Shown here: positions 1 through 64,000 of the stretch, piece after piece
Position numbering within the stretch: position 1 is the stretch's first letter
How the letters are laid out: the number at the start of each line of letters is the position of its first letter
Assembly (NCBI RefSeq): GCF_029266855.1
Contig: NZ_JAQSWB010000008.1
Coordinates: 186,001 to 250,000, forward strand
Source of the DNA: Fluviicola sp.
Lineage (GTDB): Bacteria; Bacteroidota; Bacteroidia; Flavobacteriales_D; Crocinitomicaceae
Length of the DNA: 64,000 nucleotides
Direction of reading: 5' to 3'
Program-made: the position numbers and the translations under genes
The notes under the pieces: generated by a model
Seen by the model: only the letters and a program-made list of their open reading frames with translations
Told to the model about the DNA's origin: nothing
Database searches by the model: none

Positions 1-3000
1 GTATTTTTCATCAATAACGCTTCTGCAAAATCCCACCGCGAACGCCTGTTTAGCTGGGGCAATAAAGTCAGTAAAACATCATCTGAAATATAGGACTGCT
101 GATTGATTACTGAAAGTGGGGAAGATTTTAAACTGGTAATTCCTGCATTGGCATAATAAGTTGTAAATTGCTTTAAAATCAAGTTACTGAGATTCCCCTG
201 AAGCATTAACAATTGAATTTTCTCATCATAACCAATTGCTGTTGACTTCATCATGTGATATAATGTAGAATCAGGTAAAGGAGACTGCACGATTAAGGTA
301 TCCATTATTTTTTTGGTGTCCCCGGTTTGGATCAACGCAATTTGTCTTGGAGTTGATTCTCCATGATAAGCTATGGGATTTGTAAACCCGATTCCAAATG
401 GATTCGGATCCAAATTCAAAACAGCTGGCAACGTAGTTCCGCCTATAACAGCTTGCTTGTACTTATAATCATCGTATGTTCGGTTTATTTCTTCTGTCTT
501 TTTGATGAAATACGAATGAAATAAAAATTCCGGGTTGTGTGTGCTATCTGCGTATAATTCAGGATAAAATTCAAATTCCATGAATTTGGGTAATTCGAAG
601 GTTTCAACAGGGCCATTGAATGCCGGAATATCCAGCCAGGGGTATGCTGCGGGACCTACATAAGTTTGATTGGTAGGTATCGTCATTGTAATTGAAAGAG
701 GTAAATTTAAATAGTAATCACGGTATTCATATTGCCCACCCGGATTGTCGTATTCCTGATCCCAGAAAATGTGTTCTTTATAGGGGTTGGGGCGAGTATA
801 CCCATTTTTATAGGCTAGTGTATAATCGTAGGAGATGAGTTTTTCAGTATGAACTTTATTTGTTACATCGTATTCTTTCACGGATTTCAACTTTCCGTGG
901 AAAAGATAATCCTGGTATTCCTGGTTTGTGGGAGCAACGGGATATAATTGAGTGTTGTTACCAAAATGCTCATAAACCGTTTTGTTTACAAAGTTTGTCG
1001 AACCTTCGACTAAAGCCGGGCCGTAAACCGTAACTTTTCGGAATCCGGCATCCGAAGATGATAACTGCGTTTCGAAAAACCTCGGAATATCTACAAAGTA
1101 CTGAGTTCTTCTTGAAACTTTTGAACCCGGATCAAAGTCATACGTCCATTTTTTATGTCCGTTATCCGTAATAGTAATATTATTTTTCACCAAATCATCC
1201 TCATCATTTTTCAGAATCGTTTGAACAATTGGAGATACCGTAACAGCAGATTGATTTCCGTATTGTGGAGCAACGGAGGTACCTGAACAATTGTTTTTAA
1301 AGGTCACATTGGAATTGTACCTTGTTCTGTTATCACTTGCGCTTACGGGGTAATATTCAATTTTGGTAATTCCTCCAAGTTGATCAACAATTTTTGAAAG
1401 AACCATACCTGTATACCCATTAAGAGGAGACGCAATGTTGTATTTTACAAAGGGGCTTTTAAATGGTTCATAAGATAAGAACGTAGTGGGCAGTAAAGTA
1501 GTATCTGTAATGCCATTTACAGGAATGTCCCGTACTTTATCCAGTAATACAATTACTTGCATGAAAGATTTATAACGTATGCTATCATTGTCAACGTAAT
1601 GATAGTTTTCCGGGATCACTGCGCTTACGCTTTTGTATTCCAGTTTTTTCTTAGAGATCAAATGAAGCCCGGATTCCACCGGTCCTCCGACCTCTCCATT
1701 AACCTGATAAAATTCTACATGCGTCAACATGTACGGATTTTTCGTGTATCGGAGCAGTTCTAATTCACTCAGCTTAACCGATTCATCCATTTTTGTAGGG
1801 ACATTATCATGGGTGTATCCCTGAAGCGGAACAAGAGCATTCCACCATAATTTCATGATTGAATTCGTTGCATCGGAAGTGTTTGCAAATGCGTTCAGAT
1901 AAGTAACCATACGCTTGTAAATAGGAAGCATTTGTGCCCATGGCAAGCCAATTCCAAAATTAGAACCGATGTCAGCAGCTGAGCGCACGCCGCTTGAAGT
2001 GCAAAAATTATACGTTTGATTTGCAAAAGGCCCATTGTTTATATCTTGATAAGCAAGAGATGGCTGCGTATTATAGTTAATGTCTGAATTCCCCGGCCCC
2101 ACTTGAATATTCAAACCGTGAAAAGTCGTCGGGAAATTTGGCATGGAGAAGAAATTGGAGGTTTGCTTTAAGCCTTCGGAATAGGATAAGGTCCATTTCA
2201 GGGCCATATTAAAGGTTGAAAACAAGTTGATCTCTCTTGATTTTTTATAGTAGTCCTCATTATAAAAAGTAGGTCCCTGATCATTAAAGGAATTATAAGC
2301 ATTGTTTACTCCTACAACATTATTTCCCAGTGTTCCCGTAACTACAGCAATATCTACAGTGGCATTCCCATTTATTAACGAAGATGCATTGGATCGAATA
2401 ATGTTTGTTTTTACTTCATAGATATCTCCGGGAATCAGTTTCTCTGCTGTTGCAACATCTTCAAACAGTCTTGGTGATTCCAGGAAACTGTGATTAAACG
2501 GTATCGGCCCATTAGAGGAAATACCGCTTCGCACATATCCCTGAGGAGATAAGTATGGATTGGATGATACGGGATATTGATTTGTAGCATGGTTTATTTT
2601 AATATGCTCGTACCTTTTCCAGCCGGTACTCGAACCGAAGTCATCTTTAAATACACTGCGATAGGTGTATAAACTATCTAATCTGCCGTTTTTGGGGTCA
2701 TTGAATTTAAGTAATTCATCGTGTGAATTGATTATTTGTTGATTCGTTTGATACTTCATTTCCAAACGATTTACCAATCCATCGATGGAATAGGATTCCA
2801 TTTTTGTCAATAAAAGGTCTGTATAACACGAGAAATCATACTCTTTTGGAAATGTTGAGTTTAGCAAAAGAGATGGCGCAGCATTTCGGAACGCTTCTTG
2901 CTGAAATTCTTTGAAGTAATTGAATTTTCCAAATCCTTTATAAAAGAAAACGACACTTTGAAACGGTTTGTTTTTATGTCTGATTGCGTCGCAGTACCAT

Positions 3001-3806
3001 AGATTGTAGCGTTGTTTGGGAGTGATTGAATTTTCAACAATACCTTGAACGTTACTTGAAGAATAGTTGTTATTTCCCGCTACATTATTTGCAATATTAT
3101 CGGGAGTAGATGCACCATTAAGCGGATAGTATAGAACGCGTTTATTTGCCGGAGCATTAAATGATTGAATTACAGTTTTAAACTCATAGATCGTTCCGTC
3201 TGAGGTGATAATAGTCCATTTATTTGCATCGTAGCGAATTTCAACGTGGTTTTCAAAAGTGTTCAGTTCGAATACCACTGTTTTATTGTCATCCACATCC
3301 ACATATTTAAATATTGCTCGTCCACTGGCTACACCAGGTATGTTGATGTATGGGGAGTACCAATACAAATCACCTTCATTGATGGCTTTCTCCACACTGG
3401 AATAATTCAAAACCGTTCCGGTTCCTGAGTTTTCATTGCAATAATCCGTGAATGCAAAAGCATTAAATATTTGCGATTCAATTGAAATTGTCGGAATGTT
3501 TAAATTCCATCCGTCACCATAAGGAATACCTTTGCTAATTGGTGCCGTGGCTCCTATAGAAAAGGAACTGCTGTAGTTTAATTCCAGACCAAATGCTATT
3601 CCACCCGGAGTGGCTACCTTTCCTAAAGGTATTGTGGAACTATATCCGCCAGAGAATAAATTTACATCACCAGTATAACCCCCGGCATTTAACTCAGCCG
3701 GTTTGGAAACTGTCGGTGTCATCTCGGAATTGTTTCTCCCGCCGATTACCTGGGAAAAAGAATAACAACTGCAAAGCAATAAAAGGGTGACAAGAGATTT
3801 AGGCAT
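1..3806 (-). CDS. Large RHS-like secreted protein, 3' end beyond the window
   Basis: An open frame of 1268 codons runs from an ATG at 3806 to the left edge without a stop, so the C-terminus is not visible. The first 19 residues look like a signal peptide (hydrophobic stretch, then CYSFSQ). The segment that follows, around residues 30-100 (ELNAGGYTGDVNLFSGGYS, then GIAFGLELNYSSS and YGDGWNLNIP), matches the N-terminal module of Bacteroidota RHS/YD-type cell-surface proteins, where a 'sugar-like' barrel opens with a fixed GW-LN motif. A later stretch (SSDAGFRKVTVYGP, near residue 925) also resembles those proteins. I see no catalytic motif; any toxin or RHS core would lie beyond the edge. I checked the frame at both ends and in the middle and saw no break. 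Family assignment is inference; existence of the gene is clear. Confidence 0.8.
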   Translation of the reverse strand, partial: MPKSLVTLLLLCSCYSFSQVIGGRNNSEMTPTVSKPAELNAGGYTGDVNLFSGGYSSTIPLGKVATPGGIAFGLELNYSSSFSIGATAPISKGIPYGDGWNLNIPTISIESQIFNAFAFTDYCNENSGTGTVLNYSSVEKAINEGDLYWYSPYINIPGVASGRAIFKYVDVDDNKTVVFELNTFENHVEIRYDANKWTIITSDGTIYEFKTVIQSFNAPANKRVLYYPLNGASTPDNIANNVAGNNNYSSSNVQGIVENSITPKQRYNLWYCDAIRHKNKPFQSVVFFYKGFGKFNYFKEFQQEAFRNAAPSLLLNSTFPKEYDFSCYTDLLLTKMESYSIDGLVNRLEMKYQTNQQIINSHDELLKFNDPKNGRLDSLYTYRSVFKDDFGSSTGWKRYEHIKINHATNQYPVSSNPYLSPQGYVRSGISSNGPIPFNHSFLESPRLFEDVATAEKLIPGDIYEVKTNIIRSNASSLINGNATVDIAVVTGTLGNNVVGVNNAYNSFNDQGPTFYNEDYYKKSREINLFSTFNMALKWTLSYSEGLKQTSNFFSMPNFPTTFHGLNIQVGPGNSDINYNTQPSLAYQDINNGPFANQTYNFCTSSGVRSAADIGSNFGIGLPWAQMLPIYKRMVTYLNAFANTSDATNSIMKLWWNALVPLQGYTHDNVPTKMDESVKLSELELLRYTKNPYMLTHVEFYQVNGEVGGPVESGLHLISKKKLEYKSVSAVIPENYHYVDNDSIRYKSFMQVIVLLDKVRDIPVNGITDTTLLPTTFLSYEPFKSPFVKYNIASPLNGYTGMVLSKIVDQLGGITKIEYYPVSASDNRTRYNSNVTFKNNCSGTSVAPQYGNQSAVTVSPIVQTILKNDEDDLVKNNITITDNGHKKWTYDFDPGSKVSRRTQYFVDIPRFFETQLSSSDAGFRKVTVYGPALVEGSTNFVNKTVYEHFGNNTQLYPVAPTNQEYQDYLFHGKLKSVKEYDVTNKVHTEKLISYDYTLAYKNGYTRPNPYKEHIFWDQEYDNPGGQYEYRDYYLNLPLSITMTIPTNQTYVGPAAYPWLDIPAFNGPVETFELPKFMEFEFYPELYADSTHNPEFLFHSYFIKKTEEINRTYDDYKYKQAVIGGTTLPAVLNLDPNPFGIGFTNPIAYHGESTPRQIALIQTGDTKKIMDTLIVQSPLPDSTLYHMMKSTAIGYDEKIQLLMLQGNLSNLILKQFTTYYANAGITSLKSSPLSVINQQSYISDDVLLTLLPQLNRRSRWDFAEALLMKN

Positions 3807-4381
3807 GAACAATGGAATTTAGGAGTTTAAGTTAAAAGTTGTTTCAGTTCTTGGGTTAAAATTAATTCTTTTCGTCAATCTTAACATACAATGCGGCTTT
3901 TTATTTCCGTTACATAGCGCTCTTCCGGCTTGGGAGTTGAAAAAGATTCCTTTGCCAATTTATAGTTTATTGACCCTAGGTTTAATTTTACGCATTTCTG
4001 TGAATAGCAGCAGTACATTTGCGAATGGTTTTAACTTTAAATTCTTTTATTGATTAGATTTTCTTATCCAAATCATTATGCAATAATACACAAATGTGAG
4101 AAATAACAATCAATTTCTGGAAAAATATTCTTTTTCACCAACTACTGAATTCGTTCAGTAATCTCATTTGCCTGAATACACAACAAATACCGGATAACTA
4201 ACGAAATCAGTTGTAAAAAAAAATCAAACAATTTGCTGATTTTTTATTGAATTTGTAAAACAAAAATTCTAACTTGGGTTCTCTAAATTTCAGAACTGAC
4301 TCTCTCTTCCTCTCCTATTAGGTCTAACTCGTTATGACTTTTTGATTTTGATTTTGTAAATAACGAACACAACTAGTACTT
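3807..4381. other. AT-rich divergent intergenic region
   Basis: This 575-bp region separates two divergent genes and holds no convincing coding frame. It contains a 7-bp hairpin with a TTCG loop at 4143-4160 (TACTGAA / TTCAGTA) and a looser inverted repeat at 4204-4242 (AAATCAG / CTGATTT) followed by a T-run. I found no complete TTG-N20-TAnnTTTG promoter in either direction, although both flanking genes need one here. Confidence 0.5.
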
Positions 4382-6019
4382 ATGGCTTCACTCAATCCGA
4401 TTTCGGGTACTCTAGGCTCGCAAAGAGCTGCGCATTTGCTGCGTCGTGCTACTTTAGGCCCCAGACTGCAGGATATTACCAATTTCGCAGGAATGACCGC
4501 ACAAGCTGCAATTACGGCATTGACCCAAACTCAGCCTGTGCCCCCGCTTCCGATCGATCCCGCAAGCGGCACCGACTGGGTATATCCGAATACAATCAGT
4601 CCCAACAGTACAAATTTGTCTGATTATACCCGCAGCTGGTGGATGGAAAACATGCGTGCTTCGGGAGCAAATCTGACAGAACGGATGATCTGGTTCTACC
4701 ACACGCATTTCCCGATGATCATGAGTAGAATTGAAGGTGAAGCCCAGTTTGCAATTGATTACCTGCGCCTGCTGCGTTACTATGCTTTGGGAAATTATAA
4801 GGACCTGGCAAAGGCAATTTGTATTGACAATGCTATGCTGATACATTTGGATGGAAACCTGAATATCAAAGGTGTTCCGCAGGAAAATTTCGCACGTGAA
4901 TTCCTGGAATTGTATACGGTCGGAAAAGGCGAGGAAGTAAGTTTAGGGGATTATACCAATTTCACGGAACAGGATGTACAGGCACTTACCAAAGCCCTGA
5001 CCGGCTGGGGAATCGATCCGACTTTCCAAACGATAGATCCGGTAACCGGTTTCCCGACAGGGAAAGTAAAAGGCAGTGCCACCACTTCCTCCCAGCACGA
5101 TGTTAGTTCAAAACAATTCTCAGGAGCTTTCAATAATACAGTGATCCAAACCGGAAGCGTGGTGGGAAGCAATGCTGCGGTAACTGCGGTTTACACCGAA
5201 TTGGACGACGTAATCAATATGGTATTTGCTTCACCGCACACTGCAAGACATATTTGCAGAAGGATCTACCGGGAATTCGTATATTACGATATAACCCCCG
5301 AAATTGAAACGGATATCATCGAACCCTTAGCAACAACACTGTCAAGCAACAATTACGATATTATTTCCGTACTGGAAGTCTTGTTCCAAAGCGAACACTT
5401 CTATGACCTCGACACCCCGATCACAGAAGACAACAACATTGGTGCGATCATTAAATCACCGATGGATCTCGTTATCGGAACGATGCGTTTATTTAATCTC
5501 ACTGTTCCTGATAAAACAACGCAGTTGGCGGCTCATTATGAAATGTACGGTCAGTTGATCGGTCAACTTGATCTGCAGGGACTTCAGTTTTTCGAACCTT
5601 ACGATGTAGCAGGATACGAACCCTATTACCAGTTTCCGGGTTACCACCGTTTTTGGATCTCTTCCAATTACCTTGCGAACCGTTATAAGTTTTCGGAACT
5701 GCTGATCTCCGGGTTTACCGGGATGAGTGGGAATCTCTTAAAGTTGGATGTCGTGGATTTCGTGGAAACCAACTGTTCCAATCCCGGTGATGCGACAATC
5801 CTGGTACAGGAATTAGTAAGCTGGCTCTTCCCGGTTACGATTGATGCGGTTCGTTTTAATTACTTCAGGGACGATGTTTTGCTCGACCAGCTTTCGGCAG
5901 CGAACTGGACCACCGAATGGAATAATTATGTCAATACAAGCAGTGATGTCAATGTGCGTTTACAGCTCGAGTCGCTCTTCAATGCAATGATGCAGACACC
6001 GGAATACCAATTATTTTAA
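4382..6019 (+). CDS. DUF1800 family protein
   Basis: The 545-residue product has the family's hallmark motifs: AAHLLRRATLGP near residues 16-27, NFAREFLELYTVGKG near 168-182, and EQDVQALTKALTGWGID around 195-210. DUF1800 proteins are of unknown biochemical function and are usually encoded next to DUF1501 proteins, as here. No signal peptide or membrane segment is visible: the start reads MASLNPISGTLGSQRAAH. That is odd because the next gene product carries an export signal. The DUF1501 gene starts 12 bp after the stop, so the two are almost certainly co-transcribed. It is the first gene of a four-gene plus-strand unit that ends at the hairpin at 9745-9786. Confidence 0.93.
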   Translation: MASLNPISGTLGSQRAAHLLRRATLGPRLQDITNFAGMTAQAAITALTQTQPVPPLPIDPASGTDWVYPNTISPNSTNLSDYTRSWWMENMRASGANLTERMIWFYHTHFPMIMSRIEGEAQFAIDYLRLLRYYALGNYKDLAKAICIDNAMLIHLDGNLNIKGVPQENFAREFLELYTVGKGEEVSLGDYTNFTEQDVQALTKALTGWGIDPTFQTIDPVTGFPTGKVKGSATTSSQHDVSSKQFSGAFNNTVIQTGSVVGSNAAVTAVYTELDDVINMVFASPHTARHICRRIYREFVYYDITPEIETDIIEPLATTLSSNNYDIISVLEVLFQSEHFYDLDTPITEDNNIGAIIKSPMDLVIGTMRLFNLTVPDKTTQLAAHYEMYGQLIGQLDLQGLQFFEPYDVAGYEPYYQFPGYHRFWISSNYLANRYKFSELLISGFTGMSGNLLKLDVVDFVETNCSNPGDATILVQELVSWLFPVTIDAVRFNYFRDDVLLDQLSAANWTTEWNNYVNTSSDVNVRLQLESLFNAMMQTPEYQLF

Positions 6020-6031
6020 AAACTACACCCT

Positions 6032-7678
6032 ATGGACAGAAGAGACTTTGTACGCATTTCATCCTTGGTGGGAACCGGAATGCTTTTGAAATTCAATGGG
6101 ATTGCATTAAACCTGGTAGAACCCGACGGGCTTTTGGGAGCCATGGCCAAATCGAGTCTGAACGATAAGATCCTGGTGCTGATCCAGCTTCACGGTGGAA
6201 ACGACGGACTAAACATGGTTATCCCAATCAATCAATACGGGAATTACTACAACCTGCGGCCAAATATTGCTATTCCCCAAAGCGGTACACGCCAATACAT
6301 AACGCTTGATCCGAATTTACCGGCAAACAGACAGGTCGGACTTCACCCCGATATGGTGGGTTCAAAAGCCATGTATGATGACGGAAATATGGCCATCATT
6401 CAAAACGTTTCTTACGAGAACATGAACGGATCGCATTTCCGCAGCCGGGACGTCTGGTACATGGGCGGAAACTACAATGATTATTTCAATTCTGGATGGA
6501 TGGGCCGTTATTTCGAGCATTACTACCCGGATTATCCGATAGGTTATCCAAGTACTGCCGTTCCGGATCCGCTGGCACTCGAAATAGGAACCGGGGTTTC
6601 ACTTGCATTTCACCGCAACCAGGGAATTCCTGCCGGACTTTCGATCCAAAACCCGGATGCTTTTTACAACCTGATAAACAGTGTGGGTGCCGAGGAGCCT
6701 ACGAACTTCCCTCCTACACATGCAGGAGATGAAATTGAGTACATCATGCAGATTGAAAGGCAGTCGAATAATTATGCCGAACGCCTGAGAGATGTTTACG
6801 ATGCCGGGGCGAACTCAGGTGTGGTTTACCCGGATCTGTATCCTTACATCGCACCAAGCGGTTCATTGAACAATCCCCTGGCACCACAGCTGAAGATTAT
6901 TTCGCGATTGATCAGCGGAGGAATCGGAACAAAGATCTTCCTTTGCCGGATCGGTGGATTTGATACACATGCCAACCAGGTCGTTAATAACAATACTACC
7001 ATGGGTTCACATGCGGCCTTGTTGTACCATATTTCATCCGCGGTTAAAGCTTTTTACGATGATTTGACCAACCTGGGACTGGCAGACCGTGTATTGACGA
7101 TGACCTTCTCCGAATTCGGTCGCCGGGTGGCGTCCAATGCAAGTTATGGAACGGATCATGGAAATGCTGCTCCGATGCTGGTTTACGGTACCTGTTTAAA
7201 TCCGGGAGTTTATGGAGATAACCCGGATCTGCAAAACCTGCAAAACGGGAACATTCCTTTACAACACGATTACCGCCAGGTGTTCACTTCTGTTGTGAAA
7301 GACTGGTTTGCAGCACCCGATGCAGCTATCGAACACGTGAAATTTGAAAACTTCGTCACTAATCGCGTAGATTATATCCGGTGCAAGGAATTAAGTACAA
7401 GTGAATTATTCAAGGAGAATTTATGGCTGAAATGTTATCCGAATCCAACCAGTTCAGGTATCAGTATTTCCTATTTGCTGCAAAAAGAAACCAAAGTACA
7501 TATTGAGATCAAGGATATTTCCGGGCGGACAATCGGGAATATTACCGACGCTCCGACAGTTCCGGGAGAACATGTACTGGATTTCAATTTATCGCGCTAT
7601 GCAAACGGAACGTATTTCGTCACGCTTATTGCAAATGACAGTGTAGTACTTACCGAAAAAGTAATCCTTTCCAAATAA
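6032..7678 (+). CDS. DUF1501 family protein with Tat-like signal and T9SS sorting domain
   Basis: The 548-residue protein begins MDRRDFVRISS, a twin-arginine-like motif at residues 3-4 followed by a moderately hydrophobic stretch. The DUF1501 core shows HGGNDGLNMVIP near residue 54 and FSEFGRRV followed by GTDHGNAAPM near 358-375; the domain is related to the alkaline phosphatase/sulfatase fold, but no activity is proven. From about residue 468 (CYPNPTSSG) to the end there is a T9SS type A sorting domain, ending NGTYFVTL then VILSK. So the protein is expected to cross the inner membrane, possibly by Tat, and then the outer membrane by T9SS. Its stop overlaps the next start (TAATG at 7676-7680), which suggests translational coupling. 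Confidence 0.94.
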   Translation: MDRRDFVRISSLVGTGMLLKFNGIALNLVEPDGLLGAMAKSSLNDKILVLIQLHGGNDGLNMVIPINQYGNYYNLRPNIAIPQSGTRQYITLDPNLPANRQVGLHPDMVGSKAMYDDGNMAIIQNVSYENMNGSHFRSRDVWYMGGNYNDYFNSGWMGRYFEHYYPDYPIGYPSTAVPDPLALEIGTGVSLAFHRNQGIPAGLSIQNPDAFYNLINSVGAEEPTNFPPTHAGDEIEYIMQIERQSNNYAERLRDVYDAGANSGVVYPDLYPYIAPSGSLNNPLAPQLKIISRLISGGIGTKIFLCRIGGFDTHANQVVNNNTTMGSHAALLYHISSAVKAFYDDLTNLGLADRVLTMTFSEFGRRVASNASYGTDHGNAAPMLVYGTCLNPGVYGDNPDLQNLQNGNIPLQHDYRQVFTSVVKDWFAAPDAAIEHVKFENFVTNRVDYIRCKELSTSELFKENLWLKCYPNPTSSGISISYLLQKETKVHIEIKDISGRTIGNITDAPTVPGEHVLDFNLSRYANGTYFVTLIANDSVVLTEKVILSK

Positions 7679-8550
7679 TGAAGCTGAACAGAATTTTACT
7701 TCTAATACTGGCCTTTCCATTTTATTTTAACGGATCGGCCCAAACAAAATATACCGTACACCGGAAAAACAGGATGTATCTCGGAATATCGGGTGGCATG
7801 AATTTCAGTGCTGCTCACGTCGTGAAAGATTATTCCATGCTGGTTCCTACACCGCAATCAGCCGCGTATGGTGATGATTCGGAAAAGGAAAAAGATTACC
7901 AGGGCTTGTTTAAGAACAAAGGCTCCCAATTCGGTTTGTATTTCTCGTATTCTTTTAAGAAAAACCTTTCAATTGTTTTTCAGCCTGCATATCAAACAAG
8001 CAGTTTCAATTATCTGACTGCCTATGCATGGTCGGATACCGTAAACGCTTCGGACTTTTCGATGGAAATGATGCACCAGCAAAAGTTGTCAGGAGTGAAT
8101 CTTCCCATATCAGTTCGCTGGGATTTCACGGTTTCCCAATTCTCCCCTTACATACAGGGAGGAATTTATGCCAATTTCAGGCATCAGGCAAGGAAAACCA
8201 TCTTTTACGATTATACGATCGATGGTGATGTGGACAAAAAAACCGCAGATCAAACCGGGGAAACTGAGCTTACCGAACACATTAACAAAGCGAACTTCGG
8301 ACTATCAGCCGGCTTGGGACTGACCTATTTCTCCAATTACTTCGCTATCAGCCTGGAAAGTAATTTCCGTTACGGATTCCGTTCAATTGTCAACGACGAA
8401 AACCGCTATGCAGATTATACCGGTTTGAGTGTTCAGTACCTCGATGTCATGGATCAGTTAAAACTCATGAACCTGGATATTCAATTAACAATTATGTTCC
8501 CTATTGACAATTCCATTTCATTGGAAATTCTTAGAAAAAGCAGACACTAA
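7678..8550 (+). CDS. Outer-membrane beta-barrel protein (PorT-like)
   Basis: The 290-residue product starts with a clear signal peptide (MKLNRILLLILAFPFYFNGSAQ). The remainder is rich in alternating aromatic and glycine residues typical of barrel strands: LGISGGMNFSAAH, FGLYFSYSFKKNLSIVFQPAY, ISVRWDFTVSQFSPYIQGGIYANF and LSAGLGLTYFSNYFAISLESNFRYGF. Length and pattern fit the outer-membrane beta-barrel (PorT-type) domain common in Bacteroidota. It starts inside the stop of the DUF1501 gene, so it belongs to the same operon, and might anchor or escort that secreted protein; this role is a guess from position. The family is assigned by pattern, not by a diagnostic motif. Confidence 0.85.
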   Translation: MKLNRILLLILAFPFYFNGSAQTKYTVHRKNRMYLGISGGMNFSAAHVVKDYSMLVPTPQSAAYGDDSEKEKDYQGLFKNKGSQFGLYFSYSFKKNLSIVFQPAYQTSSFNYLTAYAWSDTVNASDFSMEMMHQQKLSGVNLPISVRWDFTVSQFSPYIQGGIYANFRHQARKTIFYDYTIDGDVDKKTADQTGETELTEHINKANFGLSAGLGLTYFSNYFAISLESNFRYGFRSIVNDENRYADYTGLSVQYLDVMDQLKLMNLDIQLTIMFPIDNSISLEILRKSRH

Positions 8551-8570
8551 TCAGAACTAATATTGATATT

Positions 8571-9746
8571 ATGAAGCTATTTATTTATGGTGTGATCTTT
8601 TTGGGGCTGGGACTAAGCTTTTCGGCCTGTAAGAAGAAATCCAAACCGGAAGACTCCTTTATCAAGGTCTATGATGACCAAAACGGGAACAAACATTTTC
8701 ACCCTTTGAGCATTACAACAGCGGCAAATAACGACGGATACATCGTTATGAGTGCGTATGACGGCTGGAGAATACACTTGATGAAGATTGACAATGCAGG
8801 AGAATTTATTTGGAATTACGAACTGCCGGCCAATTATGTCAATGCAGTTCCCAACCTGATCAAGAGCAACGGACAAAATTATTTGGTTTGTATGGATGCT
8901 GTTGGCTTGTTTACTTATGTACTGAAAATTGACGAAAACAACCAGGGTACAAGCGAGGTTTCCGGTTTCACCGACATCCTTTATCCTACTTACGCCTACA
9001 ACTCGGGATCAGCTGTTTACATTCAGAATTACAACCGGACAAGTATGCAGACCGGTATTCACAAACTGACTCCCGACATGGTTTCCGTTACACAGGAAGC
9101 GAACCTGGATATTTTTACGGATGTGGAAGAACAGATTGTGGATCACATTACTTTCGATGGAAAACGCATGCCTTTCTTTGTCAGCTCTACACCCGAGCAG
9201 AATTACATTGTAATGAATGGATTCTACAATTACAGTTTTTCATTGATTTTTCTCGATCAGAACCTGAATTTTACCGGAGTTTATAACGGTGCCGGATTTA
9301 ACGGCGGATTAGCTGCTATTTCTCCTTCCGGAGGTTCCCAGTTCTCATTGGCACGCTTTTCTTACGACAACCTGTATTACAACGCCAGTGCCACGCTTAC
9401 TCCAACCACGATCGATATTACGGAATCAATTTCTGCCCAGGGACAATCGGAACTGAATGCTGAAAAACCGGTTTTGATCAAAGATCTTACGATAGGCGGA
9501 ACACATTACAAAGCGTTCTTATCTTCCACAAGAAGCAATCAGCTTTTATTGACTATTTATAATGCGGGTGGTAGTTTGGCCGGAAAAAAATACATCGGGA
9601 AAAACATCCCGCTTACTGCCTGCGACTTCATTAAAACCGAAGATGAAGGATTGAACATCCTTGTTCAGGCAAAGATCATGGGAAGCTTTGACCGCATTGG
9701 TTTGATTAAATTATCCAAAGAACAACTCGAGTTGATCGTTGAATAA
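8571..9746 (+). CDS. Lipoprotein of unknown function
   Basis: The 391-residue product has a lipoprotein signal with lipobox SFSAC (Cys20) followed by KKKSKPEDS. The mature part contains evenly spaced segments such as GYIVMSAYDGWRIHLMKID, NYLVCMDAVGLFTYVLKID and IGLIKLSK, which resemble blades of a beta-propeller of the kind that reads out event values; I count at least four such blades. It starts 20 bp after the barrel gene and is the last gene of the DUF1800-DUF1501 unit, followed directly by a strong terminator. No enzymatic motif is visible. Surface or periplasmic lipoprotein is well supported; the propeller reading is inference. Confidence 0.85.
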   Translation: MKLFIYGVIFLGLGLSFSACKKKSKPEDSFIKVYDDQNGNKHFHPLSITTAANNDGYIVMSAYDGWRIHLMKIDNAGEFIWNYELPANYVNAVPNLIKSNGQNYLVCMDAVGLFTYVLKIDENNQGTSEVSGFTDILYPTYAYNSGSAVYIQNYNRTSMQTGIHKLTPDMVSVTQEANLDIFTDVEEQIVDHITFDGKRMPFFVSSTPEQNYIVMNGFYNYSFSLIFLDQNLNFTGVYNGAGFNGGLAAISPSGGSQFSLARFSYDNLYYNASATLTPTTIDITESISAQGQSELNAEKPVLIKDLTIGGTHYKAFLSSTRSNQLLLTIYNAGGSLAGKKYIGKNIPLTACDFIKTEDEGLNILVQAKIMGSFDRIGLIKLSKEQLELIVE

Positions 9747-9786
9747 AAAAGTAGGGGCGCTATTAATAGCGCCCCTACTTTTTTAT
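9745..9786. terminator. Bidirectional terminator hairpin
   Basis: A 12-bp perfect stem (GTAGGGGCGCTA, 9751-9762, with its complement at 9767-9778) has a TTAA loop and is flanked by six A on the left and six T on the right. It lies between convergent genes and would work for both strands. Its sequence is related to hairpins at 21617 and 51482. Confidence 0.9.
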
Positions 9787-9792
9787 TATTTA

Positions 9793-10710
9793 TTAAATGA
9801 TATTTTCATCCAGTAATTGATTGGTTGAAGCAATGGTAAACCTACCTGAATCCATACATAATTCGATATCGATCCGGCCCAGTTTCAACCCACCGTAACC
9901 TACCTGGTTTACAAAAACAGATTTACCTTTTTGATTCTTAAACTCCTGGAGGTCTTCCAGGAAAGTATGCGTGTGTCCGCCGATAATAACATCAATTCCT
10001 GAAGTCGAAGCAGCCAATACTTTATCCGAAACCTGGTCGGTTTTGTATTCATAGCCCAAATGAGACAAACAAATGACCACGTCACACCCTTCTTTTTTCA
10101 AAGCATCCGCCTGTTGTTGTGCTGTCTGAACCGGGTCCCGGTAAGTCAGTCCTTTCCAGTTTTCCGCAGGAACCAAACCTTGTAAATTAACTCCCAAACC
10201 AAAAACCCCGATCTTGAATCCGGCCTTTTTGATAATGGTATATGGTTTTACAACTTCAGAGAGCGGTGTTGAACTGAGTTCGTAATTTGCGTTTACAACC
10301 TGGAACGATGCATGCGACAAAGCATTTTTATAAGCTTCCATCCCGATATCGAAATCGTGATTACCAAGGGTGACAATATCGTACTTCATTTCAGCCATGG
10401 TCTTCATTTCCAAAACTCCCTTAAACTTATTAAAGTAAGGCGTTCCCTGGAAGATATCCCCGGCGTCAAGCAACAATACATTTTCTTCCTGGTTACGGAT
10501 CGACTGAATCAAACCGGCTCTCCTGGAAACTCCGCCCATATTCGGGAACTTCGGATGGTTTACCGGGAAGGGATCAATATTGGAATGGGTATCGTTGGTG
10601 TGCAGGATCACTAATTTATTTTGCTTTTTCCCGGCACTCATCAAAGATGGCGCTACGATAGCAGCTCCTGCAATTACACCGGTTTGCTGTAAAAATAATC
10701 TTCGTTCCAT
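9793..10710 (-). CDS. Metallophosphatase, catalytic half of a split 5'-nucleotidase
   Basis: The 305-residue protein shows the metallophosphoesterase motifs of the UshA/5'-nucleotidase family in order: HTNDTHS (37-43), DAGDIFQGTPYF near 81-92, LGNHDFD near 115, CLSHLGYE near 202 and GGHTH near 245. These ligands hold two metal ions that hydrolyse nucleotide phosphates. It starts MERRLFLQQTGVIAGAA, a twin-arginine-like signal, so periplasmic export is likely. Length matches only the N-terminal half of UshA (about 550 residues); the substrate-binding C-terminal domain is encoded by the gene immediately upstream, one base away. This is the last gene of the nuclease/TonB locus. Confidence 0.94.
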   Translation of the reverse strand: MERRLFLQQTGVIAGAAIVAPSLMSAGKKQNKLVILHTNDTHSNIDPFPVNHPKFPNMGGVSRRAGLIQSIRNQEENVLLLDAGDIFQGTPYFNKFKGVLEMKTMAEMKYDIVTLGNHDFDIGMEAYKNALSHASFQVVNANYELSSTPLSEVVKPYTIIKKAGFKIGVFGLGVNLQGLVPAENWKGLTYRDPVQTAQQQADALKKEGCDVVICLSHLGYEYKTDQVSDKVLAASTSGIDVIIGGHTHTFLEDLQEFKNQKGKSVFVNQVGYGGLKLGRIDIELCMDSGRFTIASTNQLLDENII

Positions 10711-10711
10711 T

Positions 10712-11419
10712 TTACCAATTTATTCTTTCTTCAGGAATGTACGTTATTTTTTTCTCTTTTTTAACAGCCTCGATAATGAAGTCCCTAAAGAGTATGTTGG
10801 TATCCAATCGCTCCAAAGGATTGTTAAAGAAGGACATGTTATCTCCTCCATTAGCCAGAAAATCAGACGTAACTACCCAAAAATATTTTTTGCTTTGTGC
10901 CAGGCTATTCGGGAACTCCAGTTTTCCTTTCATTAAACGAAATCCGCCAATCGGTTCGCCTCCTTTTTCTTTCAGGTAGGCCTCCATTTCGGGAATCTTA
11001 TCAATGGATAATTTCAGGTACACTATCCGGTTGTCAAAAGGCATTACTTTATAAATATCTCCAACGGTGATCATTCCCATGGGCAAATCTGCTCTGAGTC
11101 CTCCGTTATTGATAAAGGCAACCAAAGGTTCATTTCTGAAAATCACACTGTCTTTTGCTTTCCTTATCAACTGGTCACACAACCAGAAACCCAGCGCGGA
11201 ATTGGGTCGACCGGTTACCAGGTCTCTACTCGTTTCACCGATTACCTGGCCGAATTCTTTGAGCATCTCTCTTCTGTAAGGAGCAATCAATGAATCCATT
11301 TCCACAGATGATTTGGCAGAACCGTCCACATTTTGTTTCGATCCTTTTATCTGTAAATGATAAGAGCAGGCCGTAAAGCCTGCTCCTATTAGAAAAAAAA
11401 GAAAAACTATTCTTCTCAT
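10712..11419 (-). CDS. Lipoprotein, 5'-nucleotidase C-terminal domain
   Basis: The 235-residue product has a lipobox (FTAC, Cys18) and then the 5'-nucleotidase C-terminal domain: GETSRDLVTGRPNSALGFW near 60-78, NNGGLRADLPMGMITVGDIY near 108-127, MPFDNRIVYLKL, and SDFLANGGDNM near 195. This domain normally clamps the nucleoside in UshA-like enzymes. Here it is a separate membrane-anchored subunit encoded just before the catalytic half, with one base between stop and next start. I infer that the two proteins assemble in the periplasm or on a membrane face to release phosphate and nucleosides from nucleotides. Only 2 bp separate it from the endonuclease gene upstream. Confidence 0.93.
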   Translation of the reverse strand: MRRIVFLFFLIGAGFTACSYHLQIKGSKQNVDGSAKSSVEMDSLIAPYRREMLKEFGQVIGETSRDLVTGRPNSALGFWLCDQLIRKAKDSVIFRNEPLVAFINNGGLRADLPMGMITVGDIYKVMPFDNRIVYLKLSIDKIPEMEAYLKEKGGEPIGGFRLMKGKLEFPNSLAQSKKYFWVVTSDFLANGGDNMSFFNNPLERLDTNILFRDFIIEAVKKEKKITYIPEERINW

Positions 11420-11421
11420 GC

Positions 11422-13593
11422 TTAGTTTTTAACTATTGTTTTTTGAGCTTGTCCGTATGGAGTCTTTACATTCACAATATACGAACCTGCTTTCAAATCC
11501 TGAATATTTAATTCAACTAAAACCTGATTGATCGCATCAGCAGATTTAACTACTTTACCATCCATTGTCGTAATCTGGTAACCAGTAATTGTTGTTGCAT
11601 CTACGTTCATCAACAATACATTCGTTACCGGGTTTGGATATAAAATAAATCCGTTCAATAACGCTTCTTCCACATCTGCAGTACAACCGAATTGTTCATA
11701 GTTCATATTTGTAAAGTTTACGAAACAAGCGTAGTTCGGATTATCAACAAATGGGTTTCTGTTTTCCTGAAGTGAATCCAAAAAGTCGTTTCTTGAAATT
11801 TCCCATGCATCCGGCATATCCTGTACGTTCCATTGTTTTAAGATCGCCTGATCCTGTCCGTATTGAATTGAACCACTGATCGGATTGGGGAACGCCCAGC
11901 TGTTTCCGCTTACAGTTGTGTAACAGATAGCTTCGTACATCATCGCTCTTGCCGCATCACCTTTGTGAGCATCTCTTGGTTCGAATACCTGGTTACCGTT
12001 TGCATCCGTTCCGAATTTACATCCCAGGTAAGTGGAACTTACATTCACCACTTTACCCAAAGGATAATTGCTTCTCAATGCATTTGCATTATTTTGGTTT
12101 GTAGGGAACAAATGGTGGTAATCATTGTACTCCGGTAAATCCTGTGCAGGGTTTGTCGGCATCCAGCTGTGCGGATAAGTATGCTCACGGCTGAATCCTG
12201 TTGCAGTAAAATCAAATGGTTCTGTATAGATCTTGTTTTCACCACTATAAACACAAGTTACCACACGACGATTCAAAGTCGTGTCACGTGCTGTAAACAA
12301 ATTCACCATATAAATACCGTAATTACTATAGAATTGTTCCTGGTGCGGGTTCGTCAAGTTGTGAAGATCAGCAACAAATGTTGGGCTGCTTGTATTAATT
12401 CCTGAATAATAACCGGCAGGGACCATTGAACCTGAAGAGGTCACATTTGCTGCTAAAGGAGCCGTTGCCAAATAATTTCTATATGTTCCAGGTCCGTTGT
12501 ATGCATATACTGTAAAATAATAATCGGTACTTGCAACGATGTTGTTCGGTGTGAAAGCAGTAGCTGCTCCGGAATAAACAACTTGGGCATCTCCAACAAT
12601 GTCTCCGCGCTGATATACAGTACCATCTGTCGGAACTCCTGTTATTACAGAACCTTTTTTACGTAAAACTAGGTATCCTTCTGCGCTTGTCGGTGTAAAG
12701 GATCCTGTAAGTCTGTATGATTTCACATTCGAAAAAACAAGGTTTGTTGCTTGGTTCGCAGGTTCTGTTGCCAGGTTACCGCCAATACCGTATAAGTTAA
12801 TCACATAAGCTGCTTCATCCGCATCATCACTGTTAATCGTAAGAACAGCATTTCTGTTACCAGCAGTTGACGGTGTAAAGTTAACGGTCAATGACTGGTT
12901 GGAAGCCGACGCAACTGTTGACGGGAAAGATGCAACTGTAAAGTCTGCAGCAGCCGGCCCTGAAATAACAGCACTCGAAACATTCAGAGTATTTGACGTA
13001 CCAAGGTTTTCAACCGTAAATGTAAATGGGGTCATGGTTGCAACCGGTGAACTAACGATTTGAGTTCCTCCAGAAACAATCGTATTCGTATTGTACATTA
13101 CATTGATTTCCTGGGCAGGTGTAGCAGCTCCAACTGCAATATTCACGTCGTCCAAACCGATATTTCCGCTTACTTTATTTGTATAAATGAAACGGATGAA
13201 TCGCGTCAATGAATTCGGATTATCCGTAAACATCTGGTAAACTCCTGCAGGAGGAGCAGTATGCGTGTGCAATGCCGTGTAAGAAACTCCGTTTGCAGAT
13301 TCTTCTACTGTGAATGTTCCACCGCTGAAAGAATTTCCTGCCAGGTAATAAGTTAATGCACCCGGAGCACTTGCGAAATTGATAATCAGGTAATCTCCAG
13401 TTCCGTCAAACTTCATTGCCGGAGGTGTATTACCGGAAGCAGTGTAAAACGCTGTTCCTGATTCTGTCCATCCAACAGGCAGGGACGTTGTGGTAAAACT
13501 CCACGTTGTTGGTAACACCGCTTGTGCTACAGATACGCTATAAGCAAAAGCTGATAACAGTAGTAAAAAAATCGACTTTCTCATTTTTGTCAT
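11422..13593 (-). CDS. Secreted endonuclease I with T9SS sorting domain
   Basis: The 723-residue protein carries an endonuclease I domain in its C-terminal half: FSREHTYPHSWMP near 466-478, then YNDYHHLFPTNQNNANALRS near 487-506, the catalytic histidine and metal-binding region. Upstream of it lie a lectin-like beta-sandwich segment (about 25-150) and a choice-of-anchor D/HYDIN-like segment (about 160-265, with LTVNFTPSTAGNRNAVLTI). The tail from about residue 650 (FILYPNPVTN) is a T9SS type A sorting signal. A signal peptide is present (KSIFLLLLSAFAYSVSVAQ). The fourth codon (ATG at 13584) puts that peptide at the N-terminus and may be the real start. Expected role: non-specific cleavage of extracellular DNA or RNA, feeding the 5'-nucleotidase genes 2 bp downstream. 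Confidence 0.94.
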   Translation of the reverse strand: MTKMRKSIFLLLLSAFAYSVSVAQAVLPTTWSFTTTSLPVGWTESGTAFYTASGNTPPAMKFDGTGDYLIINFASAPGALTYYLAGNSFSGGTFTVEESANGVSYTALHTHTAPPAGVYQMFTDNPNSLTRFIRFIYTNKVSGNIGLDDVNIAVGAATPAQEINVMYNTNTIVSGGTQIVSSPVATMTPFTFTVENLGTSNTLNVSSAVISGPAAADFTVASFPSTVASASNQSLTVNFTPSTAGNRNAVLTINSDDADEAAYVINLYGIGGNLATEPANQATNLVFSNVKSYRLTGSFTPTSAEGYLVLRKKGSVITGVPTDGTVYQRGDIVGDAQVVYSGAATAFTPNNIVASTDYYFTVYAYNGPGTYRNYLATAPLAANVTSSGSMVPAGYYSGINTSSPTFVADLHNLTNPHQEQFYSNYGIYMVNLFTARDTTLNRRVVTCVYSGENKIYTEPFDFTATGFSREHTYPHSWMPTNPAQDLPEYNDYHHLFPTNQNNANALRSNYPLGKVVNVSSTYLGCKFGTDANGNQVFEPRDAHKGDAARAMMYEAICYTTVSGNSWAFPNPISGSIQYGQDQAILKQWNVQDMPDAWEISRNDFLDSLQENRNPFVDNPNYACFVNFTNMNYEQFGCTADVEEALLNGFILYPNPVTNVLLMNVDATTITGYQITTMDGKVVKSADAINQVLVELNIQDLKAGSYIVNVKTPYGQAQKTIVKN

Positions 13594-13745
13594 TTGTTTT
13601 CTAATTCCTATTTTTTAATCTAGTCCGGATTTTTTTCAGCTCCAACGATCAGTTCGCTGTACCTTCAATAAAATCGGTCTTTATCTCTGAATCAAGTGAT
13701 GCCACTCATCCAAAAAGTTCATCTATTGTTGTTCTTTTCTGTTTT

Positions 13746-16466
13746 TTAGAAATTAATCCCCAATGTCAGGTTAAATCTCAACCCTTGTCCAAACACCACA
13801 GAAGCTGACTGTGCATCCGCATTAAATGGAGCATAATAACTATCAGTGGCATCAGCCATGAATTTTGTATTCAATACATTTGAAACCATTGCATTGAAGA
13901 AAAGATTTACTTTTTTGATATTCATGGAGTATCCTGCAAAAGCATTCAACAAACCATAGGAAGGTAATTTCCAGGCTTCTCTTCGGGCATCGGCGCCTTG
14001 GAGATAGAATGGATTAAATGCTGCATAGTATCTGTCGAACCACTGGTATTGCACTTTGAAATACAATTTTTTTATCGGTTCGTATCTCAGACTGAAATTC
14101 AGCATTGTTTGAGCAGCATCCCCAACATGAACCCCTTTTGCATCGAACGTGAAGCTGTAATCCAATTCCGGCACATAAAACGTTTCTGATGAATTCCATG
14201 TCCAATCGCCTAAAGAAAGCATTGCTTCAGCCTGAAGATTTTTAAAAATGTTATACGCAACATCTATCTCACCTCCGTAATGAATTGCATCCATTCCATT
14301 AATATTCAAATAAATGGTTGCAGTAGGATCATTTGGATCCGGAATTGCTACTCCAAATGGAAACGGTTTATTCTTCCAATTGGTAAAATATCCGTTGACA
14401 TTTACACCAAAATATTTGTTGGAGAAACTATATCCCAATTCCACTGCCTGAATAACCTCATTCTTAATTTCCCTAAAGAAACTGTTCGTATTGTTATCAA
14501 TAACATTACTAAATTGCGGTGTACGCGATAAATATCCTAAGTTTGCGTATAATTTTGAATTTTCATTCAAAATATAGCTTACTCCGGCTTTCACTGTTCC
14601 TCCGGGAATACTTTTCCAATCAGTTGCAAAATATTCCAATCCCGGAGAAGATGCCGTATAGGTATTTCCATTGTATTCAATAGTATCATTAGCACCGATA
14701 CGTAAAGTTGTATCTCCCAAATCCAATACCTTTTTCTGGAAATAGTCAACTCCTTTATAAGCGTTAATAACTCCCGAAAGATTTAAAAAGGCTGTCCATC
14801 TGTTACCGGAGTATTCAACAGAACCAAAAACTCCTCCCCACTGTACGAAACCATCACGGTCATTATTGTATGTATTCAAAGCAATTTTATCTCCCTTTCG
14901 TTTCATCGGATTAGGATCATTGAAGTTACTTGTATTGATATAGTAATCTCCACCGAGCAAATCGGTAATTTCCTGGTAGTGACTTCCTTTGTAGTAACGG
15001 TAATCAATACCTCCTGAAACAGTCCACTTCGGGTTTAATTCATATTGAAACTGTCCTAAATATCCTACCCAAAAGTGATTATTTACAGAAGAAATCAATA
15101 CCTGAGTAGATTTCAATTCCGTCGGGGAATACGCCAAATCAATATTGGGACCTCCGAATAATTGATCCACCTGATTTGCTTTTACAATTGCATCCCAATC
15201 AATGTGCCCCTCTTCGGTGTACAACGTTCCGGCTGAGTTTGCCAAGCGCGTACCTCCACCTTTACCGATAGACATATATCCAATATTGGAGATCGATAAT
15301 TTTTTATTGACCTGCCAAAAATCTTTTAAAGTGATCTGAGGCTTATGATAATAATTTAAACGCTCGTTTTTAATTTCCTGCTTCCCATCCTCATTGGTGA
15401 TATATCCCCAATGCTGGTTGAAACGAATTCCCCTGTCTTTAATTGCACTTTCATCGATAGTTACCCCCAAATCCTTTGCTACTTGGGAATCCCAGTATTG
15501 GATTGGCTGATAAAATGATCGTTGTCCGTGTTTTTGAGGTGCACCGAAAGCAGACAAACTAATCAAATGTTTTTTAATTACTTTTTGAATTTTCCCGTAG
15601 TAAAAACCTCCTTGTGTATTGGTTCCTTCTACCCAGCCATCTCCCTGTTTATAAGAACCTGAAAAATTAAAACCCCATCCTTTCTTTGTCCGTCCGGAAT
15701 TGTAAGAAAGCGATGATCTTAGGAAATTTCCTGTCCCGTACTCTTGTTTGAACGAAAAACCTTTTCGATTGTGCATTCCATTGGTTACAATATTCAGTGA
15801 GCCCCCAACAGATGGCATGGAAAGTTTCGTAGCACCTAAACCACGCTGGATCTGTATTTGATTGGTAATTGCATCCAACCCGAACCAGTTTGACCAATAC
15901 ACAGCACCATTTTCCATGTCGTTTACCGGAACTCCGTCAATCAACACACCTACATTTCGCTGATCAAAACCACGAACAGTAATTCGTGCATCTCCGTCCC
16001 CTCCTCCGGTTTGCGTAGCATATACTCCTGGAGTTGCATTTAACAACATAGGCAAATCACGTGATCCCAACTCTTCGGCAATTTTTTCCGCTGATATTTT
16101 GGTGATCGCGATCGGTGTTTTGCGATCCAAAGAAATATTACCAATAATCCTGATTTCCTCAATTTCGGTACTTCCCCCCAATTCCGGATCAATAATTGTT
16201 TCTTTACTTTTTACCGTAAAGTTTATTTTTAGGGTATCATAATCAAAAGATACGACTTCCAATGTGTATTGTCCATAAGGAACGTCCTTAAATTCATAAT
16301 TCCCATTATCATCCGAAATCGCCTTGAAGCTCCCCCCCATACTGATTAAAGCTCCCGGGATAAATTCTTCCGATACCTTATCTTTTACCGTTCCCCGGAC
16401 AATGGAAGTCTGAGCAAAGCTTAAAATTGGAAATAACAACGCCAATGTTGTAATAAATCGCAACAT
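13746..16466 (-). CDS. TonB-dependent receptor of the nuclease locus
   Basis: The 906-residue protein has a signal peptide (MLRFITTLALLFPILSFAQ), a carboxypeptidase-regulatory-like domain (residues 20-100, VRGTVKDKVSEEFIPGALIS), a plug domain (about 115-230, with RGFDQRNVGVLIDGVPVNDM and SVGGSLNIVTNG) and a 22-strand-type barrel ending FGQGLRFNLTLGINF, with the usual terminal aromatic. There is no SusD-like partner, so it is not a typical polysaccharide system. It sits between a lamin-tail protein and endonuclease I; import of DNA breakdown products or a cofactor is inferred from that context. Gaps of 152 bp to endonuclease I and 46 bp to the upstream gene allow either one operon or an internal promoter. 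Confidence 0.95.
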   Translation of the reverse strand: MLRFITTLALLFPILSFAQTSIVRGTVKDKVSEEFIPGALISMGGSFKAISDDNGNYEFKDVPYGQYTLEVVSFDYDTLKINFTVKSKETIIDPELGGSTEIEEIRIIGNISLDRKTPIAITKISAEKIAEELGSRDLPMLLNATPGVYATQTGGGDGDARITVRGFDQRNVGVLIDGVPVNDMENGAVYWSNWFGLDAITNQIQIQRGLGATKLSMPSVGGSLNIVTNGMHNRKGFSFKQEYGTGNFLRSSLSYNSGRTKKGWGFNFSGSYKQGDGWVEGTNTQGGFYYGKIQKVIKKHLISLSAFGAPQKHGQRSFYQPIQYWDSQVAKDLGVTIDESAIKDRGIRFNQHWGYITNEDGKQEIKNERLNYYHKPQITLKDFWQVNKKLSISNIGYMSIGKGGGTRLANSAGTLYTEEGHIDWDAIVKANQVDQLFGGPNIDLAYSPTELKSTQVLISSVNNHFWVGYLGQFQYELNPKWTVSGGIDYRYYKGSHYQEITDLLGGDYYINTSNFNDPNPMKRKGDKIALNTYNNDRDGFVQWGGVFGSVEYSGNRWTAFLNLSGVINAYKGVDYFQKKVLDLGDTTLRIGANDTIEYNGNTYTASSPGLEYFATDWKSIPGGTVKAGVSYILNENSKLYANLGYLSRTPQFSNVIDNNTNSFFREIKNEVIQAVELGYSFSNKYFGVNVNGYFTNWKNKPFPFGVAIPDPNDPTATIYLNINGMDAIHYGGEIDVAYNIFKNLQAEAMLSLGDWTWNSSETFYVPELDYSFTFDAKGVHVGDAAQTMLNFSLRYEPIKKLYFKVQYQWFDRYYAAFNPFYLQGADARREAWKLPSYGLLNAFAGYSMNIKKVNLFFNAMVSNVLNTKFMADATDSYYAPFNADAQSASVVFGQGLRFNLTLGINF

Positions 16467-16512
16467 ATTTATTCAAATAAAGAAGGTCGGAATAAATCCG
16501 ACCTTATTAAAC

Positions 16513-17562
16513 TTATTTAAGAACTACTCTTTTTGTTAAAACTGCCCCGTTATTATGGGTGATCTGAAGCAAATAAACTCCTCTGTTTGAACCCAACCTA
16601 ACAGACATAACAGGTGAAGCATTGTTGGAGAAACGGCCTACATGCTTACCAAGTGCATCTATCACTGTGATTTCATTGACACCCTGTGTGTTTTTCACAT
16701 AAACAATTCCATCATTTGTAGGATTCGGATACAACGAAATCTCCTCGATATTGTTCTCATCAACAGCCAATGGAGTACAATCACAATCATGTGATCCTAA
16801 TGAAAACCAGTTACCGAACAAAATAGGACCATTAGCCCCTTCAATCGTATCCCCGTTTTGATCCATCACATAGGTAACTGCAGGAATGGAATCCCACTCA
16901 CCAAGCGGATTAAAGTACGTCGGATTTGCAGTAACCCCTTTTTTAATTGATGACTTACGGATCAAAGAATGATCAAGTGTTAACAAGACCCCAAGACCTG
17001 TGTTATGAGGAGCAGTAGAAGACCATGCTCCACCACAACTGGAACAAACCTGTCCTTGCTCATTTGCCGGGTTTTCACCAATTTTTCCGAATACATCAAT
17101 AATCTGAAAACCGGTTGCAGTAGTAATTGAATTGGTTGAAGCACCTGTTAAAGTTCCTTTCGCTAACAATACGGCGTCGTTTCCATTCCAATAAAACGCA
17201 TTACTTGTGTTATAAACAGGGCTAAAAAAACCATCTCCCCGTACTTCCAAAGAATCCCAGATCGGGGCTTCCTGATCAGTTCCGTTCGGATCTCTTTTGT
17301 CCAAAACAGCTACAAAAACTCCGTGTGCAGGAATAGTTCCGCTTAATTGAACAGCATTCGCATTCGTAGCCGTAGATGAACCATTGGAATAACGAGCAAC
17401 AAAATACTCACCCAAATTTACTGCCTGACCGGTTGGATTATAAATTTCCAACGCTTTGTTGTTTGACCAACCCTCAACATACTCTGAGATGAAGATTTTT
17501 GAACAATCCTGTGCATACGCAACAGAAGATAACATACCTAAGAATAGTAATGCTTTTTTCAT
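16513..17562 (-). CDS. Secreted lamin-tail-domain protein with T9SS sorting domain
   Basis: The 349-residue product starts with a signal peptide (MKKALLFLGMLSSVAYAQ) followed by a lamin-tail (LTD) fold at about 20-150: IFISEYVEGWSNNKALEIYN, LGEYFVARYSNG, GTIPAHGVFVAVLD and NGNDAVLLAKG. LTD modules are common in bacterial secreted nucleases and phosphatases, often as accessory domains. The C-terminus (from LYPNPTNDG near 275 to LTKRVVLK) is a T9SS type A sorting signal. It is the first gene of the reverse-strand locus with a TonB receptor, endonuclease I and a split 5'-nucleotidase. No catalytic domain is visible, so a binding or scaffold role at the cell surface is the simplest reading. Confidence 0.92.
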   Translation of the reverse strand: MKKALLFLGMLSSVAYAQDCSKIFISEYVEGWSNNKALEIYNPTGQAVNLGEYFVARYSNGSSTATNANAVQLSGTIPAHGVFVAVLDKRDPNGTDQEAPIWDSLEVRGDGFFSPVYNTSNAFYWNGNDAVLLAKGTLTGASTNSITTATGFQIIDVFGKIGENPANEQGQVCSSCGGAWSSTAPHNTGLGVLLTLDHSLIRKSSIKKGVTANPTYFNPLGEWDSIPAVTYVMDQNGDTIEGANGPILFGNWFSLGSHDCDCTPLAVDENNIEEISLYPNPTNDGIVYVKNTQGVNEITVIDALGKHVGRFSNNASPVMSVRLGSNRGVYLLQITHNNGAVLTKRVVLK

Positions 17563-17964
17563 AACTTACTGATTATTTGAATTGTAGATAAAGTACTAAG
17601 TAAAGGTATAACAAATCCACTCAGCTTGTTTGCTGAAAAATAGCTCCAAATACTTCGGGAGAAGTCTTTGCTATTATGGATGCGTTTCATTTCTATTTCA
17701 TTATACCAAATGTTTTATTTCTAAATGGTTTCAGTCTGCATCAAACACAGCATCAAGGAGAACATCCAGAAATTTACGAGGCAAAGTTACGCCAAATAAT
17801 CTATTCTAACATTACATAATTGTTAACAATCAACTAAGGTTATACACGTTACTTTTCATTCAATCAAACTCATATTATACAAGCTGTTAACTATTTTACA
17901 CCACTCATCAATATTTCACTCGCCCGGAACAGTTTTTGGTTATTTTTGCCCAAAACAACTATGT
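17563..17964. other. Divergent promoter region
   Basis: This 402-bp AT-rich region separates the DNA-scavenging locus from dipeptidyl peptidase IV. For the reverse gene there is a TAACTTTG box at 17782-17789 (minus strand), which would leave a leader of about 210 nt. For the forward gene there is TATTTTTG at 17941-17948. Neither has a clear TTG at the -33 position. I see no coding frame. Confidence 0.5.
17941..17948 (+). promoter_or_regulatory. Candidate -7 box for dipeptidyl peptidase IV
   Basis: TATTTTTG fits the Bacteroidota primary sigma -7 consensus TAnnTTTG and lies 16 bp before the ATG. No TTG is found 17-23 bp upstream, so only half of the promoter is supported. Confidence 0.45.
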
Positions 17965-20127
17965 ATGAGAATTAAATTATTCATTTCCTTTATTTGCATC
18001 ATTTCATTCGGATATGCTCAAAACCTAAGCGTTGAAAGCATTTGGAAGTCGGGTGAGTTTTATCCTAACCGTATTGAAGGCTTTACTGCTCTGAGTGACG
18101 GACAATCTTTCACTAAAATTGTCGAAGAAGGCAACAAGTATTTTTTAAAGAAATACCAGTTCAAAGACTACAAAGGTGCAGGAACTGTTCTTGTCAATTT
18201 ATCAGAAATTAAATTTAACGGTAAAACACTCGAATTTGATGATGTAAAACTGAGTAAAAGCGGAAAATGGTTGTTGGTTCAGACGAATACGAATTCCATT
18301 TACAGACACAGCTATTCCACCACTTATTATGCATACAATATCCAGAGTAAAGAAACCCATAAGGTCCATAATTCGGATATCGCGCAAACGCTCGGAACAT
18401 TTTCCCCGGATGAGACCAAACTGGGATACGTTTCCGGGAATAACTTATTTGTATACGATTTGGTAAATCACTCGAGCAAACAGATCACTTCGGACGGAAA
18501 ACAGAATAGTATCATCAACGGGACAACTGATTGGGTTTACGAAGAAGAATTTGCGATCACACAAGGGTTTGAATGGTCCCCGGATTCAAAATACGTGGCT
18601 TTCATGCGTTTTGATGAAACAGATGTGAAACAATTTCAAATGGCAATGTATGGGAAACTTTATCCTGATGAGTATACTTTCAAGTATCCGAAAGCAGGTG
18701 AAGCGAATTCAAAAGTAACATTCCATATTGCAAACGTTGAAACTACAGGAGTTAAGAATGTAAACCTTGGGGAATATGAATACTTGCCGCGCTTTCAATG
18801 GTCACCGATCAAAAACGAAGTATTTGTTTCTACATTGAATCGCCACCAAAGCCAGGTTAAATACCACTTGGTTACCAACCCGGAAGCTCCGACAGATCGT
18901 ATTTTTTACGAAGAGCAAACAGACACTTACCTGGACGCAGACAATGTAATCTTGCTGAAAGACGGGAACGCAATGCTTCGCACTTCTGAAAAGGACGGAT
19001 ACAACCACATTTACCACTTGACTTTTACAGGTAAATTAAGTCAGGTTACTTCAGGCAACTGGGATGTGATCGATTTATACGGTATCGACGAAAAAAAAGG
19101 AACGGTATTTTATTCTTCTTCTGAAAACGGCGCTATCAATAAGTCTCTTTATTCCATCAACTGGAAAGGAACGGATAAGAAATTAATTTCGAAAGCTGCC
19201 GGATATAACGACGCTGAATTTGCTCCGGGATTCAATTATTTCATCCGCACAAGCTCAACTGCAAACACACTTCCCGTTTACACCCTTTGCGACCGCACAG
19301 GAAAAGAATTGCAGGTATTGGAAGCAAATGCGGAGCTTCAGAAAAAACTGGACGGAATGAACTTTAGCAAGAAGGAATTCATGCAGGTTGACGGTGCTGC
19401 CGGTAAATTGAATGCATGGATGATCAAACCGGCAAACTTTGACCCGAATAAGAAATACCCTGTTTACTTCAACGTTTATTGCGGACCGGGAAGCAACATG
19501 GTTACAAATGATTATGACGGGCCAAACTACCTTTATCATCAGTTGCTTGCACAAAAAGGATACATTGTTTTTTGTGTGGACACAAGAGGAACTCAATTCC
19601 AGGGAGCGAAATTTAAAAAATCGACATACCTGCAATTAGGTAAACTGGAAACCGAAGATCTGATCGCAGTTGCTAAAAATCTTCAGAAGGAAACATTCGT
19701 TGATCCGAACAGAATCGGTATCATGGGATGGAGTTACGGGGGATTCATGACTTCTTTAGCCCTGACAAAAGGAGCTGATATATTCAAAATGGGGATTGCC
19801 GTGGCTCCTGTTACCAATTGGAGAAATTACGACAACATCTATACGGAACGCTTCATGAGAACACCTCAGGAAAATGCAAGCGGTTATGACGACAATTCTC
19901 CGGTGAATCATGCCGACAAGCTGAAAGGGAAATTCTTATTGATCCACGGTTCGGCGGATGATAATGTACATTATCAAAACACAATGGAGTTCATTACAGC
20001 TTTGGTAAAAGCAAACAAGCAGTTTGATCTCTTTGTTTACCCGAACAAGAACCATGGTATTTACGGTGGGAATACAAGAAACCACCTTTATACAATGATG
20101 CTGGAATATACACTGAAAAACCTGTAG
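17965..20127 (+). CDS. Dipeptidyl peptidase IV (S9 prolyl oligopeptidase family)
   Basis: The 720-residue protein has a signal peptide (MRIKLFISFICIISFGYAQ), a DPP IV-type beta-propeller (about 60-480) and a C-terminal alpha/beta hydrolase domain. The catalytic serine is in GWSYGGFM near residue 590, the aspartate in HGSADDNVHY near 667 and the histidine in NKNHGIYGG near 698. DWVYEEEF near 190 is the paired-glutamate motif that holds the free N-terminus of the substrate, which points to DPP IV rather than prolyl oligopeptidase. It removes X-Pro or X-Ala dipeptides in the periplasm. It stands alone, with its own terminator downstream. Confidence 0.96.
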   Translation: MRIKLFISFICIISFGYAQNLSVESIWKSGEFYPNRIEGFTALSDGQSFTKIVEEGNKYFLKKYQFKDYKGAGTVLVNLSEIKFNGKTLEFDDVKLSKSGKWLLVQTNTNSIYRHSYSTTYYAYNIQSKETHKVHNSDIAQTLGTFSPDETKLGYVSGNNLFVYDLVNHSSKQITSDGKQNSIINGTTDWVYEEEFAITQGFEWSPDSKYVAFMRFDETDVKQFQMAMYGKLYPDEYTFKYPKAGEANSKVTFHIANVETTGVKNVNLGEYEYLPRFQWSPIKNEVFVSTLNRHQSQVKYHLVTNPEAPTDRIFYEEQTDTYLDADNVILLKDGNAMLRTSEKDGYNHIYHLTFTGKLSQVTSGNWDVIDLYGIDEKKGTVFYSSSENGAINKSLYSINWKGTDKKLISKAAGYNDAEFAPGFNYFIRTSSTANTLPVYTLCDRTGKELQVLEANAELQKKLDGMNFSKKEFMQVDGAAGKLNAWMIKPANFDPNKKYPVYFNVYCGPGSNMVTNDYDGPNYLYHQLLAQKGYIVFCVDTRGTQFQGAKFKKSTYLQLGKLETEDLIAVAKNLQKETFVDPNRIGIMGWSYGGFMTSLALTKGADIFKMGIAVAPVTNWRNYDNIYTERFMRTPQENASGYDDNSPVNHADKLKGKFLLIHGSADDNVHYQNTMEFITALVKANKQFDLFVYPNKNHGIYGGNTRNHLYTMMLEYTLKNL

Positions 20128-20158
20128 TATAACCGCTTCAATTTTACAAACAAAATTC

Positions 20159-20191
20159 AAGGCCTGCAGATTCTTTTCCGCAGGCCTTTTT
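20159..20191 (+). terminator. Rho-independent terminator after dipeptidyl peptidase IV
   Basis: A perfect 9-bp stem, AAGGCCTGC (20159-20167) with GCAGGCCTT (20180-20188), is followed by a T-run. It lies 32 bp after the stop codon. Confidence 0.9.
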
Positions 20192-20303
20192 AGCTATACC
20201 TTTTTACTGAAAAAAAGATTCGCACTTGCACATTATTGTATTCAATTCTTTATTAATTTAGTGCGGCTAATAAAATTGTTAGATAATACTCTTATAGATC
20301 ATC

Positions 20304-21593
20304 ATGAGCAAAATTGCGAAAATCGAATTGGATGGGAAGGTTTACGAATTCCCGGTTGTACAAGGCACTGAAAATGAATTGGCTATTGACATTTCAAAGC
20401 TTCGTCAGGAAACAGGATATGTAACTTTAGACACAGGTTATAAGAACACAGGTGCTACAACAAGTGCCATTACTTTTTTGGATGGTGAAGAAGGAATTCT
20501 TCGTTACCGCGGTTATCCTATCGAGCAACTTGCTGAAAAAGCAACTTTTATTGAAGTCGCTTATTTATTAATCTATGGTGAATTGCCAACACAAACTCAA
20601 CTGGATGATTTCATTTCAAGTATCACGAAACACACCCTGGTACATGAAGACATGAAACAATTCTTTGAAGCATACCCTGCTCAGGCTCACCCCATGGGAG
20701 TATTATCATCCATGGTTTGTTCCCTTTCCACATTCTACCCGGAATCATTGGATCCGAACAGAAGCGCGGAGAAAAAGAACAGAACGATCCTGCGCCTCTT
20801 AGCGAAATTGCCGACACTTGCTGCCTGGTCTTACAAAAACTCCATGCGTCACCCATTCATGTATCCAAAGAACGAATACGATTACGTAAAGAACTTCTTA
20901 TACATGATGTTTGCAATGCCAACCGAAGATTACAAAGTGGATCCGGTGGTTGTTGACGCTTTGAATAAATTATTGATCCTTCATGCTGACCACGAACAAA
21001 ACTGTTCCACATCTACAGTTCGAATCGTTGGGTCATCCCAGGCAAACTTATACGCATCTATCTCAGCAGGTATTTCTGCGCTTTGGGGACCGCTTCACGG
21101 TGGTGCCAACCAGGCAGTAATTGAAATGCTCGAAAAAATCCACAACGATGGCGGAGATGTAGACAAATGGGTATTGAAAGCCAAAGACAAAGACGATCCG
21201 TTCCGTTTGATGGGATTCGGTCACCGCGTTTACAAAAACTTCGACCCGCGTGCAACGATCATTAAAAAAGCTGCCGATGATGTATTGGAAAAATTGAAGA
21301 TCAGTGATCCTTTACTGGACATTGCTAAGAAATTGGAGAAATATGCTTTGGAAGATGAGTACTTCAAATCAAGAAGCTTGTATCCGAACGTAGATTTCTA
21401 TTCCGGAATCATCTACAAAGCATTGGGAATTCCATCTGAAATGTTTACCGTAATGTTTGCATTAGGCCGTTTACCGGGATGGATCGCACAATGGAAAGAA
21501 ATGTCCGAAGGCGGAGAACCGATCGGTCGTCCGAGACAAATCTACACAGGTGAAAAAACAAGACAATACGTAGAGATTACAAAAAGAGGATAA
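20304..21593 (+). CDS. gltA: Citrate synthase
   Basis: The 429-residue protein is a type II (hexameric, GltA-like) citrate synthase, condensing acetyl-CoA and oxaloacetate in the TCA cycle. The catalytic residues are visible: histidine in PLHGGANQAVIEML near 265, histidine in GFGHRVYKNFDPRA near 307 and aspartate in VDFYSGIIYKALG near 364. The N-terminal small beta domain (KIELDGKVYEFPVVQG) is that of the GltA type. The gene is monocistronic, with a 176-bp upstream gap and a strong hairpin 23 bp after its stop. A weak promoter-like TAATTTAG lies about 35 bp upstream, too imperfect to call. Confidence 0.97.
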   Translation: MSKIAKIELDGKVYEFPVVQGTENELAIDISKLRQETGYVTLDTGYKNTGATTSAITFLDGEEGILRYRGYPIEQLAEKATFIEVAYLLIYGELPTQTQLDDFISSITKHTLVHEDMKQFFEAYPAQAHPMGVLSSMVCSLSTFYPESLDPNRSAEKKNRTILRLLAKLPTLAAWSYKNSMRHPFMYPKNEYDYVKNFLYMMFAMPTEDYKVDPVVVDALNKLLILHADHEQNCSTSTVRIVGSSQANLYASISAGISALWGPLHGGANQAVIEMLEKIHNDGGDVDKWVLKAKDKDDPFRLMGFGHRVYKNFDPRATIIKKAADDVLEKLKISDPLLDIAKKLEKYALEDEYFKSRSLYPNVDFYSGIIYKALGIPSEMFTVMFALGRLPGWIAQWKEMSEGGEPIGRPRQIYTGEKTRQYVEITKRG

Positions 21594-21614
21594 TATCTAC
21601 TTAAAAATAAATAA

Positions 21615-21649
21615 GGAGGGGACGCGAAGCATCGCGTCCCCTTTCTTTT
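21615..21649 (+). terminator. Rho-independent terminator after citrate synthase
   Basis: An 11-bp perfect stem (AGGGGACGCGA, 21617-21627, pairing with 21632-21642) with an AGCA loop is followed by TTCTTTTT. It resembles the hairpins at 9751 and 51482. Confidence 0.9.
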
Positions 21650-21720
21650 TCATAATTCCCATCTGTCACTATAAAATAGTGATCCTGTTTTAGAACCAGG
21701 ATACCCAAGCTTTATTCCAA

Positions 21721-21815
21721 TATTAAAGTATAAATAAAGCATAGTTAAAGCATAGATGAAGCATAGATATAGCGACGTTTGTATAGTTATTTAACATAGT
21801 GAATGTGTATTTAAC
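21721..21815 (+). repeat. Dispersed element, copy 1: degenerate 11-bp repeats plus 51-bp core
   Basis: Three degenerate 11-bp units stand at 21732-21742 (AAATAAAGCAT), 21743-21753 (AGTTAAAGCAT) and 21754-21764 (AGATGAAGCAT), with a possible fourth at 21721-21731. They lead into a 51-bp core at 21765-21815. By direct comparison the core matches the reverse complement of 60797-60847 at 48 of 51 positions. The core holds two TATTTAAC motifs exactly 20 bp apart (21788-21795 and 21808-21815), the spacing expected of a protein bound on one face of the helix. It ends 150 bp before the downstream ATG. Confidence 0.85.
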
Positions 21816-21932
21816 CACTAATAACCAATCAAGAATCACTAATCTGATTGAATTAAACAAAATCAATTTAGTACACACTCAAACTTATCCGAACCATAAT
21901 TTACTCGTAAACAAATAGATAGAATTGAAAAG

Positions 21933-21940
21933 TAGCTTTG
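21933..21940 (+). promoter_or_regulatory. Candidate -7 box for the secreted protein at 21966
   Basis: TAGCTTTG fits TAnnTTTG and lies 25 bp before the ATG. No TTG is present at the -33 distance, so a weak or activator-dependent promoter is possible, consistent with the conserved element further upstream. Confidence 0.45.
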
Positions 21941-21965
21941 TTTCACTATAACGGAATCATAAACT

Positions 21966-23021
21966 ATGCTTACTATAATGAGACGGATTACTTTCATTCT
22001 TCAACAATTCAGCGTGATCACACTTCTATGTGTCGCCTTCACTCAAACATCATCTGCCCAGTGTCCTTCCGGAACCCTTGGGGTTACGGGAGCCGGATGT
22101 GGCTGTTTATCAGGTTGTAATTTAACGAGCCTGGGCGGACCGAACTGCTCCCCTTCAGTTGGTGGAGACTGTACCGGCGGACAGCGAAGCATGTCGGAAG
22201 ATATTGTGGTTCCTGCCGGCTGTACCTATACTGTCACGGCAACCATGAGACCAAGAGCCGGCGGGTGCACCTCTTCAGGAGGAGATGCCGGAGACCAGGT
22301 AAAAGTGGATATTTCCGGAGGTGGTAAAGGATTTCAAACCGGAAGCTCCAATGCAATCTTGAATGATAGTTATACTTTGGCCGGACCGGGTACCATCCGT
22401 GTTTCGGGAACAGCAAATCGCGCAGATGAGATCATTACTTATACCACTACATTCAGTGGAGCTGCCTGTGTAAACTGCATGAGTGTTCTTCCCGTGGAAT
22501 TAACTTCCTTCCAGGTTTCATTGGAAAACAAAGCCGTTGCATGTGACTGGTGGACAGAAACCGAATTGAATAACGATTTTTTCACCGTAGAACGAAGCCT
22601 CGACGGAATTCATTTCGAAGCCATTGCTTATTTAAAAGGAGCCGGAACAAGCCTGGATCCTTTGCATTACAAGATCTATGATTACGATCCTTACCTGGAT
22701 GTAATAAGTTATTACCGTTTGTCTCAAACCGATTTAAACGGGATTACGCGGCTACATGATACCCGTTCGATCAAACCTGAAAGAACGAATGAATTGACTA
22801 TCTCCCCGAATCCGTCAAACGGAACCATTAAAATCACGGGGGATTACACTACCCTACTTGGCTCGAAACTGTTTGATACATCCGGAAGAGAAATTGCGCT
22901 GAATCATTCTTCCACCGAAATCAACGAGATTACCGTTTCTTCATTACCAATCGGAGTTTACACACTCGTATATTTTGATAATGAAGAAACGATCTCTGAA
23001 CGTATTATCGTAATTCCTTAA
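21966..23021 (+). CDS. Cysteine-rich secreted protein with T9SS sorting domain
   Basis: The 351-residue product has a signal peptide ending at TSSAQ (residue 31). The mature N-terminal part up to about residue 170 has ten cysteines, mostly in CGC and GC pairs, and glycine-rich loops (AGCGCLSGCN, GGPNCSPSVGGDC), ending in a small beta domain (TYTVTATMRPRAGG, GGGKGFQTGSS). I do not recognise this part. The middle (LPVELTSFQVSLENKAVACDW, then SYYRLSQTDLNG) is the linker found before many T9SS tails, and residues 275-351 (LTISPNPSNG to IVIP) are the type A sorting domain. An ATG four codons in (21978) is an alternative start. The gene ends tail to tail with the next one, sharing TTAA at 23018-23021. 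Confidence 0.88.
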   Translation: MLTIMRRITFILQQFSVITLLCVAFTQTSSAQCPSGTLGVTGAGCGCLSGCNLTSLGGPNCSPSVGGDCTGGQRSMSEDIVVPAGCTYTVTATMRPRAGGCTSSGGDAGDQVKVDISGGGKGFQTGSSNAILNDSYTLAGPGTIRVSGTANRADEIITYTTTFSGAACVNCMSVLPVELTSFQVSLENKAVACDWWTETELNNDFFTVERSLDGIHFEAIAYLKGAGTSLDPLHYKIYDYDPYLDVISYYRLSQTDLNGITRLHDTRSIKPERTNELTISPNPSNGTIKITGDYTTLLGSKLFDTSGREIALNHSSTEINEITVSSLPIGVYTLVYFDNEETISERIIVIP

Positions 23022-24166
23022 TCTTCTGATTTTTCAACTCCCTTTTTCGATCCTTCGTAGATTGAATACTTTCTGAATGAGCATTCCAGGTCGCCGTTGA
23101 AAAGTTTGTATTTCTTATCCGGCTTCAATGCAAGGTATTTGAAACCTGCTTCACTGGATGAAATGACAAAGCAGGTATAGCCTAATAGGCGGTGTTTCAT
23201 AATACTACCCAGTGTTCCATACAATTCCTCAACATCCGTTTCCAGGCGTTCACCATACGGAGGATTGGTTATAAGAACTGCCGGACCTTCCGGAAAAGGA
23301 AATTCATCTACTGCGGCATTGTGTACCTCAACAAACCTTCCGAATGAAAATCCGCGGAGATTTCTTTTGGTTTTCATCACCATTTGAGAATCAATATCAC
23401 CACCGATCAATGTGCACGGAAGTTCTTTGACTACTTTATTGGCTTTTGAATGGATCTCTTCCCATAGATCCGAATCGAAATTAGCCATATTCTTGAACGC
23501 ATAATGTGTTCTTTCGATGTTTGACGGAATTCCGGCAGCTAACAGTGCAGCTTCAATTAAAATTGTTCCCGAACCGCAAAACGGATCGATCAGGGTTGTT
23601 TTCTTATCCCATTCGCTCATACGTAAAAGAGCTGCAGCAACCACTTCATTTAATGGTGCATCACCGGTGGATTGACGATATCCTCTTTGAAACAAAGGCA
23701 AACCGCTTGTATTGATTGAAAGTATCCCCTCATTCTCGCGAACATACAAATCAATTACCACTTGTGGCGTTTTCACATTGATATCCGGTCTTTCTCCTTT
23801 TACATCCCTGAAATGATCCACGATCGCATCTTTGATCAATAAGAACGGAAACTGGGAATGATTAAAGATGGTCGAATTCACAGCACCTTTAACAGCAAAG
23901 GTTTTCCGTACATCAAACAGTGAAGACCAATTGATTTTCGATGCTTCGGTATACAGGTCATTCTCTGTCTTGACAGCGAACTTACGTAACTCAACCAAAA
24001 CAGAGATCGCACAGCGAACGTGCAGGTTCAGAAAATACACATCTTTCCAGTCGCCTTCAATCTGAACAGCTCTATTCAGTTTTGTACTATCGGGAAATCC
24101 AAGTTCATTTAGTTCATCAGCGAGTACATCCTCCAAACCATAAAATGTCTTAAGTACTATTTTCAT
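23018..24166 (-). CDS. THUMP-domain 23S rRNA guanine-N2 methyltransferase (RlmL N-terminal type)
   Basis: The 382-residue protein has an N-terminal ferredoxin-like/THUMP region (about 1-155, KIVLKTFYGLEDVLADEL at the start) and a Rossmann methyltransferase domain. The SAM-binding motif is IDPFCGSGTILIEAALL near 193-210, and the target-amine motif is ITNPPYGERL near 300-309. It corresponds to COG0116 and to the N-terminal half of E. coli RlmL, which methylates G2445 of 23S rRNA; the RlmK half is absent, as in most Bacteroidota. The gene stands alone. On the minus strand TACTTTTG at 24191-24198 is a possible -7 box 24 bp upstream of the ATG. Confidence 0.93.
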   Translation of the reverse strand: MKIVLKTFYGLEDVLADELNELGFPDSTKLNRAVQIEGDWKDVYFLNLHVRCAISVLVELRKFAVKTENDLYTEASKINWSSLFDVRKTFAVKGAVNSTIFNHSQFPFLLIKDAIVDHFRDVKGERPDINVKTPQVVIDLYVRENEGILSINTSGLPLFQRGYRQSTGDAPLNEVVAAALLRMSEWDKKTTLIDPFCGSGTILIEAALLAAGIPSNIERTHYAFKNMANFDSDLWEEIHSKANKVVKELPCTLIGGDIDSQMVMKTKRNLRGFSFGRFVEVHNAAVDEFPFPEGPAVLITNPPYGERLETDVEELYGTLGSIMKHRLLGYTCFVISSSEAGFKYLALKPDKKYKLFNGDLECSFRKYSIYEGSKKGVEKSED

Positions 24167-24248
24167 AAAGCGAATTCAATTATAAGTTGACAAAAGTAGA
24201 TAAAAGGTAAGAGCTTTTCTTAATAGCAGAGAAATAAAGCAAAACAAG

Positions 24249-26573
24249 ATGCGTTTAGGTAAAAAAAAATTACTTTTGATTTTAATGCAATTAGCAAAGC
24301 GACTAACTATAATCTTATTTATAAGCGCCATCCCTTTATTCGTTCAATCTCAAGGGGTTGGAGTCGTATTGAGTGGTGGCGGCGCTTCCGGTTTTGCTCA
24401 CATTGGAGTCCTCAAGGCATTAGAAGAAAATAATATCCCGATAAATTACATTACCGGAACTTCATCCGGTGCCCTGGTTGGCGCAATGTATGCCAGTGGT
24501 TATTCTCCCAAGGAAATTGAAGATTATGTACTAAGCACGAAGTTTCAGCTGATGTCTCAGGGAGCAATTGAACAGCGTTATGAGTTTCTGCTGCGAGAAG
24601 ACAACGAGAATGCCTCGGGCATCAGTTTCCCTTTTTCGCTGGATAGTCTTTTCAATAAATCATTGCCCACTAATTTTATCCGGCCGGAATTACTTGATTT
24701 TGAAATGCTGCGTTTGTTTGGTGCTGGAGGTGCTTCCCACCAATATAATTTTGACAGTCTTTTTGTACCATTCCGCTGTGTTGCGAGTGATATTGTAGCA
24801 AAGAAAGGGGTTGTATTTTCCGGTGGACAGCTGAATGAGGCCGTCAGAGCATCCATGACTTTCCCCTTTTATGTAAATCCTATCCGCATTAACGGGGTTC
24901 TTTATTTCGACGGCGGGCTATACAACAACTTCCCTTCCGATGTCATGTACAATAGCTTTCCTGTTGATTTTATCATCGGAAGCAATGTTTCATACAATGC
25001 CTCTCCACCGACAGAAGATGATTTGATCAGTCAGCTGACAAATATGCTCGTGTCCCACACTTCGTTTAAGATTCCTTGTGAATCCGGAATTATTATCGAA
25101 CCGAAATCAAAGATCAGCACCTTTGATTTTGAAGGAGTGGATGAAGCAATTGACGCCGGTTATCGATCTACCATCGCTATGATGGACAGCATTAAGAAAA
25201 TGCTTGATTCCAGGGTCTCAACTGCGGAACTGGATAAGCGCAGGTCAGCATTCAAGGCCAGCGTTCACCCGCTTGTTATCTCAGAAGTAAATACTACCAA
25301 CAAATTCGGGCTGGATGAGAGTTATGTCCGGAAATCCATTCTAAAGAATAAAAAAGGAGAGTTGATCTCCGGAACCCGATTCAAAAGACGTTATTTCAGA
25401 ACATATGCCACGCCCCAAATTAAATACCTGTTCCCTACACTGGAAGCAAAAGCAGATTCGACTTACAGTTTGAATATCAAGGTAACCGAATCAAAACCCT
25501 TTCGGATTGATCTTGGAGGAATTGTCAGTACGCGGGCAATCAACACCGGTTTTGTTCAGCTCAATTACATGCGGCTGGACCGTTTTGCCAGTACTATCCA
25601 GGTCGGTGGTTATTTTGGTAAGTTCTACAACTCGGGAAGAGCAAACATAGATTTGCATTTCCCTTCGTATTACCCTATTTCCGCAAGTATTTACGGAGTT
25701 ATTAATCGCTGGGATTATTTTAAGAGTTTCACTACTTTTTTCGATGATGAAAAACCATCGTTCCTTGTTCAGAATGAAGCCTATGTAGGTGGCGGAATCA
25801 AATTACCGCTTTTCAATAATTCCAAGTTTGTTCTGGATTACAGGCATTTTGAAACCCAGGACCGTTACTATCAGAGTTCGGAATTCACCAATAAGGATAC
25901 TACAGACAAAACCATTCTGTTTGGGAACACCCTCATCCTGACCCTGGAACACAATTCACTGAACAGGAAACAATGGGCCTCCGCCGGGACACTTGCTCAA
26001 TTCAAAGCTATTTACAGCGGAGCACAGGAACACAGTGTTGCCGGATCAACTTCGATAGAACATTACGATTACAGAAATGGCCATCATTGGGTTAATATTC
26101 GCGGGGAAATTCAAAACTTCCCCCTTAGCACAAAGTATTTTTCCTTTGGGATACACGGATTGGCCAGCATAACAAATCTTTCCCCCTTGAAGAATTACAC
26201 GGCAACACTTTTAAACATGAATGCATTCCAACCGCTGCCGGATTTACAAACTTATTTTTTCTCTGAATACCGCTCCCCGCAATATATCGGAGGTGGTCTC
26301 AATATTATTTTTTCACTCAGAAAGAATATCGACATCCGCTTTGACGGATATTGGTACCAGCCATTCATTTCGATTGCCAAAAACGATGACGGTACATTTG
26401 GATATACAAAACCATTCAAAGGAGAATCACAGGTTGCATCCTTATCTGCCATTTATCATTCGCCCTTGGGCCCGATAAGAGCTTCATTGAATTATTTCCC
26501 CAAGCAAAAAAGTCCATTGGCCTTCCAGTTCACTTATGGTTTTATCATTTTCCACGAACGGGCATTCCGTTAG
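24249..26573 (+). CDS. Patatin-like phospholipase fused to an outer-membrane barrel
   Basis: The 774-residue protein begins with a basic, hydrophobic signal peptide ending near VQSQ (residue 35). The patatin domain follows: oxyanion-hole motif SGGGASGFAHIG near 40-51, nucleophile elbow GTSSG near 72-76, and the dyad aspartate in FDGGLYNNFP near 220. A POTRA-like linker (SEVNTTNKFGLDESYVRKSI) near 340 precedes a BamA-type 16-strand barrel from about residue 415 to the end (QFTYGFIIFHERAFR). This is the layout of PlpD-like type Vd proteins and of RssA/YchK-plus-surface-antigen fusions in Bacteroidota. Expected activity is phospholipid or lysophospholipid hydrolysis at the outer membrane. Confidence 0.94.
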   Translation: MRLGKKKLLLILMQLAKRLTIILFISAIPLFVQSQGVGVVLSGGGASGFAHIGVLKALEENNIPINYITGTSSGALVGAMYASGYSPKEIEDYVLSTKFQLMSQGAIEQRYEFLLREDNENASGISFPFSLDSLFNKSLPTNFIRPELLDFEMLRLFGAGGASHQYNFDSLFVPFRCVASDIVAKKGVVFSGGQLNEAVRASMTFPFYVNPIRINGVLYFDGGLYNNFPSDVMYNSFPVDFIIGSNVSYNASPPTEDDLISQLTNMLVSHTSFKIPCESGIIIEPKSKISTFDFEGVDEAIDAGYRSTIAMMDSIKKMLDSRVSTAELDKRRSAFKASVHPLVISEVNTTNKFGLDESYVRKSILKNKKGELISGTRFKRRYFRTYATPQIKYLFPTLEAKADSTYSLNIKVTESKPFRIDLGGIVSTRAINTGFVQLNYMRLDRFASTIQVGGYFGKFYNSGRANIDLHFPSYYPISASIYGVINRWDYFKSFTTFFDDEKPSFLVQNEAYVGGGIKLPLFNNSKFVLDYRHFETQDRYYQSSEFTNKDTTDKTILFGNTLILTLEHNSLNRKQWASAGTLAQFKAIYSGAQEHSVAGSTSIEHYDYRNGHHWVNIRGEIQNFPLSTKYFSFGIHGLASITNLSPLKNYTATLLNMNAFQPLPDLQTYFFSEYRSPQYIGGGLNIIFSLRKNIDIRFDGYWYQPFISIAKNDDGTFGYTKPFKGESQVASLSAIYHSPLGPIRASLNYFPKQKSPLAFQFTYGFIIFHERAFR

Positions 26574-26696
26574 AAGAAGCTCAGAAGTTCCAAGAGTTTA
26601 ACAGTTCAAACTGTTATCCGCTAACTTTGAACTTTTTGAACTATCGATCCTTTTAACTTTCGAGATTACTAGTATCTTCGTATCAAATTTGAAGAA

Positions 26697-27764
26697 ATGA
26701 CAAAAATCATCTGTGGTATTCAGCAAATGGGAATCGGTGTTCCTGATGTTCAATCAATTTGGAAATGGTACAGGGAACACTTCGGTGTGGATGTTCGCAT
26801 TTTTGAAGAAGCTGCCGAGGCGCCTTTGATGACACGTTATACCGGTGGAATTATCCACTCCAGAACTGCAACACTTGCACTTTCAATGGAAAGCGGCGGT
26901 GGATTTGAGATCTGGCAGTTTACTTCACGCCCGACTGAAAAAAGTACCGAACAGATCATCTTGGGTGATTTTGGATTATATGCCTGCCGGATCAAATCGA
27001 GAGACGTAAAAGCTACTTATGATTTCCTGGTAAAAAAGGGTGCCCGGGTTTTATCCGAACCGAAGCAGTTACCAAACGGAAGTTTTCACTTTTTGGTTGA
27101 GGATCCGAATGGAAATCTTTTTGATATTGTGGAGGGTTCAGGCTGGTTCATGGACACAAAATTTGAAGGAAAAACAGGTGGTGTTGCCGGTTCAATGATC
27201 GGAGTGAGTTCCATAGAAAAAGCACTTCCATTGTATCAGACAATTTTGGGATACGATCAGATTGTCTATGACGTAACAGATACTTTTGATGCTTTTGACA
27301 ATATTCCCAATGGAAATCATAAAGTTAGAAGAGTATTATTGCAGCATTCACAAGACCGGAAAGGACCATTTGCAAAATTGCTCGGGCCTTCTCAAATTGA
27401 ATTAATCCAGGCTGTGGAAAGAACAGATGCAAAATCTATCTTTAAAAATCGGTTTTGGGGAGATTGGGGCTTCATTCATTTGTGCTTTGATGTCCAGGGA
27501 ATGGATGATCTGCAAAAGGAATGCGAACAATTGGGTTTCCCCTTTACTGTTGACTCGGGGAAAACCTTTGATATGGGAGAAGCCGGCGGAAGATTCAGTT
27601 ACATCGAAGATCCTGACGGTACCTGGATCGAGTTTGTTGAAACTCATAAGGTTCCTGTTATGAAAAAATTAGGCTGGTATATTCATTTGAAGAATAAAAA
27701 ACCCGGAGCCTTTTTACCTAATTGGATGCTGAGAGCTATGAGATTCAATCGGGTAAAGAATTGA
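26697..27764 (+). CDS. VOC-superfamily protein with two glyoxalase-like domains
   Basis: The 355-residue protein has two vicinal-oxygen-chelate modules. The first (about 5-150) starts QQMGIGVPDVQSIWKWYREH and ends LVEDPNGNLFDIVEG; the second (about 160-325) contains SMIGVSSIEKALPLYQTILG, GFIHLCFDVQGMDDL and IEDPDGTWIEFVE. Possible metal ligands are His in GFIHLCF and Glu in WIEFVE. It has the length of 4-hydroxyphenylpyruvate dioxygenase, but lacks the C-terminal helix motifs of that enzyme, so I name only the superfamily. A cytosolic dioxygenase or lyase acting on a small acid is possible. No operon partner: neighbours are 123 bp upstream and 78 bp downstream. Confidence 0.88.
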   Translation: MTKIICGIQQMGIGVPDVQSIWKWYREHFGVDVRIFEEAAEAPLMTRYTGGIIHSRTATLALSMESGGGFEIWQFTSRPTEKSTEQIILGDFGLYACRIKSRDVKATYDFLVKKGARVLSEPKQLPNGSFHFLVEDPNGNLFDIVEGSGWFMDTKFEGKTGGVAGSMIGVSSIEKALPLYQTILGYDQIVYDVTDTFDAFDNIPNGNHKVRRVLLQHSQDRKGPFAKLLGPSQIELIQAVERTDAKSIFKNRFWGDWGFIHLCFDVQGMDDLQKECEQLGFPFTVDSGKTFDMGEAGGRFSYIEDPDGTWIEFVETHKVPVMKKLGWYIHLKNKKPGAFLPNWMLRAMRFNRVKN

Positions 27765-27817
27765 TTTAACAGTAGCTTTTGTTGATTTTAATCCTACCTT
27801 CTTATGAATTAAAATTG

Positions 27818-27825
27818 TAATTTTG
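27818..27825 (+). promoter_or_regulatory. Candidate -7 box deciding the start of the lipoprotein gene
   Basis: TAATTTTG fits TAnnTTTG. Transcription would begin near 27832, only about 5 bp before the ATG at 27837, so the second ATG at 27843 is the more likely start. Confidence 0.45.
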
Positions 27826-27842
27826 AGTCAAATTGTATGCTT

Positions 27843-28997
27843 ATGAGATTTCTCCAATTTTCACTTTGTTTCATTATCCTGGCTTCCGCACTTCTAATCT
27901 CTTCCTGTGAAGATGATATCGATTTTGCAGGAGACCATGTGGAAACACCCGTTTTATTTGGATTATTGGATAAAAATGATTCCCTGCATTATGTGAAGCT
28001 TACCCGGACATTCGGTGGTTCGAATAATGCATTGGAGGTTGCTCAGATCGCGGATTCAAGTTATTTCCAGGACGCGGATATCAAAGTAGAGGAATGGGCT
28101 TCATTGCCTCCGAATAATGTAAATACCAAAATCAGAACATGGGTTTTAAAGGATACTATCCTAACGACCAAAGTTCCGGGTGCTTTCTATAGCCCGAATC
28201 AAAAAGTATACTATTTCAAAACCGAACCTTTCAACATTTCAAATCAACCGGCTCTTGGAGATCCAAACTTGAATGTGGCTTTGAAAGATGAAGCAACTTA
28301 CAAGTTAATTGCAACCATCAACGGCGGAGAAATTGTGGTGACAGGTGAGACAGAACTGGTAGCAGGAATGGCAATCACTCAGCCTTCAGCTGCAGGAAGC
28401 TATGCTTTTGTTAAAACGGTAAATGGCGTCAAACAATATAATGCACTGAGCCTAAAAGCAAATAACGGGAATGCTGAAGTGGTAGATGCCCGTATCCAGG
28501 TCTTTTTCGATGAATATTTCAACGGGGTTCCGGTACAGAAATCATTTACCTGGAAAGTTGGAGAGTTAAACGGAGACCAAATTGTCGGTACGACATCTAA
28601 TCTTCCTGCCAATGGTGAAACGTTCTACACATTGATTAAAAACAATTGTACGAATGATCCTACAATCACCAAACGTAAATTGACATCGGTTCGATTGCTC
28701 ATGACGGGTGGAGCAGATGATTTGAGCAAGTACATTTTAGTGAATCAACCAAGCTCTTCCCTGGCACAAAACAAGCCCTCATTTACAAACTTATCACGAG
28801 CTGATGGCGGACCAGTAATCGGTATATTCAGCTCAAGAATGACCAACAAACAAGAGAAATTCAATACAAACAGTACTGCCACTCTTGATTATTTATCCCG
28901 AAAAGAATTGTCTACAGGTCCAATCACCGGATTATTAATGTTCTGCAGCGACTACCAGCCTGATATTAACAGCGGAGAATTCTGGATTTGTCAATAA
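27843..28997 (+). CDS. Lipoprotein, DUF4249-like
   Basis: About 384 residues with a lipoprotein signal, lipobox LISSC near residue 22, followed by acidic residues EDDIDF. The N-terminal part of the mature protein (VLFGLLDKNDSLHYVKLTR, then SSYFQDADIKVEEW) resembles DUF4249-type proteins of Bacteroidota, which have a carboxypeptidase-like beta domain on the outer membrane. The match is by eye and I am not sure. An upstream ATG at 27837 would add two residues; I prefer 27843 because of the -7 box at 27818 and because it gives the tidier signal peptide. A terminator follows 22 bp after the stop. Confidence 0.85.
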   Translation: MRFLQFSLCFIILASALLISSCEDDIDFAGDHVETPVLFGLLDKNDSLHYVKLTRTFGGSNNALEVAQIADSSYFQDADIKVEEWASLPPNNVNTKIRTWVLKDTILTTKVPGAFYSPNQKVYYFKTEPFNISNQPALGDPNLNVALKDEATYKLIATINGGEIVVTGETELVAGMAITQPSAAGSYAFVKTVNGVKQYNALSLKANNGNAEVVDARIQVFFDEYFNGVPVQKSFTWKVGELNGDQIVGTTSNLPANGETFYTLIKNNCTNDPTITKRKLTSVRLLMTGGADDLSKYILVNQPSSSLAQNKPSFTNLSRADGGPVIGIFSSRMTNKQEKFNTNSTATLDYLSRKELSTGPITGLLMFCSDYQPDINSGEFWICQ

Positions 28998-29019
28998 TAT
29001 AATTAATTGAAACTTAAAG

Positions 29020-29055
29020 AATCCCATTTGCAGTAGCAGATGGGATTTCTTTTTT
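29020..29055 (+). terminator. Rho-independent terminator
   Basis: A 12-bp stem with one G-T pair (AATCCCATTTGC, 29020-29031, with GCAGATGGGATT, 29036-29047) and an AGTA loop precedes TCTTTTTT. It ends the lipoprotein gene transcript. Confidence 0.88.
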
Positions 29056-29197
29056 AAGCGAAAACCTTATTAACCTGGCTGATTTATCCTTTTGTCGGAT
29101 AAGAGTATACTTATCCTTCCTTTCCCCTGGTAATTAATTATTCTGTTTTAAGTTGATCTTATGACCGGGCAAAAGTTCTTTTTTCTTTTTAGTTCAT

Positions 29198-29205
29198 TAA
29201 ATTTG
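29198..29205 (+). promoter_or_regulatory. Candidate -7 box for priA
   Basis: TAAATTTG fits the consensus, with TTC (not TTG) 19 bp upstream. The ATG begins only 4 bp after the box, so a transcript from here would be leaderless. Confidence 0.4.
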
Positions 29206-29209
29206 TTTC

Positions 29210-31693
29210 ATGAGCGAGCGTATTACTCTTTTCGTTGATGTTATCTTACCCATTCCATTAAGCCAGGAATTTACCTACCGGGTTCCTTTTGAAATGAACG
29301 ACCAAATCCAGGAATACCTTCGGGTCATTGTTCCCTTTGGAAAAGGAAAGCTTTACACGGGAATCATCACGAAAATCCACCAGGAAGCTCCAAAGCTTTA
29401 CCAGGCAAAATACCTGGAGCACATTCTCGACGAAACACCCATTATCACGAAAAAACAATTTTCTTTCTGGAAATGGATATCACAATACTATATGGCTCCC
29501 ATCGGGGATGTCATGAACGCAGCACTTCCGGCTAATTTTAAACTGGCAAGTGAAACGAAAATTGTGATTCACCCGGATTTCGATTCGGATAATACTCCCC
29601 TAACCGACAGGGAATACCTGGTGGTCGAGGCCCTGGAGATCAAAGAAACCCTGGACTTAAAAGAAATTTCCGAAATAATCGGGATCAAAACGATCCAACC
29701 GCTTATTAAAACTCTGCTGGAAAAGAATATTGTACTGACTCTCGAAGAGGTTTCAAATAAGTTTACTCCCAAAACCGGGCTATTCGTTGTTATCCATGAA
29801 AATTACCGCTCTGACAGTGTTCTCAATGAACTGTTTGAACAGCTTGCACAAAAAAAGACCACACAGAAACAGGAACAGGTTCTGTTGAAAATATTACAAC
29901 TTGGAGGCTTTCATTCCGGAGAGGTTACCCCTATTCTTCGCAAATCGCTGGAAGACCAGGGATGCTCTTTATCTGCAATAAACACATTGGAAAAGCAAGG
30001 TGTTTTACGTATTGAGCGCTTAGAAATCTCCAGGATCAATTCTTTGGATCAAAGTAAGTTCTCATTCCCGGTACTGAGCACAGCTCAATCCCTTGCTCTT
30101 AATGAAATTGAAACCGGCTTCCAGGAAAAAGACACCATCTTACTCCAGGGAATTACAGGTTCAGGGAAAACAGAGATTTACATTGAATTGATTCGAAAAG
30201 TTCTGGACCAGGGGAAACAGGTTTTATTTCTCGTTCCGGAGATTGCTCTGACCACCCAGTTGATCCAGCGTTTATCTGCCTATTTCGGAGAAAAGATCGG
30301 AGTGTATCATTCCAGATTCAATTCCAACGAGCGGGTAGAGATCTGGAACAAAGTACTTCAAAACGATCCAAAACAGTTCAGGTTGGTTGTGGGTGCGCGT
30401 TCTTCGATATTCCTGCCGTTCCAGGACCTCGGGCTGATTATCGTAGATGAAGAACATGAAACTTCCTATAAACAACACGACCCTTCTCCCAGGTACAACG
30501 CACGGGATATGGCGATCGTTTTAGCTCATTTCTTCAAAACAAAGACACTTCTAGGTTCAGCAACACCTTCCATAGAAACCTTTCAAAACACACGGGATCA
30601 GAAGTACGGACACGTCTTGCTTACCGAGCGCTTTTCACAGGTTCAGCTTCCGGAAATATTGTGTGCGGATATGAAGGAAGAGCGCAGACAAAAAAGCTTA
30701 AACGGTCATTTTTCCAAGTTCCTATTGGAAAACATCGTTGAGACTTTAAAAAAACAGGAACAAGTTATTCTTTTCCAGAACAGAAGAGGCTACACTCCTA
30801 TCTGGACTTGTGAGATCTGCGGTTTCAGTCCGAACTGCATTAATTGCGACACGACATTAAACTACCACAAGCATTCCAATATATTGAAATGCCATCATTG
30901 CAGTTACCAAACGAATCCAATAGGAACTTGTCCGGCCTGCGGAAGCAACCGATTGAAAATGCTTGGATTCGGAACAGAGAAAATTGAAGACGACCTATCC
31001 CTGATCCTTCCGGACATACGCATTGGAAGAATGGATTTGGATACTACCCGGAATAAGAATAGTCATTTGGAATTGATCCAGGCATTTGAAAACCGGGAAA
31101 TCGATGTTTTGATAGGCACACAAATGGTAGCAAAAGGTCTTGACTTTGATCACGTAGGTCTTGTCGGGATCCTGGATGCCGATTTAATGCTAAATAAAAC
31201 GGATTTCAGAGCATTTGAACGTGCTTTCCAGTTAATGACACAGGTTGCAGGAAGATCCGGCAGGAGAAACAAGCGCGGGAAAGTGATCATTCAAACCGGG
31301 AATCCGGATCACTGGGTGATTCAAAAAGTGATGGAACATGATTACGATTCTTTCGCAATCAATGAAATCGTGGAGCGGAGAAATTATCATTACCCTCCTT
31401 TCTATAAGCTCATTCGTTTTACTTTCAAGCACAGGGACCGCGATTTGGTGGAAGCAGGTGCACTTCATTTCAGTAAATTATTGAAGGAACAATTCCACGA
31501 ACGGGTATTAGGACCTGAATCCCCGGTTATCGCGAGGATTCAGAACCTATATCTCAAAGAAATTATTTTAAAGATAGAGCACGATGCTCCACAAAAGAAA
31601 GTAAAGGAACGCTTACATGAGCTGACGGATCAATTTTTCAGCGTTCCCCATTTCAAACCTATTCGACTAATTGCTGACGTAGATCCCGCTTAA
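29210..31693 (+). CDS. priA: Primosomal replication protein N' (PriA helicase)
   Basis: The 827-residue protein has the N-terminal DNA-binding domain (about 1-200, [20 protein letters not shown]), a superfamily 2 helicase core with Walker [12 protein letters not shown] near 313 and DEEH near 412, and a zinc-binding insert with eight cysteines in [13 protein letters not shown] and CHHCSY...CPAC near 535-580. The C-terminal domain follows motif VI ([13 protein letters not shown]). PriA restarts stalled replication forks. Full length for the family. It converges on the sigma factor gene and shares the TTAA at 31690-31693, so both stop codons lie on the same four bases. Confidence 0.97.
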
Positions 31694-32559
31694 CCAAGGT
31701 ATGATTTAAGCATCCGGCTTCGGGATGTGTGCTTCAAGCGTCGAATTGCTTTTTCTTTTATTTGTCTTACTCTCTCTCTTGTCAGATCGAATAAATCTCC
31801 GATCTCTTCCAATGTGAGAGGGTGCTTTCCATTCAGTCCGTAATAGAGTCGAACAACGTCTCCTTCTCTTCCTGACAATGAGGAAAGCGAGCGTTCAATC
31901 TCTTTTCGCAAGGACTCTTTCGTTAATTCATTTTCAGGGCTTGGAAGTGAATCATTCGGCAATACATCGTACATGCTTGATGAGCTTTCATCACCGTCTA
32001 CCAATGGAGCATCCATCGATAAATGCCTTGCTGTATTTGCCAGTGACTGACGAACATCTTCTACTGAGCATTCCAGGTATTCTGCCAATTCATCGGCTGA
32101 AGGCGGACGTTCATATTGCTGTTCCAACTCACTATATGCTCTGTTAATTTTATTAATTGTTCCAATTTTATTCAAAGGAAGCCGTACTATTCGGGCTTGT
32201 TCAGCCAACGCCTGCAGGATTGACTGACGAATCCACCAAACTGCGTACGAAATAAATTTAAATCCTCTTGTTTCATCAAATCTTTCTGCTGCTTTGATCA
32301 AACCTAAATTCCCCTCATTAATGAGATCGGGAAGTGATAAGCCTTGATTTTGGTACTGTTTAGAAACAGATACCACAAATCTTAAATTAGCTTTTGTTAA
32401 ACGTTCCAACGCCCTCTTGTCCCCCGCCTTAATTCGTTTAGCTAATTCTACTTCTTCATCAGCAGTAATTAATTCAACGCGACCAATTTCCTGAAGGTAT
32501 TTATCGAGAGATGCTGTTTCCCGATTTGTAACTTGCTTTACAATCTTTAACTGTCTCAT
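31690..32559 (-). CDS. rpoD: Primary RNA polymerase sigma factor (RpoD/SigA)
   Basis: The 289-residue protein has the compact form of the Bacteroidota housekeeping sigma factor, lacking the long region 1.1 and non-conserved region of E. coli. Region 1.2 ([20 protein letters not shown]) starts near residue 14, region 2 contains [37 protein letters not shown] and [10 protein letters not shown] (promoter -10 reading), region 3 is [13 protein letters not shown], and region 4.2 is the helix-turn-helix [20 protein letters not shown] near 248-267. It is the factor expected to read the TAnnTTTG boxes noted in this window. It has no visible operon partner. Confidence 0.97.
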
Positions 32560-32688
32560 GGTCTTTACAATTGATTTACATGAATATAACGATTATAAGA
32601 TACACATAGTTGTGTTAGTTGGAATCAAAAAATGTTAAATGAATAAAGAGATTGTTTAAACTAACAAATTGTGTGAATCAATGAAGAT

Positions 32689-32719
32689 TTCGGATAATCA
32701 AGTTAAAAAAGTAACTTTG
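32689..32719 (+). promoter_or_regulatory. Candidate promoter of the phosphatase-methylase pair
   Basis: TTC (32689-32691) and TAACTTTG (32712-32719) are separated by 20 bp, close to the Bacteroidota TTG-N20-TAnnTTTG pattern. The ATG at 32740 is 20 bp after the -7 box. Confidence 0.6.
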
Positions 32720-32739
32720 CACCCAAATAAACAGGATCT

Positions 32740-33207
32740 ATGCGGGTTTTAATGGTTTGTCTCGGAAATATATGTCGTTCGCCTATGGCTGACGGCTGGC
32801 TTAGACATAAGGTGAAATTACTTGATTTATCAATCGAGGTTGATTCGGCGGGAACGGCAAATTATCATGTAGGGAAGGAACCGGATCACCGTATGCGAAG
32901 AATTTCGTTGGAATATGGTGTTTCAATTGATGAATTGAGAGCCCGTCAGTTTTCCGTTGCGGATTTTGACAATTATGACGTTATCTTTGCAATGGATAAA
33001 AGCAATGAGCAAGATATTCTGCGTTTAGCACGAAATGAAAATGATAAGCAGAAGGTAAAGCTTTTTTTAAACGAATTATATCCGGACCAGGATTTAGAAG
33101 TTCCCGATCCCTATTACGGAACCGATGCTAATTTCAAAGAAGTGATTGAATTACTGGATCAGGCAACGAATGCATTTTTAATAAACAACCAATTAATACA
33201 AAACTAA
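32740..33207 (+). CDS. Low-molecular-weight protein tyrosine phosphatase
   Basis: The 155-residue protein starts with the phosphate-binding loop CLGNICRS at residues 7-14 (nucleophile Cys7, Arg13) and has the general-acid aspartate in the motif VPDPYYG near 120-126. These define the LMW-PTP family, which dephosphorylates tyrosine (or arginine) on proteins in the cytosol. The fold length of about 155 residues is normal. Its stop overlaps the start of the next gene (TAATG at 33205-33209), so the pair is probably translated together. Confidence 0.96.
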   Translation: MRVLMVCLGNICRSPMADGWLRHKVKLLDLSIEVDSAGTANYHVGKEPDHRMRRISLEYGVSIDELRARQFSVADFDNYDVIFAMDKSNEQDILRLARNENDKQKVKLFLNELYPDQDLEVPDPYYGTDANFKEVIELLDQATNAFLINNQLIQN

Positions 33208-33917
33208 TGAGTGCCGGTAATTTATACCTTATTCCCAATACGCTTGGAGGCGAATCCACTGAGGATATTATTCCTCAAAAAGTAGCTGAAATTGCCAGTG
33301 AACTTCGTGTTTTTGCAGTGGAAGACATTAAATCCGCACGCAGGTTGCTTCGTAAAATAGACCGGACTTTTCCAATCGACGAATCAGAGTTTTTTGTACT
33401 TAACAAAGCTACAGCAGCAAGCGAAGTCTATCACCTGATCAAGGCCATGAAAGCGGGAAAAAGTGTTGGAATCATCAGTGAAGCAGGTTGTGCCGGAATT
33501 GCAGATCCGGGGGCTATTTTGGTTTCCCTTGCTCATGAAAATGAGATCCGCGTTTGCCCGACCGTAGGACCAAGTTCTATCCTGCTGACTTTAATCGGAA
33601 GCGGTTTTAACGGACAGCAATTTTCATTTCACGGATATTTACCCAAAGAACAAAAGGAACGGATCAGAAAATTGAAGGACCTGGAACAACGGGTAAAAAG
33701 AAACGGCGAAACTCAGTTGTTTATGGATACTCCTTTCAGATCCATGCACGTTTTTGAAGATCTACTCAATGTACTGGCAGATGACACCCTGCTTTGCGTA
33801 GCTTCCAACCTGACATTGTTCACCGAACGTATTCAAACGAAAACGATCAAAGACTGGAGAGAAAATGCTTACGACGTGAGCAAGCAGCCAACGATGTTCG
33901 CATTGGGGAAATTATGA
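33207..33917 (+). CDS. Tetrapyrrole-methylase family SAM methyltransferase (RsmI-like)
   Basis: The 236-residue protein carries the tetrapyrrole methylase fold: NLYLIPNTLGGE at the N-terminus, KSVGIISEAGCAGIADPGAI near 88-107 (the SAM-binding glycine-rich turn) and VCPTVGPSSILLTLIGSGF near 115-133. RsmI methylates C1402 of 16S rRNA; this short form belongs to a related Bacteroidota group annotated as SAM-dependent methyltransferase. I do not claim the exact substrate. Coupled to the phosphatase gene by a one-base overlap. A tandem repeat begins directly at its stop codon. Confidence 0.92.
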   Translation: MSAGNLYLIPNTLGGESTEDIIPQKVAEIASELRVFAVEDIKSARRLLRKIDRTFPIDESEFFVLNKATAASEVYHLIKAMKAGKSVGIISEAGCAGIADPGAILVSLAHENEIRVCPTVGPSSILLTLIGSGFNGQQFSFHGYLPKEQKERIRKLKDLEQRVKRNGETQLFMDTPFRSMHVFEDLLNVLADDTLLCVASNLTLFTERIQTKTIKDWRENAYDVSKQPTMFALGKL

Positions 33918-33993
33918 GGATGTTAGGACTTTAGGACATTAGGATATTAGGACGTTAGGATATTAGGATGTTAGGATTTTAGGACTTTAGGAC
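33918..33993 (+). repeat. 8-bp tandem repeat GGAYNTTA, nine units
   Basis: Nine variable units of the form GGAYNTTA (GGATGTTA, GGACTTTA, GGACATTA and so on) run without a break from the first base after the stop codon of the methylase gene to 33989, plus GGAC. Confidence 0.92.
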
Positions 33994-33997
33994 GAAA

Positions 33998-34039
33998 GAC
34001 TGGAGACTGGAGACTTAAGACTAGAGACCAGAGACTGAG
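33998..34039 (+). repeat. 7-bp tandem repeat GACYRGA, six units
   Basis: Six degenerate units (GACTGGA twice, GACTTAA, GACTAGA, GACCAGA, GACTGAG) follow four bases after the 8-bp array. Confidence 0.88.
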
Positions 34040-34090
34040 TCTTAATTCTCTTGTGAAAAATTTAATCCATACCTATTTCAGTCTGCGAGT

Positions 34091-34239
34091 TTCGTAGTTT
34101 GAAAATAAAACACTGCTTCCTCTGACGCTTTGGTCAGGGCTTTCAGCACTAAAGTTTCGCAGTGTGAAACTACTTCGCTCTTTCGAGCTTCGTAGTTTGA
34201 AAATGAAACACTGCTTCACTAAAGTTTCGCAGTGTGAAA
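34091..34239. repeat. Structured repeat, with partial duplication
   Basis: A 29-bp segment is present at 34091-34119 and 34189-34217 with one mismatch, and a 23-bp segment at 34147-34169 and 34217-34239. Each pair forms a stem ACACTGC / GCAGTGT. The first hairpin encloses TGACGCTTTGGTCA (34123-34136), a core also found at 47944-47957. Confidence 0.85.
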
Positions 34240-34377
34240 GGAGACAGTAGCAGACCTTACAGTCGCTACGTCTCAAGGTGGGGTACCTCAGGTTATAACT
34301 TCTGTTGAAGTTACCTTCGTCTTCAAGTGCTATCGCACTTTCTTCTATGCTTAATCCATACTTAAAAGGTGGAGTAC

Positions 34378-34459
34378 GGCGGACTAGCGCTGTGTCCTTC
34401 GGCTATTCTGTCTTGTGAGGCAGAGCCTCAGTCTTCGTCCGCCGCGGCGGACTCTTATC
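34378..34459. repeat. GC-rich dispersed repeat, copy 1
   Basis: This 82-bp unit aligns closely with 61167-61247. It ends in a palindrome of two facing halves (GTCCGCC / GGCGGAC) followed by TCTTATC. It lies 20 bp from the stop codon of the reverse-strand adhesin-like gene, in the same relative place as its relative at 61 kb. Confidence 0.85.
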
Positions 34460-34479
34460 CATACTTTAAGTATGCTTTA

Positions 34480-36606
34480 TCATCTCACCATGGTCACATG
34501 TCCGTTAACGGTATACTTTTTATCCGTATTGGGATCTTTAAAAGTGATTGTCCAGGTATAAATTCCTTCCTGTACCAAAGCTCCGTTAAAGGATCCGTCC
34601 CAGCCAACTTTTGCATCTCTTGATTCGAATAACGTTTCACCCCATCTGTTAAAGATTAATAATCTGAAACTATAGGGATCAAATCCGGAAGTAAATACCG
34701 GCTGGAATGTGTTATTCAATTCATCCCCATCCGGAGTGAAGGAGTTCGGAACATAATAAATCAACTCATCGAGAACCCGTACAACAAGCCTGCTTGTATC
34801 CGAACATCCAAAGGTATTTGTAGCTACCAATTGAACGGTATAATTACTCGCAACCTCATCGTAGGTATGAGTCGGTGAAAAAACAGTTGAATTTCCGCCA
34901 TCTCCGAAGCTCCAGCTATAGCTTGTAGCATTTGACGAAGTATTGATAAAATGAATTTCAGGATGTGTAATTGTTGCGTCATATGGAGATGGTGTAAACG
35001 AAGCATCCGCCTCCGGATTCACGCAGATAAAATTAACTTTTGTAGAAGTCGCCGAACATCCGTTGAGATCTGTTACCGTTAAGGACACTGTGAAGCAGCC
35101 TGCAGAGGTATAGTTTGCCGAACCGCTTGCCAGAGAAACGGCTGTTTGCCCGTTGCCGAAATTCCACTGTGAGCTTACAGCCGAAGGGGTTTGATTCGTA
35201 AAATTGACCAGTAGAGGTACACAGCCTGATAAAGTATCCGCAATGAAATTGGTGGAAGGTACCGGATTCACCACAATCGTTGTTGTAGAAGCTCCCGAAC
35301 AAGAACCCGGAATATCATAGGTAATAACGAATGAACCAGCCCCTGAAACACTTGGATCGAACAATCCGGTTGCAGCATTTACAATTCCTGTTCCCGACCA
35401 GGTTCCGCCGGGACTTGCGGCAGTAAGTGAAACAGCAGTACCATTCGCACAAAAAGGTCCGGTGGGAGTAATTGCCGTGGATGTACCAGAATTCAAGGCT
35501 ACAGTAGTAGACGTAGTTGCCGTACATGCATTCAAGGTTATGGTTACCGTATAAACGCCAAATTCATTCCCCGAAATAGAAGCAATACCCGGATTCTGAG
35601 AAGTTGAACTAAATGCATTAGGACCAGTCCATGAATAAGTTCCGCCCGGAGTTCCGACTGCAGTCAGGCTTAATGACTGATTTACACAAAGCGGTCCGTT
35701 ATTCGAAGCTGAAACAGTTGGTAGCGGATTTACGGTAACTGTTACGGGAGCCGATACAGAAGAGCAGCCCAAATTTGAAACCGTAACAGTATATGTACCG
35801 GATGTTGACACGGTAAGTGACTGCGTATTTACTCCCGCGTACCAAGTATTTCCAGTTGCAGAGGAAGAAGTTAAAGTCACAGAACCACCCGCACAAAAGG
35901 TTGTTGGTCCACTGGCAGTAATGGTCGGAACCGGTGGAAGCGGATTCATCGTAACAGTTGTTGCAAGAGATGTCGATGAACACGGTCCATTCGAAACGGT
36001 AACCGTATAGGAACCACTTGCAGAAACAGTGATCGATTGAGTTGTTGCACCATTCGACCAGGTATTCCCAGATGCTGATGAAGAAGTTAAGGTCACCGAT
36101 CCACCCGAACAGAAAGTTACCGGTCCATTTGCTGTAATTGTTGGCACTGCAGGGAGCGGATTTACCGTAACGCTTGTTGCGGCAGATGCCGAATTACAAG
36201 CATTCGCTGAAACTACCAATGAATAAGTTCCACTAGTTGAAACTGTAATAGATTGAGTTGTGGCACCATTCGACCAGGTATTTCCCGTTGCAGATGAAGA
36301 AGTTAAGGTAACTGATCCACCTGTACAAAATGAAATTGGTCCGCTTGCCGTAATTGTTGGAGTTGCAGGAAGCGGATTTACTGTAATTGTTGTCGCGGCA
36401 GATGTGGATGAACACGAGCCGTTAGAAACCGTAACCGTATAAGAACCACTAGCAGTTACTGTAATGGATTGAGTTGTTGCACCATTCGACCAGGTATTTC
36501 CCGTTGCACACCCGCACAGAAAATTACCGGTCCATTTGCTGTAATTGTCGGTACTGCCGGAAGCGGATTCACTGTAACGCTTGTTGCGGCAGATATCGAA
36601 GAACAC
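34480..36606 (-). CDS. C-terminal part of a frameshifted T9SS type B repeat protein
   Basis: The ORF opens at an ATG at 36606, but its first 33 or so codons are an out-of-frame reading of a repeat; the true frame joins at about 36508. It then encodes the last part of repeat 7, repeats 8-10 of a 72-residue unit, a domain starting ASNNGPLCVNQSLSL, two PKD domains (CVPLLVNFTNQTPSAVSSQW and IHFINTSSNATSYSWSFGDG), and a terminal gliding-motility-associated domain: YVPNSFTPDGDELNN, LLIFNRWGETLFES, VQEGIYTWTITF, ending VTMVR. That last domain is the T9SS type B sorting signal. The upstream part lies at 36456-39578, and the two were one gene before a 25-nt deletion. Confidence 0.88.
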   Translation of the reverse strand: MFFDICRNKRYSESASGSTDNYSKWTGNFLCGCATGNTWSNGATTQSITVTASGSYTVTVSNGSCSSTSAATTITVNPLPATPTITASGPISFCTGGSVTLTSSSATGNTWSNGATTQSITVSTSGTYSLVVSANACNSASAATSVTVNPLPAVPTITANGPVTFCSGGSVTLTSSSASGNTWSNGATTQSITVSASGSYTVTVSNGPCSSTSLATTVTMNPLPPVPTITASGPTTFCAGGSVTLTSSSATGNTWYAGVNTQSLTVSTSGTYTVTVSNLGCSSVSAPVTVTVNPLPTVSASNNGPLCVNQSLSLTAVGTPGGTYSWTGPNAFSSTSQNPGIASISGNEFGVYTVTITLNACTATTSTTVALNSGTSTAITPTGPFCANGTAVSLTAASPGGTWSGTGIVNAATGLFDPSVSGAGSFVITYDIPGSCSGASTTTIVVNPVPSTNFIADTLSGCVPLLVNFTNQTPSAVSSQWNFGNGQTAVSLASGSANYTSAGCFTVSLTVTDLNGCSATSTKVNFICVNPEADASFTPSPYDATITHPEIHFINTSSNATSYSWSFGDGGNSTVFSPTHTYDEVASNYTVQLVATNTFGCSDTSRLVVRVLDELIYYVPNSFTPDGDELNNTFQPVFTSGFDPYSFRLLIFNRWGETLFESRDAKVGWDGSFNGALVQEGIYTWTITFKDPNTDKKYTVNGHVTMVR

Positions 36607-37868
36607 GGTCCGTTTGATACAGTTACCGTATAAGAACCACTAGCTGTAACCGTAATTGTTTGCGTTGTTGCTCCATTCGACCAGGTATTTCCAGTTGCCG
36701 AAGATGAAGTCAGTGTTACCGAACCGCCTGTACAAAAGCTTGTTGGTCCGCCAGCTGTAATGGTTGGTACTGCCGGGAGCGGATTTACTGTAACACTTGT
36801 CGCTGTGGAGGTCGAAGAACACGAGCCGTTAGAAACCGTAACCGTATAAGAACCACTAGCAGTTACTGTAATGGATTGAGTTGTTGCACCATTCGACCAG
36901 GTATTTCCCGTTGCACAGGTATTTCCCGTTGCAGATGAAGAAGTTAAAGTTACCGAACCACCCGCACAAAAGGTCGTTGGCCCACCGGCTGTAATTGTAG
37001 GTACTGCCGGAAGCGGATTCACTGTAACGCTTGTTGCGGCAGATGAAGAAGAACATGATCCGTTTGATACAGTTACCGTATAAGAACCACTAGCTGTAAC
37101 CGTAATTGTTTGCGTTGTTGCTCCATTCGACCAGGTATTTCCCGTTGCCGAAGATGAAGTCAGAGTTACCGAACCGCCTGTACAAAAGCTTGTCGGTCCG
37201 CCAGCTGTAATGGTTGGTACTGCCGGGAGCGGATTCACCGTAACACTTGTCGCTGTGGAGGTCGAAGAACACGAGCCGTTGGAAACCGTAACCGTATAAG
37301 AACCGCTTGTTGTGACTGTAATGGATTGAGTTGTTGCTCCATTCGACCAGGTATTTCCCGTTGCAGATGAAGAAGTTAAAGTTACCGAACCACCCGCACA
37401 AAAGGTCGTTGGTCCGCCGGCTGTAATTGTCGGTACTGCCGGAAGTGGATTCACCGTAACAGTTGTTGCTGCAGATGCAGAAGTACAGCCACTCGCTGAA
37501 ACTGTCAATGAATAAGTCCCGCTAGTTGAAACTGTAATTGATTGAGTTGTGGCACCTGTAGACCAGGTGTTTCCAGTTACAGATGAAGAAGTTAAGATAA
37601 CTGATCCACCTGTACAAAATGAAATTGGCCCGCTTGCTGTAATTGTCGGAGTAGCCGGGAGCGGATTTACTGTGACAGTTGTTGCAGCTGATGTCGCTGA
37701 GCAAGATCCGCTTAAAACCGTAACCGTATAGGATCCGCTTGTTGTGACTGTAATGGATTGAGTTGTTGCACCATTTGACCAGGTGTTCCCCGTTGCAGAA
37801 GATGAAGTCAGGGTTACCGAACCACCCGCACAAAAGGTAGTCGGGCCGCCAGCGGTAAGCGTAGGCGG
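35716..37868 (-). repeat. Ten tandem 216-bp (72-residue) protein repeats
   Basis: Ten units start PTITAGGPTTFCAGGS and end VTVNPLPA, each with two cysteines spaced about 43 residues apart. Units 3-4 and 5-6 are nearly identical as a pair, which suggests a recent 432-bp duplication. Unit 5 has an 18-bp tandem duplication (36898-36915 and 36916-36933). Unit 7 lacks 25 nt at the junction 36508/36509. Confidence 0.92.
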
Positions 37869-39578
37869 AGTTCCCGGCGTTACTGTTATTGTCCGGTTGC
37901 TAGTGATCTGGTTTCCGCAAAGATCTGTAACAATAGAATAAAGAGTTATCGTCCCTGAAGTCGGGAATGTAATGCTTGCGCTTGTCCCCGTCCCGACACT
38001 TGGAGTACCCGTTGGACTGAAGCTCCAATTATAGTTATAAGCCGGAACTCCATATACAGCAGAAGTGGAGGCAGTAAGCGCACCTCCCTGGCATACAGTA
38101 GTTCCCGAAAGCGTAATCGGATTAGCCGGATTCGTATATTCAAGTGTTCTTCCGGTAACATTCATTACCCATGGAGAACCTGACCCAATACAAGTGTTTG
38201 AACAGCCTGAAGCTCCCCAACACGAGCGATAAAATTTCAAAGTAAATGTCACATTTTGTGTGGCACAACTGGCAGCTGAAGGTGCCGGCATACAAGCTGC
38301 AAGATCTGCAAATACGGTCTGATTCGTTGCTGCACAGGTTCCACCACCGATTGCATTGCAAAACCAATAGAATCCTGCAGCTGAAGGACTCGTACACGCC
38401 CCGCTTGCAATGCGCATTGCTCCATCCTGAAGCCAACAGGTACTTCCGTTTGCTGTATATGTAAAAGAGAATGTCAAATCTGTAATAGTAGCTCCTGCAG
38501 GACAGGGCACCGCCAAATTATAATCACATGAATTGGTGAAATTACAAGAAGCATTATACCTGGAACCGGTAATGGATGCCTGAGCCAGCGTTGCTGTCCC
38601 GGTTACAAGCGGATCAACCACCAAATGGTATGAAGCAATATTGTCATTGATCCAATCATAATTTACGATCAGATCTATCTTATTTGCATGAAGCTGATAT
38701 TCTCCTGAACGTGCAAGATCTTTAGGCCCGTCTTTCGCATATAGTTTAGCCTCGTCCATTACAGCCAATTCTGTTGAACCCGACATTAATTTAAGACTTC
38801 CGATTCCCAATGTGTGGGAACCGTCGGCAAATTGTGCATGAAGAGAAGATGCTCCCTGAAGTTCTTCGCGAAATACCAATTTATCAAAAACTCCGAATTC
38901 ATTGGACCTGATAATGAAACTTGTCTTGACAGCTCCTCTGAGAACAATCATTTCGGCATCTATTCCCGGGAATATATTGTGAATCAGTGTTCCGTCAGAA
39001 CCAACGGTATAATCAGACCAATCGGCAGTCAATTGATTTATCTCCAGACCATTTTGCACTACAATTAGTTTCCAGTTATTGAATTGAAGTGTGCCGTTAG
39101 CTGTGTTTAATTCAGTTCTGGCAGCAGAAAAATCAATTACCGGTTGGTCCAGTAAATAACCGGATTCATACCTCGTTCCGGAAACAGGGTGCAATTCATG
39201 TTTAATCGTCAGCCACTTTCCGTTCAGAAACTGGTGTAAATCTCCCAATGCTTTCTGAGTAAAGAACTTACTCTTGTCAGAAATACTTACAAAGTAACGT
39301 TCATCAACTGTGCGTTTTTCCAGCACTTCGACGCAATTATCGCAAGGAGCATTTTCAGGAAGTATTCCAAATTCCGGATGATCGTAATTTTCAGGAAGGT
39401 TGTACTTTTTCCATTCATTGAGATCCTTTATTTCAGAACCCGGGAAAGAAGTCAGATTATTGATCTTTGCAATCAGTCCGGTTTGGGCCTGTTTTTCCTG
39501 ACCAAATAAATGGGAAGTTCCTAAAAGGAAAATTAGGAAAACGAATGCAAGGTTTCCAGAGTAGTTTGTAGTCGGCAT
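36456..39578 (-). CDS. N-terminal part of a frameshifted T9SS type B repeat protein
   Basis: This 1040-residue frame starts with a signal peptide (AFVFLIFLLGTSHLFGQ). Residues 30-330 form an N-terminal module shared by large secreted Crocinitomicaceae-type proteins (NAPCDNCVEVLEKR, then DYTVGSDGTLIHNIFPGIDA), followed by a cysteine-rich segment (about 340-490) and one Ig-like domain. Six and a half copies of the 72-residue repeat follow. After FCAG of repeat 7 the reading frame shifts and ends after 14 foreign residues. Restoring 25 nt present in all sister repeats joins it to the downstream frame, giving one protein of about 1,690 residues. Likely role: surface adhesin or matrix protein exported by T9SS. 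Confidence 0.88.
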   Translation of the reverse strand: MPTTNYSGNLAFVFLIFLLGTSHLFGQEKQAQTGLIAKINNLTSFPGSEIKDLNEWKKYNLPENYDHPEFGILPENAPCDNCVEVLEKRTVDERYFVSISDKSKFFTQKALGDLHQFLNGKWLTIKHELHPVSGTRYESGYLLDQPVIDFSAARTELNTANGTLQFNNWKLIVVQNGLEINQLTADWSDYTVGSDGTLIHNIFPGIDAEMIVLRGAVKTSFIIRSNEFGVFDKLVFREELQGASSLHAQFADGSHTLGIGSLKLMSGSTELAVMDEAKLYAKDGPKDLARSGEYQLHANKIDLIVNYDWINDNIASYHLVVDPLVTGTATLAQASITGSRYNASCNFTNSCDYNLAVPCPAGATITDLTFSFTYTANGSTCWLQDGAMRIASGACTSPSAAGFYWFCNAIGGGTCAATNQTVFADLAACMPAPSAASCATQNVTFTLKFYRSCWGASGCSNTCIGSGSPWVMNVTGRTLEYTNPANPITLSGTTVCQGGALTASTSAVYGVPAYNYNWSFSPTGTPSVGTGTSASITFPTSGTITLYSIVTDLCGNQITSNRTITVTPGTPPTLTAGGPTTFCAGGSVTLTSSSATGNTWSNGATTQSITVTTSGSYTVTVLSGSCSATSAATTVTVNPLPATPTITASGPISFCTGGSVILTSSSVTGNTWSTGATTQSITVSTSGTYSLTVSASGCTSASAATTVTVNPLPAVPTITAGGPTTFCAGGSVTLTSSSATGNTWSNGATTQSITVTTSGSYTVTVSNGSCSSTSTATSVTVNPLPAVPTITAGGPTSFCTGGSVTLTSSSATGNTWSNGATTQTITVTASGSYTVTVSNGSCSSSSAATSVTVNPLPAVPTITAGGPTTFCAGGSVTLTSSSATGNTCATGNTWSNGATTQSITVTASGSYTVTVSNGSCSSTSTATSVTVNPLPAVPTITAGGPTSFCTGGSVTLTSSSATGNTWSNGATTQTITVTASGSYTVTVSNGPCSSISAATSVTVNPLPAVPTITANGPVIFCAGVQREIPGRMVQQLNPLQ

Positions 39579-39717
39579 GAACCTAATATTATTTAACGCT
39601 ATGATAAATAGACGTAAATAATTCTACATGGTGGCGTTTATTTTTATTTTTTTAAAGCCGAATTAATAAATGGGCAGTTTCAATAATACTACAACGTTAT
39701 AGCTGTAATCATTTGAT

Positions 39718-40524
39718 TTAAAGCCCTCTTGCTTTTTTGATATTGTCATACGCCTCCTGAATCCGCTGGAATTTCTCTTTCGCTCCTTTCTGATATTCTT
39801 CACCAAGCGATGCGACTTTATCGGGGTGATAACGCACGGCCATCTGGCGGTAAGCCTTTTTCACATCCTCATCCGAAGCAGACTCTTCAATTCCCAGGAT
39901 CTCATAATCAGCATTCAAATTTTGCCTGAACATTCCCTGTACAGATCTGAAATCCATAGGAGGAACCTGTAACAGGTTTGCAATTTGCTGCAGTGTTTTT
40001 ATTTCCTGATCGGAAACCTGGCCATCCGACTGAGCGATTCCAAACAAATAATGAAGCAATTGAATCCGGATCTCAACCTGGGCACGCATACGGATATCCG
40101 AGCAGATCTGATCTATCGGAATGGTGGGAACATCCAGGAAATGTTTGAGCGTTTGTAAATGCGAGGTATTGAACTGATTACCGAATTGCTGGGCAAGAAA
40201 GGCTTTTACGAAATTCAATTCGGATTTCACCACCTTCCCATCGCTTCTCATCATATATGCCGAGAGAGCCAAAAGCTGGGTAGGGAAATCATATTGCTGG
40301 GTTTGCTGCCTGTAATATTCAAAAACATCCTGGAACGACTGGCGGGAACCACCCGATCCCGGATCCGAATTTCGACTTCTCCTGACCCGGGCTGCCTGGT
40401 CTATAAATCCACCTATAAAAAACGCAATAACCGCAGGCAGAAACCTTCCTCCCGAAACAGCAAATGCAACAATTGCAAAAATGATACTATACACGCTAAA
40501 AAAATAAAATTCCTGCAAATCCAC
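39718..40524 (-). CDS. Membrane-anchored DnaJ-domain protein with TerB-like domain (DjlA-like)
   Basis: The 268-residue protein has an N-terminal transmembrane segment (IIFAIVAFAVSG and AVIAFFIGGFI), a TerB/tellurite-resistance-like helical domain (about 75-190, QLLALSAYMMRSDGKVVKSE) and a C-terminal J domain (about 205-268, with the HPD in RYHPDK near 239-241). That order matches E. coli DjlA, a co-chaperone of DnaK. The listed start is GTG at 40524. Its first codons lie in the right arm and T-run of a hairpin that looks like the htpG terminator, so the next GTG at 40494 is a reasonable alternative that would leave the membrane segment intact. It follows htpG, another chaperone. Confidence 0.9.
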   Translation of the reverse strand: MDLQEFYFFSVYSIIFAIVAFAVSGGRFLPAVIAFFIGGFIDQAARVRRSRNSDPGSGGSRQSFQDVFEYYRQQTQQYDFPTQLLALSAYMMRSDGKVVKSELNFVKAFLAQQFGNQFNTSHLQTLKHFLDVPTIPIDQICSDIRMRAQVEIRIQLLHYLFGIAQSDGQVSDQEIKTLQQIANLLQVPPMDFRSVQGMFRQNLNADYEILGIEESASDEDVKKAYRQMAVRYHPDKVASLGEEYQKGAKEKFQRIQEAYDNIKKARGL

Positions 40525-40549
40525 TAGTTATTCCCGGGATTTGCAGGAA
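40497..40549 (-). terminator. Terminator of htpG overlapping the next gene's start
   Basis: A perfect 13-bp stem (40510-40522 with 40537-40549, GGATTTGCAGGAA) and a 14-nt loop are followed on the minus strand by ATTTTATTTTTTT. The proximal arm includes codons 2-5 of the annotated DnaJ-like gene. Confidence 0.85.
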
Positions 40550-40555
40550 CCTGAA

Positions 40556-42445
40556 TTATACAAATGAGATGCTTCTCTCAATAAATTTATTCAACTCCTC
40601 GCCTTTCAACATACCTTGAGCCAATAAAGCCAAATCCGTTAACTGTTTAATTTTAGCGGATTTTTCATCATCATTCGTCAAGCTCAATAAAGCTTCTACT
40701 TTCTGGTGATTTGCATTGACAACCATACTGTATGTTTCAGGGAAAGCTCCGAAGAAACCTCCGCCACCGTATTTTTGCTGCTCCATCATTCGACGGACAA
40801 ATTCCGGCTGAGTTACAATAATCGGAGAATCCGTTTCGCTCATCGATTTAAATTCCACTTTGAATTTCCGGTTATCAACTGCCGATTCGAATAAGGGTTT
40901 CAAGGTTGTTTGTTGTTCTTCCGTCAATTTTGCCGGCAATTCACCTTCTTTTTTAATCAATTGATCCAAAGCATCCGCATCCACCCTTACAAAAGTGAAG
41001 TTCTCAAATGTTTGCTCCATCAAAGAAATCCAATGTACTGCCAGTGGTCCATCAATAATTGCTACTTGGTATCCGCGGTCTTTCGCTTGTTTCACAAAAG
41101 AGAAATGCTCTTCCAAACTATGTGTATAAAGTGCAACCACTTTTCCATCCTTATCTGTCTGAAGTGGTGAAATCTGCTCTTTAAACTCTTCGATCGTCAA
41201 ATATTTTCCATCCGAATTTTTCACCAATGCAAAGCTTTTCGCTTTTTCGGCAAACTTATCGTCAGAAAGCATTCCGTACTCTACAAAAATCTTCAGATCA
41301 TCCCATTTCGCTTCGAAATCTGCACGATCTTTTTTGAACATTTCCGCCAATTTATCAGCAACTTTTTTAGTGATATGCGCCGAAATCTTCTTCACATTTC
41401 CATCGCTTTGCAAATACGAACGGGATACATTCAACGGAATATCCGGGGAATCAATTACACCATGAAGCAGTGTCAAAAATTCAGGAACAATCTCTGCAAC
41501 CGAATCCGTAATAAACACCTGATTCGAATACAAGTTAATTTTATTGCGCTGAACCTCTACATTTTCCTTGATCTTCGGGAAGTATAAGATTCCTGTCAAA
41601 TTGAAAGGATAATCCACATTCAGGTGAATATGGAACAAAGGATCTTCAAAAGACATTGGGTACAACTCTCTGTAGAAGGAATTGTAATCTTCATCCTTCA
41701 AATCAACCGGAGCAATTGTCCAGGCCGGTTTCGGGTTATTTACCTGGTTCGGAACATCGATCGAAGTGCGTTTAACCTTTCCATCTTCATCCTTTTCGCC
41801 GTCCGGAGAATTGATGTATTCAACCTTCGTTCCGAAGAAAACCGGGATTGGAAGGAACTTACAGTACTTATCCAAAATTCCCTGGATGCGCGGTTTCTCC
41901 AAAAACTCAATTGATTCTTCATTGATATACAAAACGATATCCGTTCCGCGGGTATCTTTTTCAATTTCAGTCAATGTATATTCCGGAGAGCCGTTACTTT
42001 CCCACTGAACTGCCTGTGCACCCTCATGACGTGACAAAGTACGGATCTGAACCTTTTCGGCAACCATAAATGCAGAATAGAAGCCCAATCCGAAATGACC
42101 GATAATACTTTCCGCACCATCTTTACCTTCGTATTGTTTTACGAACTCTTCTGCTCCCGAAAAAGCAATCTGGTTGATATATTTATCGATTTCCTCAGCT
42201 GTCATCCCGATTCCGTTATCTCGGATAGTTAAGGTTTTCGCTTCTTTGTCCAAAAGCACTTCCACTTTCAATTCACCCAGTTCGCCTTTATACTCTCCTG
42301 TTGAAGAAAGCACTTTTAACTTCTGGCTTGCATCTACTGCATTCGACACCAACTCACGCAAGAATATCTCATGGTCGGAATACAAAAATTTCTTAATAAT
42401 CGGAAAAATATTTTCCGTTGATACATGTATTTGTCCTGTTTTCAT
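40556..42445 (-). CDS. htpG: Molecular chaperone HtpG (Hsp90)
   Basis: The 629-residue protein shows the GHKL ATPase motifs of Hsp90: EIFLRELVSNAVDASQK near 25-41, TIRDNGIGM near 75-83, GHFGLGFYSAFMV near 115-127, and the middle-domain arginine region (VSRSYLQSD near 350). Length is normal for bacterial HtpG. It is a cytosolic ATP-dependent chaperone. The region upstream carries a distinct promoter-like element (42471-42512) rather than a TAnnTTTG box, in keeping with stress control, and a strong hairpin follows its stop. It is probably monocistronic. Confidence 0.97.
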   Translation of the reverse strand: MKTGQIHVSTENIFPIIKKFLYSDHEIFLRELVSNAVDASQKLKVLSSTGEYKGELGELKVEVLLDKEAKTLTIRDNGIGMTAEEIDKYINQIAFSGAEEFVKQYEGKDGAESIIGHFGLGFYSAFMVAEKVQIRTLSRHEGAQAVQWESNGSPEYTLTEIEKDTRGTDIVLYINEESIEFLEKPRIQGILDKYCKFLPIPVFFGTKVEYINSPDGEKDEDGKVKRTSIDVPNQVNNPKPAWTIAPVDLKDEDYNSFYRELYPMSFEDPLFHIHLNVDYPFNLTGILYFPKIKENVEVQRNKINLYSNQVFITDSVAEIVPEFLTLLHGVIDSPDIPLNVSRSYLQSDGNVKKISAHITKKVADKLAEMFKKDRADFEAKWDDLKIFVEYGMLSDDKFAEKAKSFALVKNSDGKYLTIEEFKEQISPLQTDKDGKVVALYTHSLEEHFSFVKQAKDRGYQVAIIDGPLAVHWISLMEQTFENFTFVRVDADALDQLIKKEGELPAKLTEEQQTTLKPLFESAVDNRKFKVEFKSMSETDSPIIVTQPEFVRRMMEQQKYGGGGFFGAFPETYSMVVNANHQKVEALLSLTNDDEKSAKIKQLTDLALLAQGMLKGEELNKFIERSISFV

Positions 42446-42470
42446 ACTTATTTGAAATTTGGTTTTGTAT

Positions 42471-42512
42471 TGTCAAGGTTTGTGCCAAGTGAGATTTTAT
42501 GACAAAGTGGCA
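42471..42512 (-). promoter_or_regulatory. Candidate stress or sigma-54-like promoter of htpG
   Basis: On the minus strand TTGGCACA (42488-42481) is followed after four bases by TTGACA (42476-42471), close to the -24/-12 pattern TGGCAC-N5-TTGC. About 12 bp further upstream lies TGCCACTTTGTCA (42512-42500), two TGNCA half-sites 3 bp apart. The last base of the TTGC box does not match. Confidence 0.4.
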
Positions 42513-42557
42513 GATTAAGACTTGTAAAAAGAAATGTATGTTATTTAAAACAACAGA

Positions 42558-43442
42558 TCACATTTTTCTCAAAGGAATGCAAACCACATTATCGTGCTGT
42601 GGTAAATCGGCATCATTTTCTATCAGAACCAAATCTGACCTGCGCTCCTTGGTTCCCTTTTGCTTATACAATTCATAATTTCCGAGTGAACGGACGAAAC
42701 CGGCAATTTCCTTCGGAGTTGTTCCCATTGTATTTTCACGCTGTTCCGAAACTTCAATGATGAGAACCGGCCGTTGTTTTTTCAGTAATTCAATGCCGCC
42801 TTTCAATACTTCCAGTTCAAAACCTTCCACATCAATTTTGATCAGATCAATGTGATCGTTTTGAAACAGGAAATCAATCGTATCGACCGGAACCTCCACT
42901 CCTTTTTCACCATCCTGGGAAAGCAAAGATGCACCGCCACGGTTTACATTCCAATTTTCAAAGAGTGTTGCTTTTCCTTGTTTCTCACCCAATGCAAGCG
43001 GAAAGATCTCCACATTTTCACAGCGATTCAATGCCAGGTTATGCTGTAAAATTTCCTGTGTTTTCGGATTTGCTTCAACAGCCAATACCTTCCCCTTTTC
43101 ACCAACCTGTTTGCTGGCAATACTTGACATCAGGCCAATGTTAGCACCGATATCCAGGAATACACTTCCCGGTTTCAGAAATTGATGAAGTAACTGGATA
43201 GTCCCTTTTTCATAAGTTCCGGTTTCAAACAGGGATAATTCAACACCGCGGTCAACGGAAGGATCAATGAGCAATTCAACACCATGAATGGTTTTCAGGA
43301 CATGTTTTCCCACTTTCCCGGGAGAAGGAAGCAGGAGTTTTGGCAGAAGTACCGATAAACGCCGAATTCCGCGAATATCAAGATCGCGCAGGCCTGAGAT
43401 CAGCTTGTGACGCAAGAGGAATGAACGGTTTGGAACTGACAT
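42558..43442 (-). CDS. FkbM-family methyltransferase
   Basis: The 294-residue protein has an N-terminal extension of about 75 residues and then a class I methyltransferase domain: VFLDIGANIGLMSSIAS near 96-112 (SAM-binding), VLAVEANPKTQEIL near 121-134 and IDLIKIDVEGFELEVLKG near 200-217, the FkbM hallmark. FkbM proteins O-methylate sugars or small molecules; the substrate here is unknown. It lies upstream of htpG on the same strand, but htpG has its own promoter-like region in the 112-bp gap, and a terminator follows the ABC-F gene on its other side, so it is probably transcribed alone. Confidence 0.92.
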   Translation of the reverse strand: MSVPNRSFLLRHKLISGLRDLDIRGIRRLSVLLPKLLLPSPGKVGKHVLKTIHGVELLIDPSVDRGVELSLFETGTYEKGTIQLLHQFLKPGSVFLDIGANIGLMSSIASKQVGEKGKVLAVEANPKTQEILQHNLALNRCENVEIFPLALGEKQGKATLFENWNVNRGGASLLSQDGEKGVEVPVDTIDFLFQNDHIDLIKIDVEGFELEVLKGGIELLKKQRPVLIIEVSEQRENTMGTTPKEIAGFVRSLGNYELYKQKGTKERRSDLVLIENDADLPQHDNVVCIPLRKM

Positions 43443-43522
43443 AATTTGATTTGAGTTCGAATTTACGTTTTATATGGTTTACTTAACCACATAGATCACA
43501 TCAGTCCACATAGTTTTAACGT

Positions 43523-43556
43523 AAAAAAGCCCCGATCCAAACGAACCGAGGCTTTA
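43523..43556 (-). terminator. Terminator of the ABC-F gene
   Basis: An imperfect stem, AAAGCC.CG paired with CG.GGCTTT (43526-43555), is followed on the minus strand by TTTTTT. It lies 18 bp after the stop codon. Confidence 0.8.
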
Positions 43557-43573
43557 ACTATTTTAAAAAACGC

Positions 43574-45259
<1,686 letters not shown>

Positions 45260-45322
45260 CTAAAATCACTGCTAAATAATTATAAATCAGCACAAAACCA
45301 ATTATGAATGATGAATGATTTA

Positions 45323-45363
45323 ATTATCAAGGAGCATCTCCCAAAGATTTACTCCTTGATAAT
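45323..45363 (-). terminator. Hairpin after the M43 protease gene
   Basis: A perfect 12-bp stem, ATTATCAAGGAG (45323-45334) with CTCCTTGATAAT (45352-45363), has a 17-nt loop. It lies 18 bp after the protease stop codon. A T-run is absent, so termination is only likely. Confidence 0.55.
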
Positions 45364-45381
45364 TGATAATTAAAATCCTTA

Positions 45382-47577
45382 TTAATATACCACTACTCTG
45401 TGTGTAGATTTTGCAGCTCCCTGAACAGCAGACAGGATATAACATCCTTTAGCAACGTTCATAGGAATGTTTACTGTTTGAACACCTGAGGCAGCAGGAA
45501 CCTCAGTAGTTGAGATAATCGCTCCTTTCAAATCCATTACAATCAGTTTCATTCCCATTTCCGTGTTCGGAACTTCAACTGACAAGTCGGACCCTGTAGC
45601 GACAGGATTCGGAGCAAGAGAAATCGATGATAACATTCCGTTGTCTTCAATTCCCAATGTTCCTGAAACATTGAAGTTGTCGAAATAGAAGTTCGAAGAC
45701 AAATCAGAAGCAACAAACTCAAATTTGAATTTGGTTTTGTTATCAGCAGCTGTTGGCGTGTGAGTAAAACTAACTGTTTTCCAATCCAGATCATTATCAG
45801 GAACGAAGTCTGTATTCCCGACATATCCTGCAGTTACCAAAGCAGCGCCTGTAAGAGATGTTTTCTGTATCCATGTTTTACCGCAGTCTCTAGAATAGTA
45901 TACCACCAATTTCTCAGTAATATCTTCCGTAGCAGTTGCTTTTGTACCGTAAGCATAATCAAATGAAACAGTCACATTTGAAGTGCTTCTTAAATCAAGA
46001 GCAGGAGAGATCAAATAGTCTTTTGCATTTCCCAAACGATCATTGTAATACCAATCTTCAGTAAACATTTGAGCTCCGGAAACATCTTTGAAGTTGTTTA
46101 ACTTGAAACATGCTGAATTTCCTCTTCCGCCAGATGTTACACGATTAAATGAAGCGTAGTTTCCTTCAGGATTATGAGTGATCCAGAAGTTTCCGTTTTG
46201 ATTGAAATCTTCTACTCGCGGACCAGTGTATTCGGCCCACTCACCCTGAATATAAATCATGTGGTTCATTGTTTTCGTATCTGAACCGATTGCATTTGCA
46301 ACTGTCAGTGTCACATCATACCATCCCGGAGCAGCATAAGTTACTATCGGATCCTGACTTGTTGAAGTTGCCGGGCTTCCACCAGGGAAACTCCACGACC
46401 AGGAAGTGACCGCAGCCTTCCAGGAAGCATCTTTAAATTCAATCGGATTATTTACACAAGCAGTCATTGCATTTGCATTTGGACCTGAATTACCAATAGC
46501 ACCATTTACATCCACATAAAAGTCTGCTACCGGAATACAGGTAACAGGAGTCAGATCAGCTGTTCCAGTTTCGTCCAGATTGGTAGCAGTGTACAAATTA
46601 TTTCGTCCGCTTGTGGTCTGATCCAATACGTTATTCATAAAGTTTGCCTGCCCGTTTGTGAACATCAGATTACAAAAAGAATAATCCATGTAATTCTGTG
46701 TATTGTCATTTACATCCACCGGCCAATAGTTTCCGGGAGCGGTCGATTCGACGCATGTATTTGCATTTAAATCACAAGAAGTTAAGCCGATACAATTCGG
46801 AGTGTCACCGATTCCATCGTCTTGTCCGCAACTTGTCGGAGCACCCGGATCGTTATCGCTTCCCCAAGTGTGAGGTAAACCCAACCAGTGACCAACTTCA
46901 TGAGTCAACACTCTTGAGTGTCCCGGAGAACTTGTACCGATACTTCCGGTATAATTGTGAAGAACCACTACTCCATCCCGCCAGAATCCTCCACCGGTTA
47001 CATCTGTTGGGTAATGTGCAAATCCGGCAACTCCAGGCTCACCCATTGTACCTACAACCCATATATTCAGGTATTTGTCGCGATCCCATTGATTTAGTTT
47101 CGAATAAGCATCTGCCTGAACTGTCTGGTGGTGGTAAATATGCTCGATACCGTTTGTGCAATTTCCCCAAGGGTCTAATGTTGCCAGGCGAAACTCGATC
47201 CCTGTGTTCCCGATGATTGTATCAAATGGCGGCACTACGAGAATCGTATCCTGGTTTCTTTTTTGAAAATCCTCGTTTAGGATACGAACCTGATCTCTGA
47301 CCTGGAGATCGGAAATATTTTCTGTTCCATATTCGTGGACTACGTGGAAGACAATCGGAATAACGCGAATGGTTGTAGATTTTCCATTGACAAGCCTGTT
47401 TTCCGTATATCGATTAAGCAGTTTTCTGTAGTCTTCCGCCAGTTGGGGGTTTTCAGCAAGTAATTTTTGCCGCTCTTTCTCAAGTCCGCAACTGAGGTGT
47501 GCTTCCTGTGCAAATGAATTCCCAGTCGAAATCATTCCCATTAAAGTTAGTACACTTAAAAGTAATTTTTTGCGCAT
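45382..47577 (-). CDS. Secreted M43 zinc metalloprotease with T9SS sorting domain
   Basis: The 731-residue protein has a signal peptide (LLLSVLTLMGMISTGNSFAQ), a pro-segment, and a pappalysin-type (M43) catalytic domain with HEVGHWLGLPHTWG near residues 227-240, giving three histidine zinc ligands and the catalytic glutamate; the Met-turn may be in NYMDYSFCNLMF near 290. A PKD-like domain follows (about 355-440, SWKAAVTSWSWSFPGG), then a beta-sandwich of the MAM/choice-of-anchor type (about 455-640), and a T9SS type A sorting domain from about 655 (LAPNPVATGSD) to HRVVVY. Expected to be an extracellular protease. It is flanked by two copies of a 21-bp sequence (see findings). Confidence 0.95.
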   Translation of the reverse strand: MRKKLLLSVLTLMGMISTGNSFAQEAHLSCGLEKERQKLLAENPQLAEDYRKLLNRYTENRLVNGKSTTIRVIPIVFHVVHEYGTENISDLQVRDQVRILNEDFQKRNQDTILVVPPFDTIIGNTGIEFRLATLDPWGNCTNGIEHIYHHQTVQADAYSKLNQWDRDKYLNIWVVGTMGEPGVAGFAHYPTDVTGGGFWRDGVVVLHNYTGSIGTSSPGHSRVLTHEVGHWLGLPHTWGSDNDPGAPTSCGQDDGIGDTPNCIGLTSCDLNANTCVESTAPGNYWPVDVNDNTQNYMDYSFCNLMFTNGQANFMNNVLDQTTSGRNNLYTATNLDETGTADLTPVTCIPVADFYVDVNGAIGNSGPNANAMTACVNNPIEFKDASWKAAVTSWSWSFPGGSPATSTSQDPIVTYAAPGWYDVTLTVANAIGSDTKTMNHMIYIQGEWAEYTGPRVEDFNQNGNFWITHNPEGNYASFNRVTSGGRGNSACFKLNNFKDVSGAQMFTEDWYYNDRLGNAKDYLISPALDLRSTSNVTVSFDYAYGTKATATEDITEKLVVYYSRDCGKTWIQKTSLTGAALVTAGYVGNTDFVPDNDLDWKTVSFTHTPTAADNKTKFKFEFVASDLSSNFYFDNFNVSGTLGIEDNGMLSSISLAPNPVATGSDLSVEVPNTEMGMKLIVMDLKGAIISTTEVPAASGVQTVNIPMNVAKGCYILSAVQGAAKSTHRVVVY

Positions 47578-47874
47578 GTCTAATAGTTTAATTGATTGAA
47601 CATCATTGATTTATGACTGTGAATTTTTCGAATTCGAGGGCCCTTCGCTTCTCGTCAAACTCACATGAAACAAATGTAGATTAAGTATTTTTAACATTTT
47701 GTAAAATGCTTATCCGTTTAGTTAAATGTGTTCAAAGCCAATTAAAAGCATGCAAAATTGAACTGAATGGTGGTGATTTTGAGATAAATTGTTAAAACTA
47801 AATGATTTAATTATCAAGAAGTTCCATCTTCCGGGACTAATTGACAATTTACGTTGCTATCCCTGGTTGGTAAA

Positions 47875-47912
47875 GAAAAAAGCCCAATCCGTACTGACAG
47901 ACTGAGCTTTTA
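47875..47912 (-). terminator. Terminator of the hisS-hutH operon
   Basis: On the minus strand an 11-bp stem with two G-T pairs (AAAGCTCAGTC with GGATTGGGCTTT) is followed by TTTTTT. It lies about 90 bp after the last gene of the operon. Confidence 0.7.
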
Positions 47913-47920
47913 ATATCAAT

Positions 47921-47985
47921 TGAAAAGGTATTTCGACTACCATTGACGCTTCGGTCAAGATTTTCAATGCTCGATGACCTTTTTG
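47921..47985. repeat. Structured repeat related to 34091-34169
   Basis: An outer stem AAAAGGT / ACCTTTT encloses the core TGACGCTTCGGTCA (47944-47957) and a following TTTCA. The core differs from the copy at 34123-34136 by one loop base, while the outer stem is entirely different in sequence yet still paired. It sits just past the stop codon of the reverse-strand membrane protein gene. Confidence 0.75.
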
Positions 47986-47999
47986 AATTTTTGTATGAA

Positions 48000-48524
48000 T
48001 TATTTATTCATCCACTTTAGATTCAAGCTGTAAAGGAAGATAAACAATCCGGAAAGGATTAAGTTCATAATTACGGAAGCCATCGGCACCATGTGTGACG
48101 GAACGATTAAAAAGGTACCTCCGATACTAAGCAAATTGTAAATAATGTATAAATGGAATCCTAATTTTTTTCCTTTGAACATAAACAAAACTCCTACGAA
48201 ACCTGTAATCATGGTCAAAGCATTGATCATTAAAACAGACCAGTACCGGTGTTGCTGGTAAGCCACTAAGTCAGCTCCCTGTTCCAATATCTCTGCCAGC
48301 CAGATAATTTTCTGGTCCCGCATATCACTGGCAGCCTGGATGGATAAATTATAGGTAGATTCAATCTCTTCTGCACTCGGCTGTCCGCCAATGATCGAGA
48401 ATAAAACTCCCAATACTCCAAAACCAACGACAATGAAGCTCAAAATACAAAGCACCGTTAGTAAAACCGGTCTTTTTTTATTTTCCTGAACTTCCTCGTT
48501 CATATCTGTGTAATTTTCACTCAT
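48000..48524 (-). CDS. Small membrane protein of unknown function
   Basis: The 174-residue protein has an acidic N-terminal tail (residues 1-18) and about four hydrophobic segments: LTVLCILSFIVVGFGVLGVL near 22-42, MINALTMITGFVGVLFMF near 98-115, LYIIYNLLSIGGTFLIV near 124-140 and ASVIMNLILSGLFIFLYSL near 148-167. I do not recognise the family. The start codon overlaps the stop of hutH by four bases (ATGA at 48521-48524), so it is coupled to it. It is the last gene of the hisS-hutH unit. Confidence 0.85.
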   Translation of the reverse strand: MSENYTDMNEEVQENKKRPVLLTVLCILSFIVVGFGVLGVLFSIIGGQPSAEEIESTYNLSIQAASDMRDQKIIWLAEILEQGADLVAYQQHRYWSVLMINALTMITGFVGVLFMFKGKKLGFHLYIIYNLLSIGGTFLIVPSHMVPMASVIMNLILSGLFIFLYSLNLKWMNK

Positions 48525-50005
48525 ATTCCTGCTTTTACAAATTCTTTACTTGATTGCATTAAGGGATGCATATACCCGTCCTCTTTCACAAAAGGAACTT
48601 TTTTTCTAAAGTTAACAAATATCTCTTCCTGGCGCGCTCCGGATTTAGCCGGTCTCCGGAATTCCAGCGATTGACAGGCATGCAAGATCTCAATTCCCTG
48701 GATCGAATAACAGTTGTCAATTACGCGGAATAACTTCGTTGCGGCATTTGCCCCCATCGAAACGTGATCTTCCTGACCGTTACTTGAATCAATGGTATCA
48801 ATACTGGCAGGTGTACATAATTGCTTGTTCTGACTTACAATCGAAGCACAGGTGTATTGTGTGATCATGAAACCTGAGTTCAATCCCGGTTTTGCAACCA
48901 AAAATGCAGGCAAACTGCGTGTACCGGAAATCGATTTGTAAATTCTACGCTCACTGATACTTCCCATCTCTGCCAGGGCAATCGCCAAAAAGTCCATGGC
49001 TAAAGCAAGTGGCTGTCCGTGGAAATTTCCAGCCGAAACCACGATATCATCATCCGGGAACACAGTAGGGTTATCAGTAACTGCGTTGATCTCTCGTTCT
49101 ACAATGGTTGCACAATGCTCAATCGTATCATATGAAGCTCCGTGAACCTGCGGAATACAGCGGAAAGAATACGGATCCTGTACATGGGCTTTTTCCCGGT
49201 TCGCCAATTCACTGTCTGCCAATAAACTTCTGAAAATCTCAGCTGTTTTGATCTGACCGACCTGGTTGCGGATCTCATTTACCTGGATTCCGAAAGGCTC
49301 TTTACGTCCATCATAACCATCCAAAGAGATCGAAGCTATTTCATTGAATTGTTTCCACAATTTTCGTGCATGAGAAATAGCATATGAAGCATAACCCGAC
49401 ATGAACTGTGTTCCGTTCAGCAAGGCCAATCCTTCTTTTGATCTCAAAACAATCGGACTGAGTCCAAAACGTTGATTGATTTCTTTTGAGGTATATTCTT
49501 TTCCTTCAAACATAACGGTTCCTTCACCCAAAAGCGGCAAAACCAAATGAGCCAACGGTGCTAAATCTCCCGATGCTCCCAAACTTCCCTGTTGGAAAAC
49601 AACCGGGTGAATGTGATTGTTGTAGAAGAAAATTAAGCGTTCCACCGTTTCCAATTGTACTCCGGAAGCGCCATGGGAAAGCCCCATTATTTTCAGGATC
49701 AATAATCTTCTCACGATTTCTTCCGGAACACGCTCGCCCATTCCACACGCATGTGAAAGAACCAAGTTTCGCTGTAATTGTTCCAAATCTTCATTCGAAA
49801 TGGCCGTATCACACAAACTCCCGAAACCCGTATTTACCCCATAGATCAAGCGATCGCTTTTGGCTACTTTCTCATCCAGGTAAGTACGGCATTTTACAAT
49901 TCCTGCTTTTGCATCTTCACTGATAGCAAGTTGTGCATCCGATGCCAATATTTCGTCGAGTTTCCCTAATGAAACCCATTGATTGTCTATAATAAACTGA
50001 TCCAT
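48521..50005 (-). CDS. hutH: Histidine ammonia-lyase
   Basis: The 494-residue protein contains the MIO cofactor tripeptide Ala-Ser-Gly in GSLGASGDLAPLAHL near 142-156, the active-site tyrosine region NTGFG near 60-64, and DPYSFRCIPQVHGA near 280. It deaminates histidine to urocanate, the first step of histidine breakdown; aromatic aminomutases share the cofactor but the DPYSFRCIPQVHG block favours HAL. No other hut genes are in the window. It lies 6 bp after hisS on the same strand and overlaps the membrane protein gene downstream by four bases. Confidence 0.96.
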   Translation of the reverse strand: MDQFIIDNQWVSLGKLDEILASDAQLAISEDAKAGIVKCRTYLDEKVAKSDRLIYGVNTGFGSLCDTAISNEDLEQLQRNLVLSHACGMGERVPEEIVRRLLILKIMGLSHGASGVQLETVERLIFFYNNHIHPVVFQQGSLGASGDLAPLAHLVLPLLGEGTVMFEGKEYTSKEINQRFGLSPIVLRSKEGLALLNGTQFMSGYASYAISHARKLWKQFNEIASISLDGYDGRKEPFGIQVNEIRNQVGQIKTAEIFRSLLADSELANREKAHVQDPYSFRCIPQVHGASYDTIEHCATIVEREINAVTDNPTVFPDDDIVVSAGNFHGQPLALAMDFLAIALAEMGSISERRIYKSISGTRSLPAFLVAKPGLNSGFMITQYTCASIVSQNKQLCTPASIDTIDSSNGQEDHVSMGANAATKLFRVIDNCYSIQGIEILHACQSLEFRRPAKSGARQEEIFVNFRKKVPFVKEDGYMHPLMQSSKEFVKAGI

Positions 50006-50011
50006 TTTCGA

Positions 50012-51382
50012 TTATCCTTTAAAAAATTGCAGTAACTCCGTTTCAGTCATTGCTTTTTGTTCTCCCGACTCCATGTTTTTAACCTGTAACTGGCCTTTTG
50101 TTAATTCATCGTCACCAATCAGCGCTACAAATTTCACTTTCCGGTTATCTGCGTATTTGAATTGCTTCTGCATTTTAACTGCGCTCGGGTAAACCTCGCA
50201 ATCTACTCCAATCTGACGCAGTTTTTTTGTCAGTTTCATACAATAAGCAGCTTCTTTGTCTCCAAAATTAGCAAACAACAAAGTCAAACCAGCATTTGTA
50301 TCTTCCGGATAGAGGTCTAATTCGTTTAGAACATCATAAATACGGTCTGCACCAAATGAAATCCCGACCCCGGAAAGTCCCGAAAGTCCGAACAAACCTG
50401 TTAAGTCATCGTAGCGACCACCGCCACAGATAGAGCCCATTTTTACATCGTGTACCTTCACTTCAAAGATAGCTCCCGTGTAATAGTTCAATCCTCTTGC
50501 AAGTGTGACATCAAATTCTATTTCCGCACGCTCCAGGCCTAATTCAGTTGTCTGGTTCAATACGAATTCCAATTCTTCAATTCCTTTCAACCCGATTTCC
50601 GAATCTTTCAGGAAGGTTTTCATTTGAGCTAAGCGCTCTTCGTTACTTCCACCAATCTGAAACAAGGGAGAAATAATACCGATCGCATTTTCCGAAACAC
50701 CCTTTTCAAGTAATTCCTTGATTACCCCTTCTTCACCGACCTTGTCGAGTTTATCGATTGCTACGGTAATATCGATCAGTTTATCGCTTTCACCCGAAAC
50801 CTCAGCTATTCCGGAAAGGATCTTGCGATTATTGATCTTGATCGTAAAGCCCGGAATCTGAAGATTGGTTAATACCTGGTCGAAGATCTGCACGAAATCT
50901 ACCTCATACAATAAGGAATCCGAACCAACCACATCTGCATCACACTGGTAAAACTCCTGGTAACGTCCGTGCTGCGGACGATCTGCTCTCCAAACGGGCT
51001 GAATCTGGTATCTTTTGAATGGAAAAGACAAATCATTCTGATGCTGCACAACAAAACGCGCAAAGGGAACAGTCAGGTCATAGCGAAGCGCTTTTTCAGC
51101 AAGCGAATTTGCAAATCGCGCCAGGTTTTCAGACTTCAAAGCATCCAAATCAGCTTTTTTCATCTTTTCTCCCGAATTCAAAATGCGAAAGATCAGGCGA
51201 TCACCTTCTTCTCCATATTTTCCCAATAAAGTACTGGAGAGTTCAAAAGACGGAGTTTCGATCGGAGCAAAACCATAGGTTTTGAATACAGATTTAATTG
51301 TGTCGAAAATATACGTACGGCGAGCTACCTCATCGGGTAAAAAATCTCTTGTTCCTTTTGGAATTGCCGGTTTTTGAGCCAT
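50012..51382 (-). CDS. hisS: Histidyl-tRNA synthetase
   Basis: The 456-residue class II synthetase shows motif 1 (PKGTRDFLPDEV at the N-terminus), motif 2 (YQIQPVWRADRPQHGRYQEF near 122-141), the histidine-specific loops LARGLNYYTGAIFEV near 295-309 and GGGRYDDLTGLFG, and a C-terminal anticodon-binding domain from about 365. It charges tRNA-His. It is first in an operon with hutH and a membrane protein. A TAACTTTG box (51400-51407, minus strand) lies 17 bp upstream, and a 22-bp perfect palindrome covers the -33 position. Confidence 0.97.
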   Translation of the reverse strand: MAQKPAIPKGTRDFLPDEVARRTYIFDTIKSVFKTYGFAPIETPSFELSSTLLGKYGEEGDRLIFRILNSGEKMKKADLDALKSENLARFANSLAEKALRYDLTVPFARFVVQHQNDLSFPFKRYQIQPVWRADRPQHGRYQEFYQCDADVVGSDSLLYEVDFVQIFDQVLTNLQIPGFTIKINNRKILSGIAEVSGESDKLIDITVAIDKLDKVGEEGVIKELLEKGVSENAIGIISPLFQIGGSNEERLAQMKTFLKDSEIGLKGIEELEFVLNQTTELGLERAEIEFDVTLARGLNYYTGAIFEVKVHDVKMGSICGGGRYDDLTGLFGLSGLSGVGISFGADRIYDVLNELDLYPEDTNAGLTLLFANFGDKEAAYCMKLTKKLRQIGVDCEVYPSAVKMQKQFKYADNRKVKFVALIGDDELTKGQLQVKNMESGEQKAMTETELLQFFKG

Positions 51383-51399
51383 TGTAAGTGAATTTGCGG

Positions 51400-51440
51400 C
51401 AAAGTTAACAGAAAGTGTGATTCCGATAGCTATCGGAATC
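51400..51440 (-). promoter_or_regulatory. hisS promoter box with overlapping palindrome
   Basis: TAACTTTG (51407-51400 on the minus strand) fits the -7 consensus. A perfect 22-bp palindrome at 51419-51440 (half-site GATTCCGATAG) sits where the -33 element should be. It may be an operator, or a commonly repeated palindrome. Confidence 0.5.
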
Positions 51441-51481
51441 GAAGTAAAATTGAAAAGTGGTTTTGTTTATTTTGTTGACAA

Positions 51482-51517
51482 AACAGTAAGGGCGCGATTA
51501 ATCGCGCCCTTACTGTT
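51482..51517 (-). terminator. Palindromic terminator of the heme operon
   Basis: A perfect 36-bp palindrome centred at 51499/51500 (half-site AACAGTAAGGGCGCGATT) lies 16 bp after the stop of the last heme gene. The minus-strand sequence beyond it is only moderately T-rich (TGTTTTGTC). Confidence 0.82.
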
Positions 51518-51533
51518 AGTCCGTCGGATAATT

Positions 51534-52493
51534 TTATGGGATTAACTCCTGCAATTCGAACTTCGGAGCTCCTTTAACACCATTCTGGTCGTAATAATCA
51601 ATAAAGCGCAGTTTGTAATAACGTCCGTTGACCGTTTTCACCACAAAGGTCCGGTTGCTGCTCACGACGTAGGTTCCGTTGTCAAAATCGTACGTTTTCC
51701 AATCGTAACCGATCACGTTGATCCGGTCTTCAAATTCGGCTTCAATAATGTCCGAATGTTTGAAATCGGCAAAGGGAATTGATATCTCCTGTACTTTCAC
51801 GCCATACCGATTAGACAAAACACCTACCACCGAATAAGGTGTGTGCTCATCAAACACATGACAATAAGCTGTGAAAACCAAATCCCAGGTTTCTTTGGCC
51901 GGTTCGATATCCATTAAGGTACCACTTCCCGTCATGGAAAAATAAGTGAATCCTGCAGTGGAAGATTTCGGAATGGTAAAAGTATGAATCGTAGTGCTGT
52001 TTAAATCTGCAAACTGGATTTGATATTCCGTATTGCTGACAGATAGAACTTTTAATTTCTTCTTGCCCAAACTCGCACCTGAAAGTCCTGTTCCCAGATC
52101 AATTGCATACACTTTACCCGAACTTTGCCAATTCCCGATTGCCGTAGAGTCCAGGTTTCCGGTATGAAGATCCCAGGTATAAGTCAAACCCGCATCAGAA
52201 GTCAGTGCATTGATATCCGTTTCAGAAGAAAGTGCCGCAGCCATGATCCTTGATTCATTCAATAAAATATGGAATCCGCTTTCTCCTGCTTCAAATGCCA
52301 AATCCCAAACCTCGCGGTTATTTTGCCTCACTACCGAATTTGTTTCCAAATCATAATAAATCTGATTGGCATAATTTCCTCCGAGTTCCACCTGGGCAGT
52401 TGCAGCCCCTGAAACCGGTTTTTCAACCGGAATTTCTTTTTTAAAGCATGCACTTAAAACAGGGATCAATGCGATCAAAAGTCCTTTTTTCAT
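51534..52493 (-). CDS. hmuY: HmuY-family heme-binding lipoprotein
   Basis: The 319-residue protein has a lipoprotein signal (lipobox LSAC, Cys16) and an HmuY-like fold: an N-terminal segment ANQIYYDLETNSVVRQ near 42-57, EVWDLAFEAGE near 62-72, and a second WDLVFTAY near 195. HmuY in Porphyromonas is an outer-membrane lipoprotein that captures heme and hands it to a TonB receptor. It overlaps the receptor gene by four bases (ATGA at 52490-52493) and is the last gene of the operon. It shares VGVL, IGYDWKTY and the two WDL motifs with the T9SS-tailed protein at 58650, so the two are paralogues. Heme ligands cannot be assigned by eye. Confidence 0.9.
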   Translation of the reverse strand: MKKGLLIALIPVLSACFKKEIPVEKPVSGAATAQVELGGNYANQIYYDLETNSVVRQNNREVWDLAFEAGESGFHILLNESRIMAAALSSETDINALTSDAGLTYTWDLHTGNLDSTAIGNWQSSGKVYAIDLGTGLSGASLGKKKLKVLSVSNTEYQIQFADLNSTTIHTFTIPKSSTAGFTYFSMTGSGTLMDIEPAKETWDLVFTAYCHVFDEHTPYSVVGVLSNRYGVKVQEISIPFADFKHSDIIEAEFEDRINVIGYDWKTYDFDNGTYVVSSNRTFVVKTVNGRYYKLRFIDYYDQNGVKGAPKFELQELIP

Positions 52494-54739
52494 TGCTTTG
52501 ATTTTATCAAATAAGTAATATTCAGGTAGAAGCTTCTTCCCCAGGCTATCGGTGCTGTTCCGGTATTCGAAATGTGTGCCCCGCCTGCTGTTCCGTTCCC
52601 GGTATTGATATTTGTAACATTCAGTAAGTTCTTTGCTCCCAATGAAACGCTCAGGGTTTTCTTCAAGAACAACTGCTGAACCTGGAAATCCAATAACTGG
52701 TAATCTGAAATGAATTGTTGGGTGATCGAAGCATCTTCATTCACAAAGTAAGCAACCACCTTCCCAGTGTATTTGTAGAATGCACTGAATCTCGTTGTTC
52801 CGTTCTTCAGCTGATAAGACAGATTTGAGACCAATTCGGGAGAGTAAGCATACCTGCCGTCGGAATAGTTGGAAGCTGTACCGATGTAGTTGAAACCGGC
52901 GCTTACATTCCATTGCTTCTGACCAATTTTCACCAAAGACTGGATTCCTGTTGCATAGAACTGATCGATATTGAAATAACTGTAATTCACTCCATCAGCT
53001 GATTGTGATAAACTGATGCGGTTATGAATATCCTGGTAATAACCCGATAATTCAAATCCGAAAGTCATTTTCTTCGGTTCCCAACTGAAGTTATACCAAG
53101 CCTGAACATGATTCGCGATTTCCGGTTTCAAATCCGGGTTTCCATGGATGTTGTGATTGATATCTACAAACTCCATATACAATTCCTTAATTGACGGAGA
53201 GCGGAAACCGGAAGCAATACTCCCACGAAGAATGTGTTTCTTCTTTCCTAATTTCACATTCAATGCCGGCATAAATGCTTCTTTGTACAATGAATTATAC
53301 GTAACGCGAAGGCCCGGTTTCAAATTCAACCAGGTCCAGGGTGCCCAATTGAAGGTTCCGAAAAGTGCATAATCACCTATTTCCTTTCTCCGGTTTTCAA
53401 TCCTGCTGCCAAATCCTTCTTCGTAATTGATATCGTAACCAACTTCGTAATTGAATTTTTTATCTGTATTATTTCTCGTTAGCGTGACACGATTGAAATA
53501 AAGCACGAAGCGCGATGTATCCTGTTCCGAACTTGCCAGTAATTTACGATCAAGTGTTGTCAGATCCGTCAAGTAAGAGTTCTTGATGCGCTTGTAATTG
53601 GAATAATTGAGCTGCACGTCCAGTTTCAGATTGGTCTTTAACCATCCGATCACTTCCAGGCCTGCATTCTGACGATTGGTCACATAGTCATCATCAAAAG
53701 CTGAAATCTGGTAAGGTGCTCTCGGATATCCCCTGTTTACGATCTTTTCGCGGAATAAATCCAATGACGGGATCAATTCTATTTTTTTGAACCTGTATGA
53801 ATATTTCAATCCGCCCAGGTATTGTTCCTTCATTTTCCATTGCTGAAACCTTCCGGAATCCGCTACTTCCTTTTTCGGAAATTCAAGCCACTGATCTCCC
53901 GGTGTCCAGCCATCAAAAAAGTTTCTTGCTGCATATGCAGAAACGGAATGATTCTTAATCCGTGAAGTCAATCCCAAATTCAAATTGTAATTCCCGACTG
54001 TTTCGTAGAAAGCACCCAGATTTATATCGTAGCCTTTATTTTTCGGCTTTTTTGTAATCAAATTAATGGTACCTGCCATGGCATTGCTTCCATAATTGGT
54101 ACTGAGCGGTCCTTCCACAATTTCGACCCGTTCAATATTCGAAAGATTGATCTGACTTAAATCAATGTTTCCATTCTGGCGACCGATAAGCGGAACACCA
54201 TCTATCAGTATTTTCACACCTTCTCCACCGATACCCAGCATGGACATTCCACTTCCAAGAATCTGGTCCTGGCTGATCCGGATATTTAATTCGTTTTGTA
54301 ATAAATCGCGAAGATTTACGGCACCTTTTGCATCAATTGTTGCCCTGTCGATCAGTTTCACTTTGTTCGTAGAACCTGTCAGTGAACCGGTTCCCAGTTG
54401 TCCGGTAATCACTACTTCGCCAATGTCTTTGGCATTTGTTCTTAATAAGATCCGGTGGCTCTTCCCTTTGGAAATAGTATCTACTTCCTGGTGAAATCCA
54501 TCTGTATTGACTTTTACGATCACTTGTTGCTCGCTCAAATAAACCGAATTCGGAACGATTAAGATTCCGGCATCATTTGATTGAACAACATTTGTTTTTT
54601 TTGCATTCAGATCCTGAATCGTAACTTGTGCAAACGGCACAGCTGTCCCCGCTTCATCTTTGATATATAAAGTATCCTGAGCAGCCGCAAGACCGCTCAG
54701 AACACTCATTAAAAGAAGCAAATACGCTTTTTGGTTCAT
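52490..54739 (-). CDS. hmuR: TonB-dependent heme receptor (HmuR-like)
   Basis: The 749-residue protein has a signal peptide (AYLLLLMSVLSGLAAAQ), a short carboxypeptidase-like beta domain (about 22-100), a plug domain (VNLRDLLQNELNIRISQDQI near 141, GVKILIDGVPLIGRQNG near 172, GTINLITKK near 222) and a barrel ending NITYLI. The surrounding genes (HmuY-like lipoprotein, HmuS, ABC importer) identify heme as substrate; the barrel itself does not show an unambiguous heme motif. It starts 3 bp after hmuS and overlaps hmuY by four bases. Confidence 0.93.
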   Translation of the reverse strand: MNQKAYLLLLMSVLSGLAAAQDTLYIKDEAGTAVPFAQVTIQDLNAKKTNVVQSNDAGILIVPNSVYLSEQQVIVKVNTDGFHQEVDTISKGKSHRILLRTNAKDIGEVVITGQLGTGSLTGSTNKVKLIDRATIDAKGAVNLRDLLQNELNIRISQDQILGSGMSMLGIGGEGVKILIDGVPLIGRQNGNIDLSQINLSNIERVEIVEGPLSTNYGSNAMAGTINLITKKPKNKGYDINLGAFYETVGNYNLNLGLTSRIKNHSVSAYAARNFFDGWTPGDQWLEFPKKEVADSGRFQQWKMKEQYLGGLKYSYRFKKIELIPSLDLFREKIVNRGYPRAPYQISAFDDDYVTNRQNAGLEVIGWLKTNLKLDVQLNYSNYKRIKNSYLTDLTTLDRKLLASSEQDTSRFVLYFNRVTLTRNNTDKKFNYEVGYDINYEEGFGSRIENRRKEIGDYALFGTFNWAPWTWLNLKPGLRVTYNSLYKEAFMPALNVKLGKKKHILRGSIASGFRSPSIKELYMEFVDINHNIHGNPDLKPEIANHVQAWYNFSWEPKKMTFGFELSGYYQDIHNRISLSQSADGVNYSYFNIDQFYATGIQSLVKIGQKQWNVSAGFNYIGTASNYSDGRYAYSPELVSNLSYQLKNGTTRFSAFYKYTGKVVAYFVNEDASITQQFISDYQLLDFQVQQLFLKKTLSVSLGAKNLLNVTNINTGNGTAGGAHISNTGTAPIAWGRSFYLNITYLIKSKQ

Positions 54740-54742
54740 GAT

Positions 54743-55774
54743 TTACAATTGTTCAATCAATTTTCTCCAGGATTCCAACTCAGGGATTCCGGGTTTACGT
54801 GCTCCGAAAAGCGTACAGATCAATTCGTTCTTCGCATTGAACAATTCCAATGAAGTAACAATTCCATCTTCAGTTGGTTTGCGAACGATCCACGATTGAG
54901 TAATGGCATCTTCTTTGGCGTGTAGATTGAACATCGGATCCAGGACATTGATCCACGGACCATGCTCCACAATGTTTTTCACCTCACCTGTATGAATCTG
55001 TATCATTCCTGCATTTCCTACAAAAACCATAATCGAAACCTGGTCTTTAGCAGCCAATTCCAATGCTCTGCGCAATGCTTTGTTATCGATTTGTTTTGCA
55101 TAAGTCTCATCCGGTGCCAAACGCAAAGCCTGAGTTCTTGTCAATTTATGTTTTCTCAACAAACCGAAGAACTCGTGCGTATCTTTCAGATTGATCCAGC
55201 CTTCCTGGAATGCTTTTACATCGATTTCGCTATCAGGTAATTCAGGTGACTCCAGTGGCAACAAAGCCCCGATTTCCAGTTCAGCCGACTGATTCTCGTC
55301 TTTATACTTTTCAACCAAAGTGCTATATGCTTCCATATTGCTTTTTGACTCCAGGTAAATTTTATGCGTTGCAACTCCGTCAGTTGTAAAGAACTGCAAA
55401 CTGTGGCGTGGTTTTTCATCACCTTCCGTTACAGCAAATGCGTATGCCCATGAGCTTGGGAAAATACGCAAATCAATGTCTTTTCCAACAAACAATGATG
55501 CATGCGGTGTGGTACTGAAGTTTTCATAAATTCCTTTACGCTCATGAACCACATCGTCATTTCTCGACAAAGCCATTACAAAACCAAGTGATTCGATTTC
55601 GCTAAGAATTGATACGAATTCAGGACGTAAACGGACAGCAGTTGTTCCTACACCCAAAGCAACCAATTCTGCCTCGGAAGCATTCAAACGCTTTGCGTAT
55701 TCTCTGATTCTTAATTTCGGTTCGCTTTCTTTCAATTGGTTGAAAGCTTCTTTTAGTGACAAAGTTGTTTCCAT
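54743..55774 (-). CDS. hmuS: Hemin-degrading or heme-trafficking factor (HmuS/ChuS family)
   Basis: The 343-residue protein has the two tandem repeats typical of HemS/ChuS/HmuS. The first (about 1-170) contains IREYAKRLNASEAELVALG and SRNDDVVHERKGIYENFS near 88-105; the second (about 185-343) contains LRKHKLTRTQALRLAP and VGNAGMIQIHTGEVKNI near 258-274, with the histidine that binds heme in this family. It acts in the cytosol, degrading heme or passing it on. Some family members cleave heme anaerobically, others are carriers; sequence alone does not decide. It lies between hmuV (72-bp gap with two hairpins) and hmuR. Confidence 0.93.
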   Translation of the reverse strand: METTLSLKEAFNQLKESEPKLRIREYAKRLNASEAELVALGVGTTAVRLRPEFVSILSEIESLGFVMALSRNDDVVHERKGIYENFSTTPHASLFVGKDIDLRIFPSSWAYAFAVTEGDEKPRHSLQFFTTDGVATHKIYLESKSNMEAYSTLVEKYKDENQSAELEIGALLPLESPELPDSEIDVKAFQEGWINLKDTHEFFGLLRKHKLTRTQALRLAPDETYAKQIDNKALRRALELAAKDQVSIMVFVGNAGMIQIHTGEVKNIVEHGPWINVLDPMFNLHAKEDAITQSWIVRKPTEDGIVTSLELFNAKNELICTLFGARKPGIPELESWRKLIEQL

Positions 55775-55800
55775 TGTTGTTTTGTATTTATTTTATTTGT

Positions 55801-55839
55801 CATCACTACAGTGATGATTTATCACTAGCTTTCGCTAGT
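55801..55839 (-). other. Two intercistronic hairpins between hmuV and hmuS
   Basis: CATCACT / AGTGATG at 55801-55816 and ACTAGC / GCTAGT at 55824-55839 lie back to back in the 72-bp gap. On the transcribed strand the second has a GAAA (GNRA) tetraloop. No T-run follows, so RNA stability or processing is likelier than termination. Confidence 0.7.
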
Positions 55840-55846
55840 TCTTACT

Positions 55847-56695
55847 TCATTCTGTTATCAGCAGGCTTGAGGAATAAGATACATGCCTGTAAAAGACCTC
55901 TCCGTCAAGGGACTGAATTTGTTCTAATTCGATTTGATACGTTTCGCTCAGTAATTCCGGAAGCATGACTTCACGGATCGTTCCATCCGTAATGACCTCT
56001 CCTTTTTTCATCAACAAAACCCGATCGGCATATTGGTAGCACAAATTAATATCATGCATTACCACAACGACACTTCCGCGTTTATCGTCCACGAATTTAC
56101 GAGCGTATTTTAATAATTCAATTTGGTAGCGTACATCCAGGTTGTTCAGGGGCTCATCCAGGAATAAATATTTGATTGGTTGAATTTCAGTCCTCCCACT
56201 CACTCCCCCTCCAAAGGGCGAAGCCTTATCTTCGCTTTCCAATTGCAGCAGTACCCTTCCAAACTGAACGCGCTGTTTTTCTCCACCCGAAAGGAAATTA
56301 AACTCCATATCCAGAAGGTTTTGCAAATTCAGTTCTTCTACGATCTTTCCAAGAATGAACTTATTGAACCGGGTTTTAGATTCCGGGTACCGGTAACGTG
56401 CCATTTCCAAAACCTCCCGCACAGTAAAATTGGAAGCGATCATGCTTTCCTGGTGCATGTATGCTCTGTACTTCGCTAAATTATCCGGCGTCCAATCCTT
56501 TAGTTCTTTTCCGTAATAGGAAATGGTTCCTGCAGTTGGTTTCAAGCCGTTTGAAAGCAATTTCACAAGTGTACTTTTACCTGCTCCGTTCGGACCAAGA
56601 ATAACGATAAATTCCTCCTTATCGCTTATAAAATTAAGCGGTTTCAGGATTTGTTTTCCTTTTACTGCGAACGCTATGTTTTTCGCTTCTATCAA
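55847..56695 (-). CDS. hmuV: Heme ABC transporter ATP-binding protein
   Basis: The 282-residue ATPase has Walker A LGPNGAGKSTLVKLL near 33-47, the signature FLSGGEKQRVQFGRVLLQ near 138-155, Walker B YLFLDEPLNNLDVRY near 175-189 and the switch histidine in VMHDIN near 213. This is the FepC/HmuV type. A short insert before Walker B (SEDKASPFGGGVSGRTEIQP, about 157-176) is longer than usual. Its start overlaps hmuU by four bases (ATGA at 56692-56695), so import subunits are translated together. Confidence 0.94.
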   Translation of the reverse strand: MIEAKNIAFAVKGKQILKPLNFISDKEEFIVILGPNGAGKSTLVKLLSNGLKPTAGTISYYGKELKDWTPDNLAKYRAYMHQESMIASNFTVREVLEMARYRYPESKTRFNKFILGKIVEELNLQNLLDMEFNFLSGGEKQRVQFGRVLLQLESEDKASPFGGGVSGRTEIQPIKYLFLDEPLNNLDVRYQIELLKYARKFVDDKRGSVVVVMHDINLCYQYADRVLLMKKGEVITDGTIREVMLPELLSETYQIELEQIQSLDGEVFYRHVSYSSSLLITE

Positions 56696-57762
56696 ACTGA
56701 GAATTTACGTTTGTGTTTGAAAATGATCGCAATGAAAACCGGGGTTCCCATTAAGGCAGTAATGATTCCGATCGGAACTTCTGTCGGAGGCAAGATCGTG
56801 CGCGAAATCATATCCGCACCCGAAAGAAGAATGGCTCCGAAAAAAGCGCTGAAAGGCAAAAGTAATTTGTGGTTGGGTCCAGATACAATTCGAATAATAT
56901 GAGGAACTACCAAGCCGATAAACCCGATCACTCCAGCCATTGAAACTGCAGAACCAACCATACAGGTCGAACAAATAATTACCAGGAGTTTGATCGTTTT
57001 CACTTTGTACCCCATGTACTGTGCATTACTTTCTCCCAATGCGAGGACATTCAGGCTCCTGGCCTGGAAGAAAATCAGGATCATCGGAACGATAGTGAAA
57101 ACAGCCAATAACAAAACAGAATCATTGTTTGCAGATCCCAGGCTCCCAAGTGTCCAAAAGGTCAGATCCCTTAATTCATCGTCTGTTGCAAAAAAGGTCA
57201 GTAAGCCTGTTAATGCTGCCGTAAGTGCATTCAATGCAATTCCTGCCAGGATGAGTGTCAGTGAATTAATCTCTCCATTGCTCAAAGACAACCTGTAAAC
57301 AATAAATGCAACAATTGAAGCACCAAGAAAGGCTACGATAGAAAGAGAAAGTCCCTCGTTGAAAATAATCAACCAGGGAACTAATCCGCTGAACAAAATG
57401 AATAGCGATGCAAATAAGGAAGCTCCCGTTGAGATCCCGATCAAGGCGGAGTCAACCAAAGGGTTTCTGAAAACTCCTTGCAGTGCAGCACCCGAGACTG
57501 CTAAACCTGAACCAATCAAACAGGAATAGACTGCTCTGGGAAACCGGATATTGTAAACGACATGGTATTCAATCTCCGTTATTTTCAGATTGGTTTGAAT
57601 TCCAAGCTTCTCAACCAAACTGCCAAAGACATGGGAAATCGGGACATTAACATTCCCTACTGACAGGTTTACCACAAAGCAAACTATCAGTAAAACCAAT
57701 AACGAAAGACCTATTATCCCTTGTCTTGACATATAATTTTTTCCAAAAAGTTCAAGGTTCAA
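56692..57762 (-). CDS. hmuU: Heme ABC transporter permease (FecCD family)
   Basis: The 356-residue protein has about ten transmembrane segments and the FecCD signature sequences: RFPRAVYSCLIGSGLAVSG near 75-93, GAALQGVFRNPLVDSALIGI near 93-112, and GVIGFIGLVVPHIIRIVSG near 278-296 containing the coupling helix. It forms the inner-membrane channel for heme with HmuV. It starts 8 bp after hmuT and overlaps hmuV by four bases, consistent with one ABC importer of the substrate-binding, permease, ATPase order. Confidence 0.95.
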   Translation of the reverse strand: MNLELFGKNYMSRQGIIGLSLLVLLIVCFVVNLSVGNVNVPISHVFGSLVEKLGIQTNLKITEIEYHVVYNIRFPRAVYSCLIGSGLAVSGAALQGVFRNPLVDSALIGISTGASLFASLFILFSGLVPWLIIFNEGLSLSIVAFLGASIVAFIVYRLSLSNGEINSLTLILAGIALNALTAALTGLLTFFATDDELRDLTFWTLGSLGSANNDSVLLLAVFTIVPMILIFFQARSLNVLALGESNAQYMGYKVKTIKLLVIICSTCMVGSAVSMAGVIGFIGLVVPHIIRIVSGPNHKLLLPFSAFFGAILLSGADMISRTILPPTEVPIGIITALMGTPVFIAIIFKHKRKFSV

Positions 57763-57770
57763 CTATTGAA

Positions 57771-58631
57771 CTATTTGATCTTTTTCAATTCTTTATTTAA
57801 TTCAATCAATGCTTTTCCCACACGCGGACCAAATCCGCTAAGCAGCTGGCCATCCATTTGGATCAATGATTTATTTTTCCCTGCATTTGTTGCCATTACT
57901 CCCGGAACGTTGAAGATTCCGTCAGGCCCCAAACTTTGAGCACCTGAAGTAAACATGAGGATCACATCAGGATTTGCAGCAATTACCGATTCGCTTGTTA
58001 AAGGCTTGAAATCCGTGAATCCTTTCCCCGCATTTTCTCCGCCAGCTAAAACGATCATTTTTTCAAGCGGTGTGTTTTCTCCGGCAACCATCAAAGTTCC
58101 TGCTCCTCTTGCATAAACGAATAGTACCTTAGGTTTTTTAGCCAGTTTTGAAAGGTCCTTAATATCCGAATCAATTTCAGAAACGATTTTCTTCGCATCC
58201 TCTGATTTCCCCAACCATTTTGCCACTTCCTTTACCAACGACTTAGCATCTTCCACACTGTTCGGGTGCTTGAAAGTCACCAATTCGATCTTTGCCTGTT
58301 TCAATTTAGACTTCAGATCCGGGGAAACTTCGTCCTCCAGCATCACCACATGTGTTGGATTCAATGCCAGTAAACTTTCAACTGCCAGTTTGCGGACATG
58401 TCCCAGGTTTGTCAGCTTTTCAGCTGCTGCCGGGTATGTGCTGGTAACATCAACGCCAATGAGTTCCTTTTGGGAACCCACTGCGTAGATGATTTCTGTT
58501 ACTGATCCGTTCAGAGATACGATACGTTTCTCTACTACTTTTTCCTCTTTCTTCCCTTCTGATTCCCCACCTGAATTACAGGCAGTTGTCAGTGTTAAAA
58601 GTGCAAGGAATAAAAAACCGATTTTTTTCAT
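57771..58631 (-). CDS. hmuT: Heme ABC transporter substrate-binding lipoprotein
   Basis: The 286-residue protein has a lipobox (TTAC, Cys18), an acidic/lysine-rich linker and the helical-backbone (type III) substrate-binding fold: RIVSLNGSVTEIIYAVG near 38-54, LIGVDVTSTYP near 59-69, NPTHVVMLEDEV, and NAGKGFTDFKPLTSESVIA near 198-216. That is the pattern of HmuT/BtuF-like heme or cobalamin binders. Its place before the FecCD permease and within the heme operon supports heme. It is anchored on the periplasmic side of the inner membrane. Confidence 0.93.
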   Translation of the reverse strand: MKKIGFLFLALLTLTTACNSGGESEGKKEEKVVEKRIVSLNGSVTEIIYAVGSQKELIGVDVTSTYPAAAEKLTNLGHVRKLAVESLLALNPTHVVMLEDEVSPDLKSKLKQAKIELVTFKHPNSVEDAKSLVKEVAKWLGKSEDAKKIVSEIDSDIKDLSKLAKKPKVLFVYARGAGTLMVAGENTPLEKMIVLAGGENAGKGFTDFKPLTSESVIAANPDVILMFTSGAQSLGPDGIFNVPGVMATNAGKNKSLIQMDGQLLSGFGPRVGKALIELNKELKKIK

Positions 58632-58649
58632 CTTAGTTCAATCAGAAAA

Positions 58650-59894
58650 TTAATGCTGTATAAGCAAACGTTGAGTTGTAGTTGCTGTTCCGTTAGAAAC
58701 CTGAACCAAATACATCCCGTTTGTAAAGTCTGTCGTTGAGATACTCATCGCTTCCAATGCATTTGAAGCAGCAGTATTTTCAAACACCACCTGACCTGTC
58801 ATATTCATTACCTTCACAGTTGCATTTGATTTGGAATCAACCATTACAGTTACATTATCTGCAGCAGGATTAGGGAAAATTCCAGAGATCAATTCCTGGT
58901 TTTCAGAAACATTCAAGGAAGCCACTTTTTCCTTTTTGAAAACTGTTTTACCTAAACTGCTTCCTGAAAAACCTGTCATGATCAGTCTCCAGTAATCCCC
59001 GTCTACATCTTTCACGAAGTAAACCAATGAATCTTCAATTGTATAAGATCCTGCATAAGTTTTCCAGTCGTATCCGATTGTGTTGATATCCTCGGAATAA
59101 GTTGCAGTTCCGAAAGACATATCTGTTTCAGGATTATTCACAGGATGAACTTCCGCAACCTCTACTCCAACGTTATGCAACACACCAGTTACCATGTTGT
59201 ACGGGTAAGGCGCTCCGTTGTTTGCAGCATATTGTGTGAATAATAAATCCCAGGATACTGAAGCAGGCTCTCTGTCCACAACTGCTCCACCTAATGGATA
59301 ATAAACATAGTTTTTCGTTGCGTACGGAGTGATCGATATTATTACAGAACCGGTTCCTGAATGATCCGCATTTGAATAATTCACTGTGTATTCCGAATTC
59401 ATGAAAGACAATGAAACAGTGAACAGTTTACAAGAACCATTCGAGTACTTTATAGCGAAAACACGGTTAGCAATAATTCCTGTATGGTTTACCGCATCGT
59501 AATTCCCCCAACCGTAATCAGTTCCGCCCGAACTTGCAGCATTCAAAGCTCCTTCAGTCCATGTTAATTCAGAGTTATAAAGTGTAGTCCATGTTGAAAT
59601 ACCTGTAGTATCAGCAGTTGCCAAATCCGTTCCGTTTGTTCCCGGAACAGCATAAACAGTTCCAATTTTATTATTGAAAATGATAGAAGCAGCTAATGGG
59701 TTAAATTGGCTGATAGACGCTGCAAAACCCAAATCCCAGTTATTTGCTGCCTGAGCTGTTCCCTGTTCATCATTTTCCAAACTGTACCAGATGTTATTTG
59801 CATATCCGGCACCCATTGATACTGAATCGCTTACCAACTGTGCATTTGAAAAACCAGCTAGTGTTAAGAATGATAGAAGTAATCCTTTTTTCAT
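58650..59894 (-). CDS. HmuY-like protein with T9SS sorting domain, first gene of the heme operon
   Basis: The 414-residue protein has a signal peptide (LLLSFLTLAGFSNAQ) instead of a lipobox. The HmuY-like region (about 18-330) includes GYANNIWYSLENDEQGTAQ near 29-47, NNWDLGFAASI, WDLLFTQYAA near 212, TGVLHNVGVEVAEV and IGYDWKTY near 265, all matched in the lipoprotein HmuY at 51534. From about 338 a type A T9SS tail follows (LISGIFPNPAADN to RLLIQH). I infer a heme-binding protein exported to the surface or released, working ahead of the TonB receptor. It is 18 bp upstream of hmuT and directly behind the best promoter in the window. Confidence 0.92.
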   Translation of the reverse strand: MKKGLLLSFLTLAGFSNAQLVSDSVSMGAGYANNIWYSLENDEQGTAQAANNWDLGFAASISQFNPLAASIIFNNKIGTVYAVPGTNGTDLATADTTGISTWTTLYNSELTWTEGALNAASSGGTDYGWGNYDAVNHTGIIANRVFAIKYSNGSCKLFTVSLSFMNSEYTVNYSNADHSGTGSVIISITPYATKNYVYYPLGGAVVDREPASVSWDLLFTQYAANNGAPYPYNMVTGVLHNVGVEVAEVHPVNNPETDMSFGTATYSEDINTIGYDWKTYAGSYTIEDSLVYFVKDVDGDYWRLIMTGFSGSSLGKTVFKKEKVASLNVSENQELISGIFPNPAADNVTVMVDSKSNATVKVMNMTGQVVFENTAASNALEAMSISTTDFTNGMYLVQVSNGTATTTQRLLIQH

Positions 59895-59947
59895 ATTTAT
59901 TTTGTTTGATTTTTTTTACTATTTATAATATTTCTAAATAACTGATG

Positions 59948-59978
59948 CAAATTTACCCTGTAAACTACTTTTCCACAA
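59948..59978 (-). promoter_or_regulatory. Promoter of the heme operon
   Basis: On the minus strand TTG (59978-59976) and TAAATTTG (59955-59948) are separated by exactly 20 bp, a full match to the Bacteroidota primary promoter. The leader to the ATG at 59894 would be about 45-50 nt. I see no Fur-like inverted repeat over it. Confidence 0.8.
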
Positions 59979-60020
59979 TCGCCGAAACAAGCGGAAAAAA
60001 ATACCTTCCACAGGGTAAGG

Positions 60021-60644
60021 CTATTTCTTGAATACTTGATTTTCCATTTCGAACAGCAGCAATTCAGACAAGGACTTCACTTTTAATTTCCTGAAACAGT
60101 TTTTCCGATGAGTTTGGACTGTATGCGGACTTAAGCCCAATTCACGGCTTATTTCCGCAGTCGATTTCCCATTTAATAAGGACTCGACGATCTCTGTTTC
60201 GCGTTTGGTGAGGCTGAATTGAGTAGGTGAAGTAATTTCGTCGTCCTGATTGAGAATTCTATTCCAAACCACTTCACAGTAATAATTCTGGTTATGGAGC
60301 ATCTTTTGGAATGCTTCTTTTAATTCATCCAGGGTACAGTTTATATCAATGAATCCGGAAACTCCATAAGATACCAGTTTAGGAAGGCCAGAAACATCTC
60401 CACTGATGATTAAAACAACTTTAATGCAATTGGTGTCTTCAGGAGTTATTTTCAGATTATTCTCAATTTCCTGGTAATTATCAGAAAAATTGTAGACTAA
60501 AACTTGCTTTTTTTCAGGATTTACCTGTTCTTTTCCAGGGTTTCCGGAGTGCCATTTAACAGAAACCTCCCCAAAAATTGACCGGACCAATTCCTTGAAT
60601 CCGAGACTAATCAATTGGGTCCTACTGTCGAGATACAGGTTCAT
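60021..60644 (-). CDS. LuxR-type regulator with degenerate receiver domain
   Basis: I take the start at ATG 60644 (MNLYLDSRTQLISLG), because this aligns with strand 1 of a receiver domain; the frame stays open to an ATG at 60722 that would add 26 unlikely residues. Residues 1-125 look like a CheY fold, but the phosphorylation site reads VYNFSDN where DLxMP is expected, and the conserved lysine is missing in GFIDINC. The C-terminus (about 142-200) is a LuxR-type helix-turn-helix: LTKRETEIVESLLNGKSTAE, then LGLSPHTVQTHRKN. So it likely acts without phosphorylation. It lies 43 bp upstream of the heme promoter, pointing towards it, and may control that operon. A 13-bp inverted repeat (TAGAAT-A-ATTCTA) is at 60651-60663. 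Confidence 0.87.
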   Translation of the reverse strand: MNLYLDSRTQLISLGFKELVRSIFGEVSVKWHSGNPGKEQVNPEKKQVLVYNFSDNYQEIENNLKITPEDTNCIKVVLIISGDVSGLPKLVSYGVSGFIDINCTLDELKEAFQKMLHNQNYYCEVVWNRILNQDDEITSPTQFSLTKRETEIVESLLNGKSTAEISRELGLSPHTVQTHRKNCFRKLKVKSLSELLLFEMENQVFKK

Positions 60645-60650
60645 GCTATA

Positions 60651-60663
60651 TAGAATAATTCTA
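60651..60663. promoter_or_regulatory. Inverted repeat upstream of the LuxR-type gene
   Basis: TAGAAT-A-ATTCTA ends 6 bp upstream of the chosen ATG, a typical place for an autoregulatory operator or a translation-blocking stem. Function is inferred only. Confidence 0.4.
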
Positions 60664-60796
60664 AATAGCAAAATTGATCTCTTATGAAGGATTCTACAAT
60701 ACCATAAATAGGGTATATCCAACTACCCGATTACTGTTATTTATAAGAGGCAATAGATGAATAGGCATTCGTTTTTTTAGTCCTAGTTTAGCAGCA

Positions 60797-60952
60797 GTTA
60801 AATACACGTTTACTATGTTAAATAAATATACAAACGTCGCTATATCTATGCTTCATTTATGCTTCATTTATGCTTCATTTATGCTTCATTTATGCTTCAT
60901 TTATGCTTCATTTATGCTTCATTTATGCTTCATTTATGCTTCATTTATGCTT
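60797..60952 (-). repeat. Dispersed element, copy 2: 51-bp core plus nine 11-bp repeats
   Basis: Nine perfect copies of ATGCTTCATTT occupy 60848-60946, followed by ATGCTT. The adjoining 51 bp (60797-60847) match the reverse complement of 21765-21815 at 48 of 51 positions, including two GTTAAATA motifs 20 bp apart (60797-60804 and 60817-60824). Read towards the regulator gene, order and orientation equal those of copy 1, and the core ends 152 bp before the ATG at 60644. Confidence 0.92.
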
Positions 60953-60989
60953 TAATAATGAATTATCTTTGAATAAAGTAGTCTTGATC

Positions 60990-61247
60990 CCTTCGGCTTG
61001 CCCGTCTTTACCCAAAGCAGATCAACAAAATGATCGCTTCGGATCGAGTGAGACGGAGCCTTCCGCCTCGGCGGACTAACGCTTGTCCTTCGGCTTGCCC
61101 GTCTTGACCCATAGCAGATCAAACAAATGATCGCTTCGGATTGAGTGAGACGGAGCCTTCCGCCTCGGCGGACTAACGCTTTTCCTTCGGCTTGCCCGTC
61201 TTGTGAGACGGAGCCTCAGTCTTCGTCCGCCACGGCGGACTCTTATC
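60990..61247. repeat. 97-bp GC-rich tandem repeat, two full and one divergent partial copy
   Basis: Units start with CCTTCGGCTTGCCCGTCTT at 60990, 61087 and 61184, exactly 97 bp apart. The first two are nearly identical; the third lacks the middle part (GCAGATCAA...GATCGCTTCGGAT) and has the ending GTCCGCC / GGCGGAC seen at 34443. The last bases include the stop codon of the reverse gene (TTA at 61243-61245). Confidence 0.92.
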
Positions 61248-63858
61248 GTTGTTGGATGTGGCCCTTTTTACCGGACGGAATGTGCAAAATCCAATTATAA
61301 TATCCGATAAAGTGGGAATCAAAATATCCTTTATGCTTATAAAGATTTCGCGGAATATAGATCCGCTGTTTTTCAGTTAAACCTTTCACGGAAGCCTGTG
61401 GAGCTACTCCATCCTGAAGGCAGGGAGCATCCTGATGAACCGTATGTAAATTACTTCCGTATTGCCAAACCTGTTTCCATTCTTTCAAATTAACGTTACC
61501 GGCTGCCGGATTTTCTGCGGCCAGGATATAGTATCCTCCAAAATTTATTTTCCCCCTCATTTCCCGAATTATTCCCTGGGCATAAGCGAATCCCATGCTG
61601 TGAGCAATGATGTAAAGCGTGTCATTTGCCGAAGAATTGGGCAATTCATTTAACATTTGATATAAATTCCGGCCCGCGATCCTGCCACTATTTGCCCGGA
61701 TTGAGAATCCACCCTTATTGGATTTGGTAGCGAGCAGACCAAAAGTTTTTGCTTTTTTCGAACCGAAAATTTTCGAACCGACTGTACTGGTAGTATAGCA
61801 TATGTGATGTGTCTTATTTTTACATCTTTTCGGATAAATACTGGAATTCGTGCTAAAATTCAGCAGGCTCCGATGATTGGATGTTGCAACGGAATGGTGA
61901 CCATCGGCATAATAGTATTCTGTGGGATTGATCCTTATTTTGAAAGTATCATCGATTTGTCTCCACGGATTCCAATAGTTGTACCGGTCTTCGGTAAATA
62001 AACGATTCAGGGAATTCGGAAATTCCAAGCCATTGCTACGCACACCTTCGAAATTCTCCTCGAAAGTGCTTCCAAGTGAAGTTGGCCGATATCCATTCAC
62101 AAAGATCAAAATGCGCTTTGGCGGATCCTGCAATTTCAACTTCGCTGTCAGATCAACACCCAAATGATTATATACCTGATCACGCAGCCATTTTCCTTTC
62201 GGTGAGTATATCTTCACAACCATGTAATGACTTTCCGCCACAATCGGATCATCGAGTAAGGAAGTTTTAAGTGAATCCGAATTTGCAATCAGGCGAAGCT
62301 TTAAAGGAACATTTGATTTGGAAACATTCATTTTGAAGTAGAGCACTTTTTTTCGCTCATACAGGAAATAATTTTTATCCCGTTTGATAATTAATTCAGA
62401 TCCGATCGCCTTCTCCTCCAATTTATTCGGATGTTTATTATCGAACAAGAAACTCAGAACCTTTTTCTCATCCCGGCCGGAGTATGACTTAATAATCCCG
62501 TCTGTTACTTCAAACCACGAATAACCAAGATCAACCACCAGAATTAAGGCATAAGACAAAACAAGTATTCCGGTCCATTGAATTACCCGCGAGAGAAATG
62601 AAACCCACCGCGGTTTTTTTAGTCGTGCTTTTAAAAAGCTTCGAAGTTTACGGAATCCATAAATAAATCCGGATACTACAGCCAAAACACTTAACAAATG
62701 GAGTGTATTAAATGGTTTGGATTTGATCCGGAATAATGTTTTGTAAAGAATATTATCAATTTGAAGGTGGTAGGAATACGTATTCTTCTTCATCGGACGC
62801 AAGACAGATGCCAGAAAACTTTTATTCTTCAGGATAATCGTTCCGTCTTTTGCCTGTTCAAAAAAGTAATAAGCGATCAGTCCATTGTTTGTCACAACCT
62901 CTTCATAGTCATCAATGATCGAATAAATCCGGGGATTTTTATTGATCCTCGGCCATTCTTCGTTGTTCATCTCCCATCCGGTCTGATTTCGCCCTTGCTC
63001 ATCCGTACCGGTTATATTCACAAAGCCATCCAGATATTCGTTAGCCAAGACCTGTGATAATTCGCGGGAATTATTCTTCGCTATAAAGCCCAGAGCCTTA
63101 TTTTTCACCATGTATCCTTTTAACTCCGGATTCACAAATGACGGTACAACAAAAAAGAGCAGTGTATTCGTGGTTTTTCCTTTGTATGCCTGTTTGTAAG
63201 TATCCCGAACGTGACGCATTTGGACGGTATATCTCAACCTGTCGGCTCCCGGGTTTTCAAAAAAGTTTGCAGTCTCAAGCGCATCATTTTCAAACACCGG
63301 CTCTATCGTTACATCAAAACGCACATTTGCAGCTCCAAACAGGTCATTCAATTCCTTTTCGATACTATCCCTGTTGATTTTTATTTTAAGCAAAGGAACA
63401 ATCCGAACCTGCTGTGTAACTAAAGGCAGCACCGTTACATGCAGTGTTGAAATAATATTTCCGCGATACTTTGCAAGTACTTCGTAATCCTTATTGGATG
63501 CCGGCAGAAAGATCCGTTGTTTGATTTCGCTAATCCGGAAACTATTGATCCGTTCATTGCGAATAAAAAACTCGATCGAATCAACCGAAGGAAACTTAAA
63601 CCTGTTGATTTTAAAATCGACCACATCGGTTTGGCCCTTTCCAACAGATTTAAACACTTCAATCTTGCTATTTCCCTCCTTATTTCTGCTTACCCATTCA
63701 TAAAATCCGTAACGCTGATCCTTATTTTTGACAAAGCGGGCATATTCAATCGGTAAATGTCCGAGCGAATCTTTTCTTTCCTGCGAAAAACCGCAAAAAG
63801 CATGGAATAGGCACAAAATGCCGATTAGCAGCTGGAGAAAGAAAATCCGTCGAAACAT
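61243..63858 (-). CDS. Large membrane-associated protein with a C-terminal hydrolase-like domain
   Basis: The 871-residue protein has a signal peptide (FFLQLLIGILCLFHAFCGFSQ). The first 370 residues form an extracytoplasmic region with no motif I know. Two hydrophobic segments follow (LHLLSVLAVVSGFIYGF near 388 and VIQWTGILVLSYALILVVDL near 428), then a second soluble region. From about 585 (RILIFVNGYRPTSLGST) an alpha/beta hydrolase fold is likely: the nucleophile elbow is AHSMG near 752-756 (Ser754), with HKGYFDSHFIGYY near 848-860 offering a histidine. A lipase or esterase is plausible, but I see no close family. The stop codon lies within a dispersed repeat, and the gene upstream ends 7 bp before its start. 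Confidence 0.8.
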   Translation of the reverse strand: MFRRIFFLQLLIGILCLFHAFCGFSQERKDSLGHLPIEYARFVKNKDQRYGFYEWVSRNKEGNSKIEVFKSVGKGQTDVVDFKINRFKFPSVDSIEFFIRNERINSFRISEIKQRIFLPASNKDYEVLAKYRGNIISTLHVTVLPLVTQQVRIVPLLKIKINRDSIEKELNDLFGAANVRFDVTIEPVFENDALETANFFENPGADRLRYTVQMRHVRDTYKQAYKGKTTNTLLFFVVPSFVNPELKGYMVKNKALGFIAKNNSRELSQVLANEYLDGFVNITGTDEQGRNQTGWEMNNEEWPRINKNPRIYSIIDDYEEVVTNNGLIAYYFFEQAKDGTIILKNKSFLASVLRPMKKNTYSYHLQIDNILYKTLFRIKSKPFNTLHLLSVLAVVSGFIYGFRKLRSFLKARLKKPRWVSFLSRVIQWTGILVLSYALILVVDLGYSWFEVTDGIIKSYSGRDEKKVLSFLFDNKHPNKLEEKAIGSELIIKRDKNYFLYERKKVLYFKMNVSKSNVPLKLRLIANSDSLKTSLLDDPIVAESHYMVVKIYSPKGKWLRDQVYNHLGVDLTAKLKLQDPPKRILIFVNGYRPTSLGSTFEENFEGVRSNGLEFPNSLNRLFTEDRYNYWNPWRQIDDTFKIRINPTEYYYADGHHSVATSNHRSLLNFSTNSSIYPKRCKNKTHHICYTTSTVGSKIFGSKKAKTFGLLATKSNKGGFSIRANSGRIAGRNLYQMLNELPNSSANDTLYIIAHSMGFAYAQGIIREMRGKINFGGYYILAAENPAAGNVNLKEWKQVWQYGSNLHTVHQDAPCLQDGVAPQASVKGLTEKQRIYIPRNLYKHKGYFDSHFIGYYNWILHIPSGKKGHIQQR

Positions 63859-63865
63859 ACGTTTA

Positions 63866-64000
63866 TTAAATTGAAGTCTTTCCTAACCAGCGCAATACGT
63901 TATCGTACCAAATTGCATCGGATTCTTTCTGTTCCAAAATACCAACTTCGACTGCAAAGTCAATCACTCTTCCCGGGTATGAGTTTGCAACTCCTTCCAT
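63866..64000 (-). CDS. C-terminal end of an unidentified gene, cut by the window
   Basis: The reverse frame is open from the right edge to a TAA at 63866-63868, giving 44 residues: MEGVANSYPGRVIDFAVEVG and then about 24 more, ending VLRWLGKTSI. The ATG at 63998-64000 may be internal, as the frame could continue beyond the edge. The next gene starts 7 bp later, so the two are probably one operon. I cannot name the family from this length. Confidence 0.7.
   Translation of the reverse strand: MEGVANSYPGRVIDFAVEVGILEQKESDAIWYDNVLRWLGKTSI

Follow-up and report, generated by a model that had tools for sequence, protein, structure and literature searches.

We propose, with a rough probability of 0.55, that two similar sites in a 64,000-nucleotide stretch of Fluviicola DNA (the window) are copies of a distinct, gene-linked family of dispersed intergenic repeats, which would be spreading within Fluviicola genomes and would have a counterpart beside its own gene. 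The source organism is a freshwater bacterium, whose genome (G000; 4.30 Mb in 14 contigs) contains the window at C8:186001-250000. The original prediction had taken the two sites for an upstream activator site or a repeat-number switch of the genes that they precede, which encode a LuxR-type regulator and a protein with a T9SS sorting tail. For these genes, a gene-linked mobile repeat looks more like the truth than a switch, and the best explanation is that both genes are bystanders with upstream regions of their own.

Layout of the two window copies

The anatomy that had been described for the two sites was reproduced. Their 51-bp cores, at 21765-21815 on the forward strand and 60797-60847 on the reverse strand, are identical at 48 of 51 positions, and both carry TATTTAAC boxes at 20-bp spacing. 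An 11-bp array precedes each core (21724-21773 and 60847-60952); in the second array, GCATAAATGAA occurs as nine perfect units. The element reads towards both genes at core-to-ATG spacings of 150 and 152 bp. A 19-bp core occurs twice in the window, against 0.02 occurrences expected in shuffles.

Copy 1 begins with a degenerate array of GCATAGATGAA-like units (21724-21765, forward strand; TRF gives period 11 and 4.5 copies over 21724-21773). The conserved core, GCATAGATATAGCGACGTTTGTATA (21761-21785), is the same in all 22 genome copies except for a CG/TT dinucleotide, and is followed by two TTTAAC boxes, 20 bp apart with a variable spacer (21790-21815), and by a 3′ tail (21816-21845) that exactly matches the copy at C8:130071 (L007). 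The two sequences diverge from position 21846, which on this comparison we take as the end of the copied stretch. Next on the same strand are the region upstream of the neighbouring gene (21846-21965), the first ~70 bp of which are kept in the sister species G012, with no element found there by our models, and the gene itself (21966-23021; Pfam Por_Secre_tail, 7.9e-8). Copy 2 lies entirely on the reverse strand, with one degenerate unit beside the nine perfect ones in its array (60847-60952), a conserved core (60827-60851) and two TTTAAC boxes (60797-60822). The region upstream of its neighbour (60645-60722) is kept in G007, G012 and G006, again with no element found there by the models, and leads to the LuxR-type gene (60024-60644), whose product has a GerE domain (Pfam, 1e-18).

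The intervals between cores and ATGs had been described as 150 bp without similarity; part of this sequence proves to be kept in sister species where the element is missing. The gap at the LuxR locus measures 601 bp in the source genome versus 172, 146 and 114 bp in three sister species, and all four have in common roughly the final 75 bp ahead of the ATG. At the T9SS-tail locus, the G012 sequence matches the source genome from directly after the tail of the element, and a GTTATTCTGTAACA stretch farther upstream in G012 could be the remnant of a B-like element. Because part of the DNA between core and ATG is kept in species without the element, the equal distances of ~150 bp look like a coincidence.

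Other repeats also occur in the window. A 97-bp repeat in 2.2 tandem copies (60990-61203) lies upstream of the second array, and its relatives adjoin many arrays elsewhere in the source genome; a tandem array with an 8-bp unit (TTAGGACA) occupies 33913-33993, and long repeats with a 216-bp period (35841-37858) overlap large minus-strand ORFs.

Type A copies across the source genome

The window sites belong to a set of 22 copies in the source genome, which we call type A: 13 match the core exactly (CG) and nine have two mismatches (TT at one dinucleotide), while four three-mismatch matches (L023-L026) were left out and treated as other types. The reversed core, used as a control, had zero matches in the whole genome. 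The prediction of a shared element with a length-variable array is thus borne out, with 1-10 units per copy by a loose criterion. The sequences define type A as a directional module consisting of an 11-bp-phased array, a conserved core and two TTTAAC boxes 20 bp apart. Mean pairwise identity among the 22 copies is 1.0 in the core (without the CG/TT dinucleotide), 0.98 and 0.92 in the first and second TTTAAC boxes, 0.55 in the array, 0.36 in the spacer and 0.29 in the outer flank, with L014 omitted from columns beyond +24. In that copy (C1:116781), a run of ATTCATA heptamers stands in place of the 3′ half. L007 and L008 have 80 nt in common from the core start and then diverge abruptly, and L019 and L020 are 90% alike across 60 nt 3′ of the core. 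A REP-like hairpin, GGCGCGAG-N6-GCTCGTGCC, has 16 matches in the genome at up to two mismatches, five of them within ~100 bp 3′ of a type A core (L006, L010, L018, L019 and L020).

All 22 copies are short, non-coding and located in gaps between called genes, where context was taken from simple ORF calls and element-overlapping ORFs below 400 nt, present at several copies, were disregarded. Ten gaps are divergent, six are tandem with the element reading towards the start, three are tandem with it reading away, two are convergent, and one copy faces a start at a contig end. A check proposed with the original prediction was whether every copy lies 100-200 bp before a start in the same orientation, which does not hold: the 17 copies that face a start do so at 68-406 bp (measured from position +54), and the tandem-away and convergent copies face none. 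Neither the proportion facing a start (17 of 22 versus 0.598 expected; p=0.07) nor the distribution over gap classes relative to the intergenic bases of 400 kb (p=0.13) differs significantly from expectation. The pattern that had been named as pointing to a mobile repeat was seen in part, as mixed orientations and positions at gene ends; no copies occur inside genes.

The flanking proteins likewise fail to suggest a common target. The 30 that were scanned against Pfam have mixed functions, including diphthamide synthase, a tRNA methyl/thiouridylase-type enzyme, pantoate ligase, UvrD, GrpE, a tRNA synthetase and citrate synthase, with no functional theme besides T9SS domains. Those recur at three type A copies (Por_Secre_tail at L008, CHU_C at L022, and L001 just under the cut-off), and Por_Secre_tail is also found at a type B locus (L127).

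A control element specific to the LuxR-type and T9SS genes therefore appears very improbable. It would account for the element reading towards both genes at 150-152 bp, for the recent slippage suggested by the nine perfect units of copy 2 and for the recurrence of T9SS sorting domains near copies; against it stand the conserved upstream sequence that lacks the element in sister species and the 20 further type A copies, most of which have genes of different kinds as neighbours. The fixed position and orientation, co-regulated genes and conservation with them that characterize a gene-specific upstream activator were not seen for type A, in which copies sit beside mixed genes at varied distances and are mostly absent from orthologous places. 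What survives of the regulatory suggestion is that the motif shows the conservation expected of a site to which a protein binds, and a bound protein may regulate at some copies.

A wider repeat family

Type A is one member of a wider repeat family that includes types A, B/C, D and E. A sequence-only model of type A (R1; 29 sites, seven of them from G007) gave 73 matches in the source genome, 42 in G007 and, per genome, 0-5 in 12 further members of the genus, counts that include partial array matches, with 150 candidates scored per genome. In type B, the array is followed by GTATGAAAAKGTTAWNNATTTAACA with an inverted GTTAA..TTAAC and, in many cases, by TTTTACTG after that. Direct repeats of TTCTCACAAATGTAAA-like motifs tend to flank it, on both sides at 4 of 26 B loci (up to four mismatches); a same-strand motif of this kind lies within 200 bp at 19 of 26 B loci versus 1 of 33 loci on the type A list (L023, itself not type A). 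A second model, R2, matched in 9 of 14 genus genomes and, under stricter filters, in 23 of 120 family genomes, seven of them in the genus. The D copy beside a DUF250 gene (see below) in the source genome has a tail in common with the dispersed copy L101 and nearly so with L026. A D-type pattern occurred once in 400 kb, no more than in shuffled sequence (0-1).

A B copy precedes an M1-peptidase gene (Pfam) in each of four species, in the same orientation and with its own variant in each, where orientation was judged from the downstream gene, the only neighbour matched in three of the species. Across 72 classed elements of all types, in which L039 and L107 are one locus counted twice, there is a mild excess of divergent gaps (p=0.026); elements in tandem gaps follow no orientation rule (19 versus 15; p=0.61).

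Presence and absence in sister species

Orthologous regions were fetched in G007 for 21 type A loci, both neighbours being found in 17, and presence was called with nhmmer and both models at E < 0.1 for the fetched stretch. An A-family element was found at five of the 17 (L003, L004, L011, L014 and L019) and not at the other 12. Among loci with both neighbours, G012 had type A at 0 of 14, with one B element (at L020), and G006 had an element at 0 of 12. Element-free places were thus seen in sister species, with the element ends there blurred by divergence, and places corresponding to type B copies are likewise without an element in relatives (L135, L139 and L142). The element near a gene common to L026 and L112 is in opposite orientation, as read from alignment positions only. 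L018 and L035 were paired through the DUF250 gene that they have in common, and this pairing is no two-sided proof of an orthologous insertion.

The core pattern, at up to two mismatches, matched in 6 of 59 genomes (the source genome and 58 relatives). Single matches in G011, G013, G016 and G022 have no array, the G013 match (L031) being core-like with 3e-5 to R1; G007 has eight matches, one of which (L043) is not an element by eye. Copies with an array were seen only in the source genome and G007, which are also the sole genus members with the A-bearing DUF250 clade. The two species differ in the wording of the core. At the five common loci, ACGTTTG in the source genome corresponds to ATGATTG, ATGAATG or ATGGTTG in G007, and the 24-nt cores differ at 2-10 positions. 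Mean core differences of 1.2 within the source genome, 5.3 within G007 and 6.35 between non-orthologous copies indicate that the first set is homogeneous and the second only partly so. These comparisons suggest co-evolution. Because the core and TTTAAC boxes are conserved and the spacers are not, and because the two species differ in core wording, some protein probably reads the motif.

This pattern could also arise if a protein bound the arrays in a scattered network for nucleoid organization or for regulation of many genes, with the copies kept by selection, new copies produced by chance duplication, and species differences reflecting changed protein specificity. The conserved core among variable spacers, the species-specific wording at the five common loci, the same-orientation B copy before the M1-peptidase gene and the mild excess of divergent gaps over all types would all fit. 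We nonetheless regard such a network as unlikely, given the mixed target genes and varied distances, the lack of an orientation rule in tandem gaps, the absence of most type A copies from orthologous places and a gap-class excess that is not significant for type A alone.

A linked gene family

The proposed repeat family is gene-linked in that two kinds of gene recur beside its arrays, encoding an uncharacterized protein of ~250 residues, which we label DUF250, and a helix-turn-helix-like protein of 65 residues, labelled HTH65. In a sample of 20 array loci (18 of 26 non-Fluviicola array matches and two in G013), an HTH65 gene begins at the array in 13, a DUF250 gene lies on the other side and reads away from the array in 12, and neither is present in seven. 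Neither protein reached the cut-off for any Pfam or NCBIfam family, and PHROG and PADLOC gave only weak matches, none of the PHROG matches to DUF250 being significant.

DUF250 is found in 47 of 120 family genomes searched, with 18 matches in 6 of 14 genus genomes. HTH65 has strong matches in the genus only in G013, with weak ones in G006, G007 and G011, and was not found in that search in G000, G002 or G012. An R1 or R2 match lies within 500 bp upstream of 7 of the 18 DUF250 genes and reads away (three in G013 and one each in G006, G010, G007 and G000). A rough Poisson estimate, for which matches were summed with some overlap among them, gives a chance expectation of 0.04 such neighbours, or of 0.34 when intergenic DNA is allowed for ninefold; two of the seven (L018 and L035) belonged to the R1 training alignment. 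A generic three-unit array score reached at least 21 in 10 of 18 DUF250 upstream regions versus 11 of 1500 random windows. For the other eight the score gave no clear separation, at 20 for L296, L305, L309 and L310 (reached by 30 of 1500 windows) and 18-19 for L294, L295, L300 and L307 (reached by 117-542); among 257 AT-rich windows, unscreened for real elements, the 99th percentile equalled the maximum of 24. To the eye, the regions at L310 and L300 have little or no array, and the array at L309 is inverted.

Array types upstream of DUF250 genes were read by eye as C at G000 C11, A2 at G007 C5, E at G003, and D at G000 C3 and at G007 C25, C24 and C12 (inverted). When these assignments are placed on a FastTree phylogeny of the 18 genes (first 200 residues), a clade with support 0.98 unites the three genes that bear A or A2 arrays, at 61-73% identity, and a second clade with support 1.0 unites the four with D arrays, at 57-88%. 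Identity across these two clades is 22-28%, and the E-bearing gene stands alone. Within the genus, array type thus appears to follow DUF250 clade for A and D. The B-type copies of F. chungangensis (G012) and G002 do not share this pairing, as the two genomes have 10 and 11 R2 matches, respectively, well kept to the eye in the former and decayed in the latter, yet no DUF250 match.

A search with the DUF250 protein alone led to a further copy on a Marivirga plasmid, where the order is again HTH65 (2.6e-33 to model A3), array and DUF250, the array being short. The DUF250 frame on this plasmid (p1, L311 4001-4534) is interrupted and has no gene entry in the PLSDB table, which omits pseudogenes. 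First-clade DUF250 genes are often the first in a series of small genes, some of whose products contain hydrophobic segments (L293, L294, L295, L299, L300, L303, L306 and L308). The series comprises a 70-90-residue hydrophobic protein and, usually, a ~70-residue RFKAGAEL protein and a ~60-residue hydrophobic protein, a relative of which from L296 has a weak PADLOC 2TM-effector match (E 0.0015).

Proposed mechanism

In the mechanism that we envisage, DUF250, HTH65 or another partner would bind the array cooperatively, one unit per helical turn, and the bound protein would help the repeat to be copied into further gaps between genes, by analogy with RAYT; alternatively, the dispersed copies could serve it for anchoring or regulation. 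More specifically, and tentatively, DUF250 (with or without HTH65) would be the cognate protein that spreads or maintains the 11-bp-phased array across the genome, each clade owning an array type. Such a gene-repeat system of Bacteroidota, for which the papers searched gave no precedent, would parallel REP/RAYT while needing neither hairpin nor transposase, and the specificities of array and protein would evolve together.

A conventional source of mobility seems rather doubtful. An ordinary MITE moved in trans by an unrelated IS, with the array as a passenger minisatellite and DUF250 proximity marking only its birthplace, would match BrickBuilt, which likewise lies between genes, has 19 copies and varies in its tandem array (PMC4596501). 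Six element regions, however, have no common terminal inverted pair of at least 10 nt, array type follows DUF250 clade, and the same gene-array layout recurs in Marivirga.

Several other candidates were considered and rejected. A structured RNA was set aside because none of six predicted pairs shows a double change, and a single-stranded DNA hairpin because three modules have no unusual fold. Integron attC/attI sites were considered because TTTAAC resembles RYYYAAC, and were dismissed on boxes that are direct rather than inverted and on mixed orientations; the box spacing may suggest LytTR or PhoB boxes, and the Bacteroidota promoter motif TAnnTTTG was a further candidate that was set aside. 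Phage origin was rejected with no DUF250 relative in IMG/VR or phage records and with only two IMG/VR matches to the A-core pattern, both without an array and inside listed ORFs; the B pattern had no match in IMG/VR. A PDB search gave no credible match, the best row for A3 being CAP REPEAT (2.7e-7 over 20 residues, no passing stretch).

If the pairing is real, the uncharacterized DUF250 family gains a first testable role, and the system offers a natural test case of how dozens of scattered sites change along with the specificity with which DNA is bound. Such arrays also counsel caution against reading them as promoters of the neighbouring gene.

Comparison with known systems

A search of the open-licence literature found no paper on Fluviicola or Crocinitomicaceae intergenic repeats or on an 11-bp repeat in Flavobacteria. 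REP/REPIN elements resemble the present repeats in being scattered between genes and in having a chromosomal partner gene, RAYT, that lies next to a repeat of the same type. A REP is a short hairpin, and RAYT, a Y1/HUH transposase, would promote the copying of REP elements. The correspondence of repeat type with gene clade, itself a REP/RAYT feature, appears here for the by-eye types A and D, with the B copies of G012 and G002 lacking a DUF250 match. Unlike REPs, three modules fold no better than shuffles (DNA fold z of -0.18, 1.54 and -0.34), and unlike RAYT, DUF250 matches no transposase family in Pfam, NCBIfam or PHROG. Cox/Xis-type excisionases, which are small proteins with a winged helix, bind sites arranged in tandem and in phase; of four HTH65 proteins tested, two have weak Cox-like matches of ~23 residues (phrog_575 at E 6.6e-4 for one, 0.031 for the other).

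The closest described kind is the BrickBuilt MITE of Porphyromonas gingivalis, with 19 copies, 23-nt units and IS5-like terminal inverted repeats (PMC4596501). Common to both are a Bacteroidota host, ~20 copies that are always intergenic, a variable tandem array with non-repeated flanks, a limited host range and neighbouring genes of varied kinds, several of which encode T9SS (PorSS) domains. The Fluviicola arrays differ in their 11-bp helical phasing, in the lack of any common terminal inverted repeats found here and in the linked gene family beside them, none being described for BrickBuilt in the parts of PMC4596501 covered. Since the repeats combine a REP/RAYT-like logic with a BrickBuilt-like anatomy and fail defining features of both, we propose that they constitute a distinct gene-linked repeat family.
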